From the NCBI GenBank assembly GCA_902793325.1, contig CADBCY010000017.1:1-64000 (forward strand): a DNA stretch of 64,000 bases. Direction: 5' to 3'. This document shows positions 1 to 64,000 of this stretch, one piece after another. This stretch comes from an uncultured Eubacteriales bacterium (GTDB lineage: Bacteria; Bacillota; Clostridia; Christensenellales; Aristaeellaceae). The notes beneath the pieces are model-generated. The model saw only the letters and a program-made list of their open reading frames with translations, did no database searches and had not been told where the DNA came from. A program made the translations under genes and the position numbers. Numbering within the stretch: position 1 is the stretch's first letter; each line of letters begins with the position of its first letter.

Positions 1-9
1 CACGAACAT
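1..9 (-). other. possible 5' end of a divergent gene leaving the window
   Basis: On the minus strand an ATG at 9-7 follows a GGAGGAGGA purine stretch, so a divergently transcribed gene may begin here and run off the left edge. Only three codons are visible, so the product cannot be named. The pyrimidine-rich plus strand of 10-90 may be just its leader. Confidence 0.25.
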
Positions 10-95
10 TCCTCCTCCCACCCCCTCCTCCCTTCGCCTTTTCGCCCCTTTTCTCCCCTCCTCCACGAAAATCATTCGCCCCGCCCTTTTCGCTC

Positions 96-124
96 TTGCC
101 ATGAGCGCGCTTTCCGATTATAAT
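96..124 (+). promoter_or_regulatory. sigma-A promoter of the malQ-glgP fusion
   Basis: TTGCCA (96-101), a 17-bp spacer and a perfect TATAAT (119-124). Transcription would begin near 131, giving a leader of about 30 nt with an AGGAG ribosome site at 147-151. Confidence 0.8.
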
Positions 125-160
125 AATAACCGCACATTTCACGTTTAGGAGTGAAGCAAT

Positions 161-3100
161 ATGAGACAGAGCGGCGTGTTGCTGCACATCACCTCGCTGC
201 CCTCCCGGGGCGGCGTTGGCACCCTGGGCCGGGCGGCCTACGAGTTCGTCGACTTCGTCAGGGCGTCGGGCATGAGCATCTGGCAGATGCTGCCCATCGG
301 TCCCACGGGGTATGCAGAGTCTCCCTACCAGAGCGTATCCACCTATGCGGGCAATCCGCTGATGATCGACTTCGACCTGCTGGAAGCGCAGGGGATCCTG
401 CCCGCGGGCAGCTACGAACCGCTGGCCCCGCAGCCCGAAGTGGACTTCGAGGCCGTGAAGGCGCAGAACACGGCGCTGCTGCGCAAGGCGTTCGAATTCT
501 CCCGCGACAGGACAAGGGAGGCGGTCGCCGCCTTCGAGGAAAGCCACCCCTGGGTGCGCGACTACGGGCTGTTCTGCGCCATCAAGGCCAGCTTCGGCAG
601 CGTGTCCTGGATGAAGTGGCCGGACAACGACATCCGCCTGCGCAAGCCCAAGGCCCTGGCGAAGTACGAAAAGAAGCTGGCCGCGGAGGTCGACTTCCAC
701 GTGTTCTGCCAGTACCTGTTCTTCGATCAGTGGGAAAAGCTGCACGACTACGCCCGGGAGCGCGGCGTCCGGCTGATGGGCGACATGCCCATCTATGTGG
801 CGGAGGACTCCTGCGACGTGTGGCTGAACCCGGACATGTTCGAGCTGGACGAGGACTGCAAGCCCATCCGCATCGCGGGCGTGCCGCCGGACTACTTCCA
901 GAAGGACGGCCAGCGCTGGGGCAACCCGCTGTACGCCTGGAAGAACCACGAGGCCGACGGCTACCGCTGGTGGATCGGCCGGCTGCGCGCGCTGGGGCAG
1001 ATGTTCGACATCCTGCGCATCGACCACTTCATCGGCTTCGCCAACTTCTACGCCATCCCGGCGGAGGAGATGACCGCACGCAACGGCAAGTACGAGCTCG
1101 GGCCGGGCCGCAGGCTGTTCCGAAAGCTCCGCAAGGAGCTGCCGGAGCTCAACATCGTGGCGGAGGACCTGGGCGTGGTCAGCAAGCGCGTGAAGAACCT
1201 GCTGGCCTACTGCGGCTACCCGGGGATGAAGGTGATGCAGTTCGCCTTCGACAGCGACGAGAACCCCGACCTGCCGAAGAACCACGTCGAAAACTGCATC
1301 GTGTACACCGGCACGCACGACAACGACACCACCCTGGGCTGGTGGGAAGGCGCCTCGGAGGCCACCAAGGCCCGCGCGCGCAAGCTCCTGGGCATGGCGG
1401 AGGACAGCGAGGACATCATGCCCGCCATCCTGAAGGCCAGCTTCGAGTCCGTGGCGGATACCGTCATCGTGCCCATGCAGGACTGGCTCGGCCTGGGCGG
1501 CGAGGCGCGCATGAACTACCCCGGCACCGTGGGCGGCAACTGGCTGTGGCGCATGGACGCGACGCCCGACTACGAAGCCATCGCCCGCCGCATCCGCCGG
1601 CTGAACCGCCTGTCCCGACGCGGCGCGCTGAAGAACGCCACGGCGGAGGAACTGATCGCCCGCGCGGAGGACATCTGCCTGTGCGACAGCCACCTGACGC
1701 TGCGCGAGGCCGACGCCGTCCAGCTGCACGACGCCATCGCGAAGGCCGCCATGCTGGACATCGCGCCGCAGTGGGCGGACGACTTCGGCGCGCGCCTGGA
1801 GAACCGGCGCGCGGTGTACCTGTCCGCGGAGTACCTGGTGGGCCGCCTGGTGTACAACAACCTGTACGCCATGGGCGTGCTGGAGGACGTGAAGGCGGGG
1901 CTGGCCGAGCGCGGCGTGGACCTGGCCGCGCTGGAGGACATCGAGGACGCCGCGCTGGGCAACGGCGGGCTGGGCCGGCTGGCCGCCTGCTTCCTGGACA
2001 GCGCCGCCACCCACGACATCCCCCTGGACGGCTACGGCCTGCGCTATAAGTACGGCCTGTTCAAGCAGTCCTTTGAGGACTTCGCCCAGAAGGAGGAGCC
2101 GGACGACTGGACCCGCATCGGCGACCCGTGGAGCATCCGCCGCGACGACCTGACCGTGGTGGTGCCCATGAAGGGCCTGGCGGTGTACGCCGTGCCCTAC
2201 GACATGCCGGTGATCGGCTACGGCAGGCGGAGCATCGGCACGCTGCGCCTGTGGCAGTGCGAGAGCACCCACGAGTTCGACTTCGACCTGTTCAACGGCC
2301 AGGACTACGCTGCGGCGTCGAAGGACAAGAACACCGCCGAGGACATCACCAAGCTGCTCTACCCGAACGACAGCATGAAGGCGGGCAAGCTGCTGCGGCT
2401 GCGCCAGCAGTACGTGCTGTGCAGCGCGTCGCTGCAGGACATGCTGCTGGCCTACATGGAGCGCCCGGAATACGAGGCCGACGGCTTCGCGGGCTTTGCC
2501 GACCTGCACGCCGTACAACTGAACGACACCCACCCCACCATGGCCATCCCGGAGCTGATCCGGCTGATGATGGCGTGGGAGGACATGCCGTTCAACGAGG
2601 CGTTCGACATCGCGCGGCGCACCTTCCGCTACACCAACCACACCGTCATGCGCGAGGCGCTCGAGTGCTGGGATCTCAGGCTGATGAACGAGCTCTCCCC
2701 CGAGCTGGTGAAGATCATCCGGCGCATCCAGGCGAAGCTGGCGCGCGACCTCAGGAAGGCGAAGGTGGCGGACCCCGCGCCGCTGAACATCATCGAGGGC
2801 GGCCGGGTGCACATGGCGAACCTGGCGGTGTACGGCTCGTCGTTCACGAACGGCGTGGCGGCCATCCACAGCCAGATCCTGAAGGACGACGTGTTCCGGG
2901 AGTGGTACGCGCTCTACCCCGAGCGCTTCAACAACAAGACCAACGGCATCACCCAGCGCCGCTGGCTGGGCCTGTGCAACCCCGAGCTGACGGCCCTGCT
3001 GAAGGAGAAGCTGGGCGGCGACGGTTTCCTCACCGACCTCTACGCGCTCAAGGCCCTGGAGCCCATGATCGACGACGACCTGGCGAAGGCGTTCATCGAG

Positions 3101-4078
3101 GTCAAGCGGACGAAGAAGCGCCAGTTGGCGGCGCGCATCCTGGAGAACGAGGGCGTGGAGCTCCCCGAGCACTTCGTGTTCGACGTGCAGGTGAAGCGCC
3201 TCCACGAGTACAAGCGCCAGTTGCTGAACGCGCTGTCCATACTGGACATCTACTACGGCCTGAAGGACGGCACGCTCGACGACTTCCCCGCCACGGCGTT
3301 CATCTTCGGCGCGAAGTCGGCCCCCGGCTACGCGCGCGCCAAGGCGGTCATACGCTTCATCAACCGCATCGCCGCGCTGGTGAACGCCGACCCGGACACC
3401 AACGACCGGCTGCGCGTGGTGTTCGTGCAGAACTACAACTGCTCCTACGCGGAGCACATCATCCCGGCGGCGGACATCTCCGAGCAGATCTCGCCCGCGG
3501 GCACCGAGGCCAGCGGCACCGGCAACATGAAGCTGATGCTCAACGGCGCGGTCACGCTGGGCACCTACGACGGCGCGAACGTCGAAATCTTCCGCGAGGC
3601 GGGCATCGAGAACAACTTCGTGTTCGGCGCGACGGTGGAGGAGCTGAACGCCATCCGCGAAACCTACGATCCCATGGAGCTCTACGACGCCAATCCCCGC
3701 CTGGCCCGGGTCGTCGACACCCTGGGCGACGGCACCTTCGAGCCCGCGCCGGAGCCGCTGCCCGCGGCCGCCGGGGACGACGACGAGGCCGGGGATGAAG
3801 CCGAGCCCAAGGCCAGCCCCCTGGATCCCCGGCTGCGCGAGGGCGACCTGGCGGAGCTGCGGCAGTCGCTGCTGCTGGGCGCGAGCTGGCACCGTCCGGA
3901 CCACTACTTCCTGCTGAAGGACTACGAATCCTACCTGGCCGCGAAGCTGAAGGCTATCCGCGCCACCCGGGACGAGCTGTCCTTCGCGAAGATGGCCCTC
4001 CACAACATCGCGGGCGCGGGCAAGTTCTCCAGCGACCGCACGATCGAAGAATACTGGAACGAGCTCTGGGCGAAGTGA
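161..4078 (+). CDS. 4-alpha-glucanotransferase / glycogen phosphorylase fusion
   Basis: A 1305-residue cytoplasmic bifunctional alpha-glucan enzyme. Residues 1 to about 505 are a GH77 amylomaltase (MalQ): LRIDHF carries the nucleophile (D288), VAEDLG the acid/base (E335) and THDNDT the third carboxylate. After a short linker, about 520 to 1305 is a GT35 phosphorylase with YLSAEYLVGR, GNGGLGRLA and the PLP-lysine segment GTGNMKLMLNG (K1124). The first half disproportionates malto-oligosaccharides and the second releases glucose-1-phosphate. One continuous frame without an internal start supports a true fusion. The phosphorylase half has a short N-terminus and an acidic Ala/Asp/Glu insert near residue 1205-1225. 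AGGAG lies 9 nt before the ATG. A separate glgP lies at 19.9-22.3 kb. Confidence 0.93.
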   Translation: MRQSGVLLHITSLPSRGGVGTLGRAAYEFVDFVRASGMSIWQMLPIGPTGYAESPYQSVSTYAGNPLMIDFDLLEAQGILPAGSYEPLAPQPEVDFEAVKAQNTALLRKAFEFSRDRTREAVAAFEESHPWVRDYGLFCAIKASFGSVSWMKWPDNDIRLRKPKALAKYEKKLAAEVDFHVFCQYLFFDQWEKLHDYARERGVRLMGDMPIYVAEDSCDVWLNPDMFELDEDCKPIRIAGVPPDYFQKDGQRWGNPLYAWKNHEADGYRWWIGRLRALGQMFDILRIDHFIGFANFYAIPAEEMTARNGKYELGPGRRLFRKLRKELPELNIVAEDLGVVSKRVKNLLAYCGYPGMKVMQFAFDSDENPDLPKNHVENCIVYTGTHDNDTTLGWWEGASEATKARARKLLGMAEDSEDIMPAILKASFESVADTVIVPMQDWLGLGGEARMNYPGTVGGNWLWRMDATPDYEAIARRIRRLNRLSRRGALKNATAEELIARAEDICLCDSHLTLREADAVQLHDAIAKAAMLDIAPQWADDFGARLENRRAVYLSAEYLVGRLVYNNLYAMGVLEDVKAGLAERGVDLAALEDIEDAALGNGGLGRLAACFLDSAATHDIPLDGYGLRYKYGLFKQSFEDFAQKEEPDDWTRIGDPWSIRRDDLTVVVPMKGLAVYAVPYDMPVIGYGRRSIGTLRLWQCESTHEFDFDLFNGQDYAAASKDKNTAEDITKLLYPNDSMKAGKLLRLRQQYVLCSASLQDMLLAYMERPEYEADGFAGFADLHAVQLNDTHPTMAIPELIRLMMAWEDMPFNEAFDIARRTFRYTNHTVMREALECWDLRLMNELSPELVKIIRRIQAKLARDLRKAKVADPAPLNIIEGGRVHMANLAVYGSSFTNGVAAIHSQILKDDVFREWYALYPERFNNKTNGITQRRWLGLCNPELTALLKEKLGGDGFLTDLYALKALEPMIDDDLAKAFIEVKRTKKRQLAARILENEGVELPEHFVFDVQVKRLHEYKRQLLNALSILDIYYGLKDGTLDDFPATAFIFGAKSAPGYARAKAVIRFINRIAALVNADPDTNDRLRVVFVQNYNCSYAEHIIPAADISEQISPAGTEASGTGNMKLMLNGAVTLGTYDGANVEIFREAGIENNFVFGATVEELNAIRETYDPMELYDANPRLARVVDTLGDGTFEPAPEPLPAAAGDDDEAGDEAEPKASPLDPRLREGDLAELRQSLLLGASWHRPDHYFLLKDYESYLAAKLKAIRATRDELSFAKMALHNIAGAGKFSSDRTIEEYWNELWAK

Positions 4079-4108
4079 TTCGTCCAGGTCCCGACCTTCC
4101 CCAACGAC

Positions 4109-4145
4109 GGGACGGAAGCCACGCCCATGGCTTCCGTCCCTTTAT
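4109..4145 (+). terminator. terminator after the malQ-glgP fusion
   Basis: Perfect 13-bp inverted repeat (4109-4121 and 4128-4140, 6-nt loop) followed by TTTAT. It lies between convergent genes. Confidence 0.75.
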
Positions 4146-4170
4146 GCTTCATGCCAATACTAACCTCAAT

Positions 4171-5382
4171 CTATTCCCCGACGACCCGGCACCTGATCCG
4201 GCCCAGCGTCCCTTCCTCACCGATGCGGAACACCTCCAGCTCCACGGCCTCGGGCAGCGCGTCCAGGGACTGGATCTCCTGGCTGGCGAGGATCGTCTCC
4301 CACTGCCCGGGAGTCATGTCGTCCCAGCCGCCGTGGCCGTTGCCCGCGGTGATTTCATCGCCCGCCGGGTCGTACAGGCGGAAATCCATGCCCATGTCCT
4401 TCGCGTCCCGGTACAGAAAGTCGTACTCCACCGTCAGGTAGCCGCGGATGCGGGAGAAGGTGATCTCCGCGTTCCGCAGGCGAAAGCCCTCCAGTTCGGC
4501 CTCGCCCTCGGGAACCAGCTTCACCCGGCGCGTATCCTCCGTCTTGACCAGCGTCACCGGCAGGGACAGGCTGCGGTACTCGCCGTCTTCGATCCGGTAG
4601 CCGCACACCACGTCCAGGCGCAGGCTGTCGCCCATGGGCCGGCCCGCGAAGCCCGAGCCCCAGATCCGCACGCTGCCGTCCGCCTGCTCCTCTCCTTCCC
4701 AACTGTCCAGGTAGTTGTCCGGCTCCACGCGCATGTCCTTCGCCGCGGGCCCGTCCACCTCCGGCAGCAGGCCCTCGACGTCGTAGTTCAGCAGGGTCTT
4801 GCCGTCGGTGCGGCGAATCGCATAGCACATCTGATCCTCCGGGTTGAAGTAGCGGACGCCGTCCTTTTCCACGAAGGCGTCCTCCGCCGTCCGCCCCACG
4901 CTGGCCAGGTATTCCGCCTCGTCCAGGTCCTCCGGCACGGGAACCGGCACCGTCTCCGCCTCGTACACGCGCTCGTCGATGTCCTGCATCAAATCGTTCA
5001 GCACGGCGAAGCGCTCCGGGTCCCTGGGCGTCAGTCGCAGCTCCACCAGCGCGCCCTGGCCGTCGTACACGGCCGCCTCCACGGTCAGCTTCAAGTATTC
5101 GTCCTCGGCGGAGCCCAGATTGCCGCTCACCATCTCCTCCGCGCCCTCCAGCGGGCGGATGGGATTGGCGTAGTCAAGGATGCGGAACACCCCCAGCCGC
5201 TCCGCCGCGAAGGCGGCCCCGGCGATCAGCAGGGCGGCGACGACGGCCGCAAGCAGGGTGGTCGTGAATTTATAGCGCTTTTTCATGTCTCTCTCCTCCA
5301 GATTGTCCAGCGTTTCGCTGAGCCGAACCCGGAAGTCCTCGGGCGCTTCACCGAAGGCCCGCTGCCATTGTCGCCTGGTCAT
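4171..5382 (-). CDS. membrane anti-sigma factor-like protein (DUF4179-type)
   Basis: A 403-residue protein with a short cytoplasmic N-terminus (residues 1-35), one transmembrane helix at about 38-60 (TTLLAAVVAALLIAGAAFA) and a large extracellular beta-rich domain. Its gene overlaps the ECF sigma gene by ATGA, so the two are translationally coupled. Context and topology match ECF anti-sigma factors whose N-terminus holds the sigma factor and whose outer domain senses an envelope signal. No zinc-binding HxxxCxxC motif is visible, so it is not the classic ZAS type. The assignment is by architecture and neighbourhood. Confidence 0.75.
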   Translation of the reverse strand: MTRRQWQRAFGEAPEDFRVRLSETLDNLEERDMKKRYKFTTTLLAAVVAALLIAGAAFAAERLGVFRILDYANPIRPLEGAEEMVSGNLGSAEDEYLKLTVEAAVYDGQGALVELRLTPRDPERFAVLNDLMQDIDERVYEAETVPVPVPEDLDEAEYLASVGRTAEDAFVEKDGVRYFNPEDQMCYAIRRTDGKTLLNYDVEGLLPEVDGPAAKDMRVEPDNYLDSWEGEEQADGSVRIWGSGFAGRPMGDSLRLDVVCGYRIEDGEYRSLSLPVTLVKTEDTRRVKLVPEGEAELEGFRLRNAEITFSRIRGYLTVEYDFLYRDAKDMGMDFRLYDPAGDEITAGNGHGGWDDMTPGQWETILASQEIQSLDALPEAVELEVFRIGEEGTLGRIRCRVVGE

Positions 5383-5852
5383 AGCGCCCGTCCCTCCTCG
5401 CTCAGCATGTCCTTGAGTTCACCCCGCGCCCTGCGCAGCCGCGACTTGACCGTACCCTCCGGCACCCGCAGGATGCACGCCACCTCCGCGACGCCGTAGC
5501 CGTCCATGTAGTAGAGGATGACCGGCAGCCGCAGCTTTTCGTCCAGGGCCAGCACGGCGTCCCGCAGGGGAACGTCCACGCCCTCCCGGCCCGCGGGCTC
5601 CGGCGCCCCTTCCAGGGCGACCACGCGCCGCCGGGCGCGCTGGATGTTGTGGCACTCGTTGATGAGGATGCGGGTGAGCCAGGTTTCAAAATGCGCCTCG
5701 TTCCTCAACCCGTCCCGCTTCGCCCACGCCCGAAGCACCGCCTCCTGCACCGCGTCCATGCGGTCCTGGGGCTCCGGCAGCATGCCGCAGGTCAGCCGGT
5801 ACAGCCGCTCCCGCATGCCCGTCACCCGGCGGGTGAACTCGCTCTTTTCCAT
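5379..5852 (-). CDS. ECF-type RNA polymerase sigma factor
   Basis: 157 residues from ATG 5852, preceded by AGAGG; the frame continues upstream to 5948 but that extension looks non-coding. Region 2 spans about residues 1-75, including a DAVQEAVLRAW segment for core and -10 recognition. Region 4 spans about 95-150, with the helix-turn-helix YGVAEVACILRVPEGTVKSR for -35 recognition. No region 1 or 3 is present, which is diagnostic for ECF factors. It overlaps the anti-sigma gene by 4 bp. Target genes cannot be told from the sequence, and an autoregulated promoter is likely. Confidence 0.9.
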   Translation of the reverse strand: MEKSEFTRRVTGMRERLYRLTCGMLPEPQDRMDAVQEAVLRAWAKRDGLRNEAHFETWLTRILINECHNIQRARRRVVALEGAPEPAGREGVDVPLRDAVLALDEKLRLPVILYYMDGYGVAEVACILRVPEGTVKSRLRRARGELKDMLSEEGRAL

Positions 5853-6010
5853 CGTGAACCTCTGTTTCGCAATCCGGATTGGGTCTCCCCCATGGGGGAT
5901 TCCATAGATTAGACGCGCCTCGCCATCTTCCGGTTTTTGGAGGCGCAAAAAAGGCTCCGCCCTGTAAGCGGCGCGGCGTCCCGGGACCGTTCGCGCGGCA
6001 GCTTCATTTC
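5853..6010. other. divergent intergenic region between the sigma operon and serS
   Basis: No gene. It holds two short perfect palindromes in the sigma leader: AATCCGGATT at 5871-5880 and CCCCCATGGGGG at 5887-5898. They could be regulatory or fortuitous. No convincing sigma-A promoter for the sigma gene was found, as expected if it is ECF-autoregulated. Confidence 0.4.
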
Positions 6011-6015
6011 TTTAC

Positions 6016-6044
6016 TTGCAAATTGCGGGAGAAAGGGCTATAAT
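6016..6044 (+). promoter_or_regulatory. promoter of the serS T-box leader
   Basis: TTGCAA (6016-6021), 17-bp spacer, perfect TATAAT (6039-6044). Confidence 0.85.
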
Positions 6045-6050
6045 AATCCC

Positions 6051-6284
6051 ATCCAAACAGACCGCGTTTGAGGAAAGCCGCGGTCGCGATCGTCCAAAGA
6101 GAGCCGGTGGCGGGTGAAAACCGGCGGCGGGCGCGACGCTGCCTCCACTTTCCGAGCGTTCCGGCGACGAGCCGGAGGGGCGCGCCCCGTACAGCGCCGA
6201 AAGCGGCGAACCGTGTTCGCAAGCTGGGTGGCACCGCGGAGCACCTCCGTCCCAGATGTGTGGGACAGGAGGTATTTTGTTTTT
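6051..6284 (+). promoter_or_regulatory. T-box riboswitch upstream of serS
   Basis: The 5' leader carries an AGAGAG segment followed by a CCGG-closed stem (about 6096-6130), a stem III-like GCGAAC/GTTCGC hairpin (6206-6220) and the T-box core GGGTGGCACCGCGG at 6226-6239, which pairs with the tRNA acceptor end. The terminator hairpin follows: ACCTCCGTCCCA (6243-6254) pairs with its mirror ending at 6273, then TTTTGTTTTT. Uncharged tRNA-Ser should stabilise the antiterminator and raise serS expression. I could not assign the specifier codon with certainty. Confidence 0.92.
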
Positions 6285-6320
6285 CCGGAAACGCAGGCAA
6301 TCAAAGAGGGGGAAGCAGCC

Positions 6321-7544
6321 ATGATCGACATCAATCTCATCCGCACCAATCCCGACCTGGTTCGGGAGAACATCAAGAAGAAGTTCCAGGACGCCAAGCT
6401 CCCGTTGGTGGACGAGGTGCTGGAGTTCGACCGCCTGAACCGCGAGGCCATCCAGCGCGCGGACTACCTGCGCTCCCAGCGCAACAAGATCTCCAAGCAG
6501 ATCGGCGCGCTGATGGGCCAGGGCAAGAAGGACGAGGCCGAGGCCGCCAAGCAGCAGGTCAAGGACATGCAGGACGAGCTGGCCGCGATCGAGCAGAAGG
6601 AGGAGGACTACGCCGAGGAGATCCGCAAGCGCATGCTGGTGATCCCCAACATCATCGACGCCTCCGTGCCCATCGGCAAGGACGACAGCGAGAACGTGGA
6701 AAACGAGCGCTTCGGCGAGCCCGTGGTGCCCGAGTGGGAGGTTCCCTACCACGTGGACATCATGGAGCGCCTGAACGGCATCGACCTGGACAGCGCCCGC
6801 CGCACCTCCGGCAACGGCTTCTATTACCTGAAGGGCGACATCGCCCGGCTGCACAGCGCGATCCTGTCCTACGCCCGCGACTTCATGATCGACCACGGCT
6901 TCACCTACTACGTGCCGCCCTTCATGATCCACGGCAACGTCGTGACCGGCGTGATGAGCTTTGCCGAGATGGAGAACATGATGTACAAGATCGAGGGCGA
7001 GGACCTGTACCTGATCGGCACCAGCGAGCACAGCATGATCGGCAAGTTCATCGACCAGATGCAGGTGGGCGCCCACGGCATCGAGGAGCGGGGCGTGTAC
7101 CGCATCCACCAGTTCGAAAAGCAGGAGATGGTGGTGGTCTGCAAGCCCGAGGACAGCATGAAGTGGTACAATAAGATGTGGCAGCTGACCGTGGAGTTCT
7201 TCCGCTCCATGGACATCCCGGTGCGCACCCTGGAGTGCTGCTCCGGCGACCTGGCCGACCTGAAGGTGAAGAGCTGCGACGTGGAGGCCTGGAGCCCCCG
7301 GCAGCAGAAGTACTTCGAGGTGGGCAGCTGCTCCAACCTGGGCGACGCCCAGGCCCGCAGGCTCAAGATCCGCGTGAAGGGCGCGGACGGCAGGAAGTAC
7401 CTGCCTCACACCCTGAACAACACCGTGGTGGCCCCGCCCCGCATGCTGATCGCCTTCCTGGAGAACAACCTCCAGCCGGACGGCAGCATCCGCATCCCCG
7501 AGGCCCTCAGGGTGTACATGGGCGGCAAGACCCAGATCGGCTGA
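6321..7544 (+). CDS. serS: seryl-tRNA synthetase, apparently lacking motif 2
   Basis: 407 residues from ATG 6321, preceded by GAGGGGG; the open frame upstream to 6114 is the T-box. Residues 1-110 form the tRNA-binding coiled-coil arm. The class II core includes GTSEHSMIGKF (233-243), GVYRIHQFEKQEM (258 on), SCSNLGDAQARR and a motif 3 region with TLNNTVVAPPRM. Between residues 247 and 250 the sequence passes straight from KFIDQM to GAHGIEERG. Relatives I know have about 20 residues there, including SYSPCFRKE, the fRxE of motif 2 that binds ATP. The shortfall from a usual length near 427 equals that segment. The frame is intact, so this is an in-frame deletion, an assembly error or a non-functional enzyme. 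Confidence 0.93.
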   Translation: MIDINLIRTNPDLVRENIKKKFQDAKLPLVDEVLEFDRLNREAIQRADYLRSQRNKISKQIGALMGQGKKDEAEAAKQQVKDMQDELAAIEQKEEDYAEEIRKRMLVIPNIIDASVPIGKDDSENVENERFGEPVVPEWEVPYHVDIMERLNGIDLDSARRTSGNGFYYLKGDIARLHSAILSYARDFMIDHGFTYYVPPFMIHGNVVTGVMSFAEMENMMYKIEGEDLYLIGTSEHSMIGKFIDQMQVGAHGIEERGVYRIHQFEKQEMVVVCKPEDSMKWYNKMWQLTVEFFRSMDIPVRTLECCSGDLADLKVKSCDVEAWSPRQQKYFEVGSCSNLGDAQARRLKIRVKGADGRKYLPHTLNNTVVAPPRMLIAFLENNLQPDGSIRIPEALRVYMGGKTQIG

Positions 7545-7603
7545 TCGACGCTCTGAAAAGCCCCCGGAACCGCACGGTTCCGGGGGCTTTTCAGAGCGTC
7601 GAT
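7544..7603. terminator. perfect 60-bp palindromic terminator after serS
   Basis: Two 29-nt arms (7544-7572 and 7575-7603) are exact reverse complements around a 2-nt CA centre. The first base is the last base of the serS stop codon. The core is a GC-rich stem flanked by AAAAG/CTTTT, so U-rich tracts are produced on both strands and termination should work in both directions. Confidence 0.8.
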
Positions 7604-7616
7604 AAAGGCCGCAAAC

Positions 7617-7732
7617 GCGGAGATTCCCTGAAAGACACCGCTGACGCGGAGGGAATCTCCGCTTGCTGCGTCAGGCCGCCCTGCGGATTTGGTCACTTAC
7701 GATTTGGTAAGCTCCCGCATCCGCAGGACGGC
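7617..7732. repeat. cluster of overlapping hairpins in the serS / LRR convergent gap
   Basis: Three stems lie in about 115 bp: GCGGAGATTCCCT (7617-7629) with its complement at 7650-7662; a competing stem, CTGACGCGGAG (7641-7651) with CTCCGC and GCGTCAG (7657-7673); and a 14-bp near-perfect stem (7675-7688 with 7719-7732, one mismatch). The first two cannot form together. No ORF is credible here. Confidence 0.55.
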
Positions 7733-7810
7733 CTTCCTTGCCTTGCAACCTTTCTCCCCGCTCTGCAACATTCTGGGGCTCTTTCCCGGTTTTGCCCGGG
7801 TTATGCCCTA

Positions 7811-9669
7811 TTACTTGGTCTTTACGCTCTTGCGCGCGCTCCAGTCGGAGTAGCGCTCGACGCCGTCCACCAGCCGGTAGGTGCGGACGCGGACGTAGTA
7901 GCGCTTCTTCCGCTTCAGCTTCTTGATCGTGGCCTGCACCTCGGCGGGGTCCTTCGCGGTGTACTTCTTCGCGCCCTTGAAGTTCTTCTTCAGCCCGTAC
8001 TGCACCTGGTAGCCGTCCACGGCGGACACCGCGTCCCACGTCACCGTGAAGCTCTTCTTGCCCGCGGACAGGCTGGTGATCTCGGTGGGCAGGGGCGCCT
8101 GGGGATCGGGCGCGGGCGGCGCGCTCCCGAGCAGCTTCGTGGGGAAGCCCCTTTCCTTGGCCCACTGGTGGGCATAGGAATCGGTGTAACAGTGGATGGT
8201 CAGGCGCGGGTTGTTGACGTCCGAGCCGAGCTGCTTTACGGAGAAGGTCCCTTCGCCGATCTCCTTCACGCCGGCCGGGATGCGCGCGGTCTGCAGCAGG
8301 TCGCACTCCGCAAAGACCCGCACGCCCAGCGACGTCGTGCTGTCGGGGATGACCACGTCGGTCAGCGCGCACATGTGGAACGCGCTGTCCTCAATCGTCT
8401 TGAGCCCGCCGGGAAGCGCGATCTTCGCCAGCGACGTGCAGCCGTCGAACGCCGACACGCCGATGCACTCGACCGTCTGGGGAATGGCGACGGTGGAGAG
8501 CGACGTACAGTCCAGGAACGCGCTCGGGGAGATCGTGGTGACGCCGGCGGGAATCGCGATGCCCGTCAGCGAATTGCAGTAGGCGAAGGCCGCCACGTCG
8601 ATCATTTCCATATAGTCGCCTGTGAAGGTCACGCTCTCCAGCGCCTTGCAATTCGCAAAGGCATTCTTGCCGATCCGCCTGACCCCGGCCGGGATGAGCA
8701 CGGATTGCAGCGTCTCGCAATAGGAAAAGGCCGTGCTCGGCAGCGCCTCCAGACCCGCGCCGATGGAGAGCGTTTTCGCCGCCTTGCAGCTGTAGAACGC
8801 GCCGCCGCCCATGGACGTCACGCTGTCGGGGATGTCGATGTGCTCCACCGCCACGCAGCTCTGGAACGCGCTCTTGCCGATCGTTTTGACGCCTGTGCCC
8901 AGGTTCAGCCCGGTCATGCCGCTGCAATGCATGAACGCTTTTTCACCGATGCCCGTCACGCCGTTGGGGATGGTCACCTGCTTGAGCTTTTTGCACTCGT
9001 AGAAGGCGCTGTCGCCGATCGTCTTCAGCCCGGCGCCCAGCTTGACCTCGACCATTTCTCTGCAGGCGAGGAACGCGCCGTCGCCGAGGGTCGCCACGCT
9101 GTCCGGCAGCGCGATACCCGTCAGCCTGGTGCACAGGGAGAAGGCTTCCTCGCCGATGCTCGTCACGCCGCTGCCCAGGGTCACGTCCACGAGCTTGTCG
9201 CATTTGTAGAAGGCCTTCCTGCCGATGGTCGTCACGCCGATGGGGATGGTGACGGAGGTGATGCTATGCTCCTCGCAGAACGCGCGCTCCGCGATCTCCA
9301 GCACCTTGCCGCCCATTTTCGACGACCCGGGGATGACGATATCGCCGCCGCTGCCGGTATAGCCGACGATCCTGCACCCCGCGGGCGGGTGTATTCGGGG
9401 TTGACGAGGGCATACTTGAAGCCGTTGTCGTCCGTCCACTCGGTCGTGGGGTTCGCCTCGGCCTCGGCGTCCTCCGCCCCGGCGAACAGCGCCGCCTCGT
9501 CGAGCTCCTCCGCGGCCTCCGCCCCGCCGGCGTCCACCTCTTCCGCGGACAGCTCCTCCGGCGCGGCGACGGCTTCCGTTTCCGTGGTCCCGACGATTTC
9601 CTCCTCCGCGAAGGCGCAGGCCCCCAGCGCCAGGACCAGCGCCAGCAGCAGCGCGAGACGCTTCTTCAC
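7811..9669 (-). pseudogene. secreted BspA-type leucine-rich repeat protein, frameshifted
   Basis: The 5' frame starts at 9669 with a signal peptide (MKKRLALLLALVLALG, cleavage near AFA-EEE), an acidic Glu/Ala stretch and WTDDNGFKYALVNPEYTRP. The sequence then continues in another frame with AGCRIVGYTGSGGDIVIPG, so about one base is missing near 9375-9385, in a run of C/G. Downstream come roughly 17 LRR_5 repeats of about 23 residues (pattern LxxVxIPxGVTxIGxxAFxxC) and a C-terminal fibronectin type III-like domain (about the last 95 residues). Uninterrupted it would be about 618 residues, a cell-surface adhesion-type protein. I see no slippery heptamer for programmed shifting, so sequencing error or recent inactivation is likelier. 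Confidence 0.85.
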
Positions 9670-9733
9670 AATGCTCTCCTCCTCTCTGCGAGTACCGTTC
9701 GTTTGCGTGTATTAACCATATATTTACAAATTC

Positions 9734-9739
9734 ATTCTA
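9734..9739 (-). promoter_or_regulatory. probable extended -10 of the BspA-like gene
   Basis: The minus strand reads TGGTAGAAT, an extended -10, in an AT-rich stretch about 65 nt before the start codon. No good -35 was found. Confidence 0.4.
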
Positions 9740-9771
9740 CCATATCGGCACCGCGCTGTCAACGCCATTCC

Positions 9772-11901
9772 TCACCACAACCCCTCGCGCGGCGCCGTCC
9801 GCCCGCCGAATCGGCGGTTGCGGTAATCGAGCAGCGTCAGGGCGTATTCGGTCCGGTCCGGCCCCGCGGCGCGCTCCAGCAGCGTCTCCACGTCCTCCAG
9901 GGACAGGCAGTCGTGGTCGGCCAGCAGGTGCATCAGGTGCGCGTCCCTCGCCGCCTCGGCCACGAACGCGCCGCCGTGCGCGCGCATCCAGGCGATGCAG
10001 GCGGCCTCGGCCTCCGCGGCATAGCCGATCCCCCGGGCCGTCGCCAGCGCGTAGCCCAGGCAGACCCGCTTGCGCCACAGCCCGGGGAAGGCCTCGGGCG
10101 GGTCCAGCGGCGCGATGATCGCCGCCCGCCGCGCCTCCTCCAGCACCGGCCGCCACGCCGCCCGGAAGCGCCCGTTGAGCCGGATCTCCCGCAGCCCCCG
10201 GCAGCCGGACAGCGCCCCGGCCCCCAGCGCCTCCAGCCCGGCGGGCAGGCTCAGCGACTCCAGCGCCTCGCAGCGGAAGAACGCGTGCGCCCCGACCTCC
10301 GTCACGCCGTCGGGCAGCCGCAGCGAACGCAGCGACCGACAGTCCTCGAAGCATCGCGCGCCCACGCGCACGAGCCCCTCGGGCAGCGCCGGCGACTCCA
10401 GGGCCAGGCAGCGCCGGAACGCCTCGTCGGGCAGCTCGGCGATCCCCGCCGGCAGCCGGATCTCCCGCAGCCGCAGGCAGTTCAGGAACGCCCCCCGGCC
10501 GACGCGGGTCGTCCGATCGGGCAGCGCCAGCGCGCGCAGCCCCTCGCACCCGGACAGCGCGTAGTCCCCGACCCGCTCCAGCGTATCGGGCAGCGTCAGC
10601 TCCAACAGGTCCAGGCAGCCCTCCAGCGCCCGGTCCGCCAGGCTCCGCGCGCCGTCGGGCAGCGCGAAGGACCGCTTCACGTCCGCCCGCACCAGCATGC
10701 CCTGCGGTTCGAGGTACAGCAGGCTGCCCGGCATGAGCGCGTGGGGCAGCGCGTCCGCCGACAGCCGCTCCACCGAGGCGGGGATGGGCATGTCCTCGAG
10801 CGCCCCGCAGCCCGCGAACGCCCCGGGGGCGATCTCCCGCAATCCTTCGGGCAGCGCGACCCGCCGCAGCTTTCCGCAGCCGCCGAAGGCGCTCTCGCCG
10901 ATGACCCGCACCCCCGCGGGGACGTCCACCTCCCCGAGCTCCGCGCACTGGTAGAACGCCCGCGACGCGACGGCGGACAGCCCCGCCGGCAGCCGCACCG
11001 ACGCCAGCGCCGCGCAGCCCTGGAAGGCGCTCTCGCCGATCTCCGCCACGCTGTCCGGCAGCGCGACCGCCCGCAGCCGCGCGCAGCCGAAGCAGGCGTC
11101 CCGCCCCACGCGCACAAGCCCCTCGGGCAGGATCAGTTCGCCCAGCGCCGCCTGCCCGCGCAGCGCGCCGTCGGCCAGCGCCAGCACCGGCAGGCCGTCG
11201 ATCTCCGCGGGAACGACGAGGCGCGACGGCTCTCCCGACACCCCCGCGACGGCCACGCCCGCCGCATAGGGCACGGTCGCCAGCCGGACCGCGCCGCTCC
11301 GGGGGCGGACCGCCACGCCGCGCGCCGCCAGCGCCCGGGCCAGCGCGGCGTTGTCCGTGAACACGATGAGCTCCGGGCAATCCTCGAAGGCGTCCTCCGC
11401 CGCCTCGGCCACGCCGTCCGGCAGCACGACCTCCCGCAGCGTGCCCCGCCCCCGGAACGCGCCGGGGCCGACGGCGGTCACGGGCCGCCCGTCGAGCGCC
11501 TCCGGCACCTCGGCGCGGGCGTCCCAGCGCGCCCAGGCCGCGACGGCGACCGTGCCGTCGGGCCGCGCCTCGCCCAGGAAGGGCGCGTCGCAGTCCCACA
11601 GGGGCGAGAACGCCTCCGCGCGGCGCAGCTCCGCCCCGAGCCTGCGGAACGAGGCGAGCTCCCCGGCGCCGGGCAGCGAGAAGAAGTCCGTGCGCTCGCC
11701 GGGCAGGTGCAGCGACCCCCGCAGGCCGAGCCCGGGAAAGCGCCGGCAGAAGGCGGACGGCAGCGCCCCGTCCCCCATGCCCGACGCCGCGCCGTCCGCG
11801 CCGCGAACCGCCGTCGTCAGCCCGGCGTCGGCCAGCATTTGCCGCGCCGCGCCCGCGTCCTCCCCGTGGAAGTACAACTTCAAAAAGCCCCGTTCCGCCA
11901 T
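9772..11901 (-). CDS. leucine-rich repeat protein without signal peptide
   Basis: 709 residues from ATG 11901, preceded by GGGAGG at 7-nt spacing; an ATG at 11928 lacks a ribosome site. Residues 1-150 are a non-repetitive Arg/Ala-rich N-terminus. About 150-620 are BspA/LRR_5 repeats of about 23 residues (pattern IxxxAFxxCxxLxxVxLPxGL). The C-terminus ends in an EYALTLLDYRNRRFG motif like the tail of other Firmicute LRR proteins. There is no signal peptide or membrane segment, so it is predicted cytoplasmic, unlike its frameshifted neighbour. It has its own promoter and is divergent from the vWA/MoxR pair. LRR proteins bind partners; its partner is unknown. Confidence 0.85.
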   Translation of the reverse strand: MAERGFLKLYFHGEDAGAARQMLADAGLTTAVRGADGAASGMGDGALPSAFCRRFPGLGLRGSLHLPGERTDFFSLPGAGELASFRRLGAELRRAEAFSPLWDCDAPFLGEARPDGTVAVAAWARWDARAEVPEALDGRPVTAVGPGAFRGRGTLREVVLPDGVAEAAEDAFEDCPELIVFTDNAALARALAARGVAVRPRSGAVRLATVPYAAGVAVAGVSGEPSRLVVPAEIDGLPVLALADGALRGQAALGELILPEGLVRVGRDACFGCARLRAVALPDSVAEIGESAFQGCAALASVRLPAGLSAVASRAFYQCAELGEVDVPAGVRVIGESAFGGCGKLRRVALPEGLREIAPGAFAGCGALEDMPIPASVERLSADALPHALMPGSLLYLEPQGMLVRADVKRSFALPDGARSLADRALEGCLDLLELTLPDTLERVGDYALSGCEGLRALALPDRTTRVGRGAFLNCLRLREIRLPAGIAELPDEAFRRCLALESPALPEGLVRVGARCFEDCRSLRSLRLPDGVTEVGAHAFFRCEALESLSLPAGLEALGAGALSGCRGLREIRLNGRFRAAWRPVLEEARRAAIIAPLDPPEAFPGLWRKRVCLGYALATARGIGYAAEAEAACIAWMRAHGGAFVAEAARDAHLMHLLADHDCLSLEDVETLLERAAGPDRTEYALTLLDYRNRRFGGRTAPREGLW

Positions 11902-11930
11902 GCCGCGCCTCCCGTTTTCTACTATCATGC

Positions 11931-11959
11931 AGTATACCCCAATTCCTTCCGAATAGCAA
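11931..11959 (-). promoter_or_regulatory. promoter of the cytoplasmic LRR gene
   Basis: Minus strand TTGCTA (11959-11954), 17-bp spacer, TATACT (11936-11931), about 30 nt before the chosen start. Confidence 0.65.
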
Positions 11960-11970
11960 CCTGCGGTTAA

Positions 11971-12003
11971 CCTTGGGATGCTATACTGGGCTCAATCCCA
12001 AGG
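11971..12003 (+). promoter_or_regulatory. 9-bp inverted repeat around a TATACT box
   Basis: CCTTGGGAT (11971-11979) and ATCCCAAGG (11995-12003) are exact inverted repeats flanking TATACT (11982-11987), just upstream of the vWA gene. The box may be its -10 and the repeat an operator, but no good -35 lies 17 bp upstream. Confidence 0.4.
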
Positions 12004-12021
12004 CAGTCAATGAGGTGCGCC

Positions 12022-13917
12022 ATGTCGGACCGGCAACGAATCGAACGCCTGGCGGCGGAGGTCATGGAGCTGAGCCGCAACGCCATCGTCCTGAACCTGC
12101 GGTTCATGGATATGGCGGTGTTTCGCCTGCGCGCCGAGCCCGCCGACTGCACCCTCGCCACCGACGGCCGCAGCCTGTTCTACGGTCCGGAGTTCGTGCT
12201 GCGCCGCTACCTGAAGAGCCCTGCCCTGCCGCCCCGCGATACCCTCCACGCGCTGCTGCACTGTGTGTTCCGCCACCCCTTCATCCACACGCTGGTGGAG
12301 CGGGAGCGCTGGGACCTGGCGGCGGACATCGCCGTGGAGAGCCTCATCAACAGCCTGGAGCTGGATCGCTTCGCCGCGCCGAGGCAGGCGGAGCAGCAGG
12401 TGGTCGCGGGCGCGCTGGCGCACCGGCTGGGCCTGCTGACGGCGGAGAAGCTGTACCGCTACTTCGGCGAAAACCCCGCGCCGGAGGAATGGAAGGCGCT
12501 GTTCGCCGCCGACGACCACGCGCTCTGGCACAAGCCGAAGCGCCGGGGCGACCGGCAGCAGGGCGAAAAGGGCGAGGACGGCAAACCCACGGGCGGCGAG
12601 GACGACCGGCGCAGGCGGGAGGCCCCGCGGGAGACGCCCGCCGAGGATCGCCCGGACCGGCCGCGCGCCGGGGGCGGCGGCGAGAAGGAAGAGTCGCCCG
12701 ACGCCGCGTCGGAGGCGGGCGCGTCGTCCCGGGACCCCGTCCGGCAGGACGAGGGCAGCCGCGCCTTCTCCGCCCGTCAGGACGACGACCGCGGCGGCGA
12801 AGCGGAGCAGCGCGCGCTCCGGAGCGAGGCCGGCGGCGACTCGGGAGAGGCGCGATCCCGCAAGGAGGACGGCGGGACGTCCGAGCAGCAGAACACGGGC
12901 CGGGGGCTCGACACCGAGGGCGGCGACAGCAGCACCCCGGTCGGCGCGCAGAGCCGCAACGACCGCACCGACGGCGGCGCGGACTCCCCCTCGGCCACCG
13001 GCGTTTCCGGCGATTCCGGCGACGCACGCAGCCAGGGCGGCGCCTCGCCCTCCGGCGGCAGCGGCAGCGGCCTGGACGACACGCTCGTGCAGGAAGGCGG
13101 CGAGGCCCCCGGCCCGGCGGACCTGCGCGACTACGAGGAACAGCTCCGGGAGAGCGACCGCCAGCGCCTGGAGCGGGAGTGGCGCGAGGCCGGCGAGCGC
13201 ATCCGGCTGGAGCTGGAGGCCCAGTCCCGCCAGCGGGGCGAGGCGGCCGGGGAGCTGATGCGCCGGCTGGAGGTCGGCAGCCGCACGAAGACCGACTACG
13301 CCGCCTTCCTGCGGAAGTTCGCCGTGCTGGGCGAGCACATGCAGCTCAACGACGACGAATTCGACCAGGTCTTCTACACCTACGGCCTGCGGCTCTACGG
13401 CAACCTGCCCCTCATCGAACCGCTGGAGACGCGCGAAGTGAAGCGCGTGCGGGAGTTTGTGGTCGCCATCGACACCTCCGGCAGCACCAGCGGGGCGCTG
13501 GTGGAGCGCTTCCTGACCCGCACGTGGGAGATCCTGCAGAGCGAGGAGAGCTTCTTCCGGAAGGTCAACCTGCACATCCTGCAGTGCGATTCCGAGATCC
13601 AGGAGCACGCGCGGATCACCAACCGCGAGGAATTCGACCGCTACATGCAGTCCTTCAGCGCCAAGGGCCTGGGCGGCACGGACTTCCGGCCCGTGTTCCG
13701 CCGCGTGGACGAGCTGCTGCGCGCCCGGGAGCTGACGCGGCTGCGGGGGCTGATCTACTTCACCGACGGCCAGGGCGTCTACCCCGAGCGCAAGCCCGAC
13801 TACGAGACCGCCTTCGCGTTCGTGGAGCCCGCCGACGGCGCCCTGCCCGAGGTCCCGCCCTGGGCCATGCGCGTGGTGCTGGACGAGGACGCGCTGTCCG
13901 TCCGGCCGCCCCGCTGA
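12022..13917 (+). CDS. vWA-like / metallopeptidase-like protein (DUF2201 type)
   Basis: 631 residues from ATG 12022, preceded by GAGGTG. The N-terminal domain (about 1-165) resembles the DUF2201 metallopeptidase-like fold, but the zinc motif reads HALLH (H76, H80) where an HExxH would have glutamate. Residues about 170-365 are a charged, Gly/Asp/Arg/Ser-rich and probably disordered linker. The C-terminal vWA-like domain carries the MIDAS motif DTSGSTSG (D484) and GGTDF. Such proteins are encoded beside MoxR-type AAA ATPases, as here (49-bp gap), and probably act with them in chaperone-like assembly or activation of a client. The client is unknown. Confidence 0.8.
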   Translation: MSDRQRIERLAAEVMELSRNAIVLNLRFMDMAVFRLRAEPADCTLATDGRSLFYGPEFVLRRYLKSPALPPRDTLHALLHCVFRHPFIHTLVERERWDLAADIAVESLINSLELDRFAAPRQAEQQVVAGALAHRLGLLTAEKLYRYFGENPAPEEWKALFAADDHALWHKPKRRGDRQQGEKGEDGKPTGGEDDRRRREAPRETPAEDRPDRPRAGGGGEKEESPDAASEAGASSRDPVRQDEGSRAFSARQDDDRGGEAEQRALRSEAGGDSGEARSRKEDGGTSEQQNTGRGLDTEGGDSSTPVGAQSRNDRTDGGADSPSATGVSGDSGDARSQGGASPSGGSGSGLDDTLVQEGGEAPGPADLRDYEEQLRESDRQRLEREWREAGERIRLELEAQSRQRGEAAGELMRRLEVGSRTKTDYAAFLRKFAVLGEHMQLNDDEFDQVFYTYGLRLYGNLPLIEPLETREVKRVREFVVAIDTSGSTSGALVERFLTRTWEILQSEESFFRKVNLHILQCDSEIQEHARITNREEFDRYMQSFSAKGLGGTDFRPVFRRVDELLRARELTRLRGLIYFTDGQGVYPERKPDYETAFAFVEPADGALPEVPPWAMRVVLDEDALSVRPPR

Positions 13918-13966
13918 ACGAAACCGATGCACGCCACCCGACCGATCGCACAACCCGGAGGAACCC

Positions 13967-15520
13967 ATGAACATCAAGCAGGCCAAGCAACAGATCGAAT
14001 ACGCCGTCCGCGCCTACCTGACGAAGGACGAGTTCGGCGACCCCGTCGTCCCGATGGAGCGCCAGCGCCCCGTGTTCCTGCTCGGCGCGCCGGGCATCGG
14101 CAAGACGGCCATCATGGAGCAGATCGCCCAGGAGCTGGGCATCGGGCTGGTCGCCTATTCCATGACCCACCACACCCGCCAGAGCGCCCTGGGCCTGCCC
14201 TTCATCGTGAAGGAGGCCTTCGACGGCCGGGAGTACGACGTGTCGGAGTACACCATGTCGGAGATCATCGCCAGCGTCCACCAGTGCGTGCGGGAGAGCG
14301 GCATCCGGGAGGGCATACTGTTCCTGGACGAGATCAACTGCGTCAGCGAGACGCTGGCGCCCTCCATGCTGCAATTCCTGCAGTTCAAGACCTTCGGCCG
14401 CCACCGCGTGCCGGAGGGCTGGGTGGTGGTCACCGCGGGCAACCCGCCGGAGTACAACAGCAGCGTGCGGGAGTTCGACGTGGTGACGCTGGACCGGCTG
14501 AAGCGCATCGACGTGGAGCCGGACTACGACGCCTGGAAGGAGTACGCGCTGGCCCGCGCCGTGCACCCCGCCGTGACCAGCTACCTGGAGATCCGGCGGG
14601 ACGACTTCTACCGCGTCGAGTCCACCGTGGAGGGCAAGCGGTTCGTCACCGCCCGCGGCTGGGTGGACCTGTCCGACATGCTGAAGCTGTTCGAGCAGAA
14701 GGGCTTCCCCGTGGACGAGCCGCTGATCCGCCAGTACCTGCAGAACGACGCCGTGGCCAAGTCCTTCGCCGCGTACTACGACCTGTTCAGCAAGTACCGC
14801 GCCGACTACCAGGTGGAGCGCATACTGGCCGGGAAGGCCGGCGCGGACGTGCTGGAGCGCGCGCGGAACGCCCGGTTCGACGAGCGGCTGTCGCTGCTGG
14901 GGCTGCTCACCGACGCCGCGCGCACGGACGTGCGGGCGGTGCTGCGCCGCTACGACGCGCTGGAGGGGGTCATGAACCGCCTGCGCGCGCGCAAGGCGCA
15001 GTTCGCCGCCGCCGACCGCGACGCCGCCGCGGCGCTGCTGGGCGAAATGGCGGAGCGCCTGCGCGCCGAGACCGCCGCCCGCAGCCAGGCGAACGCGCTG
15101 TCCCGGGAGAGCGCCCGGGTGCGCAGGCAGGCGGAGGCGCTGCTGGAGGCCTTCGCGGCCGGGCTGCCCGCGGAGCGCGCGCCCTACCCCTGGCTGGCGG
15201 AGCGCTTCGAGGCCGAAACGCGCGCGCTCGCGGGGCGGGCGGCGGAGGCGCGGGACCGGCTGGAGCACATGTTCGCCTTCGCCGAAACCGCCTTCCCCGA
15301 CGGCCAGGAGCTGCTCATACTGGTGACGGAGCTGTCCGTGGACCCCGACAGCGCGCGCTTCATCGGCAAGTACGGCTGCGACGCCTACTTCCGCCACAAC
15401 CGGTCGCTGATGTTCTACGAGCGCGGCCGGGAGATCGCGCGGGAGATCGGGGAGCTGGGGCTGGAACCGGCTCCGGCCGACCGCCCCGCCGAAAACCAGA
15501 ATTTACCCTTCCCACGTTGA
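13967..15520 (+). CDS. MoxR-type AAA+ ATPase
   Basis: 517 residues with GGAGG before the ATG. Walker A is GAPGIGKT (residues 40-47), Walker B is LFLDEIN (about 118-124), sensor 1 lies in TAGNPPEYN and an arginine-finger region follows. About 330-450 is helical and Arg/Ala/Glu-rich, probably coiled coil. It forms an operon with the upstream vWA-like gene, the usual MoxR/vWA pairing in which ATP hydrolysis remodels a partner held by the vWA protein. The stop codon overlaps the -35 of the thrS leader promoter. Confidence 0.87.
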   Translation: MNIKQAKQQIEYAVRAYLTKDEFGDPVVPMERQRPVFLLGAPGIGKTAIMEQIAQELGIGLVAYSMTHHTRQSALGLPFIVKEAFDGREYDVSEYTMSEIIASVHQCVRESGIREGILFLDEINCVSETLAPSMLQFLQFKTFGRHRVPEGWVVVTAGNPPEYNSSVREFDVVTLDRLKRIDVEPDYDAWKEYALARAVHPAVTSYLEIRRDDFYRVESTVEGKRFVTARGWVDLSDMLKLFEQKGFPVDEPLIRQYLQNDAVAKSFAAYYDLFSKYRADYQVERILAGKAGADVLERARNARFDERLSLLGLLTDAARTDVRAVLRRYDALEGVMNRLRARKAQFAAADRDAAAALLGEMAERLRAETAARSQANALSRESARVRRQAEALLEAFAAGLPAERAPYPWLAERFEAETRALAGRAAEARDRLEHMFAFAETAFPDGQELLILVTELSVDPDSARFIGKYGCDAYFRHNRSLMFYERGREIAREIGELGLEPAPADRPAENQNLPFPR

Positions 15521-15545
15521 CAACGCCCGCCCGCCGTGGTACAAT
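15517..15545 (+). promoter_or_regulatory. promoter of the thrS T-box leader
   Basis: Perfect TTGACA (15517-15522), 17-bp spacer, TACAAT (15540-15545). The -35 contains the TGA stop (15518-15520) of the upstream ATPase gene. Confidence 0.88.
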
Positions 15546-15551
15546 GGCTGC

Positions 15552-15779
15552 ATCCTGTCAGAGGACGGGGAACACGTTCCCGGAGGGGCGCGCGCAGAGA
15601 GCCTGAGCAGAGCTGCAAACTCGGGCCGCGGCCGCCGGCGGATACCAGCCCCCGATGACCGGCGCGCCGCGCCCGATACAGCGCGAACGAGCGGCTCACG
15701 CAGCGTCGTGAACCAGCAGGGTGGAACCGCGGATGCACAACGGCATTCGTCCCGGCATACGGGACGGACGCCGTTTTTT
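15552..15779 (+). promoter_or_regulatory. T-box riboswitch upstream of thrS
   Basis: The leader has an early GGGAAC/GTTCCC hairpin, AGAGAG, a CACG/CGTG stem III-like hairpin and the T-box core GGGTGGAACCGCGG (15719-15732). The terminator stem is 15741-15773 (TCGTCCCG paired with CGGGACGGA), followed by six T (15774-15779). Uncharged tRNA-Thr should favour the antiterminator. The specifier codon was not assigned. Confidence 0.92.
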
Positions 15780-15825
15780 ATCATCGTACTCTGCCACTAC
15801 CATCAAATCAAAGGAGCGTAATACC

Positions 15826-17715
15826 ATGGATCGCGAACAATTCCTCAGCCTCTACCGCCACTCGCTGGCCCACATCCTGGCCAAGGCCGTCATGGAGATC
15901 TTCGGCAGGGACAACGTGCAAATCGCCATCGGCCCGCAGATCGCCGACGGCATGTACTACGACTTCCTGCTGCCCCGCAACCTCTCCACCGAGGACTTCC
16001 CCGAGATCGAAGCCAAGATGAAGGAGATCATGAAGCGCAAGGAGCCCTGGACCGTGAAGGAAGTCACCCGGGACGAGGCGCTGGAGATCTTCAGGGGCCA
16101 GAAGTACAAGGAGGAGCTCATCAACGACCTGCCCGAGGGCGAGAAGCTCACCGTCTACTACACCGGCGACGACTTCGTGGACCTGTGCCGCGGCCCTCAC
16201 GTGGAGAACTCCGCCGAGCTGCTCTCCGTGGCCTACAAGATCCGCTCCGTCTCCGGCGCGTACTGGCGCGGCGACGAGAAGCGCGATTCCCTGCAGCGCG
16301 TGTACGTGTACGCCTTCCCGGACCAGCAGCAGCTCAAGGCCCACCTGAACCTGATCCGCGAGGCCCAGGAGCGCGACCACAAGAAGCTGGGCAAGGAGCT
16401 GGAGCTGTTCATGTTCGACGAGACCGCGCCCGGCATGCCCTACTGGCTGCCCCGCGGCTGGAAGCTGTACCAGACCCTGCTGGCCTACTCCCGCAAGCTC
16501 CAGGAGAAGCACGGCTACACCGAGATCTCCGCGCCGCTGATCAACAAGAAGAAGCTGTGGCAGATCTCCGGCCACTGGGCGCACTACCAGAACAACATGT
16601 TCATGGTGCCCGGCGTGGCGGGCTTCATGGCCGCGGACGCCGAGATCCCCGGCGTGCTGGAGAACCTGCAGGACGGCCTGGACGAGACCGCCGACGTGAA
16701 GCTGGTGGCCGGCAGCCCCGTGTTCAACCGCGACGCCGAGGACACCATGGGCGCCAAGCCCATGAACTGCCCCAACGCCATGATGACCTACCGGCGCACC
16801 GTGCACAGCTACAAGGAGCTGCCCATCCGCTACAGCGAGTACGACGTGCTGCACCGCAAGGAGAAGTCCGGCCAGATGAACGGCCTGTTCCGCGTGCAGG
16901 AGTTCCGGCAGGACGACGACCACACCTTCGTCATGGAGAGCCAGATCGAGGATGAGATCGCCGACATCATCTCCATCGCCGACGAAATCTACGCCACCTT
17001 CGGCGTCACCTACCGCGCGGAGCTGTCCACCCGCCCGGAGGACTTCATGGGCGACATCGAGAGCTGGAACCGCGCCGAGGCGGCCCTGAAGAAGATCCTG
17101 GACGACAAGTACGGCGAGGGCGGCTACGAGGTCAACGAGGGCGACGGCGCCTTCTACGGCCCGAAGATCGACCTGCAGATCAAGGACGCCCTGGGCCGCG
17201 AGTGGCAGTGCGGCACCATCCAGCTCGACTTCCAGCTTCCCCACAACTTCGGCCTGACCTACGTCACCCCCGAGGGCGGCCAGGAAATGCCCATCGTCAT
17301 CCACCGCGCACTGTACGGCTCGCTGGAGCGCTTCATCGGCATCATCATCGAGAACTTCAAGGGCGCCTTCCCCTTCTGGCTCAGCCCCTATCAGGTGTGC
17401 GTGGTGCCCATCCGGCCCGAGCACAACGACTACGCGAAGAAGGTCGTCGAGCGCCTGGAGGACGAGGGCATCCGCGTGGAGGTGGACTACGCCGACAAGA
17501 ACATGAACGAGAAGATCAAGTTCGCCAAGACCATGAAGGACCCCTACATCGTCGTGGTGGGCGACAAGGAAGCGGCGGACGAGACCGTGGCCATCACCGT
17601 CCGCGGCCAGAAGCAGCAGCTGCACAACGTGCCGCTGGAGACCCTGGTGAAGATGTGCAACCGCATGAACGCCTCCCACAGCCTGGAGCTCCTCGCCCAG
17701 GCGCCGGAGGACTGA
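15826..17715 (+). CDS. thrS: threonyl-tRNA synthetase lacking the TGS domain
   Basis: 629 residues from ATG 15826, with AAAGGAG upstream; the frame back to 15721 is T-box sequence. It begins directly in the editing domain (RHSLAHILA zinc motif, later VDLCRGPHV), so the usual 60-residue TGS domain is absent. The class II core has SGHWAHYQNNMF, KPMNCPNAM, HRKEKSGQMNGLFR (motif 2 Arg and Glu present) and motif 3 near HRALYGSLERF. The C-terminal anticodon domain is about residues 525-629. An insertion of roughly 35 residues (VAGFMAADAEIPGV and on) sits between NNMF and KPMNCP. It should be an active ThrRS, although divergent. Confidence 0.93.
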   Translation: MDREQFLSLYRHSLAHILAKAVMEIFGRDNVQIAIGPQIADGMYYDFLLPRNLSTEDFPEIEAKMKEIMKRKEPWTVKEVTRDEALEIFRGQKYKEELINDLPEGEKLTVYYTGDDFVDLCRGPHVENSAELLSVAYKIRSVSGAYWRGDEKRDSLQRVYVYAFPDQQQLKAHLNLIREAQERDHKKLGKELELFMFDETAPGMPYWLPRGWKLYQTLLAYSRKLQEKHGYTEISAPLINKKKLWQISGHWAHYQNNMFMVPGVAGFMAADAEIPGVLENLQDGLDETADVKLVAGSPVFNRDAEDTMGAKPMNCPNAMMTYRRTVHSYKELPIRYSEYDVLHRKEKSGQMNGLFRVQEFRQDDDHTFVMESQIEDEIADIISIADEIYATFGVTYRAELSTRPEDFMGDIESWNRAEAALKKILDDKYGEGGYEVNEGDGAFYGPKIDLQIKDALGREWQCGTIQLDFQLPHNFGLTYVTPEGGQEMPIVIHRALYGSLERFIGIIIENFKGAFPFWLSPYQVCVVPIRPEHNDYAKKVVERLEDEGIRVEVDYADKNMNEKIKFAKTMKDPYIVVVGDKEAADETVAITVRGQKQQLHNVPLETLVKMCNRMNASHSLELLAQAPED

Positions 17716-17728
17716 TCCCCGCACGCAA

Positions 17729-17768
17729 AACCGCCGCGCGTCGACGACGCGCGGCGGTTCTTTTCTTG
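17729..17768 (+). terminator. terminator after thrS
   Basis: A 14-bp stem with GAC loop (17729-17759) followed by a T-rich tract (TTCTTTTCTT). Confidence 0.85.
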
Positions 17769-17825
17769 GCTAAATGCGGACAAGGGTCGGCGCGGCCCGC
17801 CCCGCGTTGCGGGGAACCGGGGCGG

Positions 17826-19718
17826 CTATCGGTTGCCCTTGCGCATTTCCTCCAGCCGGTGGGCCTTGATGGCGGGGTCGATGTACATGGACGTCTCGCC
17901 GGGGATCTCGTGGGCGAGTCCGCCGAACTCGAAGCGGCGGGTCTCGCCGGCGCGGTTCACGGCCAGCGCGCGGTAGTCGTCGCGCTGGCGCGCGCCGAAC
18001 ACGTCCCTGCCGCCGGTGATGCTGCGCTCCACGAGCACCACGTCCTTGCCGATGGCGGTCAGCTTCATGTCGCCGGTGCGCAGCGCGGGAATGCGCATGC
18101 GCTCGCGCATGATGGTGCGGTAGGTGTTCACCAGGCCCGCATCCTCCTGCCCCCAGGGATAGGTATGGCGGTTGTAGGGATCGGCCATGCCGGTGAGCCC
18201 GGCCTCGTCGCCGTAGTACAGGCAGGGCATGCCCGGCAGCGCGTTCACCAGCGCCCAGGCCATGATCATCCTGCGGCGGCCGCGGGCGTAGTCCTCGGGG
18301 CTCAGCACGAACGGGTGCCGGTACACGCGGTCGGGGGCCATGTCGCCGATGTCCGCCAGCATGTTGATGGCGCGGGCGGTGTCGTGGCTGCCCAGCAGGT
18401 TCATCAGCGAATAGAAGAAGGCGTCGGGCATGTTCTCGCGCAGGCTCAGCACGCGCCGCACAAACTGCTCCGCGTCGCAGCGGTAGGTCAGGAAATCCAG
18501 AATCGCCGCGCGCAGGGGGTAGTTCATGGCGCTGTCCAGCGTGTCGCCCAGGCAGTAGCAGCGGGTCTCGCCGTAGGCCACCTTGTTGCTGGGATCCTCC
18601 CACACCTCGCCGATCAGCGCGCTGTCGGGCTTCTCCCGGCGGATGCGGGTGCGCACCTTGCGGATGAAGTTCATCGGCAGCTCGTCGGCCACGTCCAGCC
18701 GCCAGCCGGAGGCGCCGGCCCGCAGCCAGTGCGCGGTGACGCTGTCGTCGTCCTCGATGATGAAGCGCTGGTAGCCCGGCGTCTCCTCGCGCACGTTGGG
18801 CAGGGTCTTGAAGCCCCACCAGGATTCGTACTCGTCCGGCCAGATGGTGAAGCAGTACCAGTCGCGGTAGGGGGACTCGGGGTCGTTGTACGCGCCGCCG
18901 GGGCCGTAGTGGCCGTCCTTGTTGAAGTAGCGGCTGTCGGAGCCGGTGTGGCTGAACACGCCGTCCAGGATCACGCGGATGCCCCGCACCGCCGCCGCCC
19001 GGCACAGGTCGCGGAAGTCCTCCTCGTTGCCGAAGCTGGGGTCGATCTGCATGTAATCGCCGGTGTTGTACTTGTGGTTGCTGCGCGCCTTGAAGATGGG
19101 GTTCAGGTACAGCACCGTCACGCCCAGCCCCTGGATGTAGTCCAGCTTCCGCTGGATGCCGCGCAGGTTGCCGCCGAAGTGGTCGTTGTTGCAGTTGTCG
19201 CCGTACTTGTCGTCGTTGATGATCAGCGCCGGGTCGTCGTCCCAGTGCACGTGGTAGTAGCTGGCGGGCGGCAGGTTGCGCGGGTCGGGCTTGCCGATGG
19301 CGCAGAAGCGGTCCACCATAATCTGCATCATCATGCCGTTGCGCAGCCACTCCGGGGTGCGGTAATCGGGGTCGTACACGGTAATCTGGTAGCCCTCGGG
19401 CTCGCGGTCCAGCACCTCCCCCGCGCCGCCCAGGCCGTCCCAGGCATTGCCCAGGAAGAGCCGTCGGCCGCCGGCGTCCTCGGCGACGAAGAAGTACCAC
19501 ATCAGCCCCGGCTGCTCCGGCAGGCGCAGCGTGCACACGTAGAGGTCGTCCCGGGCGCGGTCCATGGGCAGCCAGGTCTCGTTGTCCTGCCACCACAGCC
19601 GCAGCCACGCCCGGGCCACGCCCTCCGCGCGCAGGCGCAGGCAAATCTCCCCCCTGCAGGGCTGCGCCCCCATGGGCGAACGGTATTCGGGATCGCGGGA
19701 ATCGTGGTAGAGTTGCAT
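17826..19718 (-). CDS. GH13 alpha-amylase family enzyme (neopullulanase / cyclomaltodextrinase-like)
   Basis: 630 residues from ATG 19718, which sits 8 nt after AAGGAG; the ATG at 19724 would be only 2 nt away. Residues 1-125 are an N-terminal beta domain typical of maltogenic amylases and neopullulanases. The barrel carries the GH13 residues: GWRLDVADE (nucleophile D342), IGEVWED (acid/base E371) and GSHDTAR (D446). There is no signal peptide, so it acts in the cytoplasm on imported malto-oligosaccharides or stored glucan. It lies 137 bp downstream of glgP on the same strand, probably in one transcription unit. The exact specificity cannot be fixed from sequence. Confidence 0.9.
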   Translation of the reverse strand: MQLYHDSRDPEYRSPMGAQPCRGEICLRLRAEGVARAWLRLWWQDNETWLPMDRARDDLYVCTLRLPEQPGLMWYFFVAEDAGGRRLFLGNAWDGLGGAGEVLDREPEGYQITVYDPDYRTPEWLRNGMMMQIMVDRFCAIGKPDPRNLPPASYYHVHWDDDPALIINDDKYGDNCNNDHFGGNLRGIQRKLDYIQGLGVTVLYLNPIFKARSNHKYNTGDYMQIDPSFGNEEDFRDLCRAAAVRGIRVILDGVFSHTGSDSRYFNKDGHYGPGGAYNDPESPYRDWYCFTIWPDEYESWWGFKTLPNVREETPGYQRFIIEDDDSVTAHWLRAGASGWRLDVADELPMNFIRKVRTRIRREKPDSALIGEVWEDPSNKVAYGETRCYCLGDTLDSAMNYPLRAAILDFLTYRCDAEQFVRRVLSLRENMPDAFFYSLMNLLGSHDTARAINMLADIGDMAPDRVYRHPFVLSPEDYARGRRRMIMAWALVNALPGMPCLYYGDEAGLTGMADPYNRHTYPWGQEDAGLVNTYRTIMRERMRIPALRTGDMKLTAIGKDVVLVERSITGGRDVFGARQRDDYRALAVNRAGETRRFEFGGLAHEIPGETSMYIDPAIKAHRLEEMRKGNR

Positions 19719-19760
19719 GGACATCGCTCCTTGGGATGGGAAATTCAAGGGATGATTTAC

Positions 19761-19847
19761 GCGAAAGGACAGCGTCATTAGACGCTGTCTTTCGCGGGAT
19801 TATTCCGGAACCCGGGCGGGCTTTCCGACGCCCCCGCGCCGGGTTCC
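19761..19847 (-). repeat. two intercistronic hairpins between glgP and the GH13 gene
   Basis: Stem 1 (19761-19797) pairs GACAGCGTC with GACGCTGTC and continues into CGCGAAA/TTTCGCG with one bulge. Stem 2 pairs 19807-19815 with 19839-19847. Neither has a U-run on the minus strand, so they look like mRNA-stabilising or processing structures rather than terminators. Confidence 0.55.
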
Positions 19848-19855
19848 CTGTTCGA

Positions 19856-22303
19856 TCAGAGCGCCAACGGCTTCAGGTGCCAGATCTTGTTGTTGTACTC
19901 GCTGATGGTGCGGTCGGAGGTGAAGAAGCTGGAGCTGGCGGTATTCAGCACCGCCTTGCGCAGCCACAGGTCGCGCTGGTCGAAGTCGCGGAACACCTGG
20001 CGGGAGGTGTTCACGTAGTCCGACAGGTCCTGCAGCACGAAGTAGGGATCGGCCATGCCGCCGTTGTCGCCGAACAGCAGCGAGTGGTAGATCTCCTGGA
20101 ACATGCGGTGGTTCTCGCGGCACAGCGTGCCGTCGATCAACTGCTCCATCACGCGGCGCACGCGGGGGTTGGTCTCGTAGATCTCATGGGCCTTGTAGGT
20201 GGGATAGTTCGCCTCCACCTCGTGGGCCTTCAGGCCGAAGATGTAGATGTTCTCCGGGCCGACCTGGTCGTAGATCTCGCAGTTCGCGCCGTCCATGGTG
20301 CCCAGCGTGACCGCGCCGTTCATCATGAACTTCATGTTGCCGGTGCCGCTGGCCTCCTTGCCCGCGGTGGAAATCTGCTCGGACACGTCGGTGGCGGGCA
20401 TCAGCGCCTCGGCCACGGACACGCAGTAGTTCTCCAGGAATACCACGTTGATGAGCTTGTTGGTGACGGGGTTGTTCCGGACCAGATCCGCCACGGAGTT
20501 GATGAGCTTGATGGTCATCTTGGCGCGCTGGTAGCTGGGGGCCGCCTTCGCGCCGAAGATGAAGGTCACCGGGCGGAAGTCCCAGTCGGGATGCTCGATG
20601 ACGTCGTTGTACATGGCCAGGATGCGCAGCGCGTTCATGATCTGGCGCTTGTACTCGTGCAGGCGCTTGGCCTGGGCGTCGAACAGGCTGTCGGGCTGCA
20701 TCTCGATGCCCTGCATGCGGTATACGCGGTCCGCCAGGTGCAGCTTGTTGTGGTATTTCACTTCGGCGAACTTCTCGCGGAACGCCTTGTCGTCGGCGAA
20801 GGGCTTCAGCTCCGCCAGGCGGTCGAAGTCCTTGCGCCAGCCGTCGCCGATGGCCTCGTCGATCAGCGCGGACAGCTCGGGGTTGCACTGCATCAGCCAG
20901 CGGCGATGGGTGATGCCGTTGGTGATGGACACGAACTTGCTGGGCTGCATCTGGTAGTAGTCGTGGAAGGTGTCGCGCTTCAGGATGTCGGTGTGGATGG
21001 CGGACACGCCGTTCACGGAGTGCGCGTAGGCCACCGACAGGTTCGCCATGTGCACCTTGTCGTAGGCCAGTATGGCCATGTGGCCGATGCGCTCCCACTG
21101 GCCGGGATAGGCGTTCCACAGGCGCGCGCACAGGCGGCTGTTCATCTCCTGGAGGATCATGTAGATGCGGGGCAACTGCTGCGCGAACAGCTCCTCGGGC
21201 CACTTCTCCAGCGCCTCGGAGAGCACGGTGTGGTTGGTGTAGGCGAAGGTGCGGCGGCAGATGTTCTCCGCGGCGTCCCAGCCCAGGTCGTGATCGTCCA
21301 TCAGGATGCGCATCAGCTCCGGGATGGCCACGGCGGGATGGGTGTCGTTGATGTGGATGGCCACCTTGTCCGGGAAGATGGACCAGTTGTAGCCGTAGGT
21401 GTCGATGAACTCCTTCACCGCGAACTGGATGGACGCGGAGGAGAAGAAGTACTGCTGCCGCAGCCGCAGCTCCTTGCCCTGCAGGGTCTCGTCCGCGGGA
21501 TACAGGATCTTGGAGATGACCTCCGCCAGCTCCCGCTCCTCGGCGGCGCGCACATACTGGCCCTGGTTGAAGCTCTTCATGTCGATCTGGTTCACCGCGC
21601 GGGCGCTCCAGGTGCGCAGGAAGTTGACCATGGTGCTGTCGTAGCCCACCACGGGGATGTCGTAGGGCACGGCCATGACGGTCTTGTAGTCGGTGTGGCG
21701 GAACACCATGCGGCCGTTCTCCTCCGCGGTCTCCACCTTGCCGCCGAAGTGCACCTCCACGGTCTGGTTGGGGCGGGGGATCTCCCAGATGTTGCCGCTG
21801 GTCAGCCAGTTGTCGGGCACCTCCACCTGGTAGCCGTCCACCAGCTTCTGGCGGAACAGGCCGTACTCATAGCGGATGGTGCAGCCCATGGCGGGCAGCT
21901 TCAGCGTGGTCAGGCTGTCCAGGAAGCAGGCGGCCAGGCGGCCCAGGCCGCCGTTGCCCAGGCCCGGCTCCGGCTCCTTTTCAAAGACCACGGTGCGGTC
22001 GATGCCCAGCTCCTCCATGGCCTTGATGTAGTTCTTCTCGTTGACCAGGTTCACCATGTTGTTGTGCAGCGCGCGGCCGATCAGGAACTCGGCGCTGAGG
22101 TAGTACACCTTCTTGGCGCCCGCCTCCTTGCGCACGTCGCGGGACGCGGTGCGGCGCGCCATGATCTCGTCGCGCACCACCAGCGCCAGCGCCTCGTACA
22201 GCTGCTCGGGCGTCGCGTCGGTCGTCTCGCAGGCAAACTGCGTGCGCAGCTTGTTGACGATGCTGTTCTTGATTTCAGCGACGGTCATGCGTTTGAATTC
22301 CAC
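19856..22303 (-). CDS. glgP: glycogen phosphorylase
   Basis: 815 residues from a GTG at 22303, about 8 nt after GGAGG; the ATG at 22288 is too far from it, and the frame upstream to 22390 covers the promoter. Full-length GT35 enzyme with YLSAEFLIGR, GNGGLGRLAACFLDS, the TNHTVLSEALEKW segment and the PLP-lysine segment GTGNMKFMMNGAVTLG. It releases glucose-1-phosphate from glycogen or maltodextrins in the cytoplasm. It is the second phosphorylase in the window; the other is fused to MalQ. It has its own promoter and is followed by the GH13 amylase. Confidence 0.95.
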   Translation of the reverse strand: MEFKRMTVAEIKNSIVNKLRTQFACETTDATPEQLYEALALVVRDEIMARRTASRDVRKEAGAKKVYYLSAEFLIGRALHNNMVNLVNEKNYIKAMEELGIDRTVVFEKEPEPGLGNGGLGRLAACFLDSLTTLKLPAMGCTIRYEYGLFRQKLVDGYQVEVPDNWLTSGNIWEIPRPNQTVEVHFGGKVETAEENGRMVFRHTDYKTVMAVPYDIPVVGYDSTMVNFLRTWSARAVNQIDMKSFNQGQYVRAAEERELAEVISKILYPADETLQGKELRLRQQYFFSSASIQFAVKEFIDTYGYNWSIFPDKVAIHINDTHPAVAIPELMRILMDDHDLGWDAAENICRRTFAYTNHTVLSEALEKWPEELFAQQLPRIYMILQEMNSRLCARLWNAYPGQWERIGHMAILAYDKVHMANLSVAYAHSVNGVSAIHTDILKRDTFHDYYQMQPSKFVSITNGITHRRWLMQCNPELSALIDEAIGDGWRKDFDRLAELKPFADDKAFREKFAEVKYHNKLHLADRVYRMQGIEMQPDSLFDAQAKRLHEYKRQIMNALRILAMYNDVIEHPDWDFRPVTFIFGAKAAPSYQRAKMTIKLINSVADLVRNNPVTNKLINVVFLENYCVSVAEALMPATDVSEQISTAGKEASGTGNMKFMMNGAVTLGTMDGANCEIYDQVGPENIYIFGLKAHEVEANYPTYKAHEIYETNPRVRRVMEQLIDGTLCRENHRMFQEIYHSLLFGDNGGMADPYFVLQDLSDYVNTSRQVFRDFDQRDLWLRKAVLNTASSSFFTSDRTISEYNNKIWHLKPLAL

Positions 22304-22656
22304 GATAACACCTCCGGTATCGATGAGGGCAAATTCGAAAGTCCATGTTTCACTATAGCACATCTGCGGCCATTCCGCAACGTATGCCATGTTTATTTTT
22401 CGATTGAATCCCGCACGTTCGGGGCGTTTTGGGCATTATTATACGAAGCGCCGCCCCGAAACCGGCCCGCGCGGATGCGGGGGCGGGGGCCGGAATGCGG
22501 GGGCGACATCCCCTTTCGCGCGCATGTTGAATGATCGCATGCAAAAAAATGCAAATTTAACCTGAATCCCCTCAATAATAACATGGATTTGGGCAAGGAG
22601 ATATGATAGAATATCAAAAAGTGAAAATCATCATTTGGGAAGGGCCTGATCGCGCG
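22304..22656. other. divergent intergenic region between glgP and an aminotransferase
   Basis: No gene. It contains the glgP promoter (listed separately), an AT-rich centre near 22385-22445 and, at 22604-22612, an extended -10 (TGATAGAAT) that may serve the rightward aminotransferase. An ATG at 22603 follows AAGGAG by only 2 nt and overlaps that -10, so it was not used as a start. Confidence 0.5.
22352..22380 (-). promoter_or_regulatory. promoter of glgP
   Basis: Minus strand TTGCGG (22380-22375), 17-bp spacer, TATAGT (22357-22352), about 49 nt before the GTG start. Confidence 0.7.
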
Positions 22657-23946
22657 ATGAAAACCTACGCAGAAATGACCTGTGAAGAGCTGACAAAGGA
22701 AGTCGAGCAGCTGAAAAAGGAATATCATCAGTTCCAGAAAATGGAGCTGCGGCTGAACATGAGCCGCGGCAAGCCCTGCCAGGAGCAGTTGAACCTGTCC
22801 ATGCACATGATGGACGTGCTGGATTCAAACAGCGACCTGACCTGCGAGGACGGCACCGACTGCCGCAACTACGGCGCGCTGACCGGCATCGACGAGGCGC
22901 GGGAGCTGCTGGGCGACATGATGGAGAACAACCCCAAGGACATCATCATCTACGGCAACTCCAGCCTGAACGTGATGTACGACACCGTCTCCCGCGCCTA
23001 CACCCACGGCATCATGGGCTCCACGCCCTGGTGCAAGCTGGACCGGGTGAAGTTCCTCTGCCCGGTGCCCGGCTACGACCGGCACTTCGCCATCACCGAG
23101 TACTTCGGCATCGAGATGATCCCCGTGCCCATGACGCCCACCGGCCCGCAGATGGACCTGGTGGAAAAGCTGGTGGCCGAGGACGCGACCATCAAGGGCA
23201 TCTGGTGCGTGCCGAAGTATTCCAACCCGCAGGGCTTTTCCTACAGCGACGAGACCGTGCGCCGCTTCGCGCGGCTGAAGCCCGCCGCCCCGGACTTCCG
23301 CATCTTCTGGGACAACGCCTACGGCATGCACCACCTGTACGACGAAAAGCAGGACTACCTGATCGAGATCCTGGCGGAGTGCAAGCGCGCCGGCAACCCC
23401 GACCTGGTGTACAAGTTCGCCTCCACCAGCAAGATCACCTTCCCCGGCTCCGGCATCGCCGCGCTGGCCACGTCCCCGAACAACATGGAGGACATCTGCA
23501 ACCAGCTGCGCCGCCAGACCATCGGCCATGACAAGGTGAACCAATTGCGCCACGTGCGCTTCTTCGGCGACATCCACGGCATGGTGGAGCACATGCGCAA
23601 GCACGCCGACATCCTGCGCCCCAAGTTCGAGCTGGTGGAGAACACGCTGGAGGAGGAGCTGGGCGGCCTGGGGATCGGCACCTGGACCGAGCCCCTGGGC
23701 GGTTACTTCATGCACTTCGAAAGCCTGCCCGGCTGCGCGAAGGCCATCGTGGCGCGGGCCAAGAAGGCCGGCGTGGTGATGACCGGCGCCGGCGCCACCT
23801 GGCCCTACGGCAAGGACCCCAACGACAACAGCATCCGCATCGCGCCGTCCTACCCTTCCCTCCAGGACCTGGGCGTGGCGGCCCGGCTGTTCGCGCTGTG
23901 CGTGAAGCTGGTCAGCGCGGAGAAGCTGCTGGCGGAGAAAAAATAG
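22657..23946 (+). CDS. PLP-dependent class I aminotransferase (Pfam Asp_aminotransf, PF12897-type)
   Basis: 429 residues from ATG 22657; related proteins begin MKTYxEM in the same way. The large domain has RGKPCQEQLNLS near the N-terminus, GNSSLNVMYD, WCVPKYSNPQGFSYS and WDNAYGMHHL, and the Schiff-base lysine lies in ASTSKITFPGSG. This subgroup is annotated as aspartate-type aminotransferase. The substrate is uncertain. It stands alone between the divergent glgP and the Lrp-aminotransferase operon. Confidence 0.88.
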   Translation: MKTYAEMTCEELTKEVEQLKKEYHQFQKMELRLNMSRGKPCQEQLNLSMHMMDVLDSNSDLTCEDGTDCRNYGALTGIDEARELLGDMMENNPKDIIIYGNSSLNVMYDTVSRAYTHGIMGSTPWCKLDRVKFLCPVPGYDRHFAITEYFGIEMIPVPMTPTGPQMDLVEKLVAEDATIKGIWCVPKYSNPQGFSYSDETVRRFARLKPAAPDFRIFWDNAYGMHHLYDEKQDYLIEILAECKRAGNPDLVYKFASTSKITFPGSGIAALATSPNNMEDICNQLRRQTIGHDKVNQLRHVRFFGDIHGMVEHMRKHADILRPKFELVENTLEEELGGLGIGTWTEPLGGYFMHFESLPGCAKAIVARAKKAGVVMTGAGATWPYGKDPNDNSIRIAPSYPSLQDLGVAARLFALCVKLVSAEKLLAEKK

Positions 23947-23988
23947 CCGCCGGTCGCGCATCTTCGCGGATTTGAAACGCACACCGCC

Positions 23989-24017
23989 TTGACCTCGCGC
24001 CGCAAACCCACTATAAT
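23989..24017 (+). promoter_or_regulatory. promoter of the Lrp-aminotransferase operon
   Basis: TTGACC (23989-23994), 17-bp spacer, perfect TATAAT (24012-24017). Confidence 0.82.
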
Positions 24018-24031
24018 ACCCTTGACACAGC

Positions 24032-24066
24032 CGCCGGGGGCTCCGATGGCGCATCGGCCTCCGGCG
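24032..24066 (+). promoter_or_regulatory. strong hairpin in the Lrp leader
   Basis: CGCCGG pairs with CCGGCG, and an inner CCGATG pairs with CATCGG around GCG. It begins within 10 nt of the expected transcription start and ends 29 nt before AAGGAGG. It may stabilise the mRNA or regulate it. Confidence 0.5.
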
Positions 24067-24111
24067 ACGCCTATGATCCGAACGACAGTACCGCAAGGAG
24101 GACATTCCCCT

Positions 24112-24591
24112 ATGGACGAGCTCTTGACCCTGCTGGAAAAAGACGGACGGCAGACCCCGCAGCAGCTGGCGACCATGCTGGGCCGCGCGGAGCAGGACGT
24201 GGTCGCGGACATCGCCCGCTACGAATCCGAGCACATCATCCTGGGCTATCCCACCCTGATCGACTGGACCAAGACCGACGACGAGCTGGTCACGGCGCTC
24301 ATCGAGGTGCGCATCGCCCCGCAGCGCGGCGACGGCTTTGACCGCATCGCCGAGCGCATCTACCAGTACGAAGAAGTAGAGAGCCTCTACCTCATGTCCG
24401 GCGCCTATGACCTGGCCGTGACCATCACCGGCCGCTCCCTGCGCGAGGTGGCGGAGTTCGTGCACGCGCGGCTGGCCATCATCGAGGGCGTCACCGGTAC
24501 GGCCACGCACTTCATCCTCAAGAAGTACAAGGAGAAGAACCACATCTTCCCCAAGCTGCCCGAGCAGGAAGAGAGGCTGTTGTTCATATGA
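24112..24591 (+). CDS. Lrp/AsnC-family transcriptional regulator
   Basis: 159 residues from ATG 24112, preceded by AAGGAGGAC. Residues 1-50 form a winged helix-turn-helix, and 65-145 the RAM/ACT-like effector domain that binds amino acids and forms dimers and octamers. It overlaps the downstream aminotransferase by ATGA, so regulator and enzyme are made together. It probably senses an amino acid linked to that aminotransferase and may control its own operon. The ligand is not visible in the sequence. Confidence 0.9.
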   Translation: MDELLTLLEKDGRQTPQQLATMLGRAEQDVVADIARYESEHIILGYPTLIDWTKTDDELVTALIEVRIAPQRGDGFDRIAERIYQYEEVESLYLMSGAYDLAVTITGRSLREVAEFVHARLAIIEGVTGTATHFILKKYKEKNHIFPKLPEQEERLLFI

Positions 24592-25763
24592 TCGACTACA
24601 ATTCCGTGCTCTCCCCCCGGGTGAAGGGCATCGCTCCCTCGGGCATCCGCAAGTTCTTCGACCTGCTGGAGAACATGCACTCCTCCGACGCCATCTCGCT
24701 GGGCGTGGGCGAGCCGGACTTCGTGACGCCCTGGCACATCCGCGACGCGGGCATCTACGCGCTGGAGAAGGGCTTTACCAAGTACACCAGCAACGCCGGC
24801 CTCATGGAGCTGCGCCGGGAGATCAGCAAGTACCTGTACCGCCGCTTCAACCTCAGCTACGACCCGGCCCGGCAGATCGTGGTCACCGTGGGCGGCAGCG
24901 AGGGCATCGACCTGGCGGTGCGCGCCGTCGTCAGCGAGGGGGACGAGGTCATCGTGCCCGTGCCGTCCTTCGTGTGCTACGGCCCGATCGTGGCCATGGC
25001 GGGGGGCGTGCCGGTGTACGTGGAGACCCGCGCCGCGGACGAGTTCCGCCTGACCCCCGAGGCGCTGCGGGCCGCCATCACCCCGCGGACCAAGATGGTC
25101 GTGTTGCCCTTCCCCAACAACCCCACCGGCGGCATCATGGAGCGGCGGGACCTGGAGGCCCTGGCGGAGGTGCTGCGGGGCACGGACATCCTGGTGCTGT
25201 CCGACGAGATCTACGCCGAGCTCACCTACGGCGGGCACCACGTGTCCATGGCGAACCTGCCGGACATGGCCGAGCGCACGCTGGTGGTGAACGGCTTCTC
25301 CAAGAGCCACGCCATGACCGGCTGGCGCATGGGCTACCTGTGCGGGCCGGAGCCGCTGATCAAGCAGATGCTGAAGATCCACCAGTACGCCATCATGTGC
25401 GCGCCCACCACCAGCCAGTACGCCGCGGTGGAGGCCATGCGCTCCGGCGATCACGACGTGGAAACCATGCGCAAGGACTACGACTACCGCCGCCGCTTCC
25501 TGCTGGACAAGCTGCGGGCCGCGGGGCTGGAATGCTTCGAGCCGCGGGGCGCGTTCTACATGTTCCCCAGCATCCGCTCCACCGGCATGACCAGCGCGGA
25601 GTTCTGCGAGCGCTTCCTGGTGGAGGAGCACGTGGCCGCCATCCCCGGCAACGCCTTCGGGCAGGGCGGCGAGGGCTTCGTGCGCATGTGCTACGCCAGC
25701 AGCCTGCAAAACCTCTCGGAGTCCATGGACCGCCTGGAGCGGTTCCTGGCGAAGATCCGGTAA
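24588..25763 (+). CDS. class I/II PLP-dependent aminotransferase
   Basis: 391 residues, fold type I. Recognisable segments are GVGEPDFVTPWHI, YTSNAGLMELR, the NNPTGG loop, SDEIYAEL and the lysine motif NGFSKSHAMTGWRMG. This matches the aspartate/aromatic aminotransferase branch. The 4-bp overlap with an Lrp-type regulator suggests amino-acid-responsive expression. The exact donor and acceptor are unknown. Confidence 0.92.
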   Translation: MIDYNSVLSPRVKGIAPSGIRKFFDLLENMHSSDAISLGVGEPDFVTPWHIRDAGIYALEKGFTKYTSNAGLMELRREISKYLYRRFNLSYDPARQIVVTVGGSEGIDLAVRAVVSEGDEVIVPVPSFVCYGPIVAMAGGVPVYVETRAADEFRLTPEALRAAITPRTKMVVLPFPNNPTGGIMERRDLEALAEVLRGTDILVLSDEIYAELTYGGHHVSMANLPDMAERTLVVNGFSKSHAMTGWRMGYLCGPEPLIKQMLKIHQYAIMCAPTTSQYAAVEAMRSGDHDVETMRKDYDYRRRFLLDKLRAAGLECFEPRGAFYMFPSIRSTGMTSAEFCERFLVEEHVAAIPGNAFGQGGEGFVRMCYASSLQNLSESMDRLERFLAKIR

Positions 25764-25782
25764 TTTCCCTTCCGCCGAAACG

Positions 25783-25820
25783 AACAGGCGGCAGGCGCTC
25801 ATGCGCCTGCCGCCTGTTTT
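25783..25820 (+). terminator. terminator after the Lrp-aminotransferase operon
   Basis: A perfect 16-bp inverted repeat (25783-25798 and 25803-25818) with TCAT loop. The AA/TT ends make it usable in both directions, which fits the convergent neighbour. Confidence 0.82.
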
Positions 25821-25913
25821 AATCGGTATTCCCCTGTGTCGATATACTTTTGCAGGATGTCCCGCGCGCCCGTCCCCGTTCGTCAGGGTTTCTTCGGCGA
25901 TGCGGGCCTGCGC

Positions 25914-26480
25914 TCATTCCTTCGCTTCCTTCAGGATCTCGTCCACCGTGATCTGGCTGTCCGGCTGCGCGGCGGAGCGGCGGGGCGAGTGCCGCGCGCG
26001 GCTGGCGCGCAGGCGGTCGTTCTCCGCCTCCAGCCCGGCGATGGTCTCCCGGAGGCCGGCCTCCCGTTCCTTCGCCTCGGCCTCCTGCTGGCGCAGGCGA
26101 TCCTTCGCCTCGGTGAGCTGCTTGTCCGCCAGCTCCTGCTTCATGCGGCGCGCGCCCTCGTCCTTTTCGGCCAGTATGCGTCGCCCGCTCTCCTGGAACA
26201 GGTTCACGTTCAGCTGGGTGATCTGGTTCTCCAGCTCCTGGGCCCGGGCCTCGCTCGCGCGCAGGTCTTCGCGGAGCTTGCGCACCTCCGCCACCCGGCG
26301 GTCGCAGATGCGCTGCAGGTTGCGGCGGATGGCCTGCTCCCGCTTCAGCGCCTCGGCGGGGTCCTCTTCCGCCTTCTGCTGGGCCATGGAGTCCCGCAGC
26401 TCCCGGTTCTGGTAGGCAAACCACGCCGCCACGGCGATGCCCGCCAGCAGCATCAGCAGCCCGAGTAGAATGTAAATCAC
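25914..26480 (-). CDS. membrane-anchored coiled-coil protein of unknown function
   Basis: 188 residues. One N-terminal transmembrane helix (about 2-22, ILLGLLMLLAGIAVAAWF) is followed by a long heptad-rich Glu/Arg/Gln coiled coil (about 25-160) and a short tail. A cytoplasmic coiled coil on a single membrane anchor resembles scaffold or division-type proteins, but no family is recognised. It is monocistronic, with its own promoter. Confidence 0.75.
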   Translation of the reverse strand: MIYILLGLLMLLAGIAVAAWFAYQNRELRDSMAQQKAEEDPAEALKREQAIRRNLQRICDRRVAEVRKLREDLRASEARAQELENQITQLNVNLFQESGRRILAEKDEGARRMKQELADKQLTEAKDRLRQQEAEAKEREAGLRETIAGLEAENDRLRASRARHSPRRSAAQPDSQITVDEILKEAKE

Positions 26481-26539
26481 CGGATATGTCCCCCAACTCG
26501 CACGAGGATTGTCGGGCGGCGTCGATACCGCCCCTTTTC

Positions 26540-26568
26540 ATTATACCATACAATCCCCCCTGCGTCAG
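26540..26568 (-). promoter_or_regulatory. promoter of the coiled-coil membrane protein gene
   Basis: Minus strand CTGACG (26568-26563), 17-bp spacer, TGG-extended TATAAT (26545-26540). Confidence 0.7.
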
Positions 26569-26608
26569 CCCTGCATAAAATTATTACAATCTCGTCGCCC
26601 GGGGAGGC

Positions 26609-26965
26609 CTACTGGCGCAGGCACTCCCCGAAGCCCAGCGAAATCTTCAGCGCCTCGCCCACCTGGGCCATCACCTCGGGGCGCAGCACGCCGATGCGCT
26701 CGCGCAGGCGGCGCTTGTCCAGCGTGCGGATCTGTTCCGCCAGCACCACGCTGTCCTTCATCAGCCCCGTGCCCTCGCGGGCCACGGGCACGTGGGTGGG
26801 CAGGTGCGCCTTGTTCTGCTGGCCGGTCACCGCCAGCACGATCACCGTGGGGCTGTAGCGGTTGCCCACGTCGTTCTGGATCACCAGCACCGGGCGGATG
26901 CCGCCCTGCTCCGAGCCCACGACCGGGTCGAGGCAGGCGCTGTACAGCTCTCCCCTGGAAATCAT
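26609..26965 (-). CDS. MazF/PemK-type mRNA interferase
   Basis: 118 residues from ATG 26965; the longer frame to 27043 has no better ribosome site. MazF fold hallmarks are RGELYSACLDPVVGSEQGGI, the catalytic pair R24 (GGIRPVLVIQND) and T47 (LAVTGQQNK), and the HVPV strand. It should be a sequence-specific endoribonuclease. No antitoxin gene is adjacent: only about 105 bp separate it from ypeB. It follows spoIIR-sleB-ypeB on the same strand and could be read through from that cluster. Toxin neutralisation would need an antitoxin elsewhere. Confidence 0.88.
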   Translation of the reverse strand: MISRGELYSACLDPVVGSEQGGIRPVLVIQNDVGNRYSPTVIVLAVTGQQNKAHLPTHVPVAREGTGLMKDSVVLAEQIRTLDKRRLRERIGVLRPEVMAQVGEALKISLGFGECLRQ

Positions 26966-27070
26966 CGTATCACGCTCCGCAAAGGTTGGTCGCGGTATCG
27001 TATGCGGCGCGCCCTGGGGCCGTGAAACGGGATAGCTCGTCAACTCTGCCTTCCTCCTTCCGATCGGCCG

Positions 27071-28396
27071 TCACATCACCATGGTGCCGCCGAGCTCGTC
27101 CACCACCTGCATCAGCTCGCGCTCGGCGCCGGTCATGGCGTCGATGTAGGCCAGGAAGGTATCCCCGGCGGACTCGGCGGTGACCTCGTAGCACAGCGCC
27201 TCGCCGTTCCCCTCGGGGATCACGCACAGCCGCGCGCGCAGGGGCGTCAGCGCCGCGCCGACGCGCGCCATGGCCTCCTCTTCGCCCAGCGCGGGCGTCG
27301 CCAGCCGCCGGGGCACGTGGTTCATCAGGTAGCCCGCGGCCTCCAGGCCGATGATCTCCCCGTCCGCCAGCGACACCTGCGCCTTCACCAGGTCCGGGTA
27401 CAGCACGACCCCCTCCTGCACGGCGGCGAAGTTCACGGTCAGGATCCCCCCGAAGCGGCTGGCGTAGCTCATGGCCAGCTCGCCGTAGCCGCGCGACTTC
27501 AGGAACGCCCGCGCCGCCGCCACCGCGTTCTCCCGGGAGATGCTCCCGCCCGGCACGTCGTCGTCGCACAGCGCGTACAGCACCCGCGCGCCGGCCTTCG
27601 TGACCCCGGCGGTGAGGTGGTAGGGGCCCTTGCGCAGCGCGTACTCGTAGCAGGCCACCGGGATGTCGCTCTCGCCCAGGGGCGTCACGTCCGCCGCGTC
27701 CACGCCCATGAACGCCGCCAGCGCCGCCCGCGCGGCGGGCTCGTCAACCTCGGGGAGGTTCGCCAGCGCCTTGAAGTCGCCGTCCGCGCGGCTGTCGGAA
27801 AAGGGGCCGTCGTAGAGCAGAGCGGGGTACTCCGCCGCCGGGTTCGTCAGCGGCGCGAGGGAGGCGGGGTCCTGCGCGGAGGAGGTTTCAAACACCGCCT
27901 CGCCGCGCTCGTAGCGCTCCAGCAGCGCGCCCATGCCCGCGGAAAAGGTCGCCGCGCCGGCGGCCAGGCGGTTGAGCGTGGCGTAGTCGTCGGGGGTGAG
28001 CGCGCCGCCGTTCCCCAGCCGCGCGGACAGCGCCTGCGCGAAGTCCCCCGCCTGGTTGATGAACTTCAGCGTGGCGGCCACGGTGTCCTGCTCCAGCGGC
28101 AGCAGCGCCAGGTTGCTCAGCGCGCCCTGGGTCTGCAGCGCCGCCGCGTTCAGCAGCGCCTGCGCCTGGCCCGGCTCCGCCGCCACCTGCAGCTTGCGCA
28201 GGTTCACCGCCAGGCCCTCGGTGAGCTCGCACGTCTCGTAGATCGCCTTCTGCGTCACGGCGCTCAACCGCGCGTTGGCGGCGTTCAGCCGGAGCGTCTG
28301 CGCCGCGGCGAAGCCCGCCGTGCCCAGCAGCAACAGCGCCAGCGCCGTCAGCAGCGCGATCAGCTTCTTCGGCTGGAGTAAGGATTGCAGCTTCAT
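27071..28396 (-). CDS. ypeB: germination protein YpeB
   Basis: 441 residues. An N-terminal membrane anchor (about 12-32) is followed by an Ala/Leu-rich helical domain (35-170), the YDGPFSDS motif typical of YpeB (about 190) and two C-terminal PepSY-like domains (YLMNHVPRRLATP region). YpeB is a spore protein that stabilises the cortex-lytic enzyme SleB and keeps it in check. It lies 21 bp downstream of sleB, the usual arrangement. GGGAGG precedes the ATG. It is expected in the forespore inner membrane. Confidence 0.9.
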   Translation of the reverse strand: MKLQSLLQPKKLIALLTALALLLLGTAGFAAAQTLRLNAANARLSAVTQKAIYETCELTEGLAVNLRKLQVAAEPGQAQALLNAAALQTQGALSNLALLPLEQDTVAATLKFINQAGDFAQALSARLGNGGALTPDDYATLNRLAAGAATFSAGMGALLERYERGEAVFETSSAQDPASLAPLTNPAAEYPALLYDGPFSDSRADGDFKALANLPEVDEPAARAALAAFMGVDAADVTPLGESDIPVACYEYALRKGPYHLTAGVTKAGARVLYALCDDDVPGGSISRENAVAAARAFLKSRGYGELAMSYASRFGGILTVNFAAVQEGVVLYPDLVKAQVSLADGEIIGLEAAGYLMNHVPRRLATPALGEEEAMARVGAALTPLRARLCVIPEGNGEALCYEVTAESAGDTFLAYIDAMTGAERELMQVVDELGGTMVM

Positions 28397-28417
28397 AACG
28401 TCCCTCCCGGTCGGGCT

Positions 28418-29080
28418 TCACACCGCGAACTGATGGTTGCCGATCACGGTCTTGACCGTGCGGGTGCGAATCCATGTATCGTTCGTCTTGCTGGGGTTGT
28501 AGTAGTAGAGGCAGCCGCCGGTGGGATCCCAGCCGTTCAGCGCGTCCAGCGCGGCGCGGACGGCGGTGCTGTCCGGCGTCTTGTTGATGGAGCCGTTGCT
28601 CACGCAGCTGAACGCCCCGGACTGGTAGATCACCCCCGAGATGGTGTTCGGGAACGACGCGCTCTTCACCCGGTTCAGCACCACCGCCGCCACGGCCACC
28701 TGGCCCTTGTAGCTCTCGCCCCGCGCCTCGGCGTACACCAGCTTCGCCAGCAGCCGGTGGTCGGCGGAGATCACCGAGGACGAGGACGCCGCCTGGCTGC
28801 CCCCGGACAGCGTCACGCCCATGGCCGCGGCGGTGGCCGGGCCGACCCTGCCGTCGGCGCTCAGGCCGTTCCTGCGCTGGAACGCCAGCACCGCATCCCG
28901 CGTGGCCGCGCCGAATTTGCCGTCGGCGGCGCCGTCCAGGTAGCCCCACTGGATCAGCTTCTGCTGGACCTTCTTCACGTCGCTGCCGCTGGAGCCCACC
29001 TCCAGCACCGCCGCCCGCGCCGCGCCGCCCGCCAGCAGCGCGAGCGCCAGCGCCAGCGCGACGATCCGCCGCGCCCTCAT
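28418..29080 (-). CDS. sleB: spore cortex-lytic enzyme SleB
   Basis: 220 residues from ATG 29080, overlapping the spoIIR stop by ATGA. A signal peptide (about 1-24) leads to a PG_binding_1 domain (about 28-85, SDVKKVQQKLIQWGYLDG) and a Hydrolase_2 catalytic domain (about 105-220) with the catalytic glutamate in KLVYAEARGE. It is a lytic transglycosylase that degrades muramic-delta-lactam-containing cortex during germination, with YpeB encoded next. It is about 80 residues shorter than the Bacillus enzyme, mostly in the linker. Confidence 0.93.
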   Translation of the reverse strand: MRARRIVALALALALLAGGAARAAVLEVGSSGSDVKKVQQKLIQWGYLDGAADGKFGAATRDAVLAFQRRNGLSADGRVGPATAAAMGVTLSGGSQAASSSSVISADHRLLAKLVYAEARGESYKGQVAVAAVVLNRVKSASFPNTISGVIYQSGAFSCVSNGSINKTPDSTAVRAALDALNGWDPTGGCLYYYNPSKTNDTWIRTRTVKTVIGNHQFAV

Positions 29081-29616
29081 GCCCGGCCTCCGAACGCGCC
29101 GCGCAGCCAGTCCAACAGCGCCGAGTGAAACGCCACCGGCGCGCCGTCCCGGCATTCCTCCGGCAGGCACAGGCACGGGTACAGCACGCACCACCAGTTC
29201 CGGCCCGCCCCCGCGCCGAGCACCACGCGCAGCGCACGGTAGCGCCCCGCGGGCACCAGCGCCCCGCCGTAGACGCGGTCCGGGAAGTCGTACTCGCCCG
29301 CCTCCGCGCGCACCGCGCCCGCGTAGCCCTGTCGCCGGGCCTCCGCCTCCGCCGCGGCGGAAAAGGCGTCCGTCGCGCCCCTGACCGCCGCCCAGGCCGC
29401 CTCCGCGTCCCCGCAGTCCGCCAGCAGCTCCCGCGCGACGCCCAGGCAGGCGTCCCGCACCCGCAGCTTCAGCGCCTGCGCGCCCGGGGTGTCGTCCGCG
29501 GCCACCACGTGCAGCCGCACCATATCCGTATGCGCCGCCTCCGCCGCGCCGCGCCCGGACGTCGCCAGGACCGCAGCCAGCATCAGCGCAACAAAAAACC
29601 GACGCTTCAGAACCAT
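29077..29616 (-). CDS. spoIIR: stage II sporulation protein R
   Basis: 179 residues. A signal peptide (1-27) is followed by RLHVVAADDTPGAQALKLRVRD, the characteristic YDFPDRVYGG and PAGRYRALRVVLG motifs, and GRNWWCVLYPCLCLP. SpoIIR is secreted from the forespore into the intermembrane space and triggers SpoIIGA to process pro-sigma-E. It is the first gene of a spoIIR-sleB-ypeB unit. GGAGG sits unusually close to the ATG (about 1-2 nt). Confidence 0.92.
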   Translation of the reverse strand: MVLKRRFFVALMLAAVLATSGRGAAEAAHTDMVRLHVVAADDTPGAQALKLRVRDACLGVARELLADCGDAEAAWAAVRGATDAFSAAAEAEARRQGYAGAVRAEAGEYDFPDRVYGGALVPAGRYRALRVVLGAGAGRNWWCVLYPCLCLPEECRDGAPVAFHSALLDWLRGAFGGRA

Positions 29617-29641
29617 TCCTCCGTTTCCTGGAAGCTGGTTC

Positions 29642-29671
29642 TAGCATCGGTTGAAATCGTGGGTTTTATAC
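29642..29671 (-). promoter_or_regulatory. candidate forespore (sigma-F/G type) promoter of spoIIR
   Basis: Minus strand GTATA (29671-29667), 18-bp spacer, GATGCTA (29648-29642), about 26 nt before the start codon. The -35 fits the sigma-F form and the -10 is close to the sigma-G form. No sigma-A promoter is apparent. Confidence 0.42.
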
Positions 29672-29759
29672 GGTCTGCGTCAAAAATGGGCGGCCGCGGC
29701 GAAGGTCCGGCATCCGGCGATCCGCCGCGGCGGGTCGCCGGTTCGGATCGGGCCCCGGA

Positions 29760-31502
29760 TCAGCCCAGCGCCGGGGCGGGCGCGTTCTCGCCGGCGCGCT
29801 CCTTCTGCTCCATCTCCTCCTCGAGCACGCGATAGGCCACCTTGCCCACCAGGGTCTTGGGCAGGTCGTCGCGGAACTCGATCTCATAGGGCAGGGCGTA
29901 CCTGGCGATGTGCTTGCGGCAGTAGCCCATCAGCTGGGCGCGGGTGGCCTCGTTGGGCTCGTAGCCGGGCTTGAGCACGATGTACGCCTTCACCTTCTGC
30001 ATCTTGTAGGGGTCCCGAACGCCGATCACGCAGCTCATGTGCACGGCCTCGTGGGCGTCCAGGATGTTCTCGATCTGGGAGGGATAGACGTTGTAGCCGC
30101 TGGTGACGATCATGCGCTTGATGCGCTGGCGGAAGTAGATGTAGCCGTCGGCGTCCATGATGCCCAGATCGCCGGTGTGGATCCAGGTCATGCCGTCGGC
30201 GTGCACGCGGCGCGTCTGGGCGGTCTCCTCGGGGTGCTTCACGTACTCCAGCATCACCGTCGGCCCGGCCAGGCAGATCTCGCCCTCGGTGCCGTAGGGG
30301 ACTTCCTCCTCGGTGCCCACCTTCACGATCTTGTAGTAGGTGTCCGGGAAGGGGATGCCGATGCTGCCCTCCTTGGCCTTGGTGAGCGGCGTGAGGCAGG
30401 ACGCGGTGACGCACTCGGTGGTGCCGTAGCCCTCGCGGATCTCGACGGACGCGCCGTGCTCCTTCAGGAACCGGTCAAAGCGCTTCTTGAGCTCCGGCGG
30501 CAGGGAATCGCCGCCGCTGAACACGCCCTTCAGGCAGGCCAGGCGCAGGCCGTCGGCATTCTCGGCGCGCATCAGCGCCTCGTACAGCGTGGGCACGCCC
30601 GCGATGAAGTTGGGCTGGTGCTTGCGCAGCAGGTCGGGGAAGGTCCTGGCCGAGAAGCGGGGCACCAGGATGCAGGTGCCGCCGTTGCCCAGCATGGAGT
30701 GGATGCTCACGCCCAGGCCGAAGCCGTGGAACATGGGCATGATGGACAGCATCTTGTCCCCGATGTCGTAGATGGGGTTGGTGGCCACGATCTGCCCCGC
30801 CAGGGCGTTGAAGTTGAGGTTCGAGAGCAGTATGCCCTTGGTGATGCCCGTCGTGCCGCCGCTGTACAGTATGACCGCGGGCTGCTCGGAGCCGCGGCGC
30901 ACCCGCGGGTCGCCGGTGAAGGACCTGCCGCCCGCCAGGAACTGCTTCCAGAAGATGACGTCGGCGTCCTTCGGCACGGGGGGGATCTTCCGCCCCTCGG
31001 TGAGCTTGTAGCCCAGCTTCAGAAGCGGCTTCAGCGCGTCCGCCACGGAGGCGATGATCAGGTGCTTCAGGTGCGGGGTGTTCTGCCGGATGCCGGCGAA
31101 CTTGGGGTAGAACTGATCCAGCGTCAGCGCCGCCACGGACTCGGAGTCGTTCAGGTAGAACTCGATCTCGCCCTCGGCGGACAGCGGATGGATCATGTTG
31201 GCGATGGCGCCCACCACGTTCACCGCGTAGAACATGGCCACGGCCTGCGGGGAGTTGGGCATGGCGATGGTGACGCGCTCGCCCTCGCGGATGCCGAGGG
31301 CGCGCAGCGCCCGCGCGCAGGCCATGATCTCCTCGATCAGCCGGGTGTAGCTGGCCTTGCCGCCCATGAATTCGTAGGCGATGACGTCGGGGTTGCGCCG
31401 GGCGGCGTCCTCCACCATCTCCTCCATGGAGCCTTGGAAGTAATTCAGGTGCCTGGGTACCTTGCCCAGCCAGGGGTACCAGGGCGTCTTGACTGCGGAC
31501 AT
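29760..31502 (-). CDS. AMP-forming acyl-CoA synthetase/ligase
   Basis: 580 residues of the ANL superfamily: the phosphate loop YSGGTTGITKG (about 220), the MFHGFG segment, GYGTTE, the HTGDLG hinge region and the C-terminal lysine in PKTLVGK. It should adenylate a carboxylic acid and pass it to CoA or a carrier; length and architecture fit long-chain fatty-acid ligases. It overlaps by one base the preceding E2-like acyltransferase gene, so the two are coupled. The substrate is unknown. Confidence 0.92.
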   Translation of the reverse strand: MSAVKTPWYPWLGKVPRHLNYFQGSMEEMVEDAARRNPDVIAYEFMGGKASYTRLIEEIMACARALRALGIREGERVTIAMPNSPQAVAMFYAVNVVGAIANMIHPLSAEGEIEFYLNDSESVAALTLDQFYPKFAGIRQNTPHLKHLIIASVADALKPLLKLGYKLTEGRKIPPVPKDADVIFWKQFLAGGRSFTGDPRVRRGSEQPAVILYSGGTTGITKGILLSNLNFNALAGQIVATNPIYDIGDKMLSIMPMFHGFGLGVSIHSMLGNGGTCILVPRFSARTFPDLLRKHQPNFIAGVPTLYEALMRAENADGLRLACLKGVFSGGDSLPPELKKRFDRFLKEHGASVEIREGYGTTECVTASCLTPLTKAKEGSIGIPFPDTYYKIVKVGTEEEVPYGTEGEICLAGPTVMLEYVKHPEETAQTRRVHADGMTWIHTGDLGIMDADGYIYFRQRIKRMIVTSGYNVYPSQIENILDAHEAVHMSCVIGVRDPYKMQKVKAYIVLKPGYEPNEATRAQLMGYCRKHIARYALPYEIEFRDDLPKTLVGKVAYRVLEEEMEQKERAGENAPAPALG

Positions 31503-32374
31503 CAGTATTGAACCTCCTCGTTCGCCGGGCGATCCAGCAGCTCCGGATGGGCGATCAGGTGCTTGATCAGGCGGATGGTTCGGGCGTAGTAGTAGCCGTC
31601 CGCGATGCGCTCATCCAGGGTAATGCCCACGGGCAGCATGTCGCGCATCTCGTAGCTGCCGTCGGGGTTGAAGCAGGGCCGCATGGCCTTCTCCCCCACC
31701 ACCACGAACACCGACGTGGTGCCCCAGTTGGACAGGTGGTGGTAGGCCGCGTTCAGCTTGATCGAACCCAGGTTGGTCAGGAACACCGAGGCGTGGTTGG
31801 GATCGGCCTTGATGAGGTCGTAGGGCAGCTTGCCGAAGAAGTCCAGCCGGTGCAGCCCCCACATCACGATGCGCATGAGCCAGCGCGGCAGGTGGGTGAA
31901 CATCTCCATCTTGTCGGTGGAATTGTCCACCGCGTCGGAGCGGCAGGTGTGGATCTCCTGCATGATGCGCTCGTGCAGCGAGTCCATGGTGGTCTCCGGG
32001 CCGAACTTGATGAAGGCCAGCGCCTCCTGCGCCTCGTCGGAGAACTGCTTCTTCACCACGAAGCTCAGCGTCAGGTCGTCGCGCTGGTAGATCCGGCAGC
32101 CCTTGATGAAGCGGTTCATCTTCGGCCGCAGCGTCACGGCCTTCACGACGACGGCGCACAGCGCGTGGAACACGGTGTACTTGTCCGCGTCGCGGCCCTC
32201 GTTTTTCTTTTCAAGGTACGCATTCAGTTGCGTGAGGTCGAACTCCTCCTGGATGAACGCCTCGTTGTCGGTGCGGTTCGGGTAGATGTACGGAAAAAAC
32301 CAGTGCAGCGGATCGAGGTCGCGCACCATCGTGGCATCAAAGCGGTCTCCCCACCGCTTTTTCTTCTTCTCCAT
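31502..32374 (-). CDS. 2-oxoacid dehydrogenase E2-like (CAT-fold) acyltransferase
   Basis: 290 residues matching only the catalytic domain of E2/chloramphenicol acetyltransferase proteins; there is no lipoyl or E1/E3-binding domain. The C-terminal active-site motif, usually DHRxxDG, reads DERIADG, so the general-base histidine position holds glutamate. Other segments include FHALCAVVVKA and VFLTNLGSI. It probably forms CAT-like trimers. Coupling with an acyl-CoA ligase suggests transfer of an activated acyl group rather than a role in a dehydrogenase complex. Function is inferred. Confidence 0.8.
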   Translation of the reverse strand: MEKKKKRWGDRFDATMVRDLDPLHWFFPYIYPNRTDNEAFIQEEFDLTQLNAYLEKKNEGRDADKYTVFHALCAVVVKAVTLRPKMNRFIKGCRIYQRDDLTLSFVVKKQFSDEAQEALAFIKFGPETTMDSLHERIMQEIHTCRSDAVDNSTDKMEMFTHLPRWLMRIVMWGLHRLDFFGKLPYDLIKADPNHASVFLTNLGSIKLNAAYHHLSNWGTTSVFVVVGEKAMRPCFNPDGSYEMRDMLPVGITLDERIADGYYYARTIRLIKHLIAHPELLDRPANEEVQY

Positions 32375-32421
32375 GCGTTTTCCCCCTTCGGCATGGCGGT
32401 ATCAGGAACGTTAACTATATT

Positions 32422-32450
32422 ATTATAGCATCATTTTGCTAAAATATCCA
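32422..32450 (-). promoter_or_regulatory. promoter of the acyltransferase-ligase operon
   Basis: Minus strand TGGATA (32450-32445), 17-bp spacer, perfect TATAAT (32427-32422), in an AT-rich patch. Confidence 0.72.
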
Positions 32451-32517
32451 TCATAACCCGCCATGCGCGCGCTTTTTTCCCGGAGGCCGCGCGACTTTTT
32501 ACACAGTATTAACCCGT

Positions 32518-32546
32518 TTGCGAAGCGGCGGAAATTGTGGTATGAT
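32518..32546 (+). promoter_or_regulatory. promoter of the yfcE-like gene
   Basis: TTGCGA (32518-32523), 17-bp spacer, TATGAT (32541-32546). Confidence 0.7.
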
Positions 32547-32577
32547 GAGGGGGAAATGCCCAAAGGAGCGATGCGAT

Positions 32578-33123
32578 ATGAAACTGATGCTTGCCTCCGA
32601 TATCCACGGTTCGGCGAAGTGGTGCGCCGCCATGCTGGACGCCTGGAAAGCGGAAGCGCCCGAGCGGCTGGTGCTGCTGGGCGACCTCCTGTACCACGGG
32701 CCCCGGAACGACCTGCCCGAGGACTACGCGCCGAAGCGGGTCATCGACATGCTGAACGGCGTCGCCGCCGAGCTGCTGTGCGTGCGCGGCAACTGCGAGG
32801 CCGAGGTGGACCAGATGGTGCTGAACTTCCCCGTGATGGCGGACTTCGCCGTGCTGTACGCGGACGGGCGCGCGATCTACGCCACCCACGGCCACGCGCA
32901 CAACGAGGACAATCCCCCGCCGCTGAAGCCGGGGGATCTGCTGCTCTGCGGCCACACCCACGTGCCCTGCTTCCGCCGGCACGAGGGCTTCAGCTTCGCC
33001 AACCCCGGCTCCGTCTCCATCCCCAAGCAGGATACGCCCCACAGCTACGCCACCCTGGAGGGCGGCGAGCTGCTGTGGAAGGACCTGGCGACGGGCGCGG
33101 TTTTCCTGCGGGCGCGAATCTGA
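32578..33123 (+). CDS. yfcE: YfcE/MJ0936-family metallophosphodiesterase
   Basis: 181 residues from ATG 32578 after AAAGGAG. All calcineurin-like metal-binding blocks are present in order: SDIHG (8-12), GDLLYHG (about 38-44), RGNCE (about 78-82), THGHAHN (about 107-113) and CGHTHVP (about 130-136). Members hydrolyse phosphodiester bonds using Mn or similar metals; the natural substrate is unclear. It is monocistronic and convergent with the carboxypeptidase gene. Confidence 0.92.
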   Translation: MKLMLASDIHGSAKWCAAMLDAWKAEAPERLVLLGDLLYHGPRNDLPEDYAPKRVIDMLNGVAAELLCVRGNCEAEVDQMVLNFPVMADFAVLYADGRAIYATHGHAHNEDNPPPLKPGDLLLCGHTHVPCFRRHEGFSFANPGSVSIPKQDTPHSYATLEGGELLWKDLATGAVFLRARI

Positions 33124-33156
33124 ACGCGCCGCCTCGGGCGGGATCGACGGCCCGGC

Positions 33157-34383
33157 TCACCCTGCCGTCGGCCACGCCCTCCACAGCCGCCTCAGGCCGC
33201 TGCCCAGGCCCCGGGGCTCCACGTCCTCGCAGGCGACCACGGGGATGCGCGCCACCGCCCGGCCGCCCTGCTTCACGGTCACGCTGCCCACGACCTGTCC
33301 CGCCGCCACCGGCGCGGCCAGGCGCTCCGGCAGCTCGGGGATGAGCTCCACCGCCCCCTCGCCGCCGCGGGGCACCAGCAGCGTGAGGTCGCCGTCCAGC
33401 ATCAGGCTCACGGCGTCCCGCCGCCCGCCGGTCACGGGCAGCCCGCCGCGGATCCGCGCGCCCTTCGCCGCCACGGGGTAGCGCCGGTAGTTGGCGAAGC
33501 CGTACTCCAGCAGTTGCCGGGCGATGGCGAAGCGCTCCTTGCCCGACCCCGCGCCCAGCACCACCGCCACCAGGCGCATGTCCCCCCGGCGGGCCGTGGC
33601 GCTGATACAGTAGCCCGCCTCCCGGGTGGAGCCGGTCTTGCCGCCGTCGCAGCCGTCCATCAGCCGGATGAGCCTGTTGGTATTCACCAACTGGGTGACG
33701 CGGCCGTCGCCGTGGTCGAAGTCCTCCATCCACAGCCGGGAAAACTCATAGTAGCGCTCGTGGCTGAACACCGCCCGGGACATCCGCGCCACGTCCCGGG
33801 CGGTGGTGTGCTGACCCTCGGCGGGCAGGCCGGTGCAGTTCACGAACATCGTGTCCGCCATGCCCAGCGCCTTCGCCCGGCGGTTCATCTCCGCCGCGCA
33901 GGCCGCCTCGCCGCCGTACAGCACCTCCGCCAGCGCCACGGCGGCGTCGTTGGCGCTGCCCACCACCATGGCCTTCAAGAGCTGGCCCACGGTCTGCCGC
34001 TCCCCCGCGTCCAGCAGCACCTGGGAGCCGCCCATGCCCGCGGCGGTGTCGGAGACCGTCACCACGTCGTCCTGCGCGACGCGGCCCCCGTCCAGCGCCT
34101 CCAGCGTGAGCAGGATCGTCATCAGCTTCGTCACCGAGGCCACCGGCCGGGGCGTGTCGGCGTTCATCTCCAGGATCACCTGCCCGCTGTCCTGCTCCGC
34201 CAGCAGCACCGCGCCGCAGGCGACGTCGAAGGGCAGGCCCTCCTCCAGCGGCGCGTCGGAGAGCGGCGCGAGCGCGGGGCGGGGCGGGGTTTCGGGCGCG
34301 GGCGCGGGGTTCAGGTCCAGCTCGCACCGCCCCGGCAGGGCGACGAGGGACAGGATCACCAGCAGCAGGGCAACTTTGCGCAT
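33157..34383 (-). CDS. D-alanyl-D-alanine carboxypeptidase (DacF/PBP5-like, S11)
   Basis: 408 residues from ATG 34383, after GGGAGG at 7-nt spacing. A signal peptide (1-20) and Pro-rich segment precede the S11 domain with SVTK (catalytic Ser-Lys), SAN and KTGS motifs. A C-terminal beta domain (PBP5_C-like) follows from about residue 300. It trims the terminal D-Ala of peptidoglycan stem peptides outside the cell. No clear C-terminal amphipathic anchor is visible. In spore formers such paralogs often act in cortex or sporulation wall synthesis, which is possible here. Confidence 0.92.
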   Translation of the reverse strand: MRKVALLLVILSLVALPGRCELDLNPAPAPETPPRPALAPLSDAPLEEGLPFDVACGAVLLAEQDSGQVILEMNADTPRPVASVTKLMTILLTLEALDGGRVAQDDVVTVSDTAAGMGGSQVLLDAGERQTVGQLLKAMVVGSANDAAVALAEVLYGGEAACAAEMNRRAKALGMADTMFVNCTGLPAEGQHTTARDVARMSRAVFSHERYYEFSRLWMEDFDHGDGRVTQLVNTNRLIRLMDGCDGGKTGSTREAGYCISATARRGDMRLVAVVLGAGSGKERFAIARQLLEYGFANYRRYPVAAKGARIRGGLPVTGGRRDAVSLMLDGDLTLLVPRGGEGAVELIPELPERLAAPVAAGQVVGSVTVKQGGRAVARIPVVACEDVEPRGLGSGLRRLWRAWPTAG

Positions 34384-34504
34384 ACGACGGCCTCCCAAAC
34401 AAAATGTCCTGCTCCATCTTGTGCGCGGCCGCCGGGAAAAATGACAACGCCCGCCGGTCGCGGGCCGCGTCGGCCCCCGCGGCCGGGAATGCGGCGGCAG
34501 ACGA

Positions 34505-34537
34505 ACGACCCCGGACGCCGATGGCGTCCGGGGTCGT
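34505..34537 (-). terminator. hairpin terminator after rny
   Basis: A perfect 15-bp inverted repeat (34505-34519 and 34523-34537) around GAT, 21 bp past the rny stop. The minus strand has only TTCGTC after the stem, so termination may be weak. Confidence 0.6.
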
Positions 34538-34558
34538 ATTGCTTCGGTTTGCTTCGGT

Positions 34559-36100
34559 TTACTTTGCGAACTCCACCGCGCGGGTCTCGCGGATGACGTT
34601 CACCTTGATCTGGCCGGGATACTCCATCTCACGCTCGATGCGCTTGGCGATCTCGCGGGCGAGGATCAGCGTGCCGGCGTCGTTCACGTCGTCGGGCTTG
34701 ACGATGATGCGCACCTCGCGGCCGGACTGGATGGCGTAGCAGGATTCCACGCCGTCGAAGGAATTGGCGATGCCCTCCAGCTTCTCCAGGCGCTTGATGT
34801 AGTTCTCCAGGCTCTCGCGGCGCGCGCCGGGCCGCGCCGCGGAGATGGCGTCGGCGGCCTGCACCAGCACGGCCTCCACGCTCTTGGCCTCCACGTCGCC
34901 GTGATGCGCGGCGATGGCGTTCACCACCAGGTCGTTCTCGTGGAACTTCTTGGCCAGGTCCGCGCCGATGGTCACGTGGGTGCCCTCGACCTCGTGGTCG
35001 ATGGCCTTGCCGATGTCGTGCAGCAGGCCCGCGCGCTTGGCCAGGGTCACGTCCGCGCCCAGCTCGGCGGCCATGACGCCCGCCAGATGGCTGACCTCGA
35101 TGGAGTGCCGGAGCACGTTCTGGCCGTAGGAGGTGCGGAACTTCATGCGGCCCAGCAGCTTGACCATCTCCGGATGGATGCCGTGCAGGTTCGTCTCGAA
35201 CACGGCCTGGTCGCCGGCCTCGCGGATCTGGTTGTCCACCTCGCGCTTGGCCTTCTCCACCATTTCCTCGATGCGGGCGGGGTGGATGCGGCCGTCCATA
35301 ATCAGCTTCTCCAGGGCGATGCGCGCAACCTCGCGGCGCACGGGATCGAAGGCCGAGATGATGACGGCCTCGGGGGTATCGTCGATGATGAGATCCACGC
35401 CGGTCGCGGTCTCGAGGGTGCGGATGTTGCGGCCCTCGCGGCCGATGATGCGGCCCTTCATGTCGTCGTTGGGCAGCGCCACCACGCTGACCGTGGTCTC
35501 CGCCACGTGGTCGGCGGCGCACTTCTGGATGGCCAGGGACACGATGTCGCGGGCGCGCTTGTCCGCCTCCTCCTTGGCCTTGGCCTCCACCTCGCGCACC
35601 ATCACGGCGGCGTCGTGGTAGGCGTCCTTCTGGATGCGGTCGATCAGGATCTGCTTGGCTTCCTCGGCGGTCATGCCGGCCACGCGCTCCAGCTCCGCCT
35701 TCTGTCGGTCGTGCAGCTCGCGGGCCTCGGCCTCCAGCCGGTCCGCTTCCTTGTACTTCTCGTTCAGGGCCTCTTCACGGGCCTCCAGGTTGTCCAGCTT
35801 CTTATCGAACTGCTCTTCGCGCTGGTTGACGCGGCGCTCCAGGCGGGAAACCTCCCCGCGGCGGTCGCGCACTTCCTTGTCAAGCTCGCTCTTGAGCTTG
35901 ATAATCTCTTCCTTGGCCTCCAGTACGGCTTCCTTCTTTTTCTCCTCTGCCTTGCGGGTCGCGTCCTCCAGCAGATTTGCCACGAATTCCTCCGTCTGGC
36001 CGATCTTTTTTTCCATGCCGTTCTTGCGGTAGAAATATCCGGCCACCAGGCCAATCACCAACGCAGCGAGCGCAATCACGCCATAGATTGCCCACTGCAA
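34559..36100 (-). CDS. rny: ribonuclease Y
   Basis: 513 residues starting with TTG at 36100, about 8 nt after GGGGGA. An N-terminal transmembrane helix (about 4-23) leads to a long coiled coil (30-200), a KH domain with [17 protein letters not shown] and an HD domain with RHSIEVSHL and [12 protein letters not shown]. This membrane-bound endoribonuclease starts mRNA decay and processing in Firmicutes. Length and domain order are canonical. It is followed by a stem-loop and has no close co-directional partner. Confidence 0.96.
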
Positions 36101-36240
36101 CGCTCCATTCCCCCTTCTTTCTTCGGATTCAAATCTCTATTCCGGATCGTTTGCGCACATGCGGTCCTTCCTGGATTCGATGTATTCCCTATGGTTCAAA
36201 CCGAACCCGCGCGGTGCGCGGTCTGAGAACGCCCGGGCTT

Positions 36241-36816
36241 TCAGCGCCCCCTGCGCGCGTAATGCGCGCTCCGGCGCTGGGCCTCGAACACGAAGTAGCC
36301 GTCCGCCTCGTGGATGCGCACGCCGCCGAAGATGGCGACCAGCTTGTTGCGATACCACTCGCGCCGCTTGGTGACCATCCAGAGCGTGCCGCCCGGCTTC
36401 AGCCGGTTGAAGCCCTTCTCGATGAAGCCCTTCGCCACGGAAAAGTCGGACTGGTAAGGCGGGTTGGACAGTATGAGGTCGAAGCCCGTCGCATCCACCC
36501 GGGAAAAGCCGTCGGACTCCACCACCCGCGCGCCGGGCACGCCGTTACGCGCGGCGTTGCGCCGGGCCGTCTCCACGGCCAGCGGGTCGATATCCGACAG
36601 GATCACATTCTCTTCGCCGCAGATTCGGGCGGCCAGGATGCCGACGATGCCGCACCCGCAGCCCAAATCCATCACGCGCATGCCCGGTTCAAAGCGTGCG
36701 CAGGAGAGCATGGCCAGCGTGCCGCGGTCGGCGTGTCCCGGCGAAAACAGGCCGGGCTGCGTCTCCAGCTCCAGCCGCTGCCCCATGATCTCCACGGCAA
36801 TCAGCGACCGCGCCAT
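36241..36816 (-). CDS. class I SAM-dependent methyltransferase (RsmC/MTS type)
   Basis: 191 residues from ATG 36816, 8 nt after GGAGG; a GTG at 36825 is too close to that site. The Rossmann fold carries the SAM loop DLGCGCGIVG (about 49-58), an acidic residue in LSDIDPLAVE and the NPPYQSD motif (about 115-121), which marks N-methylation of bases, as in rRNA guanine-N2 enzymes. It is small, equivalent to one MTS domain. The substrate is probably rRNA, but which base is unknown. A minus-strand TATAAT at 36866-36861 probably drives it. Confidence 0.85.
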   Translation of the reverse strand: MARSLIAVEIMGQRLELETQPGLFSPGHADRGTLAMLSCARFEPGMRVMDLGCGCGIVGILAARICGEENVILSDIDPLAVETARRNAARNGVPGARVVESDGFSRVDATGFDLILSNPPYQSDFSVAKGFIEKGFNRLKPGGTLWMVTKRREWYRNKLVAIFGGVRIHEADGYFVFEAQRRSAHYARRGR

Positions 36817-36974
36817 GAACGCCACCTCCGCGCACCTCGGGCCTATACACCCTCATTACAATTATAGCATAGATTTCGCCACTGAATAAAGAATAATTAT
36901 GGACGTTTGCGCAAAAACTGGTTAAAGAAATTGCAACAACGGCGGAAGGCGCGCCCTTTCGCCCGGAGGTCGGC

Positions 36975-37520
36975 ATGATCGTACCGTTGTTCGCGCTGCT
37001 CGACGCGCTGTTCTACCTCGCCCACGTGCCCCTGTGCCTGGCCTTCTGCCTGGAGTGGCGGGACGGTCCCCGCGCGGGCGCGGGGCTGACGGTCTTCGAT
37101 CCCGCCGCCGCGCGCAGGCAGGCCCGGCGGCGCATGTTCCGCGGGAAGGCGCGAAAAAAGCGCCGCACGCGGCGCTGGCGGACGGCGCTTCGGATCCTGG
37201 GCCGCGCGAAGCCCCGGGTGGACGTGACGGGCCGGCTGTGCCTGGGCGACGCCGCCGCCACGGCGCTGGCCTGCGGCGGGCTGAACGCGCTGGGCCGGGC
37301 GCTGGCGGGCCCGCTGCCGGGGCTGCGCCTGGACGTCGCGCCGGCGTTCGACGACAGCCTGCGGGCCTCGGCGCAGGGTATGGTCACGCTGGAAGCGGGG
37401 CACATTATCACCGCGGCCGCGCGCTGCGGCATGGAACAAATCATCGGGAGGATCAACACATGGAAAAGCGCCCCATCGAAGCCCTCATGTCCGCCACCAT
37501 GGAAAACCTTCGGGACATGA
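36975..37520 (+). CDS. DUF2953-like (YtfI-type) protein
   Basis: 181 residues with GGAGG before the ATG. An N-terminal hydrophobic helix (2-25) is followed by a very basic Arg/Lys stretch (about 48-75) and a C-terminal domain ending VTLEAGHIITAAARC, which resembles DUF2953 proteins. The next gene is a GerW/YtfJ family member, matching the ytfI-ytfJ order in Bacillus. The coding end overlaps ytfJ by 61 bp. Identity rests mainly on synteny and size. Confidence 0.65.
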   Translation: MIVPLFALLDALFYLAHVPLCLAFCLEWRDGPRAGAGLTVFDPAAARRQARRRMFRGKARKKRRTRRWRTALRILGRAKPRVDVTGRLCLGDAAATALACGGLNALGRALAGPLPGLRLDVAPAFDDSLRASAQGMVTLEAGHIITAAARCGMEQIIGRINTWKSAPSKPSCPPPWKTFGT

Positions 37521-37870
37521 TCGACGTCAACACCATCATCGGCGAACCCATCAGCACCCAGGACGGCTCCACGGTCGTCCCCCTCTCCCGGGTCAGCTTC
37601 GGCTTCGTGTCCGGCGGCGGGGAGTACGCCTGCGGGGAGCGAAGCGCCTTCCCCGCCGGGGAGGACGACCGCGAGCTGCCCTTCGCCGGCGGCACCGGCG
37701 CGGGGGTAACGGTGCAGCCCATCGGCTTCCTGGTCACCAACCGCGAGCAGGTGCGCCTGCTGCCCGCGCAGAGCTACCAGCCCATCGACCGCATCATCGA
37801 GCTGCTCCCCCAGGCGCTGGGCGAGCTGCGCAGCGCGCTGAAGGGCGACGACGGCGCGCCCCGGGCATGA
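37460..37870 (+). CDS. ytfJ: GerW-family sporulation protein YtfJ
   Basis: 136 residues from ATG 37460 after GGGAGG. The GerW hallmarks are PIEALMSATMENLRDMID, NTIIGEPI, VVPLSRVSFGFVSGGGEY and GGGTGAGVTVQPIGFLV-like segments (here GGTGAGVTVQPIGF). The family is found in spore formers and affects spore germination. It starts inside the upstream ytfI-like gene and ends 12 bp before a convergent gene. Confidence 0.92.
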   Translation: MEKRPIEALMSATMENLRDMIDVNTIIGEPISTQDGSTVVPLSRVSFGFVSGGGEYACGERSAFPAGEDDRELPFAGGTGAGVTVQPIGFLVTNREQVRLLPAQSYQPIDRIIELLPQALGELRSALKGDDGAPRA

Positions 37871-37882
37871 CGCGACCGGGGG

Positions 37883-39109
37883 CTACACCCCCATGTTGAT
37901 CATGCGGAACACCACCGTGCCGTACAGGTTGAACGCGACGGCCACCAGCCCGACCACGATCTCCCAGGGCATGACGCGGTCGCGGCCGCGCAGCTCCGCC
38001 AGCAGCAGCATCGGCACCACGTCGCACAGGTAGCGCGCGCCGAACTGCCAGCCGCCCAGGGTCTTGTGCGTAAACTGGAGGAACAGCTCAAGCGCGATGC
38101 CCAGCAACAGCAGCGTGTCCAGCGCGTCCCAGCGGCGGCGGACGGCCTTCACAACCATGGCGACGGGCGCCGTCACGAAGATGGGATTCACCAGCCAGAA
38201 CGCGAAGCCGTCGAACAGCGTGAATTCCAGCCGCCCGTTGACGAAGTAGGGCAGGCGCACCAGGTCCCTCAGGTGGGTGGATACGTACTTCAGGCCGAAC
38301 TGGGGGAACTCGGGGTCATTGGTAAACTCCGGCAGGTAGTTGTGACCGAACTCCAGCGGGTCGCGGAAGCGGGCCCAGTTGTACCAGCCCAGCGCCAGCG
38401 CCACCAGCGCAGGCGCGACGAGATAGGGCACCATTGCGAGCAACGTCCGGCGCCACGGCCCGGGCCTGCGCTCCGCCAGGCGTCGGTACAGCGCCGCCAG
38501 CGCAAAGGGCACAAAGGTCGCCTGGAAGGGCCGGCAGCCCACCGACAGCGCCAGGCAGAAAAGCCCCAGCGCCCAGCCGGCCGGCCGATCGCCGGTCATG
38601 CCCAGCGCGCAGCAGGTGACCAGGAAGAAGGACATCAACTGCGCCTGGTACCACACGTTGCCGGACAGGCACAGGTTCAGCATGTTGCAGCCCAGCGTCA
38701 TGAACAGCGCCATGAACAGCGCGTCGCCCGGCTTGCGGTAGCGCCGCGCCAGGCAGTAGGCCGCCACGTACGCGCCCAGGAAGTACAGCCCGTCCACCAG
38801 CGTGTTGGGCGTGTTCTCGCCGAAGAAGAACGTCAGTGGCAGCATCACCAGCGCGGGCACGCTGGGAAAGCTGACGTAGTATTCGCCGTTGTACACCGCC
38901 AGCTCCAGCCACTCGCAGTTCTCCCGCCCCAGGGACAGCCTGCCGTCCCGCCAGGCCATGGCGATCAGGGTGTAGCTGTCGTTGGGCGTATGGCCGAGCA
39001 TCTCGATGCGAAAGGTCAGGCACAGGCACACCCAGCACAGCACGACGGCCAGCACGCCGTACCACAGCTCCGGCTCCCGTCCGCGGGGCCGCGCGACGAC
39101 GTTCTCCAC
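37883..39109 (-). CDS. polytopic membrane protein, possible GT-C-like
   Basis: 408 residues from a GTG at 39109, about 8 nt after AAGGAGG. About ten hydrophobic helices are visible, with an acidic/aromatic loop after the first (HTPNDSYTLIAMAWRDG) and charged loops such as RYRKPGD. The topology resembles GT-C / ArnT-like glycosyltransferases or dolichyl-phosphate-mannose mannosyltransferase relatives, but no signature is certain. It is divergent from a small secreted protein gene and has a strong promoter. Confidence 0.75.
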   Translation of the reverse strand: MENVVARPRGREPELWYGVLAVVLCWVCLCLTFRIEMLGHTPNDSYTLIAMAWRDGRLSLGRENCEWLELAVYNGEYYVSFPSVPALVMLPLTFFFGENTPNTLVDGLYFLGAYVAAYCLARRYRKPGDALFMALFMTLGCNMLNLCLSGNVWYQAQLMSFFLVTCCALGMTGDRPAGWALGLFCLALSVGCRPFQATFVPFALAALYRRLAERRPGPWRRTLLAMVPYLVAPALVALALGWYNWARFRDPLEFGHNYLPEFTNDPEFPQFGLKYVSTHLRDLVRLPYFVNGRLEFTLFDGFAFWLVNPIFVTAPVAMVVKAVRRRWDALDTLLLLGIALELFLQFTHKTLGGWQFGARYLCDVVPMLLLAELRGRDRVMPWEIVVGLVAVAFNLYGTVVFRMINMGV

Positions 39110-39139
39110 GGGCGCCCCTCCTTCCCGGGCTTTTTCATG

Positions 39140-39168
39140 ATTATACCAAAAAGATCGGCTTCCATCAA
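39140..39168 (-). promoter_or_regulatory. promoter of the polytopic membrane protein gene
   Basis: Minus strand TTGATG (39168-39163), 17-bp spacer, perfect TATAAT (39145-39140). Confidence 0.8.
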
Positions 39169-39295
39169 CCGCCCGGCGCCGGGAATGGCAAGAATTGCCC
39201 GCCGTCGCCAGTTTTTCCCGGAATCGCGGAACCTTTTTCCAGCGCGATCCGTCGAAGGGCCGGAAACCCACGAACGACGACAGGAGGCAAGGATC

Positions 39296-40165
39296 ATGAA
39301 GAAATGGATGGCGGTGCTGCTGGCGGCGGCGATGCTGTGCGGCGCGGCGCTGGCGGAGGCGGCGGAATTCCCCCAGGACATGGTGATTCCCGAGGGCACG
39401 CAGACCCAACTGGACCTGGACGGCGACGGCAAGGCGGAGACGGTGTCCTGGGAGACGCTTCAGCCGGACGAATACACCGACCAGTTCGTGCTGACCGTGA
39501 CCCCGGAGGGCGGCGAGGCGCTGACCTTCGAGCCGGAGTACTTTTACATCACGGGCGTGTACGCCGCGGACCTGGACGGCGACGGCGCGACGGAGCTGCT
39601 GATGAGCGGCGACGAGGCCTCCGACGACTACCTGACCTACTGCCTGCGGCTGCGCGGCGGCAAGCTGGAACCGGCGCTGTTCGCGGACGCCTTCCGCAGC
39701 ACGGACAACAGCGGCTACTACAAGTACGGCTACGGCATGATCACGGGCATCGAGGACAACCGGGTGACCCTCTCCGGCAGCCAGGACGTGCTGGGCACCT
39801 GGTTCGCCACCCGCGTGTACGCGCTGGAGGACAACGGGCTGTTTGAGTTCGCGGACGAAGGCGAGTGGGTGCGCGATATGGACATCTCCGAGCTGGACGA
39901 CGAGTTCTGGGACGAAGCCTACGCCTGCCTGACCGTCAAGAAGGCGCTGACCTATACCGCGGCGGACGGCGCCGAAGCCGAGCTGCCCGTGGGCGCGAAG
40001 CTGCTGGTCACCGCCTCGGACAAGCAGACCTACGCCAGGTTCATCACCCGGGACGGCGTGACCGGCACGCTGGACATTTGCCCGGACTTCGACCGCGGCT
40101 GGGGCATGCTGGTGAACGACGAGCCCGAGGACGACTGGTTCGAGATGATCCCCTACGCGGACTGA
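39296..40165 (+). CDS. secreted protein with two DxDGDG (FG-GAP/VCBS-like) motifs
   Basis: 289 residues from ATG 39296 after AGGAGG. A signal peptide (1-20, cleavage near ALA-EA) is followed by LDLDGDGKAET (about 42) and ADLDGDGATELL (about 93), calcium-loop motifs of beta-propeller blades. The C-terminal third (from about 225) looks like an SH3-type beta domain with LPVGAKLLVTASDKQTYARF. Highly acidic. Probably an extracellular binding protein; function unknown. Confidence 0.8.
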   Translation: MKKWMAVLLAAAMLCGAALAEAAEFPQDMVIPEGTQTQLDLDGDGKAETVSWETLQPDEYTDQFVLTVTPEGGEALTFEPEYFYITGVYAADLDGDGATELLMSGDEASDDYLTYCLRLRGGKLEPALFADAFRSTDNSGYYKYGYGMITGIEDNRVTLSGSQDVLGTWFATRVYALEDNGLFEFADEGEWVRDMDISELDDEFWDEAYACLTVKKALTYTAADGAEAELPVGAKLLVTASDKQTYARFITRDGVTGTLDICPDFDRGWGMLVNDEPEDDWFEMIPYAD

Positions 40166-40265
40166 TCCCCCGCCGCGTCGCATCTTCGGCACGGCCCGGG
40201 CTGTGCCGCGCCTCCGGGCGTGACGCAGGGGCGAGCGCATCGCCCCCGCCGTCCCCCGGGGGCGC

Positions 40266-40294
40266 TTGCGTTCCCGGCGAAAGCGTGGTAGAAT
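40266..40294 (+). promoter_or_regulatory. promoter of the fRMsr gene
   Basis: TTGCGT (40266-40271), 17-bp spacer, TGG-extended TAGAAT (40289-40294). Confidence 0.68.
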
Positions 40295-40332
40295 CAGGGG
40301 AGCATTCCCGCCATGTCAAAGGAGGGCGCAGC

Positions 40333-40785
40333 ATGGATTACGCGCAACTGGTTCGGCAGATCGAGGCCCTGGCGGAGGCGGAGCGGTGGTACGTGCCGCT
40401 GCTGGCGAACGCCTCGGCGGCGCTCTACGACGCGCTCCCGGACCTGAACTGGGCGGGCTTCTACCTGGTTCGGGACGGCGCGCTGGTGCTGGGGCCCTTC
40501 CAGGGCAAGGTCGCGTGCATCCACATCCGCGCGGGCCGGGGCGTGTGCGGCACGGCGCTGGCGGAGGACCGCACCGTGCGCGTGCCCGACGTGCACGCCT
40601 TCCCCGGGCACATCGCCTGCGACAGCGCCTCCCGGTCGGAGATCGTCGTCCCCCTGCGCGCGGGAGGCGGCGTCGCGGCGGTGCTGGACCTCGACAGCCC
40701 GCTACCCGACCGCTTCGACGCCCGGGACCAGGCGGGACTGGAGGACGTGGTCCGCGCGCTGGAGCGAAGCATCCGGTTCGATTAG
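40333..40785 (+). CDS. free methionine-(R)-sulfoxide reductase (GAF domain)
   Basis: 150 residues from ATG 40333 after GGAGGG. A single GAF domain with WAGFYLVRDG, LGPFQGKVACIHI, GRGVCGTA and GHIACDSASRSEIVVPL; the cysteines in KVACI, GVCGT and HIACD match the fRMsr catalytic and resolving set. It reduces free Met-R-sulfoxide in the cytoplasm using thioredoxin. Length and motifs are canonical. Confidence 0.93.
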   Translation: MDYAQLVRQIEALAEAERWYVPLLANASAALYDALPDLNWAGFYLVRDGALVLGPFQGKVACIHIRAGRGVCGTALAEDRTVRVPDVHAFPGHIACDSASRSEIVVPLRAGGGVAAVLDLDSPLPDRFDARDQAGLEDVVRALERSIRFD

Positions 40786-40803
40786 CGCGGTGCCAGCAAC
40801 CAT

Positions 40804-40837
40804 ACAACCCCCCATGCGTCATCGCATGGGGGGTTGT
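40804..40837. terminator. bidirectional terminator between fRMsr and the SH3 protein gene
   Basis: A perfect 15-bp inverted repeat (40804-40818 and 40823-40837), TCAT loop, between convergent genes 25 bp from one stop and 19 bp from the other. Confidence 0.75.
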
Positions 40838-40861
40838 GATAGTTTACCTTGGCCTTCCGCG

Positions 40862-41680
40862 TCATTCCCGCTCGATGCCCAGCTTGGCGCCGTCCGCGCG
40901 GGCGTAGTAGATCCAGCCGGCGTCCTCGTCGATCAGGTGGTCGTAATGGCAGGCGATGATGTCGTCCTCCACCCGGATCTCGTACAGCCAGTAGGCGTCC
41001 TCGCTGTCCGCGTCGGCGCGCCACAGCACCATGCCGTCGCGGCTGATGGCCACGGGATCGGGGCCGTAGAAGCCGCCGCAGTACATGGTGCCGTCCTGCG
41101 CCACGGCCCAGCACAGCCCGCCGTGCAGGCCGGACACGTCGTTGGACAGCGTCCACAGCGCCTTCCCCGTGTCGAGCTCGCAGGCCGTCAGGCTCCCGTC
41201 GGCTTCGAACAGCATCGCCAGCGGCGCATCGGCCGTGCCGCCCAGGAAGGCCGCCGTGGCGTCCAGCTCCGTCGGCTGGCCGTGCAGCACGCGCGTCCAG
41301 CGCACGCCCTGGGCGTCGGCGCAGGTCACCGTCAGCGTCTCCTCCTGCCCGTAGTCGCGCACGGCGGTCAGGCGCATGCCGTTCACCGCGACATCCAGCG
41401 CGGTCCGGCCCGCGTCGGCGTCCTCCAGGTACTTCGCCAGGATGTAGCCCGCATCGTTCCCGTATTCGCAGTAGTAGAAATCGCCGCTGCGCACGGCGTC
41501 GGTCACCGTCGCCCCCAGCGGCACCTTCGCCAGGCGTTCGCTTCCGGTGTCGGGCCGCGCCCGCAGGGACACCCATTCGTCGCAGTTCACCACCACCATG
41601 TCGCCGTGGTAGTCCTCCGCCAGCGCCGCGCAGGCGCACAGCAGCGCGAGGGCCAGCAGCAGAGCCGTCAGTCGCTTCAT
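40862..41680 (-). CDS. secreted SH3-domain / propeller-like protein
   Basis: 272 residues. A signal peptide (1-21, ALA-ED) precedes a bacterial SH3 domain (about 28-85, WVSLRARPDTGSERLAKVPLGA) and a C-terminal region with several short beta repeats (LWTLSNDVSG, GLCWAVAQDGTMYCGGF, AISRDGMVLWRAD) like PQQ-type blades. Probably cell-wall-associated. There are two cysteines in LLCACAALA but no proper lipobox. Function unknown. Confidence 0.8.
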   Translation of the reverse strand: MKRLTALLLALALLCACAALAEDYHGDMVVVNCDEWVSLRARPDTGSERLAKVPLGATVTDAVRSGDFYYCEYGNDAGYILAKYLEDADAGRTALDVAVNGMRLTAVRDYGQEETLTVTCADAQGVRWTRVLHGQPTELDATAAFLGGTADAPLAMLFEADGSLTACELDTGKALWTLSNDVSGLHGGLCWAVAQDGTMYCGGFYGPDPVAISRDGMVLWRADADSEDAYWLYEIRVEDDIIACHYDHLIDEDAGWIYYARADGAKLGIERE

Positions 41681-41712
41681 GTTTCCACCTTCTTCGCTCA
41701 GGATTTTACCGT

Positions 41713-41742
41713 ATTATAATCTTTCCCGCGGGCATTTGTCAA
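41713..41742 (-). promoter_or_regulatory. promoter of the SH3 protein gene
   Basis: Minus strand perfect TTGACA (41742-41737), 18-bp spacer, perfect TATAAT (41718-41713). Confidence 0.8.
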
Positions 41743-41835
41743 TCGGAGGGGCAAAATTGTATAAGGTTCCGTGCTTTCGGCCATAATAGCGCATACAAAT
41801 CATTGTATTCAGTGAAAAGGATGTGTCGGAACCCT

Positions 41836-44184
41836 ATGAAGGCGATCATCATGGCAGGCGGCGAGGGCACGCGCCTGCGGCCGCTGACCTGCGATTGCCC
41901 CAAACCCATGCTGCGGCTGATGAACCGGCCCGTGCTGTCCTACGCGCTGGCGCTGCTCCGCGCCCACGGCGTGACGGAGTGCGCCGTCACGCTGGGCTAC
42001 CTGCCCGACGCCGTGCGGGACGCCTTCGGCGCGGGGGACGCGCTGGGCCTGAACCTGCGCTACTTCGTCGAGCAATCGCCGCTGGGCACCGCGGGCGGCG
42101 TGAAGCAGGCGGAGGACTTCCTGGACGAGACCTTCGCGGTGCTCTCCGGGGACGGCCTCACGGACCTGGATCTCACCGCCGCGCTGGCCTTTCACCGGGC
42201 GAGGCGCGCCCTGGCCACGCTGGTGCTGAAGCGCGTGGACAACCCGCTGGAATACGGCGTGGTGTCCGTCGGCGCGGACGGCCGCGTGCGCCGCTTCCAG
42301 GAGAAGCCCGACTGGAGCGACGTGACCGCCGATACGGTGAACACCGGCATCTATATCCTGGAACCGGAGGTCCTCGGCCACATCCCCGAGGGCCGCGCCT
42401 GCGACTTCGGGCGGGAGCTGTTCCCCGCGCTGGTGCGGGCCGGGCTGCCGGTGTACGGCTACGTCATGGAGGGGTACTGGTGCGACGTGGGCGACGTGCG
42501 TGCCTACCTCGCCGCCCATCGCGACGCCATGGACGGCCGCGTGCGGCTGGAGGGACTGTCGCTGAAGGGCGGGCGCGTGTTGCAGATGCCCGGCGCCAGC
42601 GTGGACCGCGCCGCGGTGCTGGAGGGGCCCTGCCTCATCGGCCCCGGCGCGCGCGTGGAGGAAGGCGCGCACGTGGGGCCGTACAGCGTGCTCGGCGCGG
42701 GCTGCGTGGTGGGCCGGCGCGCCAGCGTGAAGCGGGCGGTGCTGTGGGACGGCGCAGCGCTGGCGGAGGGCGCGCAGGCGCGGGACTGCGTGCTGGGCGT
42801 CCGCGCGCGGCTGGGCGAGGGCGCGCAGGTCTACGACGGCTGCGCCCTGGGCACCGGCGCGAGCCTCGGGCCGAGGGCGGTGCTGCTGCCCGGCGTGCGG
42901 CTGTGGCCGGGCCGCAGCGCCGGGCCGGGCGAGCGCCTGGACGCCAACCGCGTGTGGGGCGAGCCCGCGCCGGCGGACTTCCGGGCGGGCCGGATGCGCC
43001 TGTCCTCCCCCGAGGGCGCGGCGCGCTTCGCGCAGGCGCTGGTCGCCGCGCTCGGGCCGGGGGAGCTGCTGCTGGGGCGCTGCGAGGGCGGCGCGGCGCA
43101 GGCGCTGTGGTACGCCGCCGCGGCGGGCGCCATGGCCCAGGGCGCGGCGGTGCTGGACGCCGGGCCGTGCACGCTGCCCATGCTGGCCCACGCCTGCCGC
43201 TCGCTGAAGGCGAACGCCGCCGCCTGGGTGGACGGCGAGGGCATCCTACCGTTGAACGGCCTCGGCGCGAAGCTGGAGGCCGGCGACCGGCGGCAGCTTC
43301 TGACGCTGTACGCCCGGCAGGACTTCGCCCTGCCCTTCCGCCGGGAGACCCCGCCGCCGCGGGCGCTGGACGGCCTGGCGCTGGCCTATGTGGCCGACGT
43401 CGCCGCCCGCTTCGACGCGAAGCCCGACGACGCCCCCGCGGTGGCGCTGCACGCCGCGGATCCGCTGCTGCTGGAGCTGGCCGCGCAGGCCTTCGCCCGC
43501 GCCGGGCTGCGCGTGCGCGCCGAGGCCGACGAATCGCGCATGGTCCCGGGCCCGGGCGAGGTCGGCGTATGGCTCACGGAGGGCGGCGCCGGCTTCGCGC
43601 TGGCGGACGAGGCGGGCATGCCGGACGACGCCGGGCGGCAGTTGCTGCTGGCCTGGACGATGCTGGAGGGCGGCGCGGACGCGCTGCTGCTGCCCGCCCA
43701 CGCCACCCGGGCCGTGGAGGCGCTGGCGCAGGCGCGCGGCGCGCGGGTGGCTTACGTGGCCGGGGACGCCGGCCAGTGGCTGAACCGGCTCGCCCGCGAG
43801 CAGCCCGGGCAGTTCGCGCTGCAGACGGACGGCCTGGCGGCGGCGCTCGCGGCGCTGTCCGCGCTGGCGCGCGCGGGGCTCACCCTCGCGGACTGGCGGG
43901 CGATCATGCCCGGCGTGCAGCGCCGCAGCCGCAGCGTGACCGTCCCGCTGGCGCGGACGGGCCGCATCCTGGGCGCGCTGGCGCGGCGCGAGGAGGGCGC
44001 GGAGCTGGGCGGCGGGCTGCGCTTCCGCCGGGGCGACGGCTGGGCCTGGGTCTGCCCGGACGAATCCACGCACGGCTTCCGCATCGTCGCCGAATCCGCC
44101 AACGCCGAGTTCGCGCGCGAGCTGTGCGACTTCTGCGAGCGCGAGGTGCGCAGGCTGGCGGGCGAGCCGGGCGGAACGGCGTGA
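41836..44184 (+). CDS. sugar-1-phosphate nucleotidyltransferase fused to a degenerate phosphomannomutase-like half
   Basis: 782 residues from ATG 41836 (MKAIIMAGGEGTRLRPL, the family start); an ATG at 41821 is also possible. Residues 1-230 are the NTP-transferase with GGEGTRLRP, EQSPLGTAGGVK, SGDGLTDLDL and EKPDW. About 240-370 is a left-handed hexapeptide helix. The remainder follows the phosphohexomutase layout but lacks its catalytic landmarks: the serine loop (TASHNP) reads AWVDGEGILPLNG and the DGDxDR metal loop reads GGAGFALADEAG. The first half should make NDP-mannose or NDP-glucose; the second is probably structural or regulatory. Confidence 0.88.
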   Translation: MKAIIMAGGEGTRLRPLTCDCPKPMLRLMNRPVLSYALALLRAHGVTECAVTLGYLPDAVRDAFGAGDALGLNLRYFVEQSPLGTAGGVKQAEDFLDETFAVLSGDGLTDLDLTAALAFHRARRALATLVLKRVDNPLEYGVVSVGADGRVRRFQEKPDWSDVTADTVNTGIYILEPEVLGHIPEGRACDFGRELFPALVRAGLPVYGYVMEGYWCDVGDVRAYLAAHRDAMDGRVRLEGLSLKGGRVLQMPGASVDRAAVLEGPCLIGPGARVEEGAHVGPYSVLGAGCVVGRRASVKRAVLWDGAALAEGAQARDCVLGVRARLGEGAQVYDGCALGTGASLGPRAVLLPGVRLWPGRSAGPGERLDANRVWGEPAPADFRAGRMRLSSPEGAARFAQALVAALGPGELLLGRCEGGAAQALWYAAAAGAMAQGAAVLDAGPCTLPMLAHACRSLKANAAAWVDGEGILPLNGLGAKLEAGDRRQLLTLYARQDFALPFRRETPPPRALDGLALAYVADVAARFDAKPDDAPAVALHAADPLLLELAAQAFARAGLRVRAEADESRMVPGPGEVGVWLTEGGAGFALADEAGMPDDAGRQLLLAWTMLEGGADALLLPAHATRAVEALAQARGARVAYVAGDAGQWLNRLAREQPGQFALQTDGLAAALAALSALARAGLTLADWRAIMPGVQRRSRSVTVPLARTGRILGALARREEGAELGGGLRFRRGDGWAWVCPDESTHGFRIVAESANAEFARELCDFCEREVRRLAGEPGGTA

Positions 44185-44199
44185 TTCGCATCCGTATTG

Positions 44200-44228
44200 T
44201 TGATTTTTCCCCTATGATATGTTATAAT
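44200..44228 (+). promoter_or_regulatory. promoter of the Big2 protein gene
   Basis: TTGATT (44200-44205), 17-bp spacer, perfect TATAAT (44223-44228). Confidence 0.8.
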
Positions 44229-44260
44229 TTGGTTGAAACCAGATTGGGGAGGGCAATACC

Positions 44261-45127
44261 ATGAATCACAAGCTGTTCTTCAGGGGATTGGCGCTGGCGC
44301 TCGCGCTGCTGCTCGCGCTGCCGGTCCTCGCGCTGGCCGAGGACATCGCGACGGAATCCCTCGAAGCGCCCGACATCGAGGCGTCCTTCGTCGACGCGAC
44401 GCCCGCCGAGATCAACGAGATCCTGGGGTACGCGAATGAAACGGATCCGTCCACCGAGCTCACCGACCCCACCGAAACCACTTCGACCGAACCGATTTCG
44501 ATCTCCATCAACGACCGCAAGCCCGTGCTGCACCTGGGCTATTCCATTGAGCTGGAGACCACGCTGGACCCCACCAACGCCAGCACCACGCTGAAGTGGA
44601 AGTCGTCCAAGAAGAAGGTCGCGAAGGTGGACGCCGCCACCGGCAAGATCACCGCGCGCAAGACGGGCAAGACGAAGATCACCGTCACCACCGCCAACGG
44701 CAAGAAGGACACGGTCACGCTGACCGTCAAGAAGAACAAGCTCAGCGGCATCAACAAGAAGCTCACCAAGAAGTCCCTGCGCCAGGCCGGGAAGAACTGC
44801 CTGATCCGGCTCAAGTCCATGGAGATCAAGCCCAACGGCAAGATGGTGTGCGAGTTCTACTTCATCTCCAGCCTGCGGCGCGTGGTCCGGCTGACGAACC
44901 TGAACATCAGCATCGGCGTTTCGACCTCCAGCGGGACGTACCGGATCGCCCACCACACGTTCTCCAAGGTGAAGATCAACTCGAGCCGGAACCGCTGCAA
45001 GACCATCAAGCTCACCTTCCCCGCAAAGGACGTCGAGAAGCTCCTGGGCGTCAACTTCCCCGTCTACGCGCTGAGCGCCGGCAACGTGGTCGAAAGCGCG
45101 ACCGCCAAGGTGTGGTACCTGAAGTGA
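44261..45127 (+). CDS. secreted protein with a Big2-type Ig-like domain
   Basis: 288 residues. A signal peptide (1-26, ALA-ED) and an acidic Thr/Glu-rich spacer (30-80) precede a bacterial Ig-like domain group 2 (about 83-160: LHLGYSIELETTLDPTNAS, then LKWKSSKKKVAKVD, TGKITARKTGKTKITVTT). The last 125 residues are Lys-rich and beta-structured with no match I recognise. Likely a surface or matrix protein; no anchor motif is seen. Confidence 0.82.
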   Translation: MNHKLFFRGLALALALLLALPVLALAEDIATESLEAPDIEASFVDATPAEINEILGYANETDPSTELTDPTETTSTEPISISINDRKPVLHLGYSIELETTLDPTNASTTLKWKSSKKKVAKVDAATGKITARKTGKTKITVTTANGKKDTVTLTVKKNKLSGINKKLTKKSLRQAGKNCLIRLKSMEIKPNGKMVCEFYFISSLRRVVRLTNLNISIGVSTSSGTYRIAHHTFSKVKINSSRNRCKTIKLTFPAKDVEKLLGVNFPVYALSAGNVVESATAKVWYLK

Positions 45128-45173
45128 CCGCAGGACGGGTGCGAAAACCCATCGTCATCAAACGATTAAACGA

Positions 45174-45216
45174 GCCGGGGAGCATTGCGCTCCCCGGCCC
45201 GTATTCTATCCTTTTC
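45174..45216 (+). terminator. terminator after the Big2 protein gene
   Basis: A perfect 10-bp GC stem (45174-45183 and 45189-45198) followed by a loose T-rich tract ending TCCTTTT. It also faces the convergent HExxH gene. Confidence 0.65.
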
Positions 45217-45239
45217 GCGTTTTTCCGCGCACCATACGC

Positions 45240-46217
45240 CTACGCGGCCGCTTCCCAGGCCCCGGCCCGCAGCAGCGCGTCGATGTCCCGGATGAGCGCC
45301 GGCGTCTGGTATTCCATGCCGTCCGGCCCGTACAGGACGGTAAAGCAGAAGTCATCCGCCAGCGTCTCCTCGGGGTCGATCACGTAGTCGGTGTTCTCGC
45401 CAAAGACCTCCCAGAAGTTGGCCGCGTCCTCGTCGGTGTACAGCACAGAGAGGTCGTCGATGGGCACGAGGCCGGTCTGCACGAGCTCGAAGAAGCTGTC
45501 CCCGGGCCGCTCAAAGGGCCTGACGGTCGTGAATACCACGACGCACTCGCGCATGACCCCGTCGATCTCGAACGCGGCGTGGGCGTCGTGGTGTTCCACG
45601 TCGGGATTGGAGATGATCCTGTCCGCGACGGACTCCGGCAACACATAGTCCTCCGCCTCGACGGTGAAGCCCAGCAGGCCGTACATCTTCCGGCGGAAAT
45701 CCGGATGCGAGCGGGTCAGGCAGTGGAACAGCTCGTGAACGACGACCTCACGGAATAAGTCCTCGCTGCCCTCCTCCCCCGACAGGGCGTAATCCATAAA
45801 CTCCTCGCCGAGGTAGATCTGCGTGCCGTGGGTATAGCCGACCACATCGCACTCCTCGCGCGCCGTCGTCTTGGCGAACACGATGTCGTCCACGGCGGGC
45901 AGCGCGTAGCCGCGCTCGGCGCAAATCTGCTCCACCTCCGAAAGGACGCCGTCCAGCAGGGCCTTTTCATCGTCGCTGAACTCCAGCGCCTGCGCCGCGG
46001 CGAAGCTTTCCATCTCCTCCAGGGTCGCGTCCGCCTTCTGCAGGCGGAAGCTCAAATCGCTTTGGTTCAATCCCTCATAGTAGTCGCGGTTGGACAGCAG
46101 CAGCGCCGCCGCCTCGCCAGGATCCGCATAGCGGTGGCGGAACGTCGCGCCTTCGGCCACGGCCGAAGCCAGCGCGAGCAGCGCGATCGCCAGCGCCAGG
46201 ATCCGCTTTCCCATCAT
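45240..46217 (-). CDS. secreted HExxH zinc-metallopeptidase-like protein
   Basis: 325 residues from ATG 46217 (GAGCGAGG upstream), 14 bp after the diguanylate cyclase stop. A signal peptide (about 1-22) is followed by a helical region and VVVHELFHCLTRSHP, a zincin motif in which HELFH supplies two zinc ligands and the catalytic Glu. The rest is acidic and Phe-rich. No named peptidase family is recognised. Co-transcription with a diguanylate cyclase suggests a surface-remodelling role, which is inference. Confidence 0.78.
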   Translation of the reverse strand: MMGKRILALAIALLALASAVAEGATFRHRYADPGEAAALLLSNRDYYEGLNQSDLSFRLQKADATLEEMESFAAAQALEFSDDEKALLDGVLSEVEQICAERGYALPAVDDIVFAKTTAREECDVVGYTHGTQIYLGEEFMDYALSGEEGSEDLFREVVVHELFHCLTRSHPDFRRKMYGLLGFTVEAEDYVLPESVADRIISNPDVEHHDAHAAFEIDGVMRECVVVFTTVRPFERPGDSFFELVQTGLVPIDDLSVLYTDEDAANFWEVFGENTDYVIDPEETLADDFCFTVLYGPDGMEYQTPALIRDIDALLRAGAWEAAA

Positions 46218-46231
46218 CGTCCTCGCTCCCT

Positions 46232-47602
46232 TCATGTGTCCCGGTCCCCGGATACGTCCCTGTGCTTCTCCTGCTTCTGCGCGTACATCTTCTTGTCCGC
46301 CTCGTCCAGCAGCTTCCTGAAGGTCGTCTGCCCGATCTCCTCCGCGTAGGCATAGCCCAGCGAGACGCTGATGTTCTGCGACTTCTCCGTCTCCTCGAAC
46401 CGCGCCACCATCTGGTCGATGGCCTCGGGCGTGCAGTCCTTCACGATCGCCGCGAACTCGTCGCCGCCGAAGCGGAAGCAGTTCTCGCCGAAGCAGGAGG
46501 AGATGCACTCGGCCGCCGTGCGGATCAACTGGTCGCCCGCCAGGTGGCCCTTGGTGTCGTTCGTCTTTTTCAGGTAATTGACGTCAAACAGCAGCACCGC
46601 CATGGAGTAGCCGCTGTCCCCGGACTCCAGCATGTACTGCTCGAAGCGGTAGCGGTTGGGCAGGTTGGTCAGCGCGTCCGTCTCCGCGGCGGAGCGCAGT
46701 ATGGTGTCCAGCGCGTCCCGGCGCATCAGCACGTCGTTGTAGGCCGCGGCGAGCAGCCGGATCTCCCGGAAGCCCTTCTTCTCGTCCAGGGCGACGTTCT
46801 CGGGAATCTGCCGGACGAAGTGCCCCAGCGGGAACAGCATCTTCCGGTAGAGCGCCATGAAGGTGCCGATCAGTATGACGATGATGGACAGCGTGACGAC
46901 CCACAGGATGGTCCTCAGGATCATGATGCGCTTCGCCGTCTCGGCGGCTATGCGCGCGGATGCGCTCTGCAGCATCTCCGCGCAGGCGTTGACCTGCTCG
47001 GATACCGTCTGCTTGTTCAGCGCGTACACGGAGCTCAGCAGCAGCGCTCTCGCCGCCGACTCGCGCTGCGCGTCGGTCATGGCCAGCTCTTCCTCCGTCA
47101 GCGCCACCAAGGGGATCTGCGTGAGCGGCTGGATCTCCGGCAGCGGGTACACCGAGCGCATCAGGCTGATGGCGTGGATCTGCGTCTCCAGCAGGAAGTC
47201 GGCGCTCTTCGCCGCCTCCTCGACGCACGCCAGCTCCTCGGGGGTCACGTCGAAGCTCCGGAAGCGCTCCAGCACCTGCTGTCCGCGCCGATCCCGCGCC
47301 AGCTCCCCCGCGTACGCCTTCATGGGGAACACGTTGATCTCCCCCGTCTCCGTCGTCGGCATCATCACGAAGTTGTTCGACGAATCCGCCAGCAGGCTCG
47401 ACCCCGCCAGCAGCGAGGTGACCTCCTGGGTATAGGCGCCCGAGTTTCGCATGATGGTGGACATCTTGCCGCTCGAGGAATTGACCATCAGGATCACGAC
47501 GATAATCATGATGTGCAGCACGGAGAGCGTCATGACGATGGGCATGACGAGGGCGTTTGCCGATATGCCCGTCGCGCGGTTTGCTGCGTTGTTTTTCTTC
47601 AT
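46232..47602 (-). CDS. membrane diguanylate cyclase (GGDEF)
   Basis: 456 residues from ATG 47602; earlier starts overlap the promoter. A transmembrane helix (about 16-40), an extracellular helical sensor (about 45-245) and a second helix (about 250-275) give a four-helix-bundle/MCP-like topology. The C-terminal GGDEF domain has FDVNYLKKTND, GHLAGD and the intact signature RFGGDEF (GGDEF 379-383), so it should make c-di-GMP. The RxxD inhibitory site upstream of GGDEF is missing, so product inhibition is not expected. The external signal is unknown. An HExxH protein gene follows. Confidence 0.92.
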   Translation of the reverse strand: MKKNNAANRATGISANALVMPIVMTLSVLHIMIIVVILMVNSSSGKMSTIMRNSGAYTQEVTSLLAGSSLLADSSNNFVMMPTTETGEINVFPMKAYAGELARDRRGQQVLERFRSFDVTPEELACVEEAAKSADFLLETQIHAISLMRSVYPLPEIQPLTQIPLVALTEEELAMTDAQRESAARALLLSSVYALNKQTVSEQVNACAEMLQSASARIAAETAKRIMILRTILWVVTLSIIVILIGTFMALYRKMLFPLGHFVRQIPENVALDEKKGFREIRLLAAAYNDVLMRRDALDTILRSAAETDALTNLPNRYRFEQYMLESGDSGYSMAVLLFDVNYLKKTNDTKGHLAGDQLIRTAAECISSCFGENCFRFGGDEFAAIVKDCTPEAIDQMVARFEETEKSQNISVSLGYAYAEEIGQTTFRKLLDEADKKMYAQKQEKHRDVSGDRDT

Positions 47603-47687
47603 TGGCCTCGCCGCCTTTGTGCTTGCTTCGTGGAAAACCGGAATATGGAAGCGGGCCGGCGCCCGCGCAGATACACCCATTGTGTTT

Positions 47688-47716
47688 ATTATATCAATAA
47701 TACCGCCGCTTGTCCA
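47688..47716 (-). promoter_or_regulatory. promoter of the diguanylate cyclase gene
   Basis: Minus strand TGGACA (47716-47711), 17-bp spacer, perfect TATAAT (47693-47688). Transcription would start near 47681, so translation must begin downstream, at 47602. Confidence 0.78.
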
Positions 47717-47746
47717 GTGCGCGCGGAACAAAAACCGACCGGCGCG

Positions 47747-47777
47747 AAACAAAACCGACCGGCATTTGCCGGTCGGT
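47747..47777 (-). terminator. terminator after the M14 peptidase gene
   Basis: A 10-bp stem ACCGACCGGC/GCCGGTCGGT (47754-47777) followed on the minus strand by TTTTGTTT. It separates the Dpp/M14 unit from the diguanylate cyclase. Confidence 0.82.
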
Positions 47778-47812
47778 CAGAGCGCCGATAAAGATCAGTC
47801 GGTATGTTTGTG

Positions 47813-49222
47813 TCAGGCTTTTGCGACCTCGGGGTGATCCCGCAGGTACTCGGCCACCTTCAGGCCGCACTCCAGCTGGATGCGGACCAGCTTGCGGATG
47901 GGGATGACCTCGTAGTCCAGCTCGTCCTCGAGCTGCGCCGCCTGCTCCGCGTGCAGCTTGCGCGCCGCCTCCAGGCCCGCGGTCAGCTTCTCCCGCTTTT
48001 CCGCCGCTCGGGGATCGCCCTGCTCCGCCGCCGCCAGCTCCCATTCGTTGGCGCGGGCGGCCATGCCGATGGTCAGCAGGCCGTAGAAGCGGCTGACGGA
48101 CAGGTTGTCGAACTTCTCCGCGCCGGTGGCGGGCTCGGCGTAGTCGGGGTTTTCCGCGATCATCTTCAGCGTAGCCTCGTCGCTCTCCTCCTTCAGGAAG
48201 GCGTCGATGGCCAGCAGGAAGGGGTTGTCCCCGCGCATGACGTCCCGCGACAGCGCCAGGATGTCCTTCAGCCGCGCGTGCATGGCGCGCTCGTTCTCGA
48301 TCCGCTGCCGCACGGCATCCCTGCGCAAGATGTCGGAGGGCGTCAGATCGTCGATGCGCCGGTCGTAGAAGTAGGGCATTTCGGTGAGGAAGGTGATGGT
48401 GCGGCAGAGGTTCCAGGCGTACTCGTCCGAGCAGGTGCCGCTCTCGATGACCTTCGCGATGTCCTGCACGCCGAACTTCTCCAGGTAGTCGTACTCCTCG
48501 GAGATGCCGCCGCCCTCGAACACCGCCGGGTAGTAGACCTTCATGGCGGGGCTCTCCGGCTCGCCGAAGTGGATGGGAATGCCCTGCCTGCGCGGCGCCT
48601 CGTACAGCGACTCGTAGAGGCCCTTGTCGATGTCGCGCGTGAAGTACCAGTACACGCCGCCGAAGCCCGCGTTGTGCAGGCTGTAGATGAAGCTGGGCCG
48701 GACGCGGTCGATGAGCTTCATCATGGCCTCGGCCTCGGGCATGACGTCGTGGAAGTGCAGCTCCTTGTAGTCGATGGGGAACGTCCAGTCCACCTGCTGC
48801 CGGGGCACGGGGCGGAAGAAGTTGCGGCTGTAGTTCGTGATGGTATAGGGGCCCTTGATCCAGCCCTCGTTCAGCAGGTAGCCGTCGTAGTCCCACGCCT
48901 TGACGATGTACCAGTTGTACCCCAGCTTTTCGCGCAGCGCCGCGCTGCGGGCGAGGTTCTCGGTCAGGTACTCCAGCATCATCGTACCGATGGGCTCGTT
49001 GGGGTGCGGCAGGCCGAACATCAGGCCGTTGCGCGGCTGGTCCCCGCCGATCTTCAGGCACAACAGGTCGTGCCCGTCGCGGCTCTTGCCGATGGAGAAC
49101 ACCTCGACCACGTCGGGGTACTTCTCGGCCAGCGCGCGCGAGGAGGCGTCCATTTCCGCGGCGGTGAGGAATTCCCGATAGTCGGGCACGTTCGCCAGGA
49201 GCTGTTCGTAGATGGCATCCAT
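47813..49222 (-). CDS. M14-family zinc carboxypeptidase
   Basis: 469 residues with GAGGTG before the ATG. Zinc ligands H73 and E76 lie in LPHPNEPIG and the third in YSLHNAGFGG (H183). There is no signal peptide, so it acts in the cytoplasm. Residues about 330-469 are a helical extension. It is the last gene after a Dpp-type peptide importer (70 bp from the binding-protein gene, with an intervening hairpin), so it probably trims C-terminal residues from imported peptides. Exact specificity is unknown. Confidence 0.87.
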   Translation of the reverse strand: MDAIYEQLLANVPDYREFLTAAEMDASSRALAEKYPDVVEVFSIGKSRDGHDLLCLKIGGDQPRNGLMFGLPHPNEPIGTMMLEYLTENLARSAALREKLGYNWYIVKAWDYDGYLLNEGWIKGPYTITNYSRNFFRPVPRQQVDWTFPIDYKELHFHDVMPEAEAMMKLIDRVRPSFIYSLHNAGFGGVYWYFTRDIDKGLYESLYEAPRRQGIPIHFGEPESPAMKVYYPAVFEGGGISEEYDYLEKFGVQDIAKVIESGTCSDEYAWNLCRTITFLTEMPYFYDRRIDDLTPSDILRRDAVRQRIENERAMHARLKDILALSRDVMRGDNPFLLAIDAFLKEESDEATLKMIAENPDYAEPATGAEKFDNLSVSRFYGLLTIGMAARANEWELAAAEQGDPRAAEKREKLTAGLEAARKLHAEQAAQLEDELDYEVIPIRKLVRIQLECGLKVAEYLRDHPEVAKA

Positions 49223-49252
49223 GCAGTTTCACCTCGTACTCTTTGGGAATAG

Positions 49253-49283
49253 AAAAAGGCCGGGCAGCGCAAAGCCGCCCGGC
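49253..49283 (-). terminator. attenuating terminator between the binding-protein and M14 genes
   Basis: Minus strand GCCGGGC (49283-49277) pairs with GCCCGGC (49265-49259), then CTTTTTC. It would lower M14 expression relative to the importer. Confidence 0.68.
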
Positions 49284-49291
49284 GCTGGGCG

Positions 49292-50845
49292 TTATTTCAT
49301 GTCGTTGAAGTACACGAAGCCGTTGCCGAGGAACAGCGGGCCCGTCAGATCGTCGTCCCGAACCGTGGTGGTCGTGGTGGTGTACACGGGGATGATGAGC
49401 TGCGTCTCGTTGCAGATCTCCTCCAGGTCGTAAATCATCTCGGTGCGCTTGGCGGAATCCTGCTCGGTGGCCATGGCGTCCACCGCCGCCATGAAGGCTT
49501 CCTCGCCGCCGACGAAATCGAACGACGGGAAGTAGTTCAGCACCCACTGCATCAGCATGACGGGATCGGCGGTGCCGAAGCGACTGAAGCCCGCCTGGAA
49601 CTCGCCGTTGGCCATGACCTCGTAGTGGTAGTTGTCGTCCTGGATGTTCAGGTTCAGCATGATGCCCGCCTCGAAGAGCTGCAGCTGCAGGCCCTGGGCG
49701 ATGGTCTGGTCGGGCTCGACGCCGCCGAGCACGAAGTCGACGTTCAGGGTCTGGCCGTCCTTCTCGCGGACGCCGTCGCCGTCGGTGTCCACCCAGCCGG
49801 CCTCATCCAGCAGGGCCTTGGCCTTCTCCAGGTCGAAGGGGAAGGTCTCGCGGTAGTGGGCCTCGTAATCGGCGTTGTGGTTGCGCACCTTCTCCGTGAC
49901 ATAGCAGTAGGCGGGCGCGACGGTATCGTTCACCAGCGAGGCCAGCTCCTCGCGGTTGATCGCATGGGCGAACGCCAGGCGCACCGCGGGGTCGCTCATC
50001 ACGGGATCGGTGAGGTTGAATTCGATGTAGTTGACGCTGGGGATGGCCTGGCGGTTCTCCACCACGGCGTTCTCACGGGCGACCTGGTCGGCGCAGGCCC
50101 TGGATACGGCCATGGCGTAGTTCACGTTGCCGGCGTTGATCTCCTGGGCCAGCGTGAAGTCCTCGGAGATGAAGCGGATCGTGATTTCCTCAATATAGGC
50201 CGGGCCCTTGTTTTCCACGTAGGGGTTGTAGGTGACGTAGCCGGGGTTGCGCTTGAGCACCGCGTGGCTGCCCGGGACGTATTCCTCGCAGCTGTAGGCG
50301 CCGTAGGGATGGCAGTCCCACAGCAGCTCGTCGTCGCTCTTGGCCTCCAGCTCGTCCTTGTCCATGATCGTGGTGAAGCTGTTGGCGAGCGCGGCGTACA
50401 GGTCGGCGGAATAGTGGTCCACGTGCAGGATCACGTCGCGGCCGTCGGCCTCCATGGAGGTGATGGTGGAATACTGGCTCGCGAAGGGGCTGACCTTCTG
50501 GATGCGCTCCAGGGACGCGATGACGTCCTCGGGCTCAAGCTGCTCGCCGGAGGCGAAGTACATGCCCTCGGGAAAGGTGAGGGTGATGGTGTGGCCCTCG
50601 TCGGACACCTTGACCTCGCTGGCGATCAGCGGGCCCATCTCGCCGTTGCCGTCCAGGGAGACGGGCGCGTCGCCGATCAGGGTCTGCATGAACGACGAAC
50701 CGTCCAGCTGGGTCACATCCAGGCCCCACCATTCGCTCATTTCCGTCATCACGATGGAATCGCGGACGACCTCGTCGGCCAGCGCGACCTGTCCCACGGA
50801 CAGGATCAGCAGGGCGGTCAGCAGCAGGGAAAGCATTCTCTTCAT
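49292..50845 (-). CDS. peptide ABC transporter substrate-binding protein (SBP family 5)
   Basis: 517 residues. A signal peptide (1-23, ALA-DE) is followed by the family 5 fold: FPEGMYFASGEQLEPEDV, SLERI, GAYSCEEYVPG, VNYIEFNLTDP, AINREEL and LDEAGWVDTDGDGVREKDGQ. It binds oligopeptides outside the cell for the DppBCDF components encoded upstream. The lipobox cysteine expected of a Gram-positive binding protein is absent. It is the fifth gene of the importer operon. Confidence 0.93.
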   Translation of the reverse strand: MKRMLSLLLTALLILSVGQVALADEVVRDSIVMTEMSEWWGLDVTQLDGSSFMQTLIGDAPVSLDGNGEMGPLIASEVKVSDEGHTITLTFPEGMYFASGEQLEPEDVIASLERIQKVSPFASQYSTITSMEADGRDVILHVDHYSADLYAALANSFTTIMDKDELEAKSDDELLWDCHPYGAYSCEEYVPGSHAVLKRNPGYVTYNPYVENKGPAYIEEITIRFISEDFTLAQEINAGNVNYAMAVSRACADQVARENAVVENRQAIPSVNYIEFNLTDPVMSDPAVRLAFAHAINREELASLVNDTVAPAYCYVTEKVRNHNADYEAHYRETFPFDLEKAKALLDEAGWVDTDGDGVREKDGQTLNVDFVLGGVEPDQTIAQGLQLQLFEAGIMLNLNIQDDNYHYEVMANGEFQAGFSRFGTADPVMLMQWVLNYFPSFDFVGGEEAFMAAVDAMATEQDSAKRTEMIYDLEEICNETQLIIPVYTTTTTTVRDDDLTGPLFLGNGFVYFNDMK

Positions 50846-50867
50846 GGTCGTTCCTCCTCAGAAATCT

Positions 50868-51853
50868 CTATTTGGACGAATCGTCCTCATTTACGCGCCT
50901 GTTGCAGGCGGCAAAATGACCGGGGGTGTATTCCGTCAGCTCCGGACGGGCGTGCGCGCAGCGGTCGACGGCGTAGGGACAGCTCTCGCAGAGTATGCAG
51001 GCGTCCGGCCGCTGCGAGGCCAGCGTCTTTTCCTCGGTGAGCGCGCTCCTGCGCTTGTCGCTGCGCCGGTTGGGATCGAGCGCCGGGACGAACTGCTCCA
51101 GGTTGATCGTATAGGGATGGATCGGGTGCTCCAGCACGTCGTCCGCGGCGCCGATCTCCACGAGCCGGCCCATGTACATCACCGCGATGCGGTCGGCGAT
51201 GTAGCGGATGACGTTGATGTCGTGGGTGATGACGAGGTAGGTCAGGTGGTACTCCTCCTGCAGATCCAGCAGCAGGTTCAGCACCTGGGCCTGCACCGAG
51301 ATGTCCAGCGCGCTGGTGGGCTCGTCCAGGATCATGATGCGCGGGTCGAGCACCATGGCGCGCGCGATGGCGATGCGCTGCTGCTGGCCGCCGGAGAGCT
51401 GGTGGGGATAGGCGCGCAGGTAGCTGGCGTCCAGCTTGACCTTTTCCAGCGCCTCCGCCGCCTTCCTGCGGGCCTCGGCTTTCTTCATACCGCGTATGAC
51501 GAGCGGGCGGATGATGGAGCTCTCCACCGTCTGACGGGGGTTCAGGTTGGCCGCCGGGTCCTGGAACACCACCGCGACGTCCTCGCGCATCTTCCGCAGC
51601 TCGGCGCGCCGCACCGATACGATGTCGCGGCCGTTGACCTGCGCGACGCCCTCCGTGGCCGGCGTCAGCCCGAGCAGCACGCGCGCCAGCGTCGTCTTGC
51701 CGCTGCCGCTCTCGCCGATGAGGCCGACGATCTCGCCCTCGCGGATGTCCAGGGACACGCGGTCCACGGCGTTTACGTACCGCGCGCTGCGCCGGAACAG
51801 CCCCGGCGCGATCTGGAAGCGCTTCGTGAGATCCTGCGTGTGTATGACGACGC

Positions 51854-51857
<4 letters not shown>
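50868..51857 (-). CDS. peptide ABC transporter ATP-binding protein (DppF/OppF-type)
   Basis: 329 residues from ATG 51857, overlapping the stop of the preceding ATPase by ATGA. Walker [10 protein letters not shown], signature LSGGQQQR and Walker [12 protein letters not shown] are all present. The C-terminal oligopeptide-transporter extension contains four cysteines ([14 protein letters not shown]), typical of the [4Fe-4S] site of OppD/F-type ATPases. Together with DppD it powers import. Confidence 0.93.
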
Positions 51858-52822
<965 letters not shown>

Positions 52823-52913
52823 TGCCCGTCACCTCCGCATAAACCGATATCAGTGGTTGGATTGTGCCCTTCCCCCGCTCCGCCCCGCCGGGACCGGGCG
52901 GGAGCCGCCTTCG

Positions 52914-53747
52914 TCACACCTTCAGCCTGGGGTCCAGCATGTCGCGCAGGCCCTCGCCGAAGAGGTTGAACGCGAACACCGTGAACACCAGCGCCAGCCC
53001 GGGGAACACCGCCAGCCACGGCGCCGTCGTGATGAAGCGGAAGCTCGCGGAGAGCGCCAGGCCCCAGTCGGGCGACGGCGGCTGCGCCCCCATGCCCAGG
53101 AAGGACAGCGCCGTGGTGGACATGATGGTCTGCGGGATGGAGAGCGACGCCAGCACGATGATGGAGGGCATGACGTTCGGCAGGATGTAGCGCAGCAGTA
53201 TGGCGCTGTCGCGCTCGTTGAAGGCCACCGCCGTCTCCACGAAGGCCATGCCGCGGAGCGCCTGCGTCTTGGCGCGCACGATGCGCGTATACTGCGCCCA
53301 ACTGACGAGCGCCGTGGCGATAATCACGTTGTCCAGGCCCTTGCCGATCATGGTGATCACCGCCATGGTCAGCACGATCGGCGGCACGCACCAGGTCAGG
53401 TCGCCCACGAAGGTCACCGCGTGGTCCACCACGCCGCCGTAGTAGCCGGCGATCAGCCCCAGCGTGATGCCAATGCCCATCTCGATAATCATCGCCAGCA
53501 GGGCGACGCGCAGCGCGGGCTGGGCGCCGTAGATGACGCGGCTGAGCATGTCGCGCCCGAAGTCGTCCGTGCCGAAGGGATAGGCCGCGCACGGGGGCTT
53601 CATCTTGTCCAGCAGGTGCGCCTCGTTGTAGGGATAGGGCGCGATCAGGCCCGCGAACAGCGCCATGACGACCACGATCAGCACCATGATGCCGCCGACG
53701 AGCAGGTTTTTGTTGCGCGCCAGCGCGCGGAGCGTCTTTTTCATCAT
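52914..53747 (-). CDS. peptide ABC transporter permease (DppC-type)
   Basis: 277 residues from ATG 53747, overlapping the DppB-type stop by ATGA; a second ATG follows directly. It has an N-terminal helix, the PFGTDDFGRDMLSR motif common to DppC/OppC proteins, about six membrane spans and an EAA-like loop (ETAVAFNERDSAILLRY). It pairs with DppB to form the channel. Confidence 0.92.
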   Translation of the reverse strand: MMKKTLRALARNKNLLVGGIMVLIVVVMALFAGLIAPYPYNEAHLLDKMKPPCAAYPFGTDDFGRDMLSRVIYGAQPALRVALLAMIIEMGIGITLGLIAGYYGGVVDHAVTFVGDLTWCVPPIVLTMAVITMIGKGLDNVIIATALVSWAQYTRIVRAKTQALRGMAFVETAVAFNERDSAILLRYILPNVMPSIIVLASLSIPQTIMSTTALSFLGMGAQPPSPDWGLALSASFRFITTAPWLAVFPGLALVFTVFAFNLFGEGLRDMLDPRLKV

Positions 53748-54679
53748 TCTCCGCCTCCCATCGAAGCGCGGATGCGCGGGTCCAGTATGGCGGTGATGAT
53801 GTCGCTCATCAGGTTGCAGATCACCGTGAGCACGGCGATCAGCAGCACGCAGGCCTGCACCACGGCGAAGTCCTGGTTCAGTATGGCCTGGGTGAGCAGC
53901 GAGCCCATGCCGGGGATGACGAATATGTTCTCGATGATCACCGCGCCGCCGATCAGCCAGGGAATGCTCATGAACACGACGACGGTCACCAGGATCAGCG
54001 CGTTGCGCAGCACGTGGCGGACCATGACGCTGCGGTGCGGCAGGCCCTTTGCGTAGGCGGTGAGGACGTATTTCTCGCGCAGCACGTCCAGCACCTCGGT
54101 CTTGGTCATGCGGATGGAGGACGCGGTCCAGCCCATCACCATCGCCGCGATGGGCAGCACGTAGTTCGACGGCGACCCGAAGCCGCTGATGGGCAGCCAC
54201 TTGAGCGTCACGCCGAAGATCAGGATCAGCATGACCGCGGTCCAGAAGGACGGTATGGCCGCGAAGAACAGCGACAGGCTCATCACGATCCGGTCGAACA
54301 GCGAATCCTTCTTGTACGCCGACAACAGCCCCAGCGGCACGGCGATGACGAGCTCCAGCAGCATCGCGATGCCGCACAGCTCCAGCGTCACGGGGATGCG
54401 CGCCTGGAAGAGCTTGCTCACCGGCTGGCGCATGCGGATCGACGTGCCGAAGTCGCCGTGCAGTATGCCGCCCAGCCAGTTGAAGTACTGCTCGGGCAGG
54501 GGCTTGTCGAAGCCGTACTGGACGCGCATGGCCTCCTTCTTCGAGGCGTCCACCTTGCGGTCCATCATCAGGTCCACCGGGTCCCCGGGCATCATGTGCA
54601 GCATCAGGAAGACCAGCACGGACACGGTGAATATCATCAGCAGCCCCTGCAGGAGCTTCTTTATGCAATACCTTCCCAT
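53744..54679 (-). CDS. peptide ABC transporter permease (DppB-type)
   Basis: 311 residues and the first gene of the importer operon. Six membrane spans, a long extracellular segment after helix 1 (MPGDPVDLMMDRKV, YGFDKPLPEQY) and an EAA-like loop (YVLTAYAKGLPHRSVMVRH) are typical of DppB/OppB. GGAGG precedes the ATG. Confidence 0.92.
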   Translation of the reverse strand: MGRYCIKKLLQGLLMIFTVSVLVFLMLHMMPGDPVDLMMDRKVDASKKEAMRVQYGFDKPLPEQYFNWLGGILHGDFGTSIRMRQPVSKLFQARIPVTLELCGIAMLLELVIAVPLGLLSAYKKDSLFDRIVMSLSLFFAAIPSFWTAVMLILIFGVTLKWLPISGFGSPSNYVLPIAAMVMGWTASSIRMTKTEVLDVLREKYVLTAYAKGLPHRSVMVRHVLRNALILVTVVVFMSIPWLIGGAVIIENIFVIPGMGSLLTQAILNQDFAVVQACVLLIAVLTVICNLMSDIITAILDPRIRASMGGGE

Positions 54680-54717
54680 ACCGTCCTCCTTCTCGGGTGC
54701 AGACAGGCACCGGTACT

Positions 54718-54723
54718 ATGATA
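54718..54723 (-). promoter_or_regulatory. probable extended -10 of the peptide importer operon
   Basis: Minus strand TGGTATCAT, an extended -10, about 40 nt before the dppB-type start. A TTGCGC lies 20 bp upstream, so the -35 is not optimal. Confidence 0.42.
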
Positions 54724-54814
54724 CCACATATCGGCTGATTTTCGCGCAATATTATGTTAAATGGATTAATAGTTTATTAACAGCGGTGCGAAACCGGTTC
54801 CCCCGCGCGGCCGG

Positions 54815-54826
54815 ATATGGTAGAAT
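54815..54826 (+). promoter_or_regulatory. probable extended -10 of the M42 peptidase gene
   Basis: TGG-extended TAGAAT at 54821-54826, 37 nt before the start. No clear -35. It is divergent from the importer promoter, and both share the 54680-54862 gap. Confidence 0.4.
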
Positions 54827-54862
54827 AGGGGATGGAACACGCATGGAAACGGAGGGAACGCC

Positions 54863-55930
54863 ATGGATCAAGCGCTGCTCATCCGGCTGCTGGAGGCCGT
54901 AACCGTCAGCGGCAACGAGGAAGCCGGCCAGGAAATCGCGCTGGAATACGGCAAATGCTTCGCCCACGCGCAGCGGACCGACGCGGTCGGGAACGCCTTC
55001 TCGGTGGTCAACCCGGACGCGGCGCGCCGGGTGCTGCTGTGCGCGCACATGGACGAGATCGGCTTTCGCGTCACGCACATCTGCGAGGACGGCATGCTCC
55101 GGGTGCAGAAGGCGGGCGGCGTGCGCGCCGGGCTCTACGTGGGCAGCCCCATGCAGGTCGTCCACGAATGCGTCGAGGACGGGCGCGCGGTGCGCCGCAG
55201 GGTGTGCGGCGTCGGGGTGGTCACGGATGAGCTCCTCAAGAAGGGCGACGTGGCGGACGGCGACCTGTTCATCGACATCGGCGCCGCCAATCGCGCGGAG
55301 GCCGCCGCCGTGGTGTCCGTGGGCGATTCCGCCTGCGCCGACACGCGCGTGCGGGAGCTGCTGAACCGCCGCGTCACCGCGCGCGCCCTGGACGACAAGG
55401 CCGGCGCGTTCGTCATCCTGGAGGCCGCGAGGCTCGCCGCCGGGCGCGGGGCGTCGTGCGGCATCGTCGTCAACACCTGCGCCGGGGAAGAGACCACCGG
55501 CCGCGGCGCGTACTTCGCAGGCGCGCAAACGCGCCCGGACTGCGCCGTCGTGGTGGACGTCACCTGGGCGTCCGACTGCCCCGGCGGCGACCCCGGGAGC
55601 AACGGCGAGGTGCGGCTCGGCGGCGGCCCGGTGCTCTGCCACAGCGGCATGGTCGACAAGCGCATGAACCGGCGGCTGGCGCAGATCGCCGCGGAGAAGG
55701 GCATTTCGCTGCAGTACGAGGTCGCGGCCGGGCGCACGTACACCGACGGCGACACGCTTCTAAAGACCGGCCCGGGCGTGCCGGTGGCCCTGGTGAGCAT
55801 CCCGCTCCGGTACATGCATTCCTCGGTGGAAATCGCCAGCCTGGACGACCTTCAGGCGTGCATCGAGTTGATCGCGGAATTCCTGCTGCGCATGGACGGC
55901 GGCTTCGACGACCCGGCGCCCATGCCGTAA
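54863..55930 (+). CDS. M42-family aminopeptidase
   Basis: 355 residues after GGAGGG. Dinuclear metal-site motifs occur in order: CAHMDEIGF (about H62), ARALDDKAG (about 175-183), AGEETTGRGA (about 210-219), DVTWASDCPG and YMHSSVEIAS (about 315). Members are cytoplasmic dodecameric aminopeptidases of the glutamyl-aminopeptidase/TET type that degrade short peptides. It is divergent from the peptide importer and fits the same peptide-use locus. Confidence 0.92.
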   Translation: MDQALLIRLLEAVTVSGNEEAGQEIALEYGKCFAHAQRTDAVGNAFSVVNPDAARRVLLCAHMDEIGFRVTHICEDGMLRVQKAGGVRAGLYVGSPMQVVHECVEDGRAVRRRVCGVGVVTDELLKKGDVADGDLFIDIGAANRAEAAAVVSVGDSACADTRVRELLNRRVTARALDDKAGAFVILEAARLAAGRGASCGIVVNTCAGEETTGRGAYFAGAQTRPDCAVVVDVTWASDCPGGDPGSNGEVRLGGGPVLCHSGMVDKRMNRRLAQIAAEKGISLQYEVAAGRTYTDGDTLLKTGPGVPVALVSIPLRYMHSSVEIASLDDLQACIELIAEFLLRMDGGFDDPAPMP

Positions 55931-55970
55931 TCTCCCCGACCGCCAAAGCGATAAACCGGATGACTCCCTG

Positions 55971-56190
55971 TGAACAGCACCCCAAGTGTTAGACAGTATG
56001 GCATACTACTAACAAAAGGGGTGTTGTTTTATGGCAAAAGGGATACCGAACAGGGAATACCAAGGAGAATTCAAGCAACGGGTTATAGAGGCGATGTAGC
56101 AAGAGAAACTGAGCCACAGAGAAGCGACACGACAATTTGATGTATCGAGCGACACACGAGTTGCGTCGTGGGGGTTTTGGGTTCACTTCA
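55971..56190 (+). mobile_element. IS3-family (IS150-like) insertion sequence remnant
   Basis: About 220 bp between the M42 and beta-helix genes. The left end TGAACAGCACCCCAAG (55971-55986) resembles ends of IS3 elements in Firmicutes, and the reverse complement of 56175-56190 (TGAAGTGAACCCAAAA) matches it at 11 of 16 positions. Inside is the 5' end of an OrfA-type gene. Most of the element is deleted, and no target-site duplication was found. Confidence 0.6.
56031..56177 (+). pseudogene. truncated IS3-family transposase OrfA fragment
   Basis: From ATG 56031 the frame reads MAKGIPNREYQGEFKQRV, then IEAM, a TAG stop at codon 23, then QEKLSHREATRQFDVSSDTR. This is the N-terminal helix-turn-helix of IS150-type OrfA (normally EAM-x-EEKLSxREAARQF). 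It carries an in-frame stop and loses all homology after codon 47, so it is inactive. Confidence 0.75.
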
Positions 56191-56262
56191 CGCCGTTTTT
56201 CTGTGCATTTTTCGCCCGGTCCCGCCGATTCGATGCCCATTCCACGCGCGTTCGCGGTCGGG

Positions 56263-58203
56263 TTACGGCCCTTTGGGGAGCGAGAGCGCGCCGTCCCAGG
56301 TCGCGAAGGGGCCGGGCAGGGTGGCATCGCCCCGCTCGGCGCCGAACAGGTCGGCGGGCACCTCGGGCAGCGCGGCCACGGGGGCGACCTGCTTCGGGTC
56401 GCGGATCAGCGCCAGCCTTCGAAGCTGGGCGGGCAGGCCGATCGGCGCGTACGCGCTCTCGCGGATGCGCAGCGCGCCGCCCTCGTCCGGCTCGATGTCG
56501 AACCAGCCGTTCTGGCCGGTCAGGTCAAAGCCGCAGAACTCCCGCCAGGCGGGCAGGTTCAGGCAGACCTCCGGCTCGGGGTACATCACCCGCAGGTAGC
56601 CGCCGCGCATGCGCACGTAGAGGTTGCCCTCGGCGGCGTTGTCGGCGGTGGGAAACACGATGGCGGCCTCGCCGCAGTCGTAGAAGATGTTGTTCAGCAC
56701 GCGCGCCCGCCGGGACGTGCCGCCGCGATCCGCGTGGCCCATGCGGAAGGGCACGGGCTTGGCGTAGTAGCCGCTGTGGCGGCACCGTGCGATCAGGTTG
56801 TGGGCGATGACCAGCCGGTCGGTGCCCTCGCCGTACACGCCGTAGCCGTTCACGGCCTCGCCCTCCCGCAGCTTGTACCAGCCGGAGGAGCCCGGCTCTT
56901 CCGGCACCCGCGCCGGGTCGAAGCGGCCCTCGACGCCCCAGATGACGTTGTTGTCGATCAGGTTCACGCCGTCCCGGGTGCACTCGATGAAGATGGCCTC
57001 GCGCTGCTCGATGCCGTTCAGGAACAGGTTGCCGGTGATGCGGTTGTTCTCGTTGCCGCAGTCCAGCCACAGGTGGTCGGCCCGCAGCGTGTCGCGGATG
57101 ACGTTGCGCCGGATGAGGCCGTCCACGCTGTGGTGCAGCTTGATGCCGCCCGCCTCCCAGGAGAGCTCCATCCGCTGCCAGTTCGTACCCTGGATCAGGT
57201 TGTCCTCGATCAGCATGTGCGCCGCGAACAGCCCGGCGATGCCGCACACGCCCGCGTCCCGCACGGTGCAGCGCCGCACGACGCTGTAGCCGATCAACTG
57301 GCCCTCGATGGGCTCGTGGTGCCAGCACTCGTTGCCCACGTCGATGCCCACGCCGTTTGACCAGTTGACCTCGCAGTCCTCGATGATCCAGTGGTGCCCG
57401 CGGTAGCAGGAGATGGCGCCCCTCTGCGGCACCGGCGCGCCGGTGGCGGCGTGCTCGCAGATCAGCCCGCTGACGCGGATGTAGGACAGGAACGGCACCT
57501 CCGGCGCGAAGCACTGTTCCCGCACGGTGACCTCGATCACGTGGCGGTCCGGGCTGTCGTCCCCCGGCAGGCGGAAGTGCACGCGCTGGCCGTTGTGCTC
57601 CACCCAGTAGGTGCCCTCCTCCTCCGCCAGCCGGCAGTACAGCGGCACCTGCCGCAGCGGCCTGCCGTCGCAGAACACGCAGCCGCGGCGGTTCAGGTAG
57701 GGCGTCATGTCCGTCTTGTCGTACTCGATGAACAGCCGGTCGTGGAGGATGTTCACCGCGCAGAAGGGATTGTACCCCCTGAACAGCTCCGGGTCCAGCG
57801 CGTACTGCCACACGCGCACGCCGGACACGTCCCGCGCCCGTCCCGGCCCGGGCTGAAGGCGCCAGCCCGTGCTCGGCGCAAAGTCGGACACCCGCTCGGA
57901 CGCCCGCAGGATCACCGGGCCGTCGCCGTAGGCCTCGTAGGCGATCATGCGGTCGGGGCCGTCGCCGCCCCGGACCGGGCGCACGCACTCCCGGTACAGG
58001 CCCGCGCGGATGCGCACCCGCGTGCCCGGCTCCGCGCGCCGCGCGGCGGCGCCGATGGTCTTCAGCGGCGCGGCGGCGGTGCCGTCGTTGGCGTCGGAGG
58101 CGTTCGGGGCGTTCCCGTCCACGATCAGCTCGCGATCAAAGGCGCAGGGCCGCTCCCAGAAGTCGAAGGACCTGCCGTCGGGCAGGATGGCGGATCGATC
58201 CAT
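56263..58203 (-). CDS. right-handed parallel beta-helix protein, putative carbohydrate-active enzyme
   Basis: 646 residues without a signal peptide, so cytoplasmic. An N-terminal DUF1565/pectate-lyase-like start (NASDANDGTAAAPLKTIGAAAR) leads to repeated coils of a parallel beta-helix (WIIEDCEVNWSNGVGIDVG, HMLIEDNLIQG, GLIRRNVIRDT, NRITGNLFLNG, LVIAHNLIARC). Such folds occur in polysaccharide lyases, GH28-like hydrolases and epimerases. It is the last gene of a carbohydrate ABC importer unit, behind a terminator-like hairpin. It most likely cleaves or modifies the imported oligosaccharide. Specificity is unknown. Confidence 0.82.
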   Translation of the reverse strand: MDRSAILPDGRSFDFWERPCAFDRELIVDGNAPNASDANDGTAAAPLKTIGAAARRAEPGTRVRIRAGLYRECVRPVRGGDGPDRMIAYEAYGDGPVILRASERVSDFAPSTGWRLQPGPGRARDVSGVRVWQYALDPELFRGYNPFCAVNILHDRLFIEYDKTDMTPYLNRRGCVFCDGRPLRQVPLYCRLAEEEGTYWVEHNGQRVHFRLPGDDSPDRHVIEVTVREQCFAPEVPFLSYIRVSGLICEHAATGAPVPQRGAISCYRGHHWIIEDCEVNWSNGVGIDVGNECWHHEPIEGQLIGYSVVRRCTVRDAGVCGIAGLFAAHMLIEDNLIQGTNWQRMELSWEAGGIKLHHSVDGLIRRNVIRDTLRADHLWLDCGNENNRITGNLFLNGIEQREAIFIECTRDGVNLIDNNVIWGVEGRFDPARVPEEPGSSGWYKLREGEAVNGYGVYGEGTDRLVIAHNLIARCRHSGYYAKPVPFRMGHADRGGTSRRARVLNNIFYDCGEAAIVFPTADNAAEGNLYVRMRGGYLRVMYPEPEVCLNLPAWREFCGFDLTGQNGWFDIEPDEGGALRIRESAYAPIGLPAQLRRLALIRDPKQVAPVAALPEVPADLFGAERGDATLPGPFATWDGALSLPKGP

Positions 58204-58232
58204 GTCGTCACCCCATTCGATCGGATGATTTC

Positions 58233-58262
58233 AAAAGTGGGCGCCTCACGGGAGGCGCCCAC
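58233..58262 (-). terminator. terminator-like hairpin between the binding-protein and beta-helix genes
   Basis: A perfect 11-bp stem (58237-58247 and 58252-58262) followed on the minus strand by TTTTGAAATC. It should reduce read-through into the beta-helix gene. Confidence 0.72.
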
Positions 58263-58271
58263 GGGTTATAT

Positions 58272-58285
58272 CCGGTTATAACCGG
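58272..58285. promoter_or_regulatory. perfect 14-bp palindrome, candidate operator
   Basis: CCGGTTATAACCGG, fully self-complementary, next to a partial repeat GGTTATATCC, between the binding-protein stop and the terminator. It may bind a dimeric regulator, but its position after a gene makes this uncertain. Confidence 0.35.
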
Positions 58286-58312
58286 AAAATTGCGTCAGTG
58301 ACTGGCGTCCGC

Positions 58313-59998
58313 TCACTCCGCGGCGCTCTCGGCGACGGCCACCTTGGCGTCGACCTCGGCCTGGTAGTTGGCGCAGTCAAAGGCGTACAGGTCCTTGTAG
58401 CCGAAGCCGTCCATCTGCTCGACCATCTTGTCCCACAGCATCTCGAACTCGTCGTCGTCCTCGGCGAAGATCAGCTGCCAGGTGAACTGGCAAAGCTGCT
58501 TGTTCACGTCCACGCGCAGGGAGGCGATGTCGTTGGTGTCCGGCTCGGGCGTGAAGTCCACGCTGGGGCTGGCCAGGAGCTGGTTGTTCTTCTTCATGTA
58601 GTCCACGGAATCCTCGGCGTCGAAGGTCTCCTGCCATTCCTTCTTCATGTCGGTCATGGTCATGTCCTTATAGGACTGCCAGAACTTCTGGGCGTAGCGC
58701 TCGCCGGTGAGGGGATTGACGCAGATGGAGGAAGCGATCCACTGGTTGATGGCGTTGTTGCCGTCGTTGTAGCCGCCGCCGCCGTACTCTTCCGGCACGG
58801 GCAGGTTGTCCATCAGGGCGTTGTCCTTGTAGGGGACGAACTTGCCGTCGGCGCCGACGGTGTAGTTCAGGCCCTCGATGCCCGCGTGCTGGAAGGTGCA
58901 GCCTTCGGGGCTGGCGTACCAGTCGAGGAACTCCATGATGCGGTCGTACTTCTCGCCCTCGACCTTGGAGCCGATGCCGAACATGCGGTCAGAGCCGTAG
59001 TAGCGGTCGGCGTCCGCGTAGTAGAGCTGGTCGCCCACGGGGACGAAGATGAAGGCGGTGCCGTCGTTCAGGCGGTCCACGCTGTTCCAGAAGCCGACCT
59101 CCCAGCTATACCACATCAGGTCGGCGCGGCCGGTGGACAGCTTGTTCATGACGGAGTTCCAGTCCTGCTCGCCGGACTCGGGATCCACCAGGCCCATCTG
59201 GTTGGCCTTGTTCAGGAACTTGGTGATCTTGTAGTAGGCGTTGTCGCGGTTGTAGATCTCGGAGAAGGTGTTGTCGGGCTTCAGGATGGCGCTCTGCTTG
59301 ATCTTCTCGCCGTACCAGGTGGTCAGCTGCACCACGTTGGCGATGCCGATCATGTTGTCGTTGCCGTCCCAGTCGGCCCACAGCGTGAAGGGATAGGCGG
59401 GGTCGCCGGCGTCGTTGGTGGGATGGATCTCATGGATCTTGGCCAGCGCGTCCAGCAGGTCGTCCAGCGTCTCCAGCTTCGGGCGGCCGATCTGGGTGTA
59501 CAGATCCCAGCGGAGCATCGGGGAGGAGTAGATCACGTCGTCGGTCAGGGACACGGGAGAGGTATCGGTCATCTCGGAGGGGATGCCGTAGTACACGCCT
59601 TCCTGCCCGGTCAGGCCCTTGTTGTACACGTCGATCTGGTCCTTGAAGCGCATGATGTTCTCGCACTCGGGCAGCTTGTCGCTGATGTCGCGGACCAGGC
59701 CGGCCTGCAGCAGATCGGAGAAGTCCTTCTTGTCGACGATCACGATGTCGCCCAGGTTGCCTTCCTCGGCGCGGGTGGCGTACAGCTCGTTGCCGGCCAC
59801 CTGCGGGGCGATGATGTTCAGCTCCAGATTAAAACGATCCTTCACCACCTTGGCGAACCAGCCGGACTGGACGCCATGGTAGTTGGCGGCGGCATCGTAG
59901 ATGTCAATGGTGAGAGGCGCTTCCTCAGCCAGCGCGCTGAACAGCCCCATGGACAGGACCATGGCGCAGACCAGCAGGATAGACAGTAACCGTTTCAT
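58313..59998 (-). CDS. carbohydrate ABC transporter substrate-binding protein (family 1, LipO-like)
   Basis: 561 residues after GGAGG. A signal peptide (1-24, ALA-EE) precedes an extracellular solute-binding fold rich in aromatic residues for sugar binding (WADWDGNDNMIG, WYSWEVGFWNSV, FLDWYASPEG). Its size and the two LplB/LplC-type permeases upstream match importers for complex oligosaccharides. As with the peptide-binding protein, no lipobox cysteine is present. No ATPase gene lies nearby; an MsmX-type shared ATPase is expected elsewhere. Confidence 0.9.
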   Translation of the reverse strand: MKRLLSILLVCAMVLSMGLFSALAEEAPLTIDIYDAAANYHGVQSGWFAKVVKDRFNLELNIIAPQVAGNELYATRAEEGNLGDIVIVDKKDFSDLLQAGLVRDISDKLPECENIMRFKDQIDVYNKGLTGQEGVYYGIPSEMTDTSPVSLTDDVIYSSPMLRWDLYTQIGRPKLETLDDLLDALAKIHEIHPTNDAGDPAYPFTLWADWDGNDNMIGIANVVQLTTWYGEKIKQSAILKPDNTFSEIYNRDNAYYKITKFLNKANQMGLVDPESGEQDWNSVMNKLSTGRADLMWYSWEVGFWNSVDRLNDGTAFIFVPVGDQLYYADADRYYGSDRMFGIGSKVEGEKYDRIMEFLDWYASPEGCTFQHAGIEGLNYTVGADGKFVPYKDNALMDNLPVPEEYGGGGYNDGNNAINQWIASSICVNPLTGERYAQKFWQSYKDMTMTDMKKEWQETFDAEDSVDYMKKNNQLLASPSVDFTPEPDTNDIASLRVDVNKQLCQFTWQLIFAEDDDEFEMLWDKMVEQMDGFGYKDLYAFDCANYQAEVDAKVAVAESAAE

Positions 59999-60071
59999 AG
60001 TAACCCTCCTTTATCATTTTAGGACCCTTGCGGCCCCAAGGAACGAAGTGGAACGGGCCTTGCGCCCTCGG

Positions 60072-61001
60072 TCAGCCCTTCACCGCGCCGATCATGATGC
60101 CCTTGGTGAAGAAGCGCTGGAAGAACGGGTACACCAGCATGACCGGCAGCACCACCACGATGGTGACCGTCATGCGGATGGAGGTGGCGGTGGCGGCGTG
60201 GGCCAGGCTCGCCGCCAGCTGCGTGGAGGAAGAGGTGCTGCTGATCAGCGCCTTCAGGCTGCTGGCCTGGTTGATGTACTGGTACAGCACAAATTGCAGC
60301 GTGTACAGCTTCTGGTCCTTCATCAACAGCAGCGTGTCCTGGAAGGAGTTCCACTGGGCCACCGCCGCGAAGATGGCGATGGTGGCGAGGATGGGCTTGA
60401 TGACGGGCAGCATCACGCGGAAGAAGATGGTCAGCGTGCCCGCGCCGTCGATCTCCGCGGCGTCCTGCAGCTCCTTGGGCACCGACTCGCAGTAGGTCTT
60501 GCAAAGGATGATGTAGAACGGCTGCACGATCGTGGGCAGGATGTAGCCCCAGAAGTTGTTGGTCAGGCCCAGGCGCTTCATGGTCAGGTACCAGGGGATG
60601 ACGCCGGCGTTGAAGTACATCGTCACCGCCACGAAGCGGTACCAGAACTTGCGCTTCCACAGCGTCTCGCGGGTGAACATGTAGCCCAGGAAGCCGGCCA
60701 CGACCACCGTCAGCGCCGTACCGATCACGGTCCTCAGCACGGAGATCTTCGCCGCGTCCAGCAGGCCCGGGATGTTGGCCACGCTGACGTAGTTCTTGAA
60801 GTGGATCTCCATCGGGTAGAAGATGACCTTGCCGCGCTCGCTGAGGTTGTTGGCACTGATGGAATTGATGAAGATATAGTAGAACGGGTAGACGCACACG
60901 AAGGCGAACAGCGCGTAGATCACGTAGGTGATCACGCTGATCAGCCGGTCCCCGAAGCTGCGGTCCATCTGCGGACTCCGCAGGGCTTTCTCTCTGCGCA
61001 C
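60072..61001 (-). CDS. carbohydrate ABC transporter permease (YtcP/LplC-type)
   Basis: 309 residues from a GTG at 61001, preceded by GGGAGGGAAGG at a suitable distance. Six membrane spans and the conserved EAA loop (ELQDAAEIDGAGTLTIFFRV) that docks the ATPase. It ends with MIGAVKG, as in YtcP/LplC proteins. It lies 15 bp downstream of its partner permease. Confidence 0.92.
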   Translation of the reverse strand: MRREKALRSPQMDRSFGDRLISVITYVIYALFAFVCVYPFYYIFINSISANNLSERGKVIFYPMEIHFKNYVSVANIPGLLDAAKISVLRTVIGTALTVVVAGFLGYMFTRETLWKRKFWYRFVAVTMYFNAGVIPWYLTMKRLGLTNNFWGYILPTIVQPFYIILCKTYCESVPKELQDAAEIDGAGTLTIFFRVMLPVIKPILATIAIFAAVAQWNSFQDTLLLMKDQKLYTLQFVLYQYINQASSLKALISSTSSSTQLAASLAHAATATSIRMTVTIVVVLPVMLVYPFFQRFFTKGIMIGAVKG

Positions 61002-61016
61002 TTGCCTTCCCTCCCC

Positions 61017-61934
61017 TTAGATGAAGCCTTCGCCGCGGATGAGCTTCGACACAGCGTTGGAGCCCACCAGCAGGATGACGCTGACCACGCTCTTGAGCAT
61101 GCTGATGGCCGTGGACAGCGGGTAGTTGCCGGTGCCGCTGGTGGCGATGTTGTACACGTAGAGGTCCAGCACCTCGATGTAATCCTGGTTGAAGGCGTTC
61201 TGGAACACGTAGTACTGCTCCATGCCGTTGGAGAGGAAGTTGGCCAGGTTCAGCATGACGATGACGAAGTACGTCGGCAGGATGCTGGGGATGGTGATGT
61301 GCCAGATGATCTGCATGCGCGTGGCGCCGTCCACCTTGGCGGCCTCGATCATCTGCTCGTCGATGCCGGTGATGGCCGCCAGATACATGATGGCCGCCCA
61401 GCCGGCGTTCTTCCAGGTGAGCCACAGCCACATCTTGAACCAGATGTGCTTGGACGATTTCAGAAAGGAGATGGGCTTGGCGATCACGCCCAGGTCCGTC
61501 AGCACCGAGTTCACCGCGCCGCTGGAGCCGAATATGTTGAACGCGATGGAGAACACCAGCACCCAGCTGATGAAGTTCGGCAGCGTGGTGACCGTCTGCA
61601 CGAATTTCTGGTAGGGGCGGCAGCGGATCTCGTTGAGGAACACCGCGAAGATCATCGGGAACCAGGAAAAGAACAGCGAGATGCCGCTCATGGCGAAGGT
61701 GTTGCGCAGCACGCGGAGCACGTCCGCCGTGCGCACGGGATTGGAGATGATGTGCGAGAACCACTTCAGGCCCACGAAGGTTTCACGGGTGATCGGGAAC
61801 GGCGGGCGGTAGTCGTGGAAGGCGTAGATCCAGCCGTACAGCGGAAAGTAGGCGAAGATCGCCACCAGGATGATAAACGGCAGGATGTACAGGAATTCCC
61901 TGTACGACCGCGCCTTTCGATTGTCGCTCCGCAT
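61017..61934 (-). CDS. carbohydrate ABC transporter permease (YteP/LplB-type)
   Basis: 305 residues from ATG 61934, about 7 nt after GGGAGG; the frame to 62006 is unsupported. Six membrane spans and the EAA loop (EQMIEAAKVDGATRMQIIWH). It ends SKLIRGEGFI, the usual LplB ending. First gene of the sugar importer operon. Confidence 0.92.
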   Translation of the reverse strand: MRSDNRKARSYREFLYILPFIILVAIFAYFPLYGWIYAFHDYRPPFPITRETFVGLKWFSHIISNPVRTADVLRVLRNTFAMSGISLFFSWFPMIFAVFLNEIRCRPYQKFVQTVTTLPNFISWVLVFSIAFNIFGSSGAVNSVLTDLGVIAKPISFLKSSKHIWFKMWLWLTWKNAGWAAIMYLAAITGIDEQMIEAAKVDGATRMQIIWHITIPSILPTYFVIVMLNLANFLSNGMEQYYVFQNAFNQDYIEVLDLYVYNIATSGTGNYPLSTAISMLKSVVSVILLVGSNAVSKLIRGEGFI

Positions 61935-62156
61935 ATCCGCACCTCCCGGCGTCGGCGGCGCGCCGGAGCGCCCGCCAAGCCGCGAACCTCCGAGCGTCGC
62001 CCACACTACCTACATAAAATATGATAGTGTAAACAGGACGTTATGGCAATACTTCTTTGTCAAAAAGCTGTCCCAAAACAACAAAAAAGTATAAAACCGA
62101 CAACAGAAGCGCAACAAATGAGAATCTACATATTTGTCGATATGTTTACAGGTTTA
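61935..62156. other. AT-rich leader and intergenic DNA upstream of the sugar importer
   Basis: No gene. 62000-62160 is clearly richer in A/T than the rest of the window. It holds the importer promoter (listed) and a plus-strand TTGTCG (62137-62142), 17 bp, ATACTA combination that could drive the downstream hairpin element. Confidence 0.45.
62021..62049 (-). promoter_or_regulatory. promoter of the sugar importer operon
   Basis: Minus strand TTGCCA (62049-62044), 17-bp spacer, TATCAT (62026-62021), followed by a leader of about 80 nt. Confidence 0.72.
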
Positions 62157-62306
62157 ATACTAGGCTCAATCTAAAAGTGATTATATGCGGAGCAGATTTT
62201 TCGTTCTGCCAAAGCCGAACGGAGGGAGGCGGAAGGTTGCGAACCTGAAGGTTCGCAAGTTCAGCCCGTTGGGCTGAACCGCGGCATTTTAGATTGAGAA
62301 TAGTAT
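62157..62306. repeat. 150-bp inverted-repeat-bounded multi-hairpin element
   Basis: Terminal arms of 20 bp (62157-62176 and 62287-62306) match at 18 positions, including a perfect CTCAATCTAAAA/TTTTAGATTGAG. Inside are three stems: GCAGA/TCTGC (near 62192-62210), GCGAACCT/AGGTTCGC (62239-62256, 2-nt loop) and GTTCAGCCC/GGGCTGAAC (62259-62279). It could be a miniature inverted-repeat element or a structured RNA. No ORF is credible. Confidence 0.6.
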
Positions 62307-62479
62307 AACATTGCGCCCGCGGCCATCGCGCCCGCGGTCCGCCCCGCACGGGGGCGGCATGACAGGACGGGCGGAGGTCCCGCCCGCCCTGGAGGCGCCG
62401 GAATCTCCGCCCGCTGTCTATGCAGTTGTCTGGGAGGCCTCGCCGATGCGAAGCCCGTTCCGGCCGGAGCCGGTTCGCG
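62307..62479. other. GC-rich intergenic DNA, no gene seen
   Basis: Only short CG-rich self-complementary runs (for example CCCGCGG and GCCCCGCACGGGGGC) are visible. These could terminate the gene to the right, but none is followed by a T-run on the minus strand. Confidence 0.4.
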
Positions 62480-64000
62480 TTACGGCGTATACACGCGGTT
62501 GATCTCCACGACCTTGCCGCCCTCGACGCGGATGGTGGTGTTGTAGGCGTCGAAGCTGTCGAGCTGCGCGGCCTGCATGGCGTCGATCATGCCGTCGTAG
62601 TCCGCCACGACCGGATCCCGGTCGATGTCGGAGGCGTCGGTGTAGGTAACGGAGGGATCGACGACCAGCGTGGTCGCGCCGTGGTTGGTATAGGTGGGCA
62701 GGTCGTCATAGTCCATGACGGTAAAGCCGTTGGAGTCTCCGGGGGTCCCCAGCACGAGTCCGCCCTCGTCCAGGCCGCCGTTGATGATCAGGCCATCGTC
62801 TCCCCATTCCAGGGATTCCACCACGTAGCGCCGATCGCCCGTGACGAGGGTATCGCCCACGGCGAGCTGGTTGATGTCCACGATGTCGTACCAGTCCTGG
62901 GTGTAGATGCTCACGGCGTTCATGTACGTGGCGGAAGCGCCGCGGAGCACGTCGCCGCGGTCGAACGACACCGCGTAGGTGCCGTCGGGCAGGCGGTTAA
63001 TGTCGAAGGATTCGACCTGCGGCAGGACGGTCTTTGCCGCCGGCGCCGTCTCGTCCTCAAACACCACGGTGTTGCTCAGCCACTTCGCGCCCGTCGCCTC
63101 GGACACCGCCATGGCCGCGAAGTTCATGTTGCCGTCGTCCCAGTCGCTGTCCGCGCTGAAGCTGCCGGAGATGCTGTTGCCGGCGTTGGCCTTCAGCTCG
63201 AAGCCGTCGATGACCATGACCAGGTTGTCCTTCCTGAAGTCGGGCTCGTCGCCGAAGGTCAGCAGCAGCAGGTTGAACATGGCCTTCTCCCCGCCCAGGT
63301 TCGTCAGCGACCAGTGGTAGGTCTTTACGCCGTCGGTGTCGCCGCTGTCGTCGGAGGGCGTCACGGTCAGGGCCAGGTTCACGGGGGTCTCCGCGCTGCC
63401 CTCGCCCATCCAGGTTTCCTCCGGAGCGGTATCGAACCAGGCGTTCACCATCGCGTCGATGTCGGAGGGGCGGATCTTGCCCTCCTCGACCATCAGCCCG
63501 TGGTCGGCGGCAAAGCCCGCCAGCGCCACGTCCAGCTTCTGGCCGTAGATGCCGTCGTAGCTGCCCGCGTCGTAGCCGAGCTGGCTCACGATCTGCTGCA
63601 GCGCGCGGATGTCCTCGCCGCGGCGGCCGCGCTCGAACACCGTGCCCGACTCGATCGTCTCATGCTGCTCGTAGCCGCAATCCGTGCACACGCGCACGCG
63701 CTCGCCGGGCGTGGAGCGGGTCATTTCGCGCACGGTCTCCCAGGGGCCGAACTCGTGGCTCAGCCGCTGCCGGGTCTGGGGCCAGGCGATGCCGTCGGGG
63801 TTCAGGCCCTGGTCGCTCTGGTAATGGATGAGCGCCTTCTCCGTGCCGCCGCCGAACACGCCGTCCGCGCCGCCCGCGTTCAGGTAGCCCTGGTCCGCCA
63901 GGAGCTGCTGGAGGTTGTACACCTCCACGCTGCGATCCCCGCGGCGCAGCGTGCCCTCGGGGTCGAAGCTCTCCTCGCCGCCGTCGTGGCCGCAGACCCG
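62480..64000 (-). CDS. peptidoglycan-binding-domain repeat protein, 5' end outside the window
   Basis: The frame is open from base 64000, so about 506 C-terminal residues are seen. Two units combine a cysteine-containing segment with a PG_binding_1-like domain. The first has RVCGHDGGEE, then RRGDRSVEVYNLQQLLADQG and DGVFGGGTEKAL. The second has VCTDCGYEQHE, then RGRRGEDIRALQQIVSQLG and DGIYGQKLDVAL. The remaining 330 residues are beta-rich and acidic (Asp/Gly/Thr), with LNLA- and TYTDAS-like strands and no family I recognise. Likely secreted and wall-bound. A GTG at 63928 is internal, not the start. Confidence 0.8.
   Translation of the reverse strand, partial: RVCGHDGGEESFDPEGTLRRGDRSVEVYNLQQLLADQGYLNAGGADGVFGGGTEKALIHYQSDQGLNPDGIAWPQTRQRLSHEFGPWETVREMTRSTPGERVRVCTDCGYEQHETIESGTVFERGRRGEDIRALQQIVSQLGYDAGSYDGIYGQKLDVALAGFAADHGLMVEEGKIRPSDIDAMVNAWFDTAPEETWMGEGSAETPVNLALTVTPSDDSGDTDGVKTYHWSLTNLGGEKAMFNLLLLTFGDEPDFRKDNLVMVIDGFELKANAGNSISGSFSADSDWDDGNMNFAAMAVSEATGAKWLSNTVVFEDETAPAAKTVLPQVESFDINRLPDGTYAVSFDRGDVLRGASATYMNAVSIYTQDWYDIVDINQLAVGDTLVTGDRRYVVESLEWGDDGLIINGGLDEGGLVLGTPGDSNGFTVMDYDDLPTYTNHGATTLVVDPSVTYTDASDIDRDPVVADYDGMIDAMQAAQLDSFDAYNTTIRVEGGKVVEINRVYTP

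What the first reader, a model, noticed from the sequence alone, without database searches (positions are those of the whole stretch)
7017..7100. SerRS with an apparent in-frame deletion of class II motif 2
The protein runs from GTSEHSMIGKFIDQM directly into VGAHGIEERGVYRIHQF. SerRS of this subgroup, as I recall it, has about 20 residues here including SYSPCFRKE, the fRxE motif 2 whose arginine binds ATP. The length (407 versus about 427) fits loss of exactly that block, while the frame, flanks and T-box are intact. An essential enzyme without motif 2 should be dead, so this is an error, a decayed copy backed by a second serS, or an unusual enzyme.
Basis: partly seen in the sequence, partly recalled or inferred. 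Interest (0 to 1): 0.75.

Follow-up and report, generated by a model that had tools for sequence, protein, structure and literature searches.

The report
Gap in serS, likely assembly error
The only seryl-tRNA synthetase gene found in this assembled bacterial genome lacks 19 amino acids of its ATP-binding core that every close relative compared keeps, and because other assemblies of related bacteria break at the same spot, the gap is likely an assembly mistake, not a new kind of enzyme.

Summary
Observation confirmed, slightly refined. serS (window 6321-7544, 407 aa) lacks 57 bp (19 residues, with the fRxE of class II motif 2) against 27 of 27 full-length relatives aligned; the join is blunt at 7062|7063. 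It is the only SerRS found in the 95%-complete assembly. No other carrier was seen: 119 of 119 listed database relatives and 80 of 80 kept named loci have the motif.

Three things point to an assembly mis-join. (1) Apart from the junction codon the protein has no private change at conserved positions, so neither decay nor compensation. (2) The place is a recurrent breakpoint elsewhere: 6 of 16 contig ends located inside serS of relatives lie within 15 nt of the missing block, and one more relative has N gaps around it. (3) The genome's own ProRS is cut at its motif 2, its contigs overlapping by 59 bp.

No reads were available, so a real, recent, probably lethal deletion is not excluded. A working motif-2-less SerRS is very unlikely. 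Low interest.

The parts
6321..7544 (+). serS, 407 aa, the only SerRS gene found in the assembly; lacks 19 residues of the class II core
7062..7063 (+). blunt junction; 57 bp present in relatives are absent between these two bases
7019..7062 (+). left flank, 44 of 44 nt identical to congener G026; contig G014:C100 is identical to the window over the 121 nt up to 7062 and stops 1 nt beyond
7063..7102 (+). right flank, 90% identical to congener G026; contig G003:C96 starts 8 nt right of the right edge
7020..7034 (+). TSEHS loop (residues 234-238), retained
7413..7466 (+). LNNTVVAPPRMLIAFLEN (residues 365-382), motif 3 region with its arginine R374, retained
   Evidence: motif name recalled
6058..6257 (+). 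T-box leader (sub-gathering match, 51.5 bits against a gathering score of 93); specifier codon not determined
7544..7603 (+). long inverted repeat overlapping the stop codon, terminator-like
   Evidence: stretch matches its own reverse complement, 96.7% over 60 nt; role inferred

Best explanation
The sequence shows a blunt, in-frame 57-bp gap over motif 2 in the only serS found in the assembly, and it is likely a local assembly error: the assembler most probably joined the two conserved flanks of this block and dropped the strain-variable stretch between them. Shown: the gap, its absence from every relative compared, the lack of decay, the single copy, and the recurrence of contig ends at this spot in related assemblies. 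Inferred: that co-occurring related species made a fork in the assembly graph here, and that the living organism has a full-length, ordinary SerRS behind its T-box leader.
For: No relative compared shares the gap: 27 of 27 aligned full-length relatives have the 57 nt; of the best 120 proteins listed (of 7,998 scored), 119 of the 119 other than the query have the motif (118 by pattern, P0067 as SSSPCFRKE), and so do 80 of the 80 named loci kept (of 583). Only 1 window-private change at columns where at least 20 of 23 congeners agree, and that one is the junction codon; the 23 congeners have 0-6. The same position breaks other assemblies: G014:C100 ends ...GACCAGATGCT, 1 nt past the left edge; G003:C96 starts 8 nt past the right edge; G179, G184 and G143 are split inside or beside the block; G033 has N runs of 72 and 129 around an island that ends 4 nt right of the right edge, each run 68 longer than the distance in G026, so they are scaffold gaps and not masked sequence. 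6 of 16 contig ends lie within 15 nt of the block against 1.1 expected if uniform (P 4e-4; 1.5 and 0.003 if only 900 nt were detectable); G184's two contigs overlap by exactly 55 nt there. The window's flank shares exact runs of up to 121 nt with congeners. The own genome's ProRS is split at its motif 2, two contigs overlapping by 59 nt. PMC7111523 (passages read) reports that MAGs carry local assembly errors giving incorrect protein genes, and that overlaps of contig ends often equal the largest k-mer size or one less.
Against: No reads could be inspected. The join is exactly in frame (1 in 3 by chance) and has no N run. Nothing else like it was seen in 85 orthologous ORF pairs (30,769 aligned residues) from a sample of this assembly, so it is not generally error-ridden. 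A k-mer graph should need a junction k-mer from somewhere, and no shared bases link the two edges; a 27-nt, 70% direct repeat lies on the two sides of the junction, 6990-7016 and 7080-7106, but not at the edges. N- and C-terminal SerRS fragments in the protein database show no clear pile-up of ends at this residue, though starts there are dominated by internal Met codons.
Confidence: 0.85

Rival explanations
1. The deletion is real in some DNA molecules: a very recent, predicted lethal or near-lethal allele from a minority of cells (or a library chimera) that the assembler took as consensus while the population mostly carries the intact gene.
For: Blunt, in frame, no N run; no time for decay; no shared bases at the edges that would favour a mis-join.
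Against: Would not explain why contig ends of other assemblies fall at the same place.
Confidence: 0.09
2. A real decayed serS backed by another SerRS that lies in the unassembled part of the genome.
For: The assembly is 95.06% complete, so about 5% is unseen; some genera of the family carry a SerRS only about 30% identical to this one, so a second type exists nearby.
Against: PF02403 and the protein itself each find one locus in the genome; the other PF00587 places have no PF02403. No decay outside the junction. The T-box is still recognisable.
Confidence: 0.04
3. An unusual but active SerRS that works without motif 2.
For: Single copy, open frame, TSE loop and motif 3 arginine kept.
Against: Motif 2 carries one of the two arginines that grip the adenosine phosphate in class II enzymes (PMC5919687, passages read). 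Every relative checked keeps it, and there are no compensating changes at conserved columns. TIGR00414 gives 352 bits in two pieces, against 404.7 bits in one for the intact relative P0002. An AlphaFold2 comparison was uninformative (mean pLDDT 57.0 against 56.2 for an intact control).
Confidence: 0.02

Closest known systems
Bacterial seryl-tRNA synthetase (TIGR00414 serS)
   Same: N-terminal domain PF02403, class II core PF00587, TSE loop, motif 3 arginine, T-box leader
   Different: 19 residues with fRxE motif 2 missing; PF00587 match begins only at profile position 53 (position 8 in the intact relative P0002)
Local assembly errors in metagenome-assembled genomes (PMC7111523)
   Same: A gene altered at a point where assembly was uncertain; contig ends with k-mer-sized overlaps in the same genome and at the same spot in a relative
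   Different: Lack of read support, the defining sign, could not be checked here

Membership tests
Bacterial SerRS (TIGR00414) | Score above the curated cut-off | tested here: met
   352 bits against 301.65, but in two stretches; the intact relative scores 404.7 in one
Bacterial SerRS (TIGR00414) | N-terminal Seryl_tRNA_N domain | tested here: met
   PF02403, 89.9 bits
Bacterial SerRS (TIGR00414) | Class II motif 2 (fRxE) | tested here: not met
   absent as assembled; present in 119 of 119 listed relatives
Bacterial SerRS (TIGR00414) | TxE loop and motif 3 arginine | tested here: met
   T234 S235 E236 and R374 are in invariant columns of 26 aligned sequences; motif names recalled
Bacterial SerRS (TIGR00414) | Charges tRNA-Ser | not testable with these tools
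   needs an assay
Local assembly error | No read supports the join | not testable with these tools
   no reads available
Local assembly error | Join lies where assemblies fork or break | tested here: met
   6 of 16 contig ends within 15 nt of the block; N gaps around it in G033
Decayed gene | Accumulated private changes, stops or frameshifts | tested here: not met
   1 private change at conserved columns, the junction codon itself; no stops

The most novel reading that the evidence does not exclude
A living bacterium charges all its serine tRNA with a single SerRS that has lost the motif 2 strand and its ATP-gripping arginine.
Probability: 0.02. Interest if true: 0.9.

Novelty: not a real feature. 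Interest (0 to 1): 0.1.

Why it matters
As biology, little: the organism most likely has an ordinary SerRS. As a caution, it matters somewhat: a catalytic motif of an essential gene can go missing in frame from a good-quality assembly with no stop, frameshift or N run, and conserved catalytic cores shared between related species look like places where k-mer assemblies break. If the gap were real and the enzyme active, it would overturn the view that motif 2 is indispensable.

Tried and rejected
Second SerRS in the genome: none found. The other PF00587 places are a ThrRS (C17:16726), the two pieces of a ProRS (C52, C63), both named by eye from their sequence, and two places at C10 and C8 that were not identified.

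Block displaced elsewhere in the genome: no convincing copy.

Deletion by recombination between repeats at the edges: no shared bases at the two edges in the 6 congeners printed; one search searched window 6950-7200 only.

Assembly generally full of such gaps: not seen. In 85 non-overlapping ORF pairs, 4 gaps of 8 or more residues were found and only serS has flanks at least 90% identical (480,834 bases of this assembly, i.e. C17 plus the first 20 kb of 20 contigs, against 1,218,965 bases of G026; stop-to-stop ORFs, so a few pairs may be false frames).

Chimeric contig, by gene order: useless, because no gene order around serS is shared with the 20 congener stretches fetched.

Hotspot in database protein fragments: not clear (the 120 listed of 3,447 C-terminal hits and the 120 listed of 6,585 N-terminal hits; 5 and 20 rows with more than 12 unaligned residues were left out of the tallies).

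Structure prediction: both models poor.

Literature: searches returned no paper on a motif-2-less SerRS among the rows listed (12 of 15 and 8 of 215; titles and abstract starts seen); none of the 8 holds 'lacking motif 2' or 'deletion of motif 2'.

Limits of the contig-end count: the 16 ends come from every row with an open frame under 400 aa at high identity. One search did not list all matches, genomes with a single weak match (e.g. G090, G176, G186) were not opened, and ends near either end of the gene are harder to see. G033 (N runs), G079 (a 2-base N run near reference nt 858) and the divergent G038 are outside the 16.

Full report
What is there. The window is bases 1-64000 of an 80,834-base contig (G000:C17) in an assembly of 3.23 Mb in 67 contigs, 95.06% complete. 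serS runs 6321-7544 on the + strand, 407 aa. The protein passes from ...MIGKFIDQM through one Q to VGAHGIEERG.... Against 27 full-length relatives it has one 57-nt gap in 27 of 27 (the partial copies L003 and L006 were left out). A 141-nt stretch of congener G026 matches 7019-7062 (100%) and 7063-7102 (90%) with its middle 57 nt missing, so the join is blunt. The lost residues (LTEDELPQTLTSYSPCFRK in G026) include the fRxE arginine of class II motif 2; in class II enzymes motif 2 holds the first of the two arginines that grip adenosine phosphate (PMC5919687, passages read).

Copy number. One Seryl_tRNA_N domain and one SerRS match exist in the assembly. PF00587 gives six places: this gene, a ThrRS, two pieces of a ProRS (named by eye), and two not identified. 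PF02403 finds one locus only, so none of the others has the SerRS N domain.

Who shares it. In one search, 56 of 60 genomes (own included) have a match, 26 of 28 of the genus, 139 of 150 drawn from the family. The sets overlap. Among listed rows only the own genome aligns over 1-407 at high identity; one search cut its list at the weak end, where a high-identity carrier would not stand. Some distant SerRS (about 33% identity) align in one piece, G041 and G059, and their matched stretches are longer than the query's. Of the 119 other proteins listed, 119 keep the motif (118 by pattern, P0067 as SSSPCFRKE), and 80 of the 80 named loci kept do. The query's own protein cluster has one member on one contig.

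Decay or adaptation. Against 23 full-length congeners, the window protein has one private residue at columns where at least 20 others agree, and it is the junction codon; the others have 0-6. Pairwise dN is below half of dS in all 23 comparisons on both sides of the gap (one method, no tree; for L005 and L007 only the first 300 nt right of the gap). So the gene looks like a normal serS from which a block was cut a moment ago.

Why an assembly cause is favoured. Contig ends and gaps of other assemblies fall at the same place. G014:C100 ends ...GACCAGATGCT, 1 nt past the left edge; G003:C96 begins 8 nt past the right edge. G179's two contigs end at reference nt 771 and start at 785, inside the block (743-799). 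G184's end at 838 and start at 784 with a 55-nt exact overlap. G143's end at 859 and start at 813 with a 47-nt overlap. G033 has N runs of 72 and 129 around an island of 128 nt that ends 4 nt right of the right edge; in G026 the same distances are 4 and 61 nt, so these are scaffold gaps and not masked letters. Of 16 contig ends located inside serS in 12 assemblies, 6 lie within 15 nt of the block (1.1 expected under uniformity, P 4e-4; 1.5 expected and P 0.003 if only 900 nt are detectable) and 15 lie in nt 600-980. The ends in one genome are not independent: 5 of 12 genomes have an end in the narrow zone. So the broad conserved core is the hotspot, and the block sits in it. The DNA on both sides is highly conserved across congeners (exact runs with the window up to 121 nt), while the block starts with variable codons. 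That is a natural fork for a k-mer assembler when related species share a sample (inference). The own assembly shows the same signature in ProRS, cut at its motif 2 (FRDE, motif recalled) with a 59-nt overlap. PMC7111523 (passages read) says that overlaps at scaffold ends often equal the largest k-mer size or one less, and that uncorrected local assembly errors put incorrect protein genes into databases. PMC8172020 (passages read) says k-mer graphs can contain paths that match no real genome.

What stands against it. The join is in frame and without N. No shared bases at the edges explain it. The rest of the sampled assembly is clean: in 85 ORF pairs, serS is the only gap of 8 or more residues with flanks at least 90% identical. 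Database fragments do not show a clear pile-up at this residue. How exactly an assembler drops the block without an N run is not shown. Reads are the only proof, and I had none. Hence 0.85, not more.

Mechanism committed to. The organism most likely has an ordinary SerRS of about 426 aa behind a T-box leader, and the record carries a mis-joined copy. A real recent allele is the main rival (0.09).

Noticed in passing
window 7591-7720: An interspersed repeat of about 130 bp lies just downstream of serS; 7 further copies of 98-130 nt (78-97% identical) were found in 480,834 bases sampled of this genome, two of them in one stretch (L157) and one at the very start of contig C6. Possible palindromic repeat family that breaks contigs.
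   Followed up: partly
G000:C52:9449-9507 and C63:1-59: ProRS (named by eye) is split over two contigs at its own motif 2, sharing an exact 59-nt overlap.
   Followed up: yes
window 161-4078: One 1305-aa ORF joins a 4-alpha-glucanotransferase (PF02446) to a carbohydrate phosphorylase (PF00343).
   Followed up: partly
20 congener stretches around serS (L125-L144): No gene order around serS is shared with this contig; near the site only serS itself, with the leader in some, aligns.
   Followed up: partly
family-level genomes, e.g. G028, G032: Some genera of the family carry a SerRS only about 31% identical to this one while others carry one 70-91% identical, which suggests replacement of serS between lineages.
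   Followed up: no
G005 (96% complete), G012 (67% complete): No SerRS match at all in these two congener assemblies.
   Followed up: no
P0121, P0122 (database proteins): Two fragment proteins look mis-joined: P0121 repeats the SerRS C-terminal part, and P0122 has a C-terminal stretch placed directly before TSYSPCFRKE, i.e. another odd join at motif 2.
   Followed up: partly
G003:C43: The SerRS copy on this contig has an in-frame TGA that the overlapping contig C96 does not have.
   Followed up: partly
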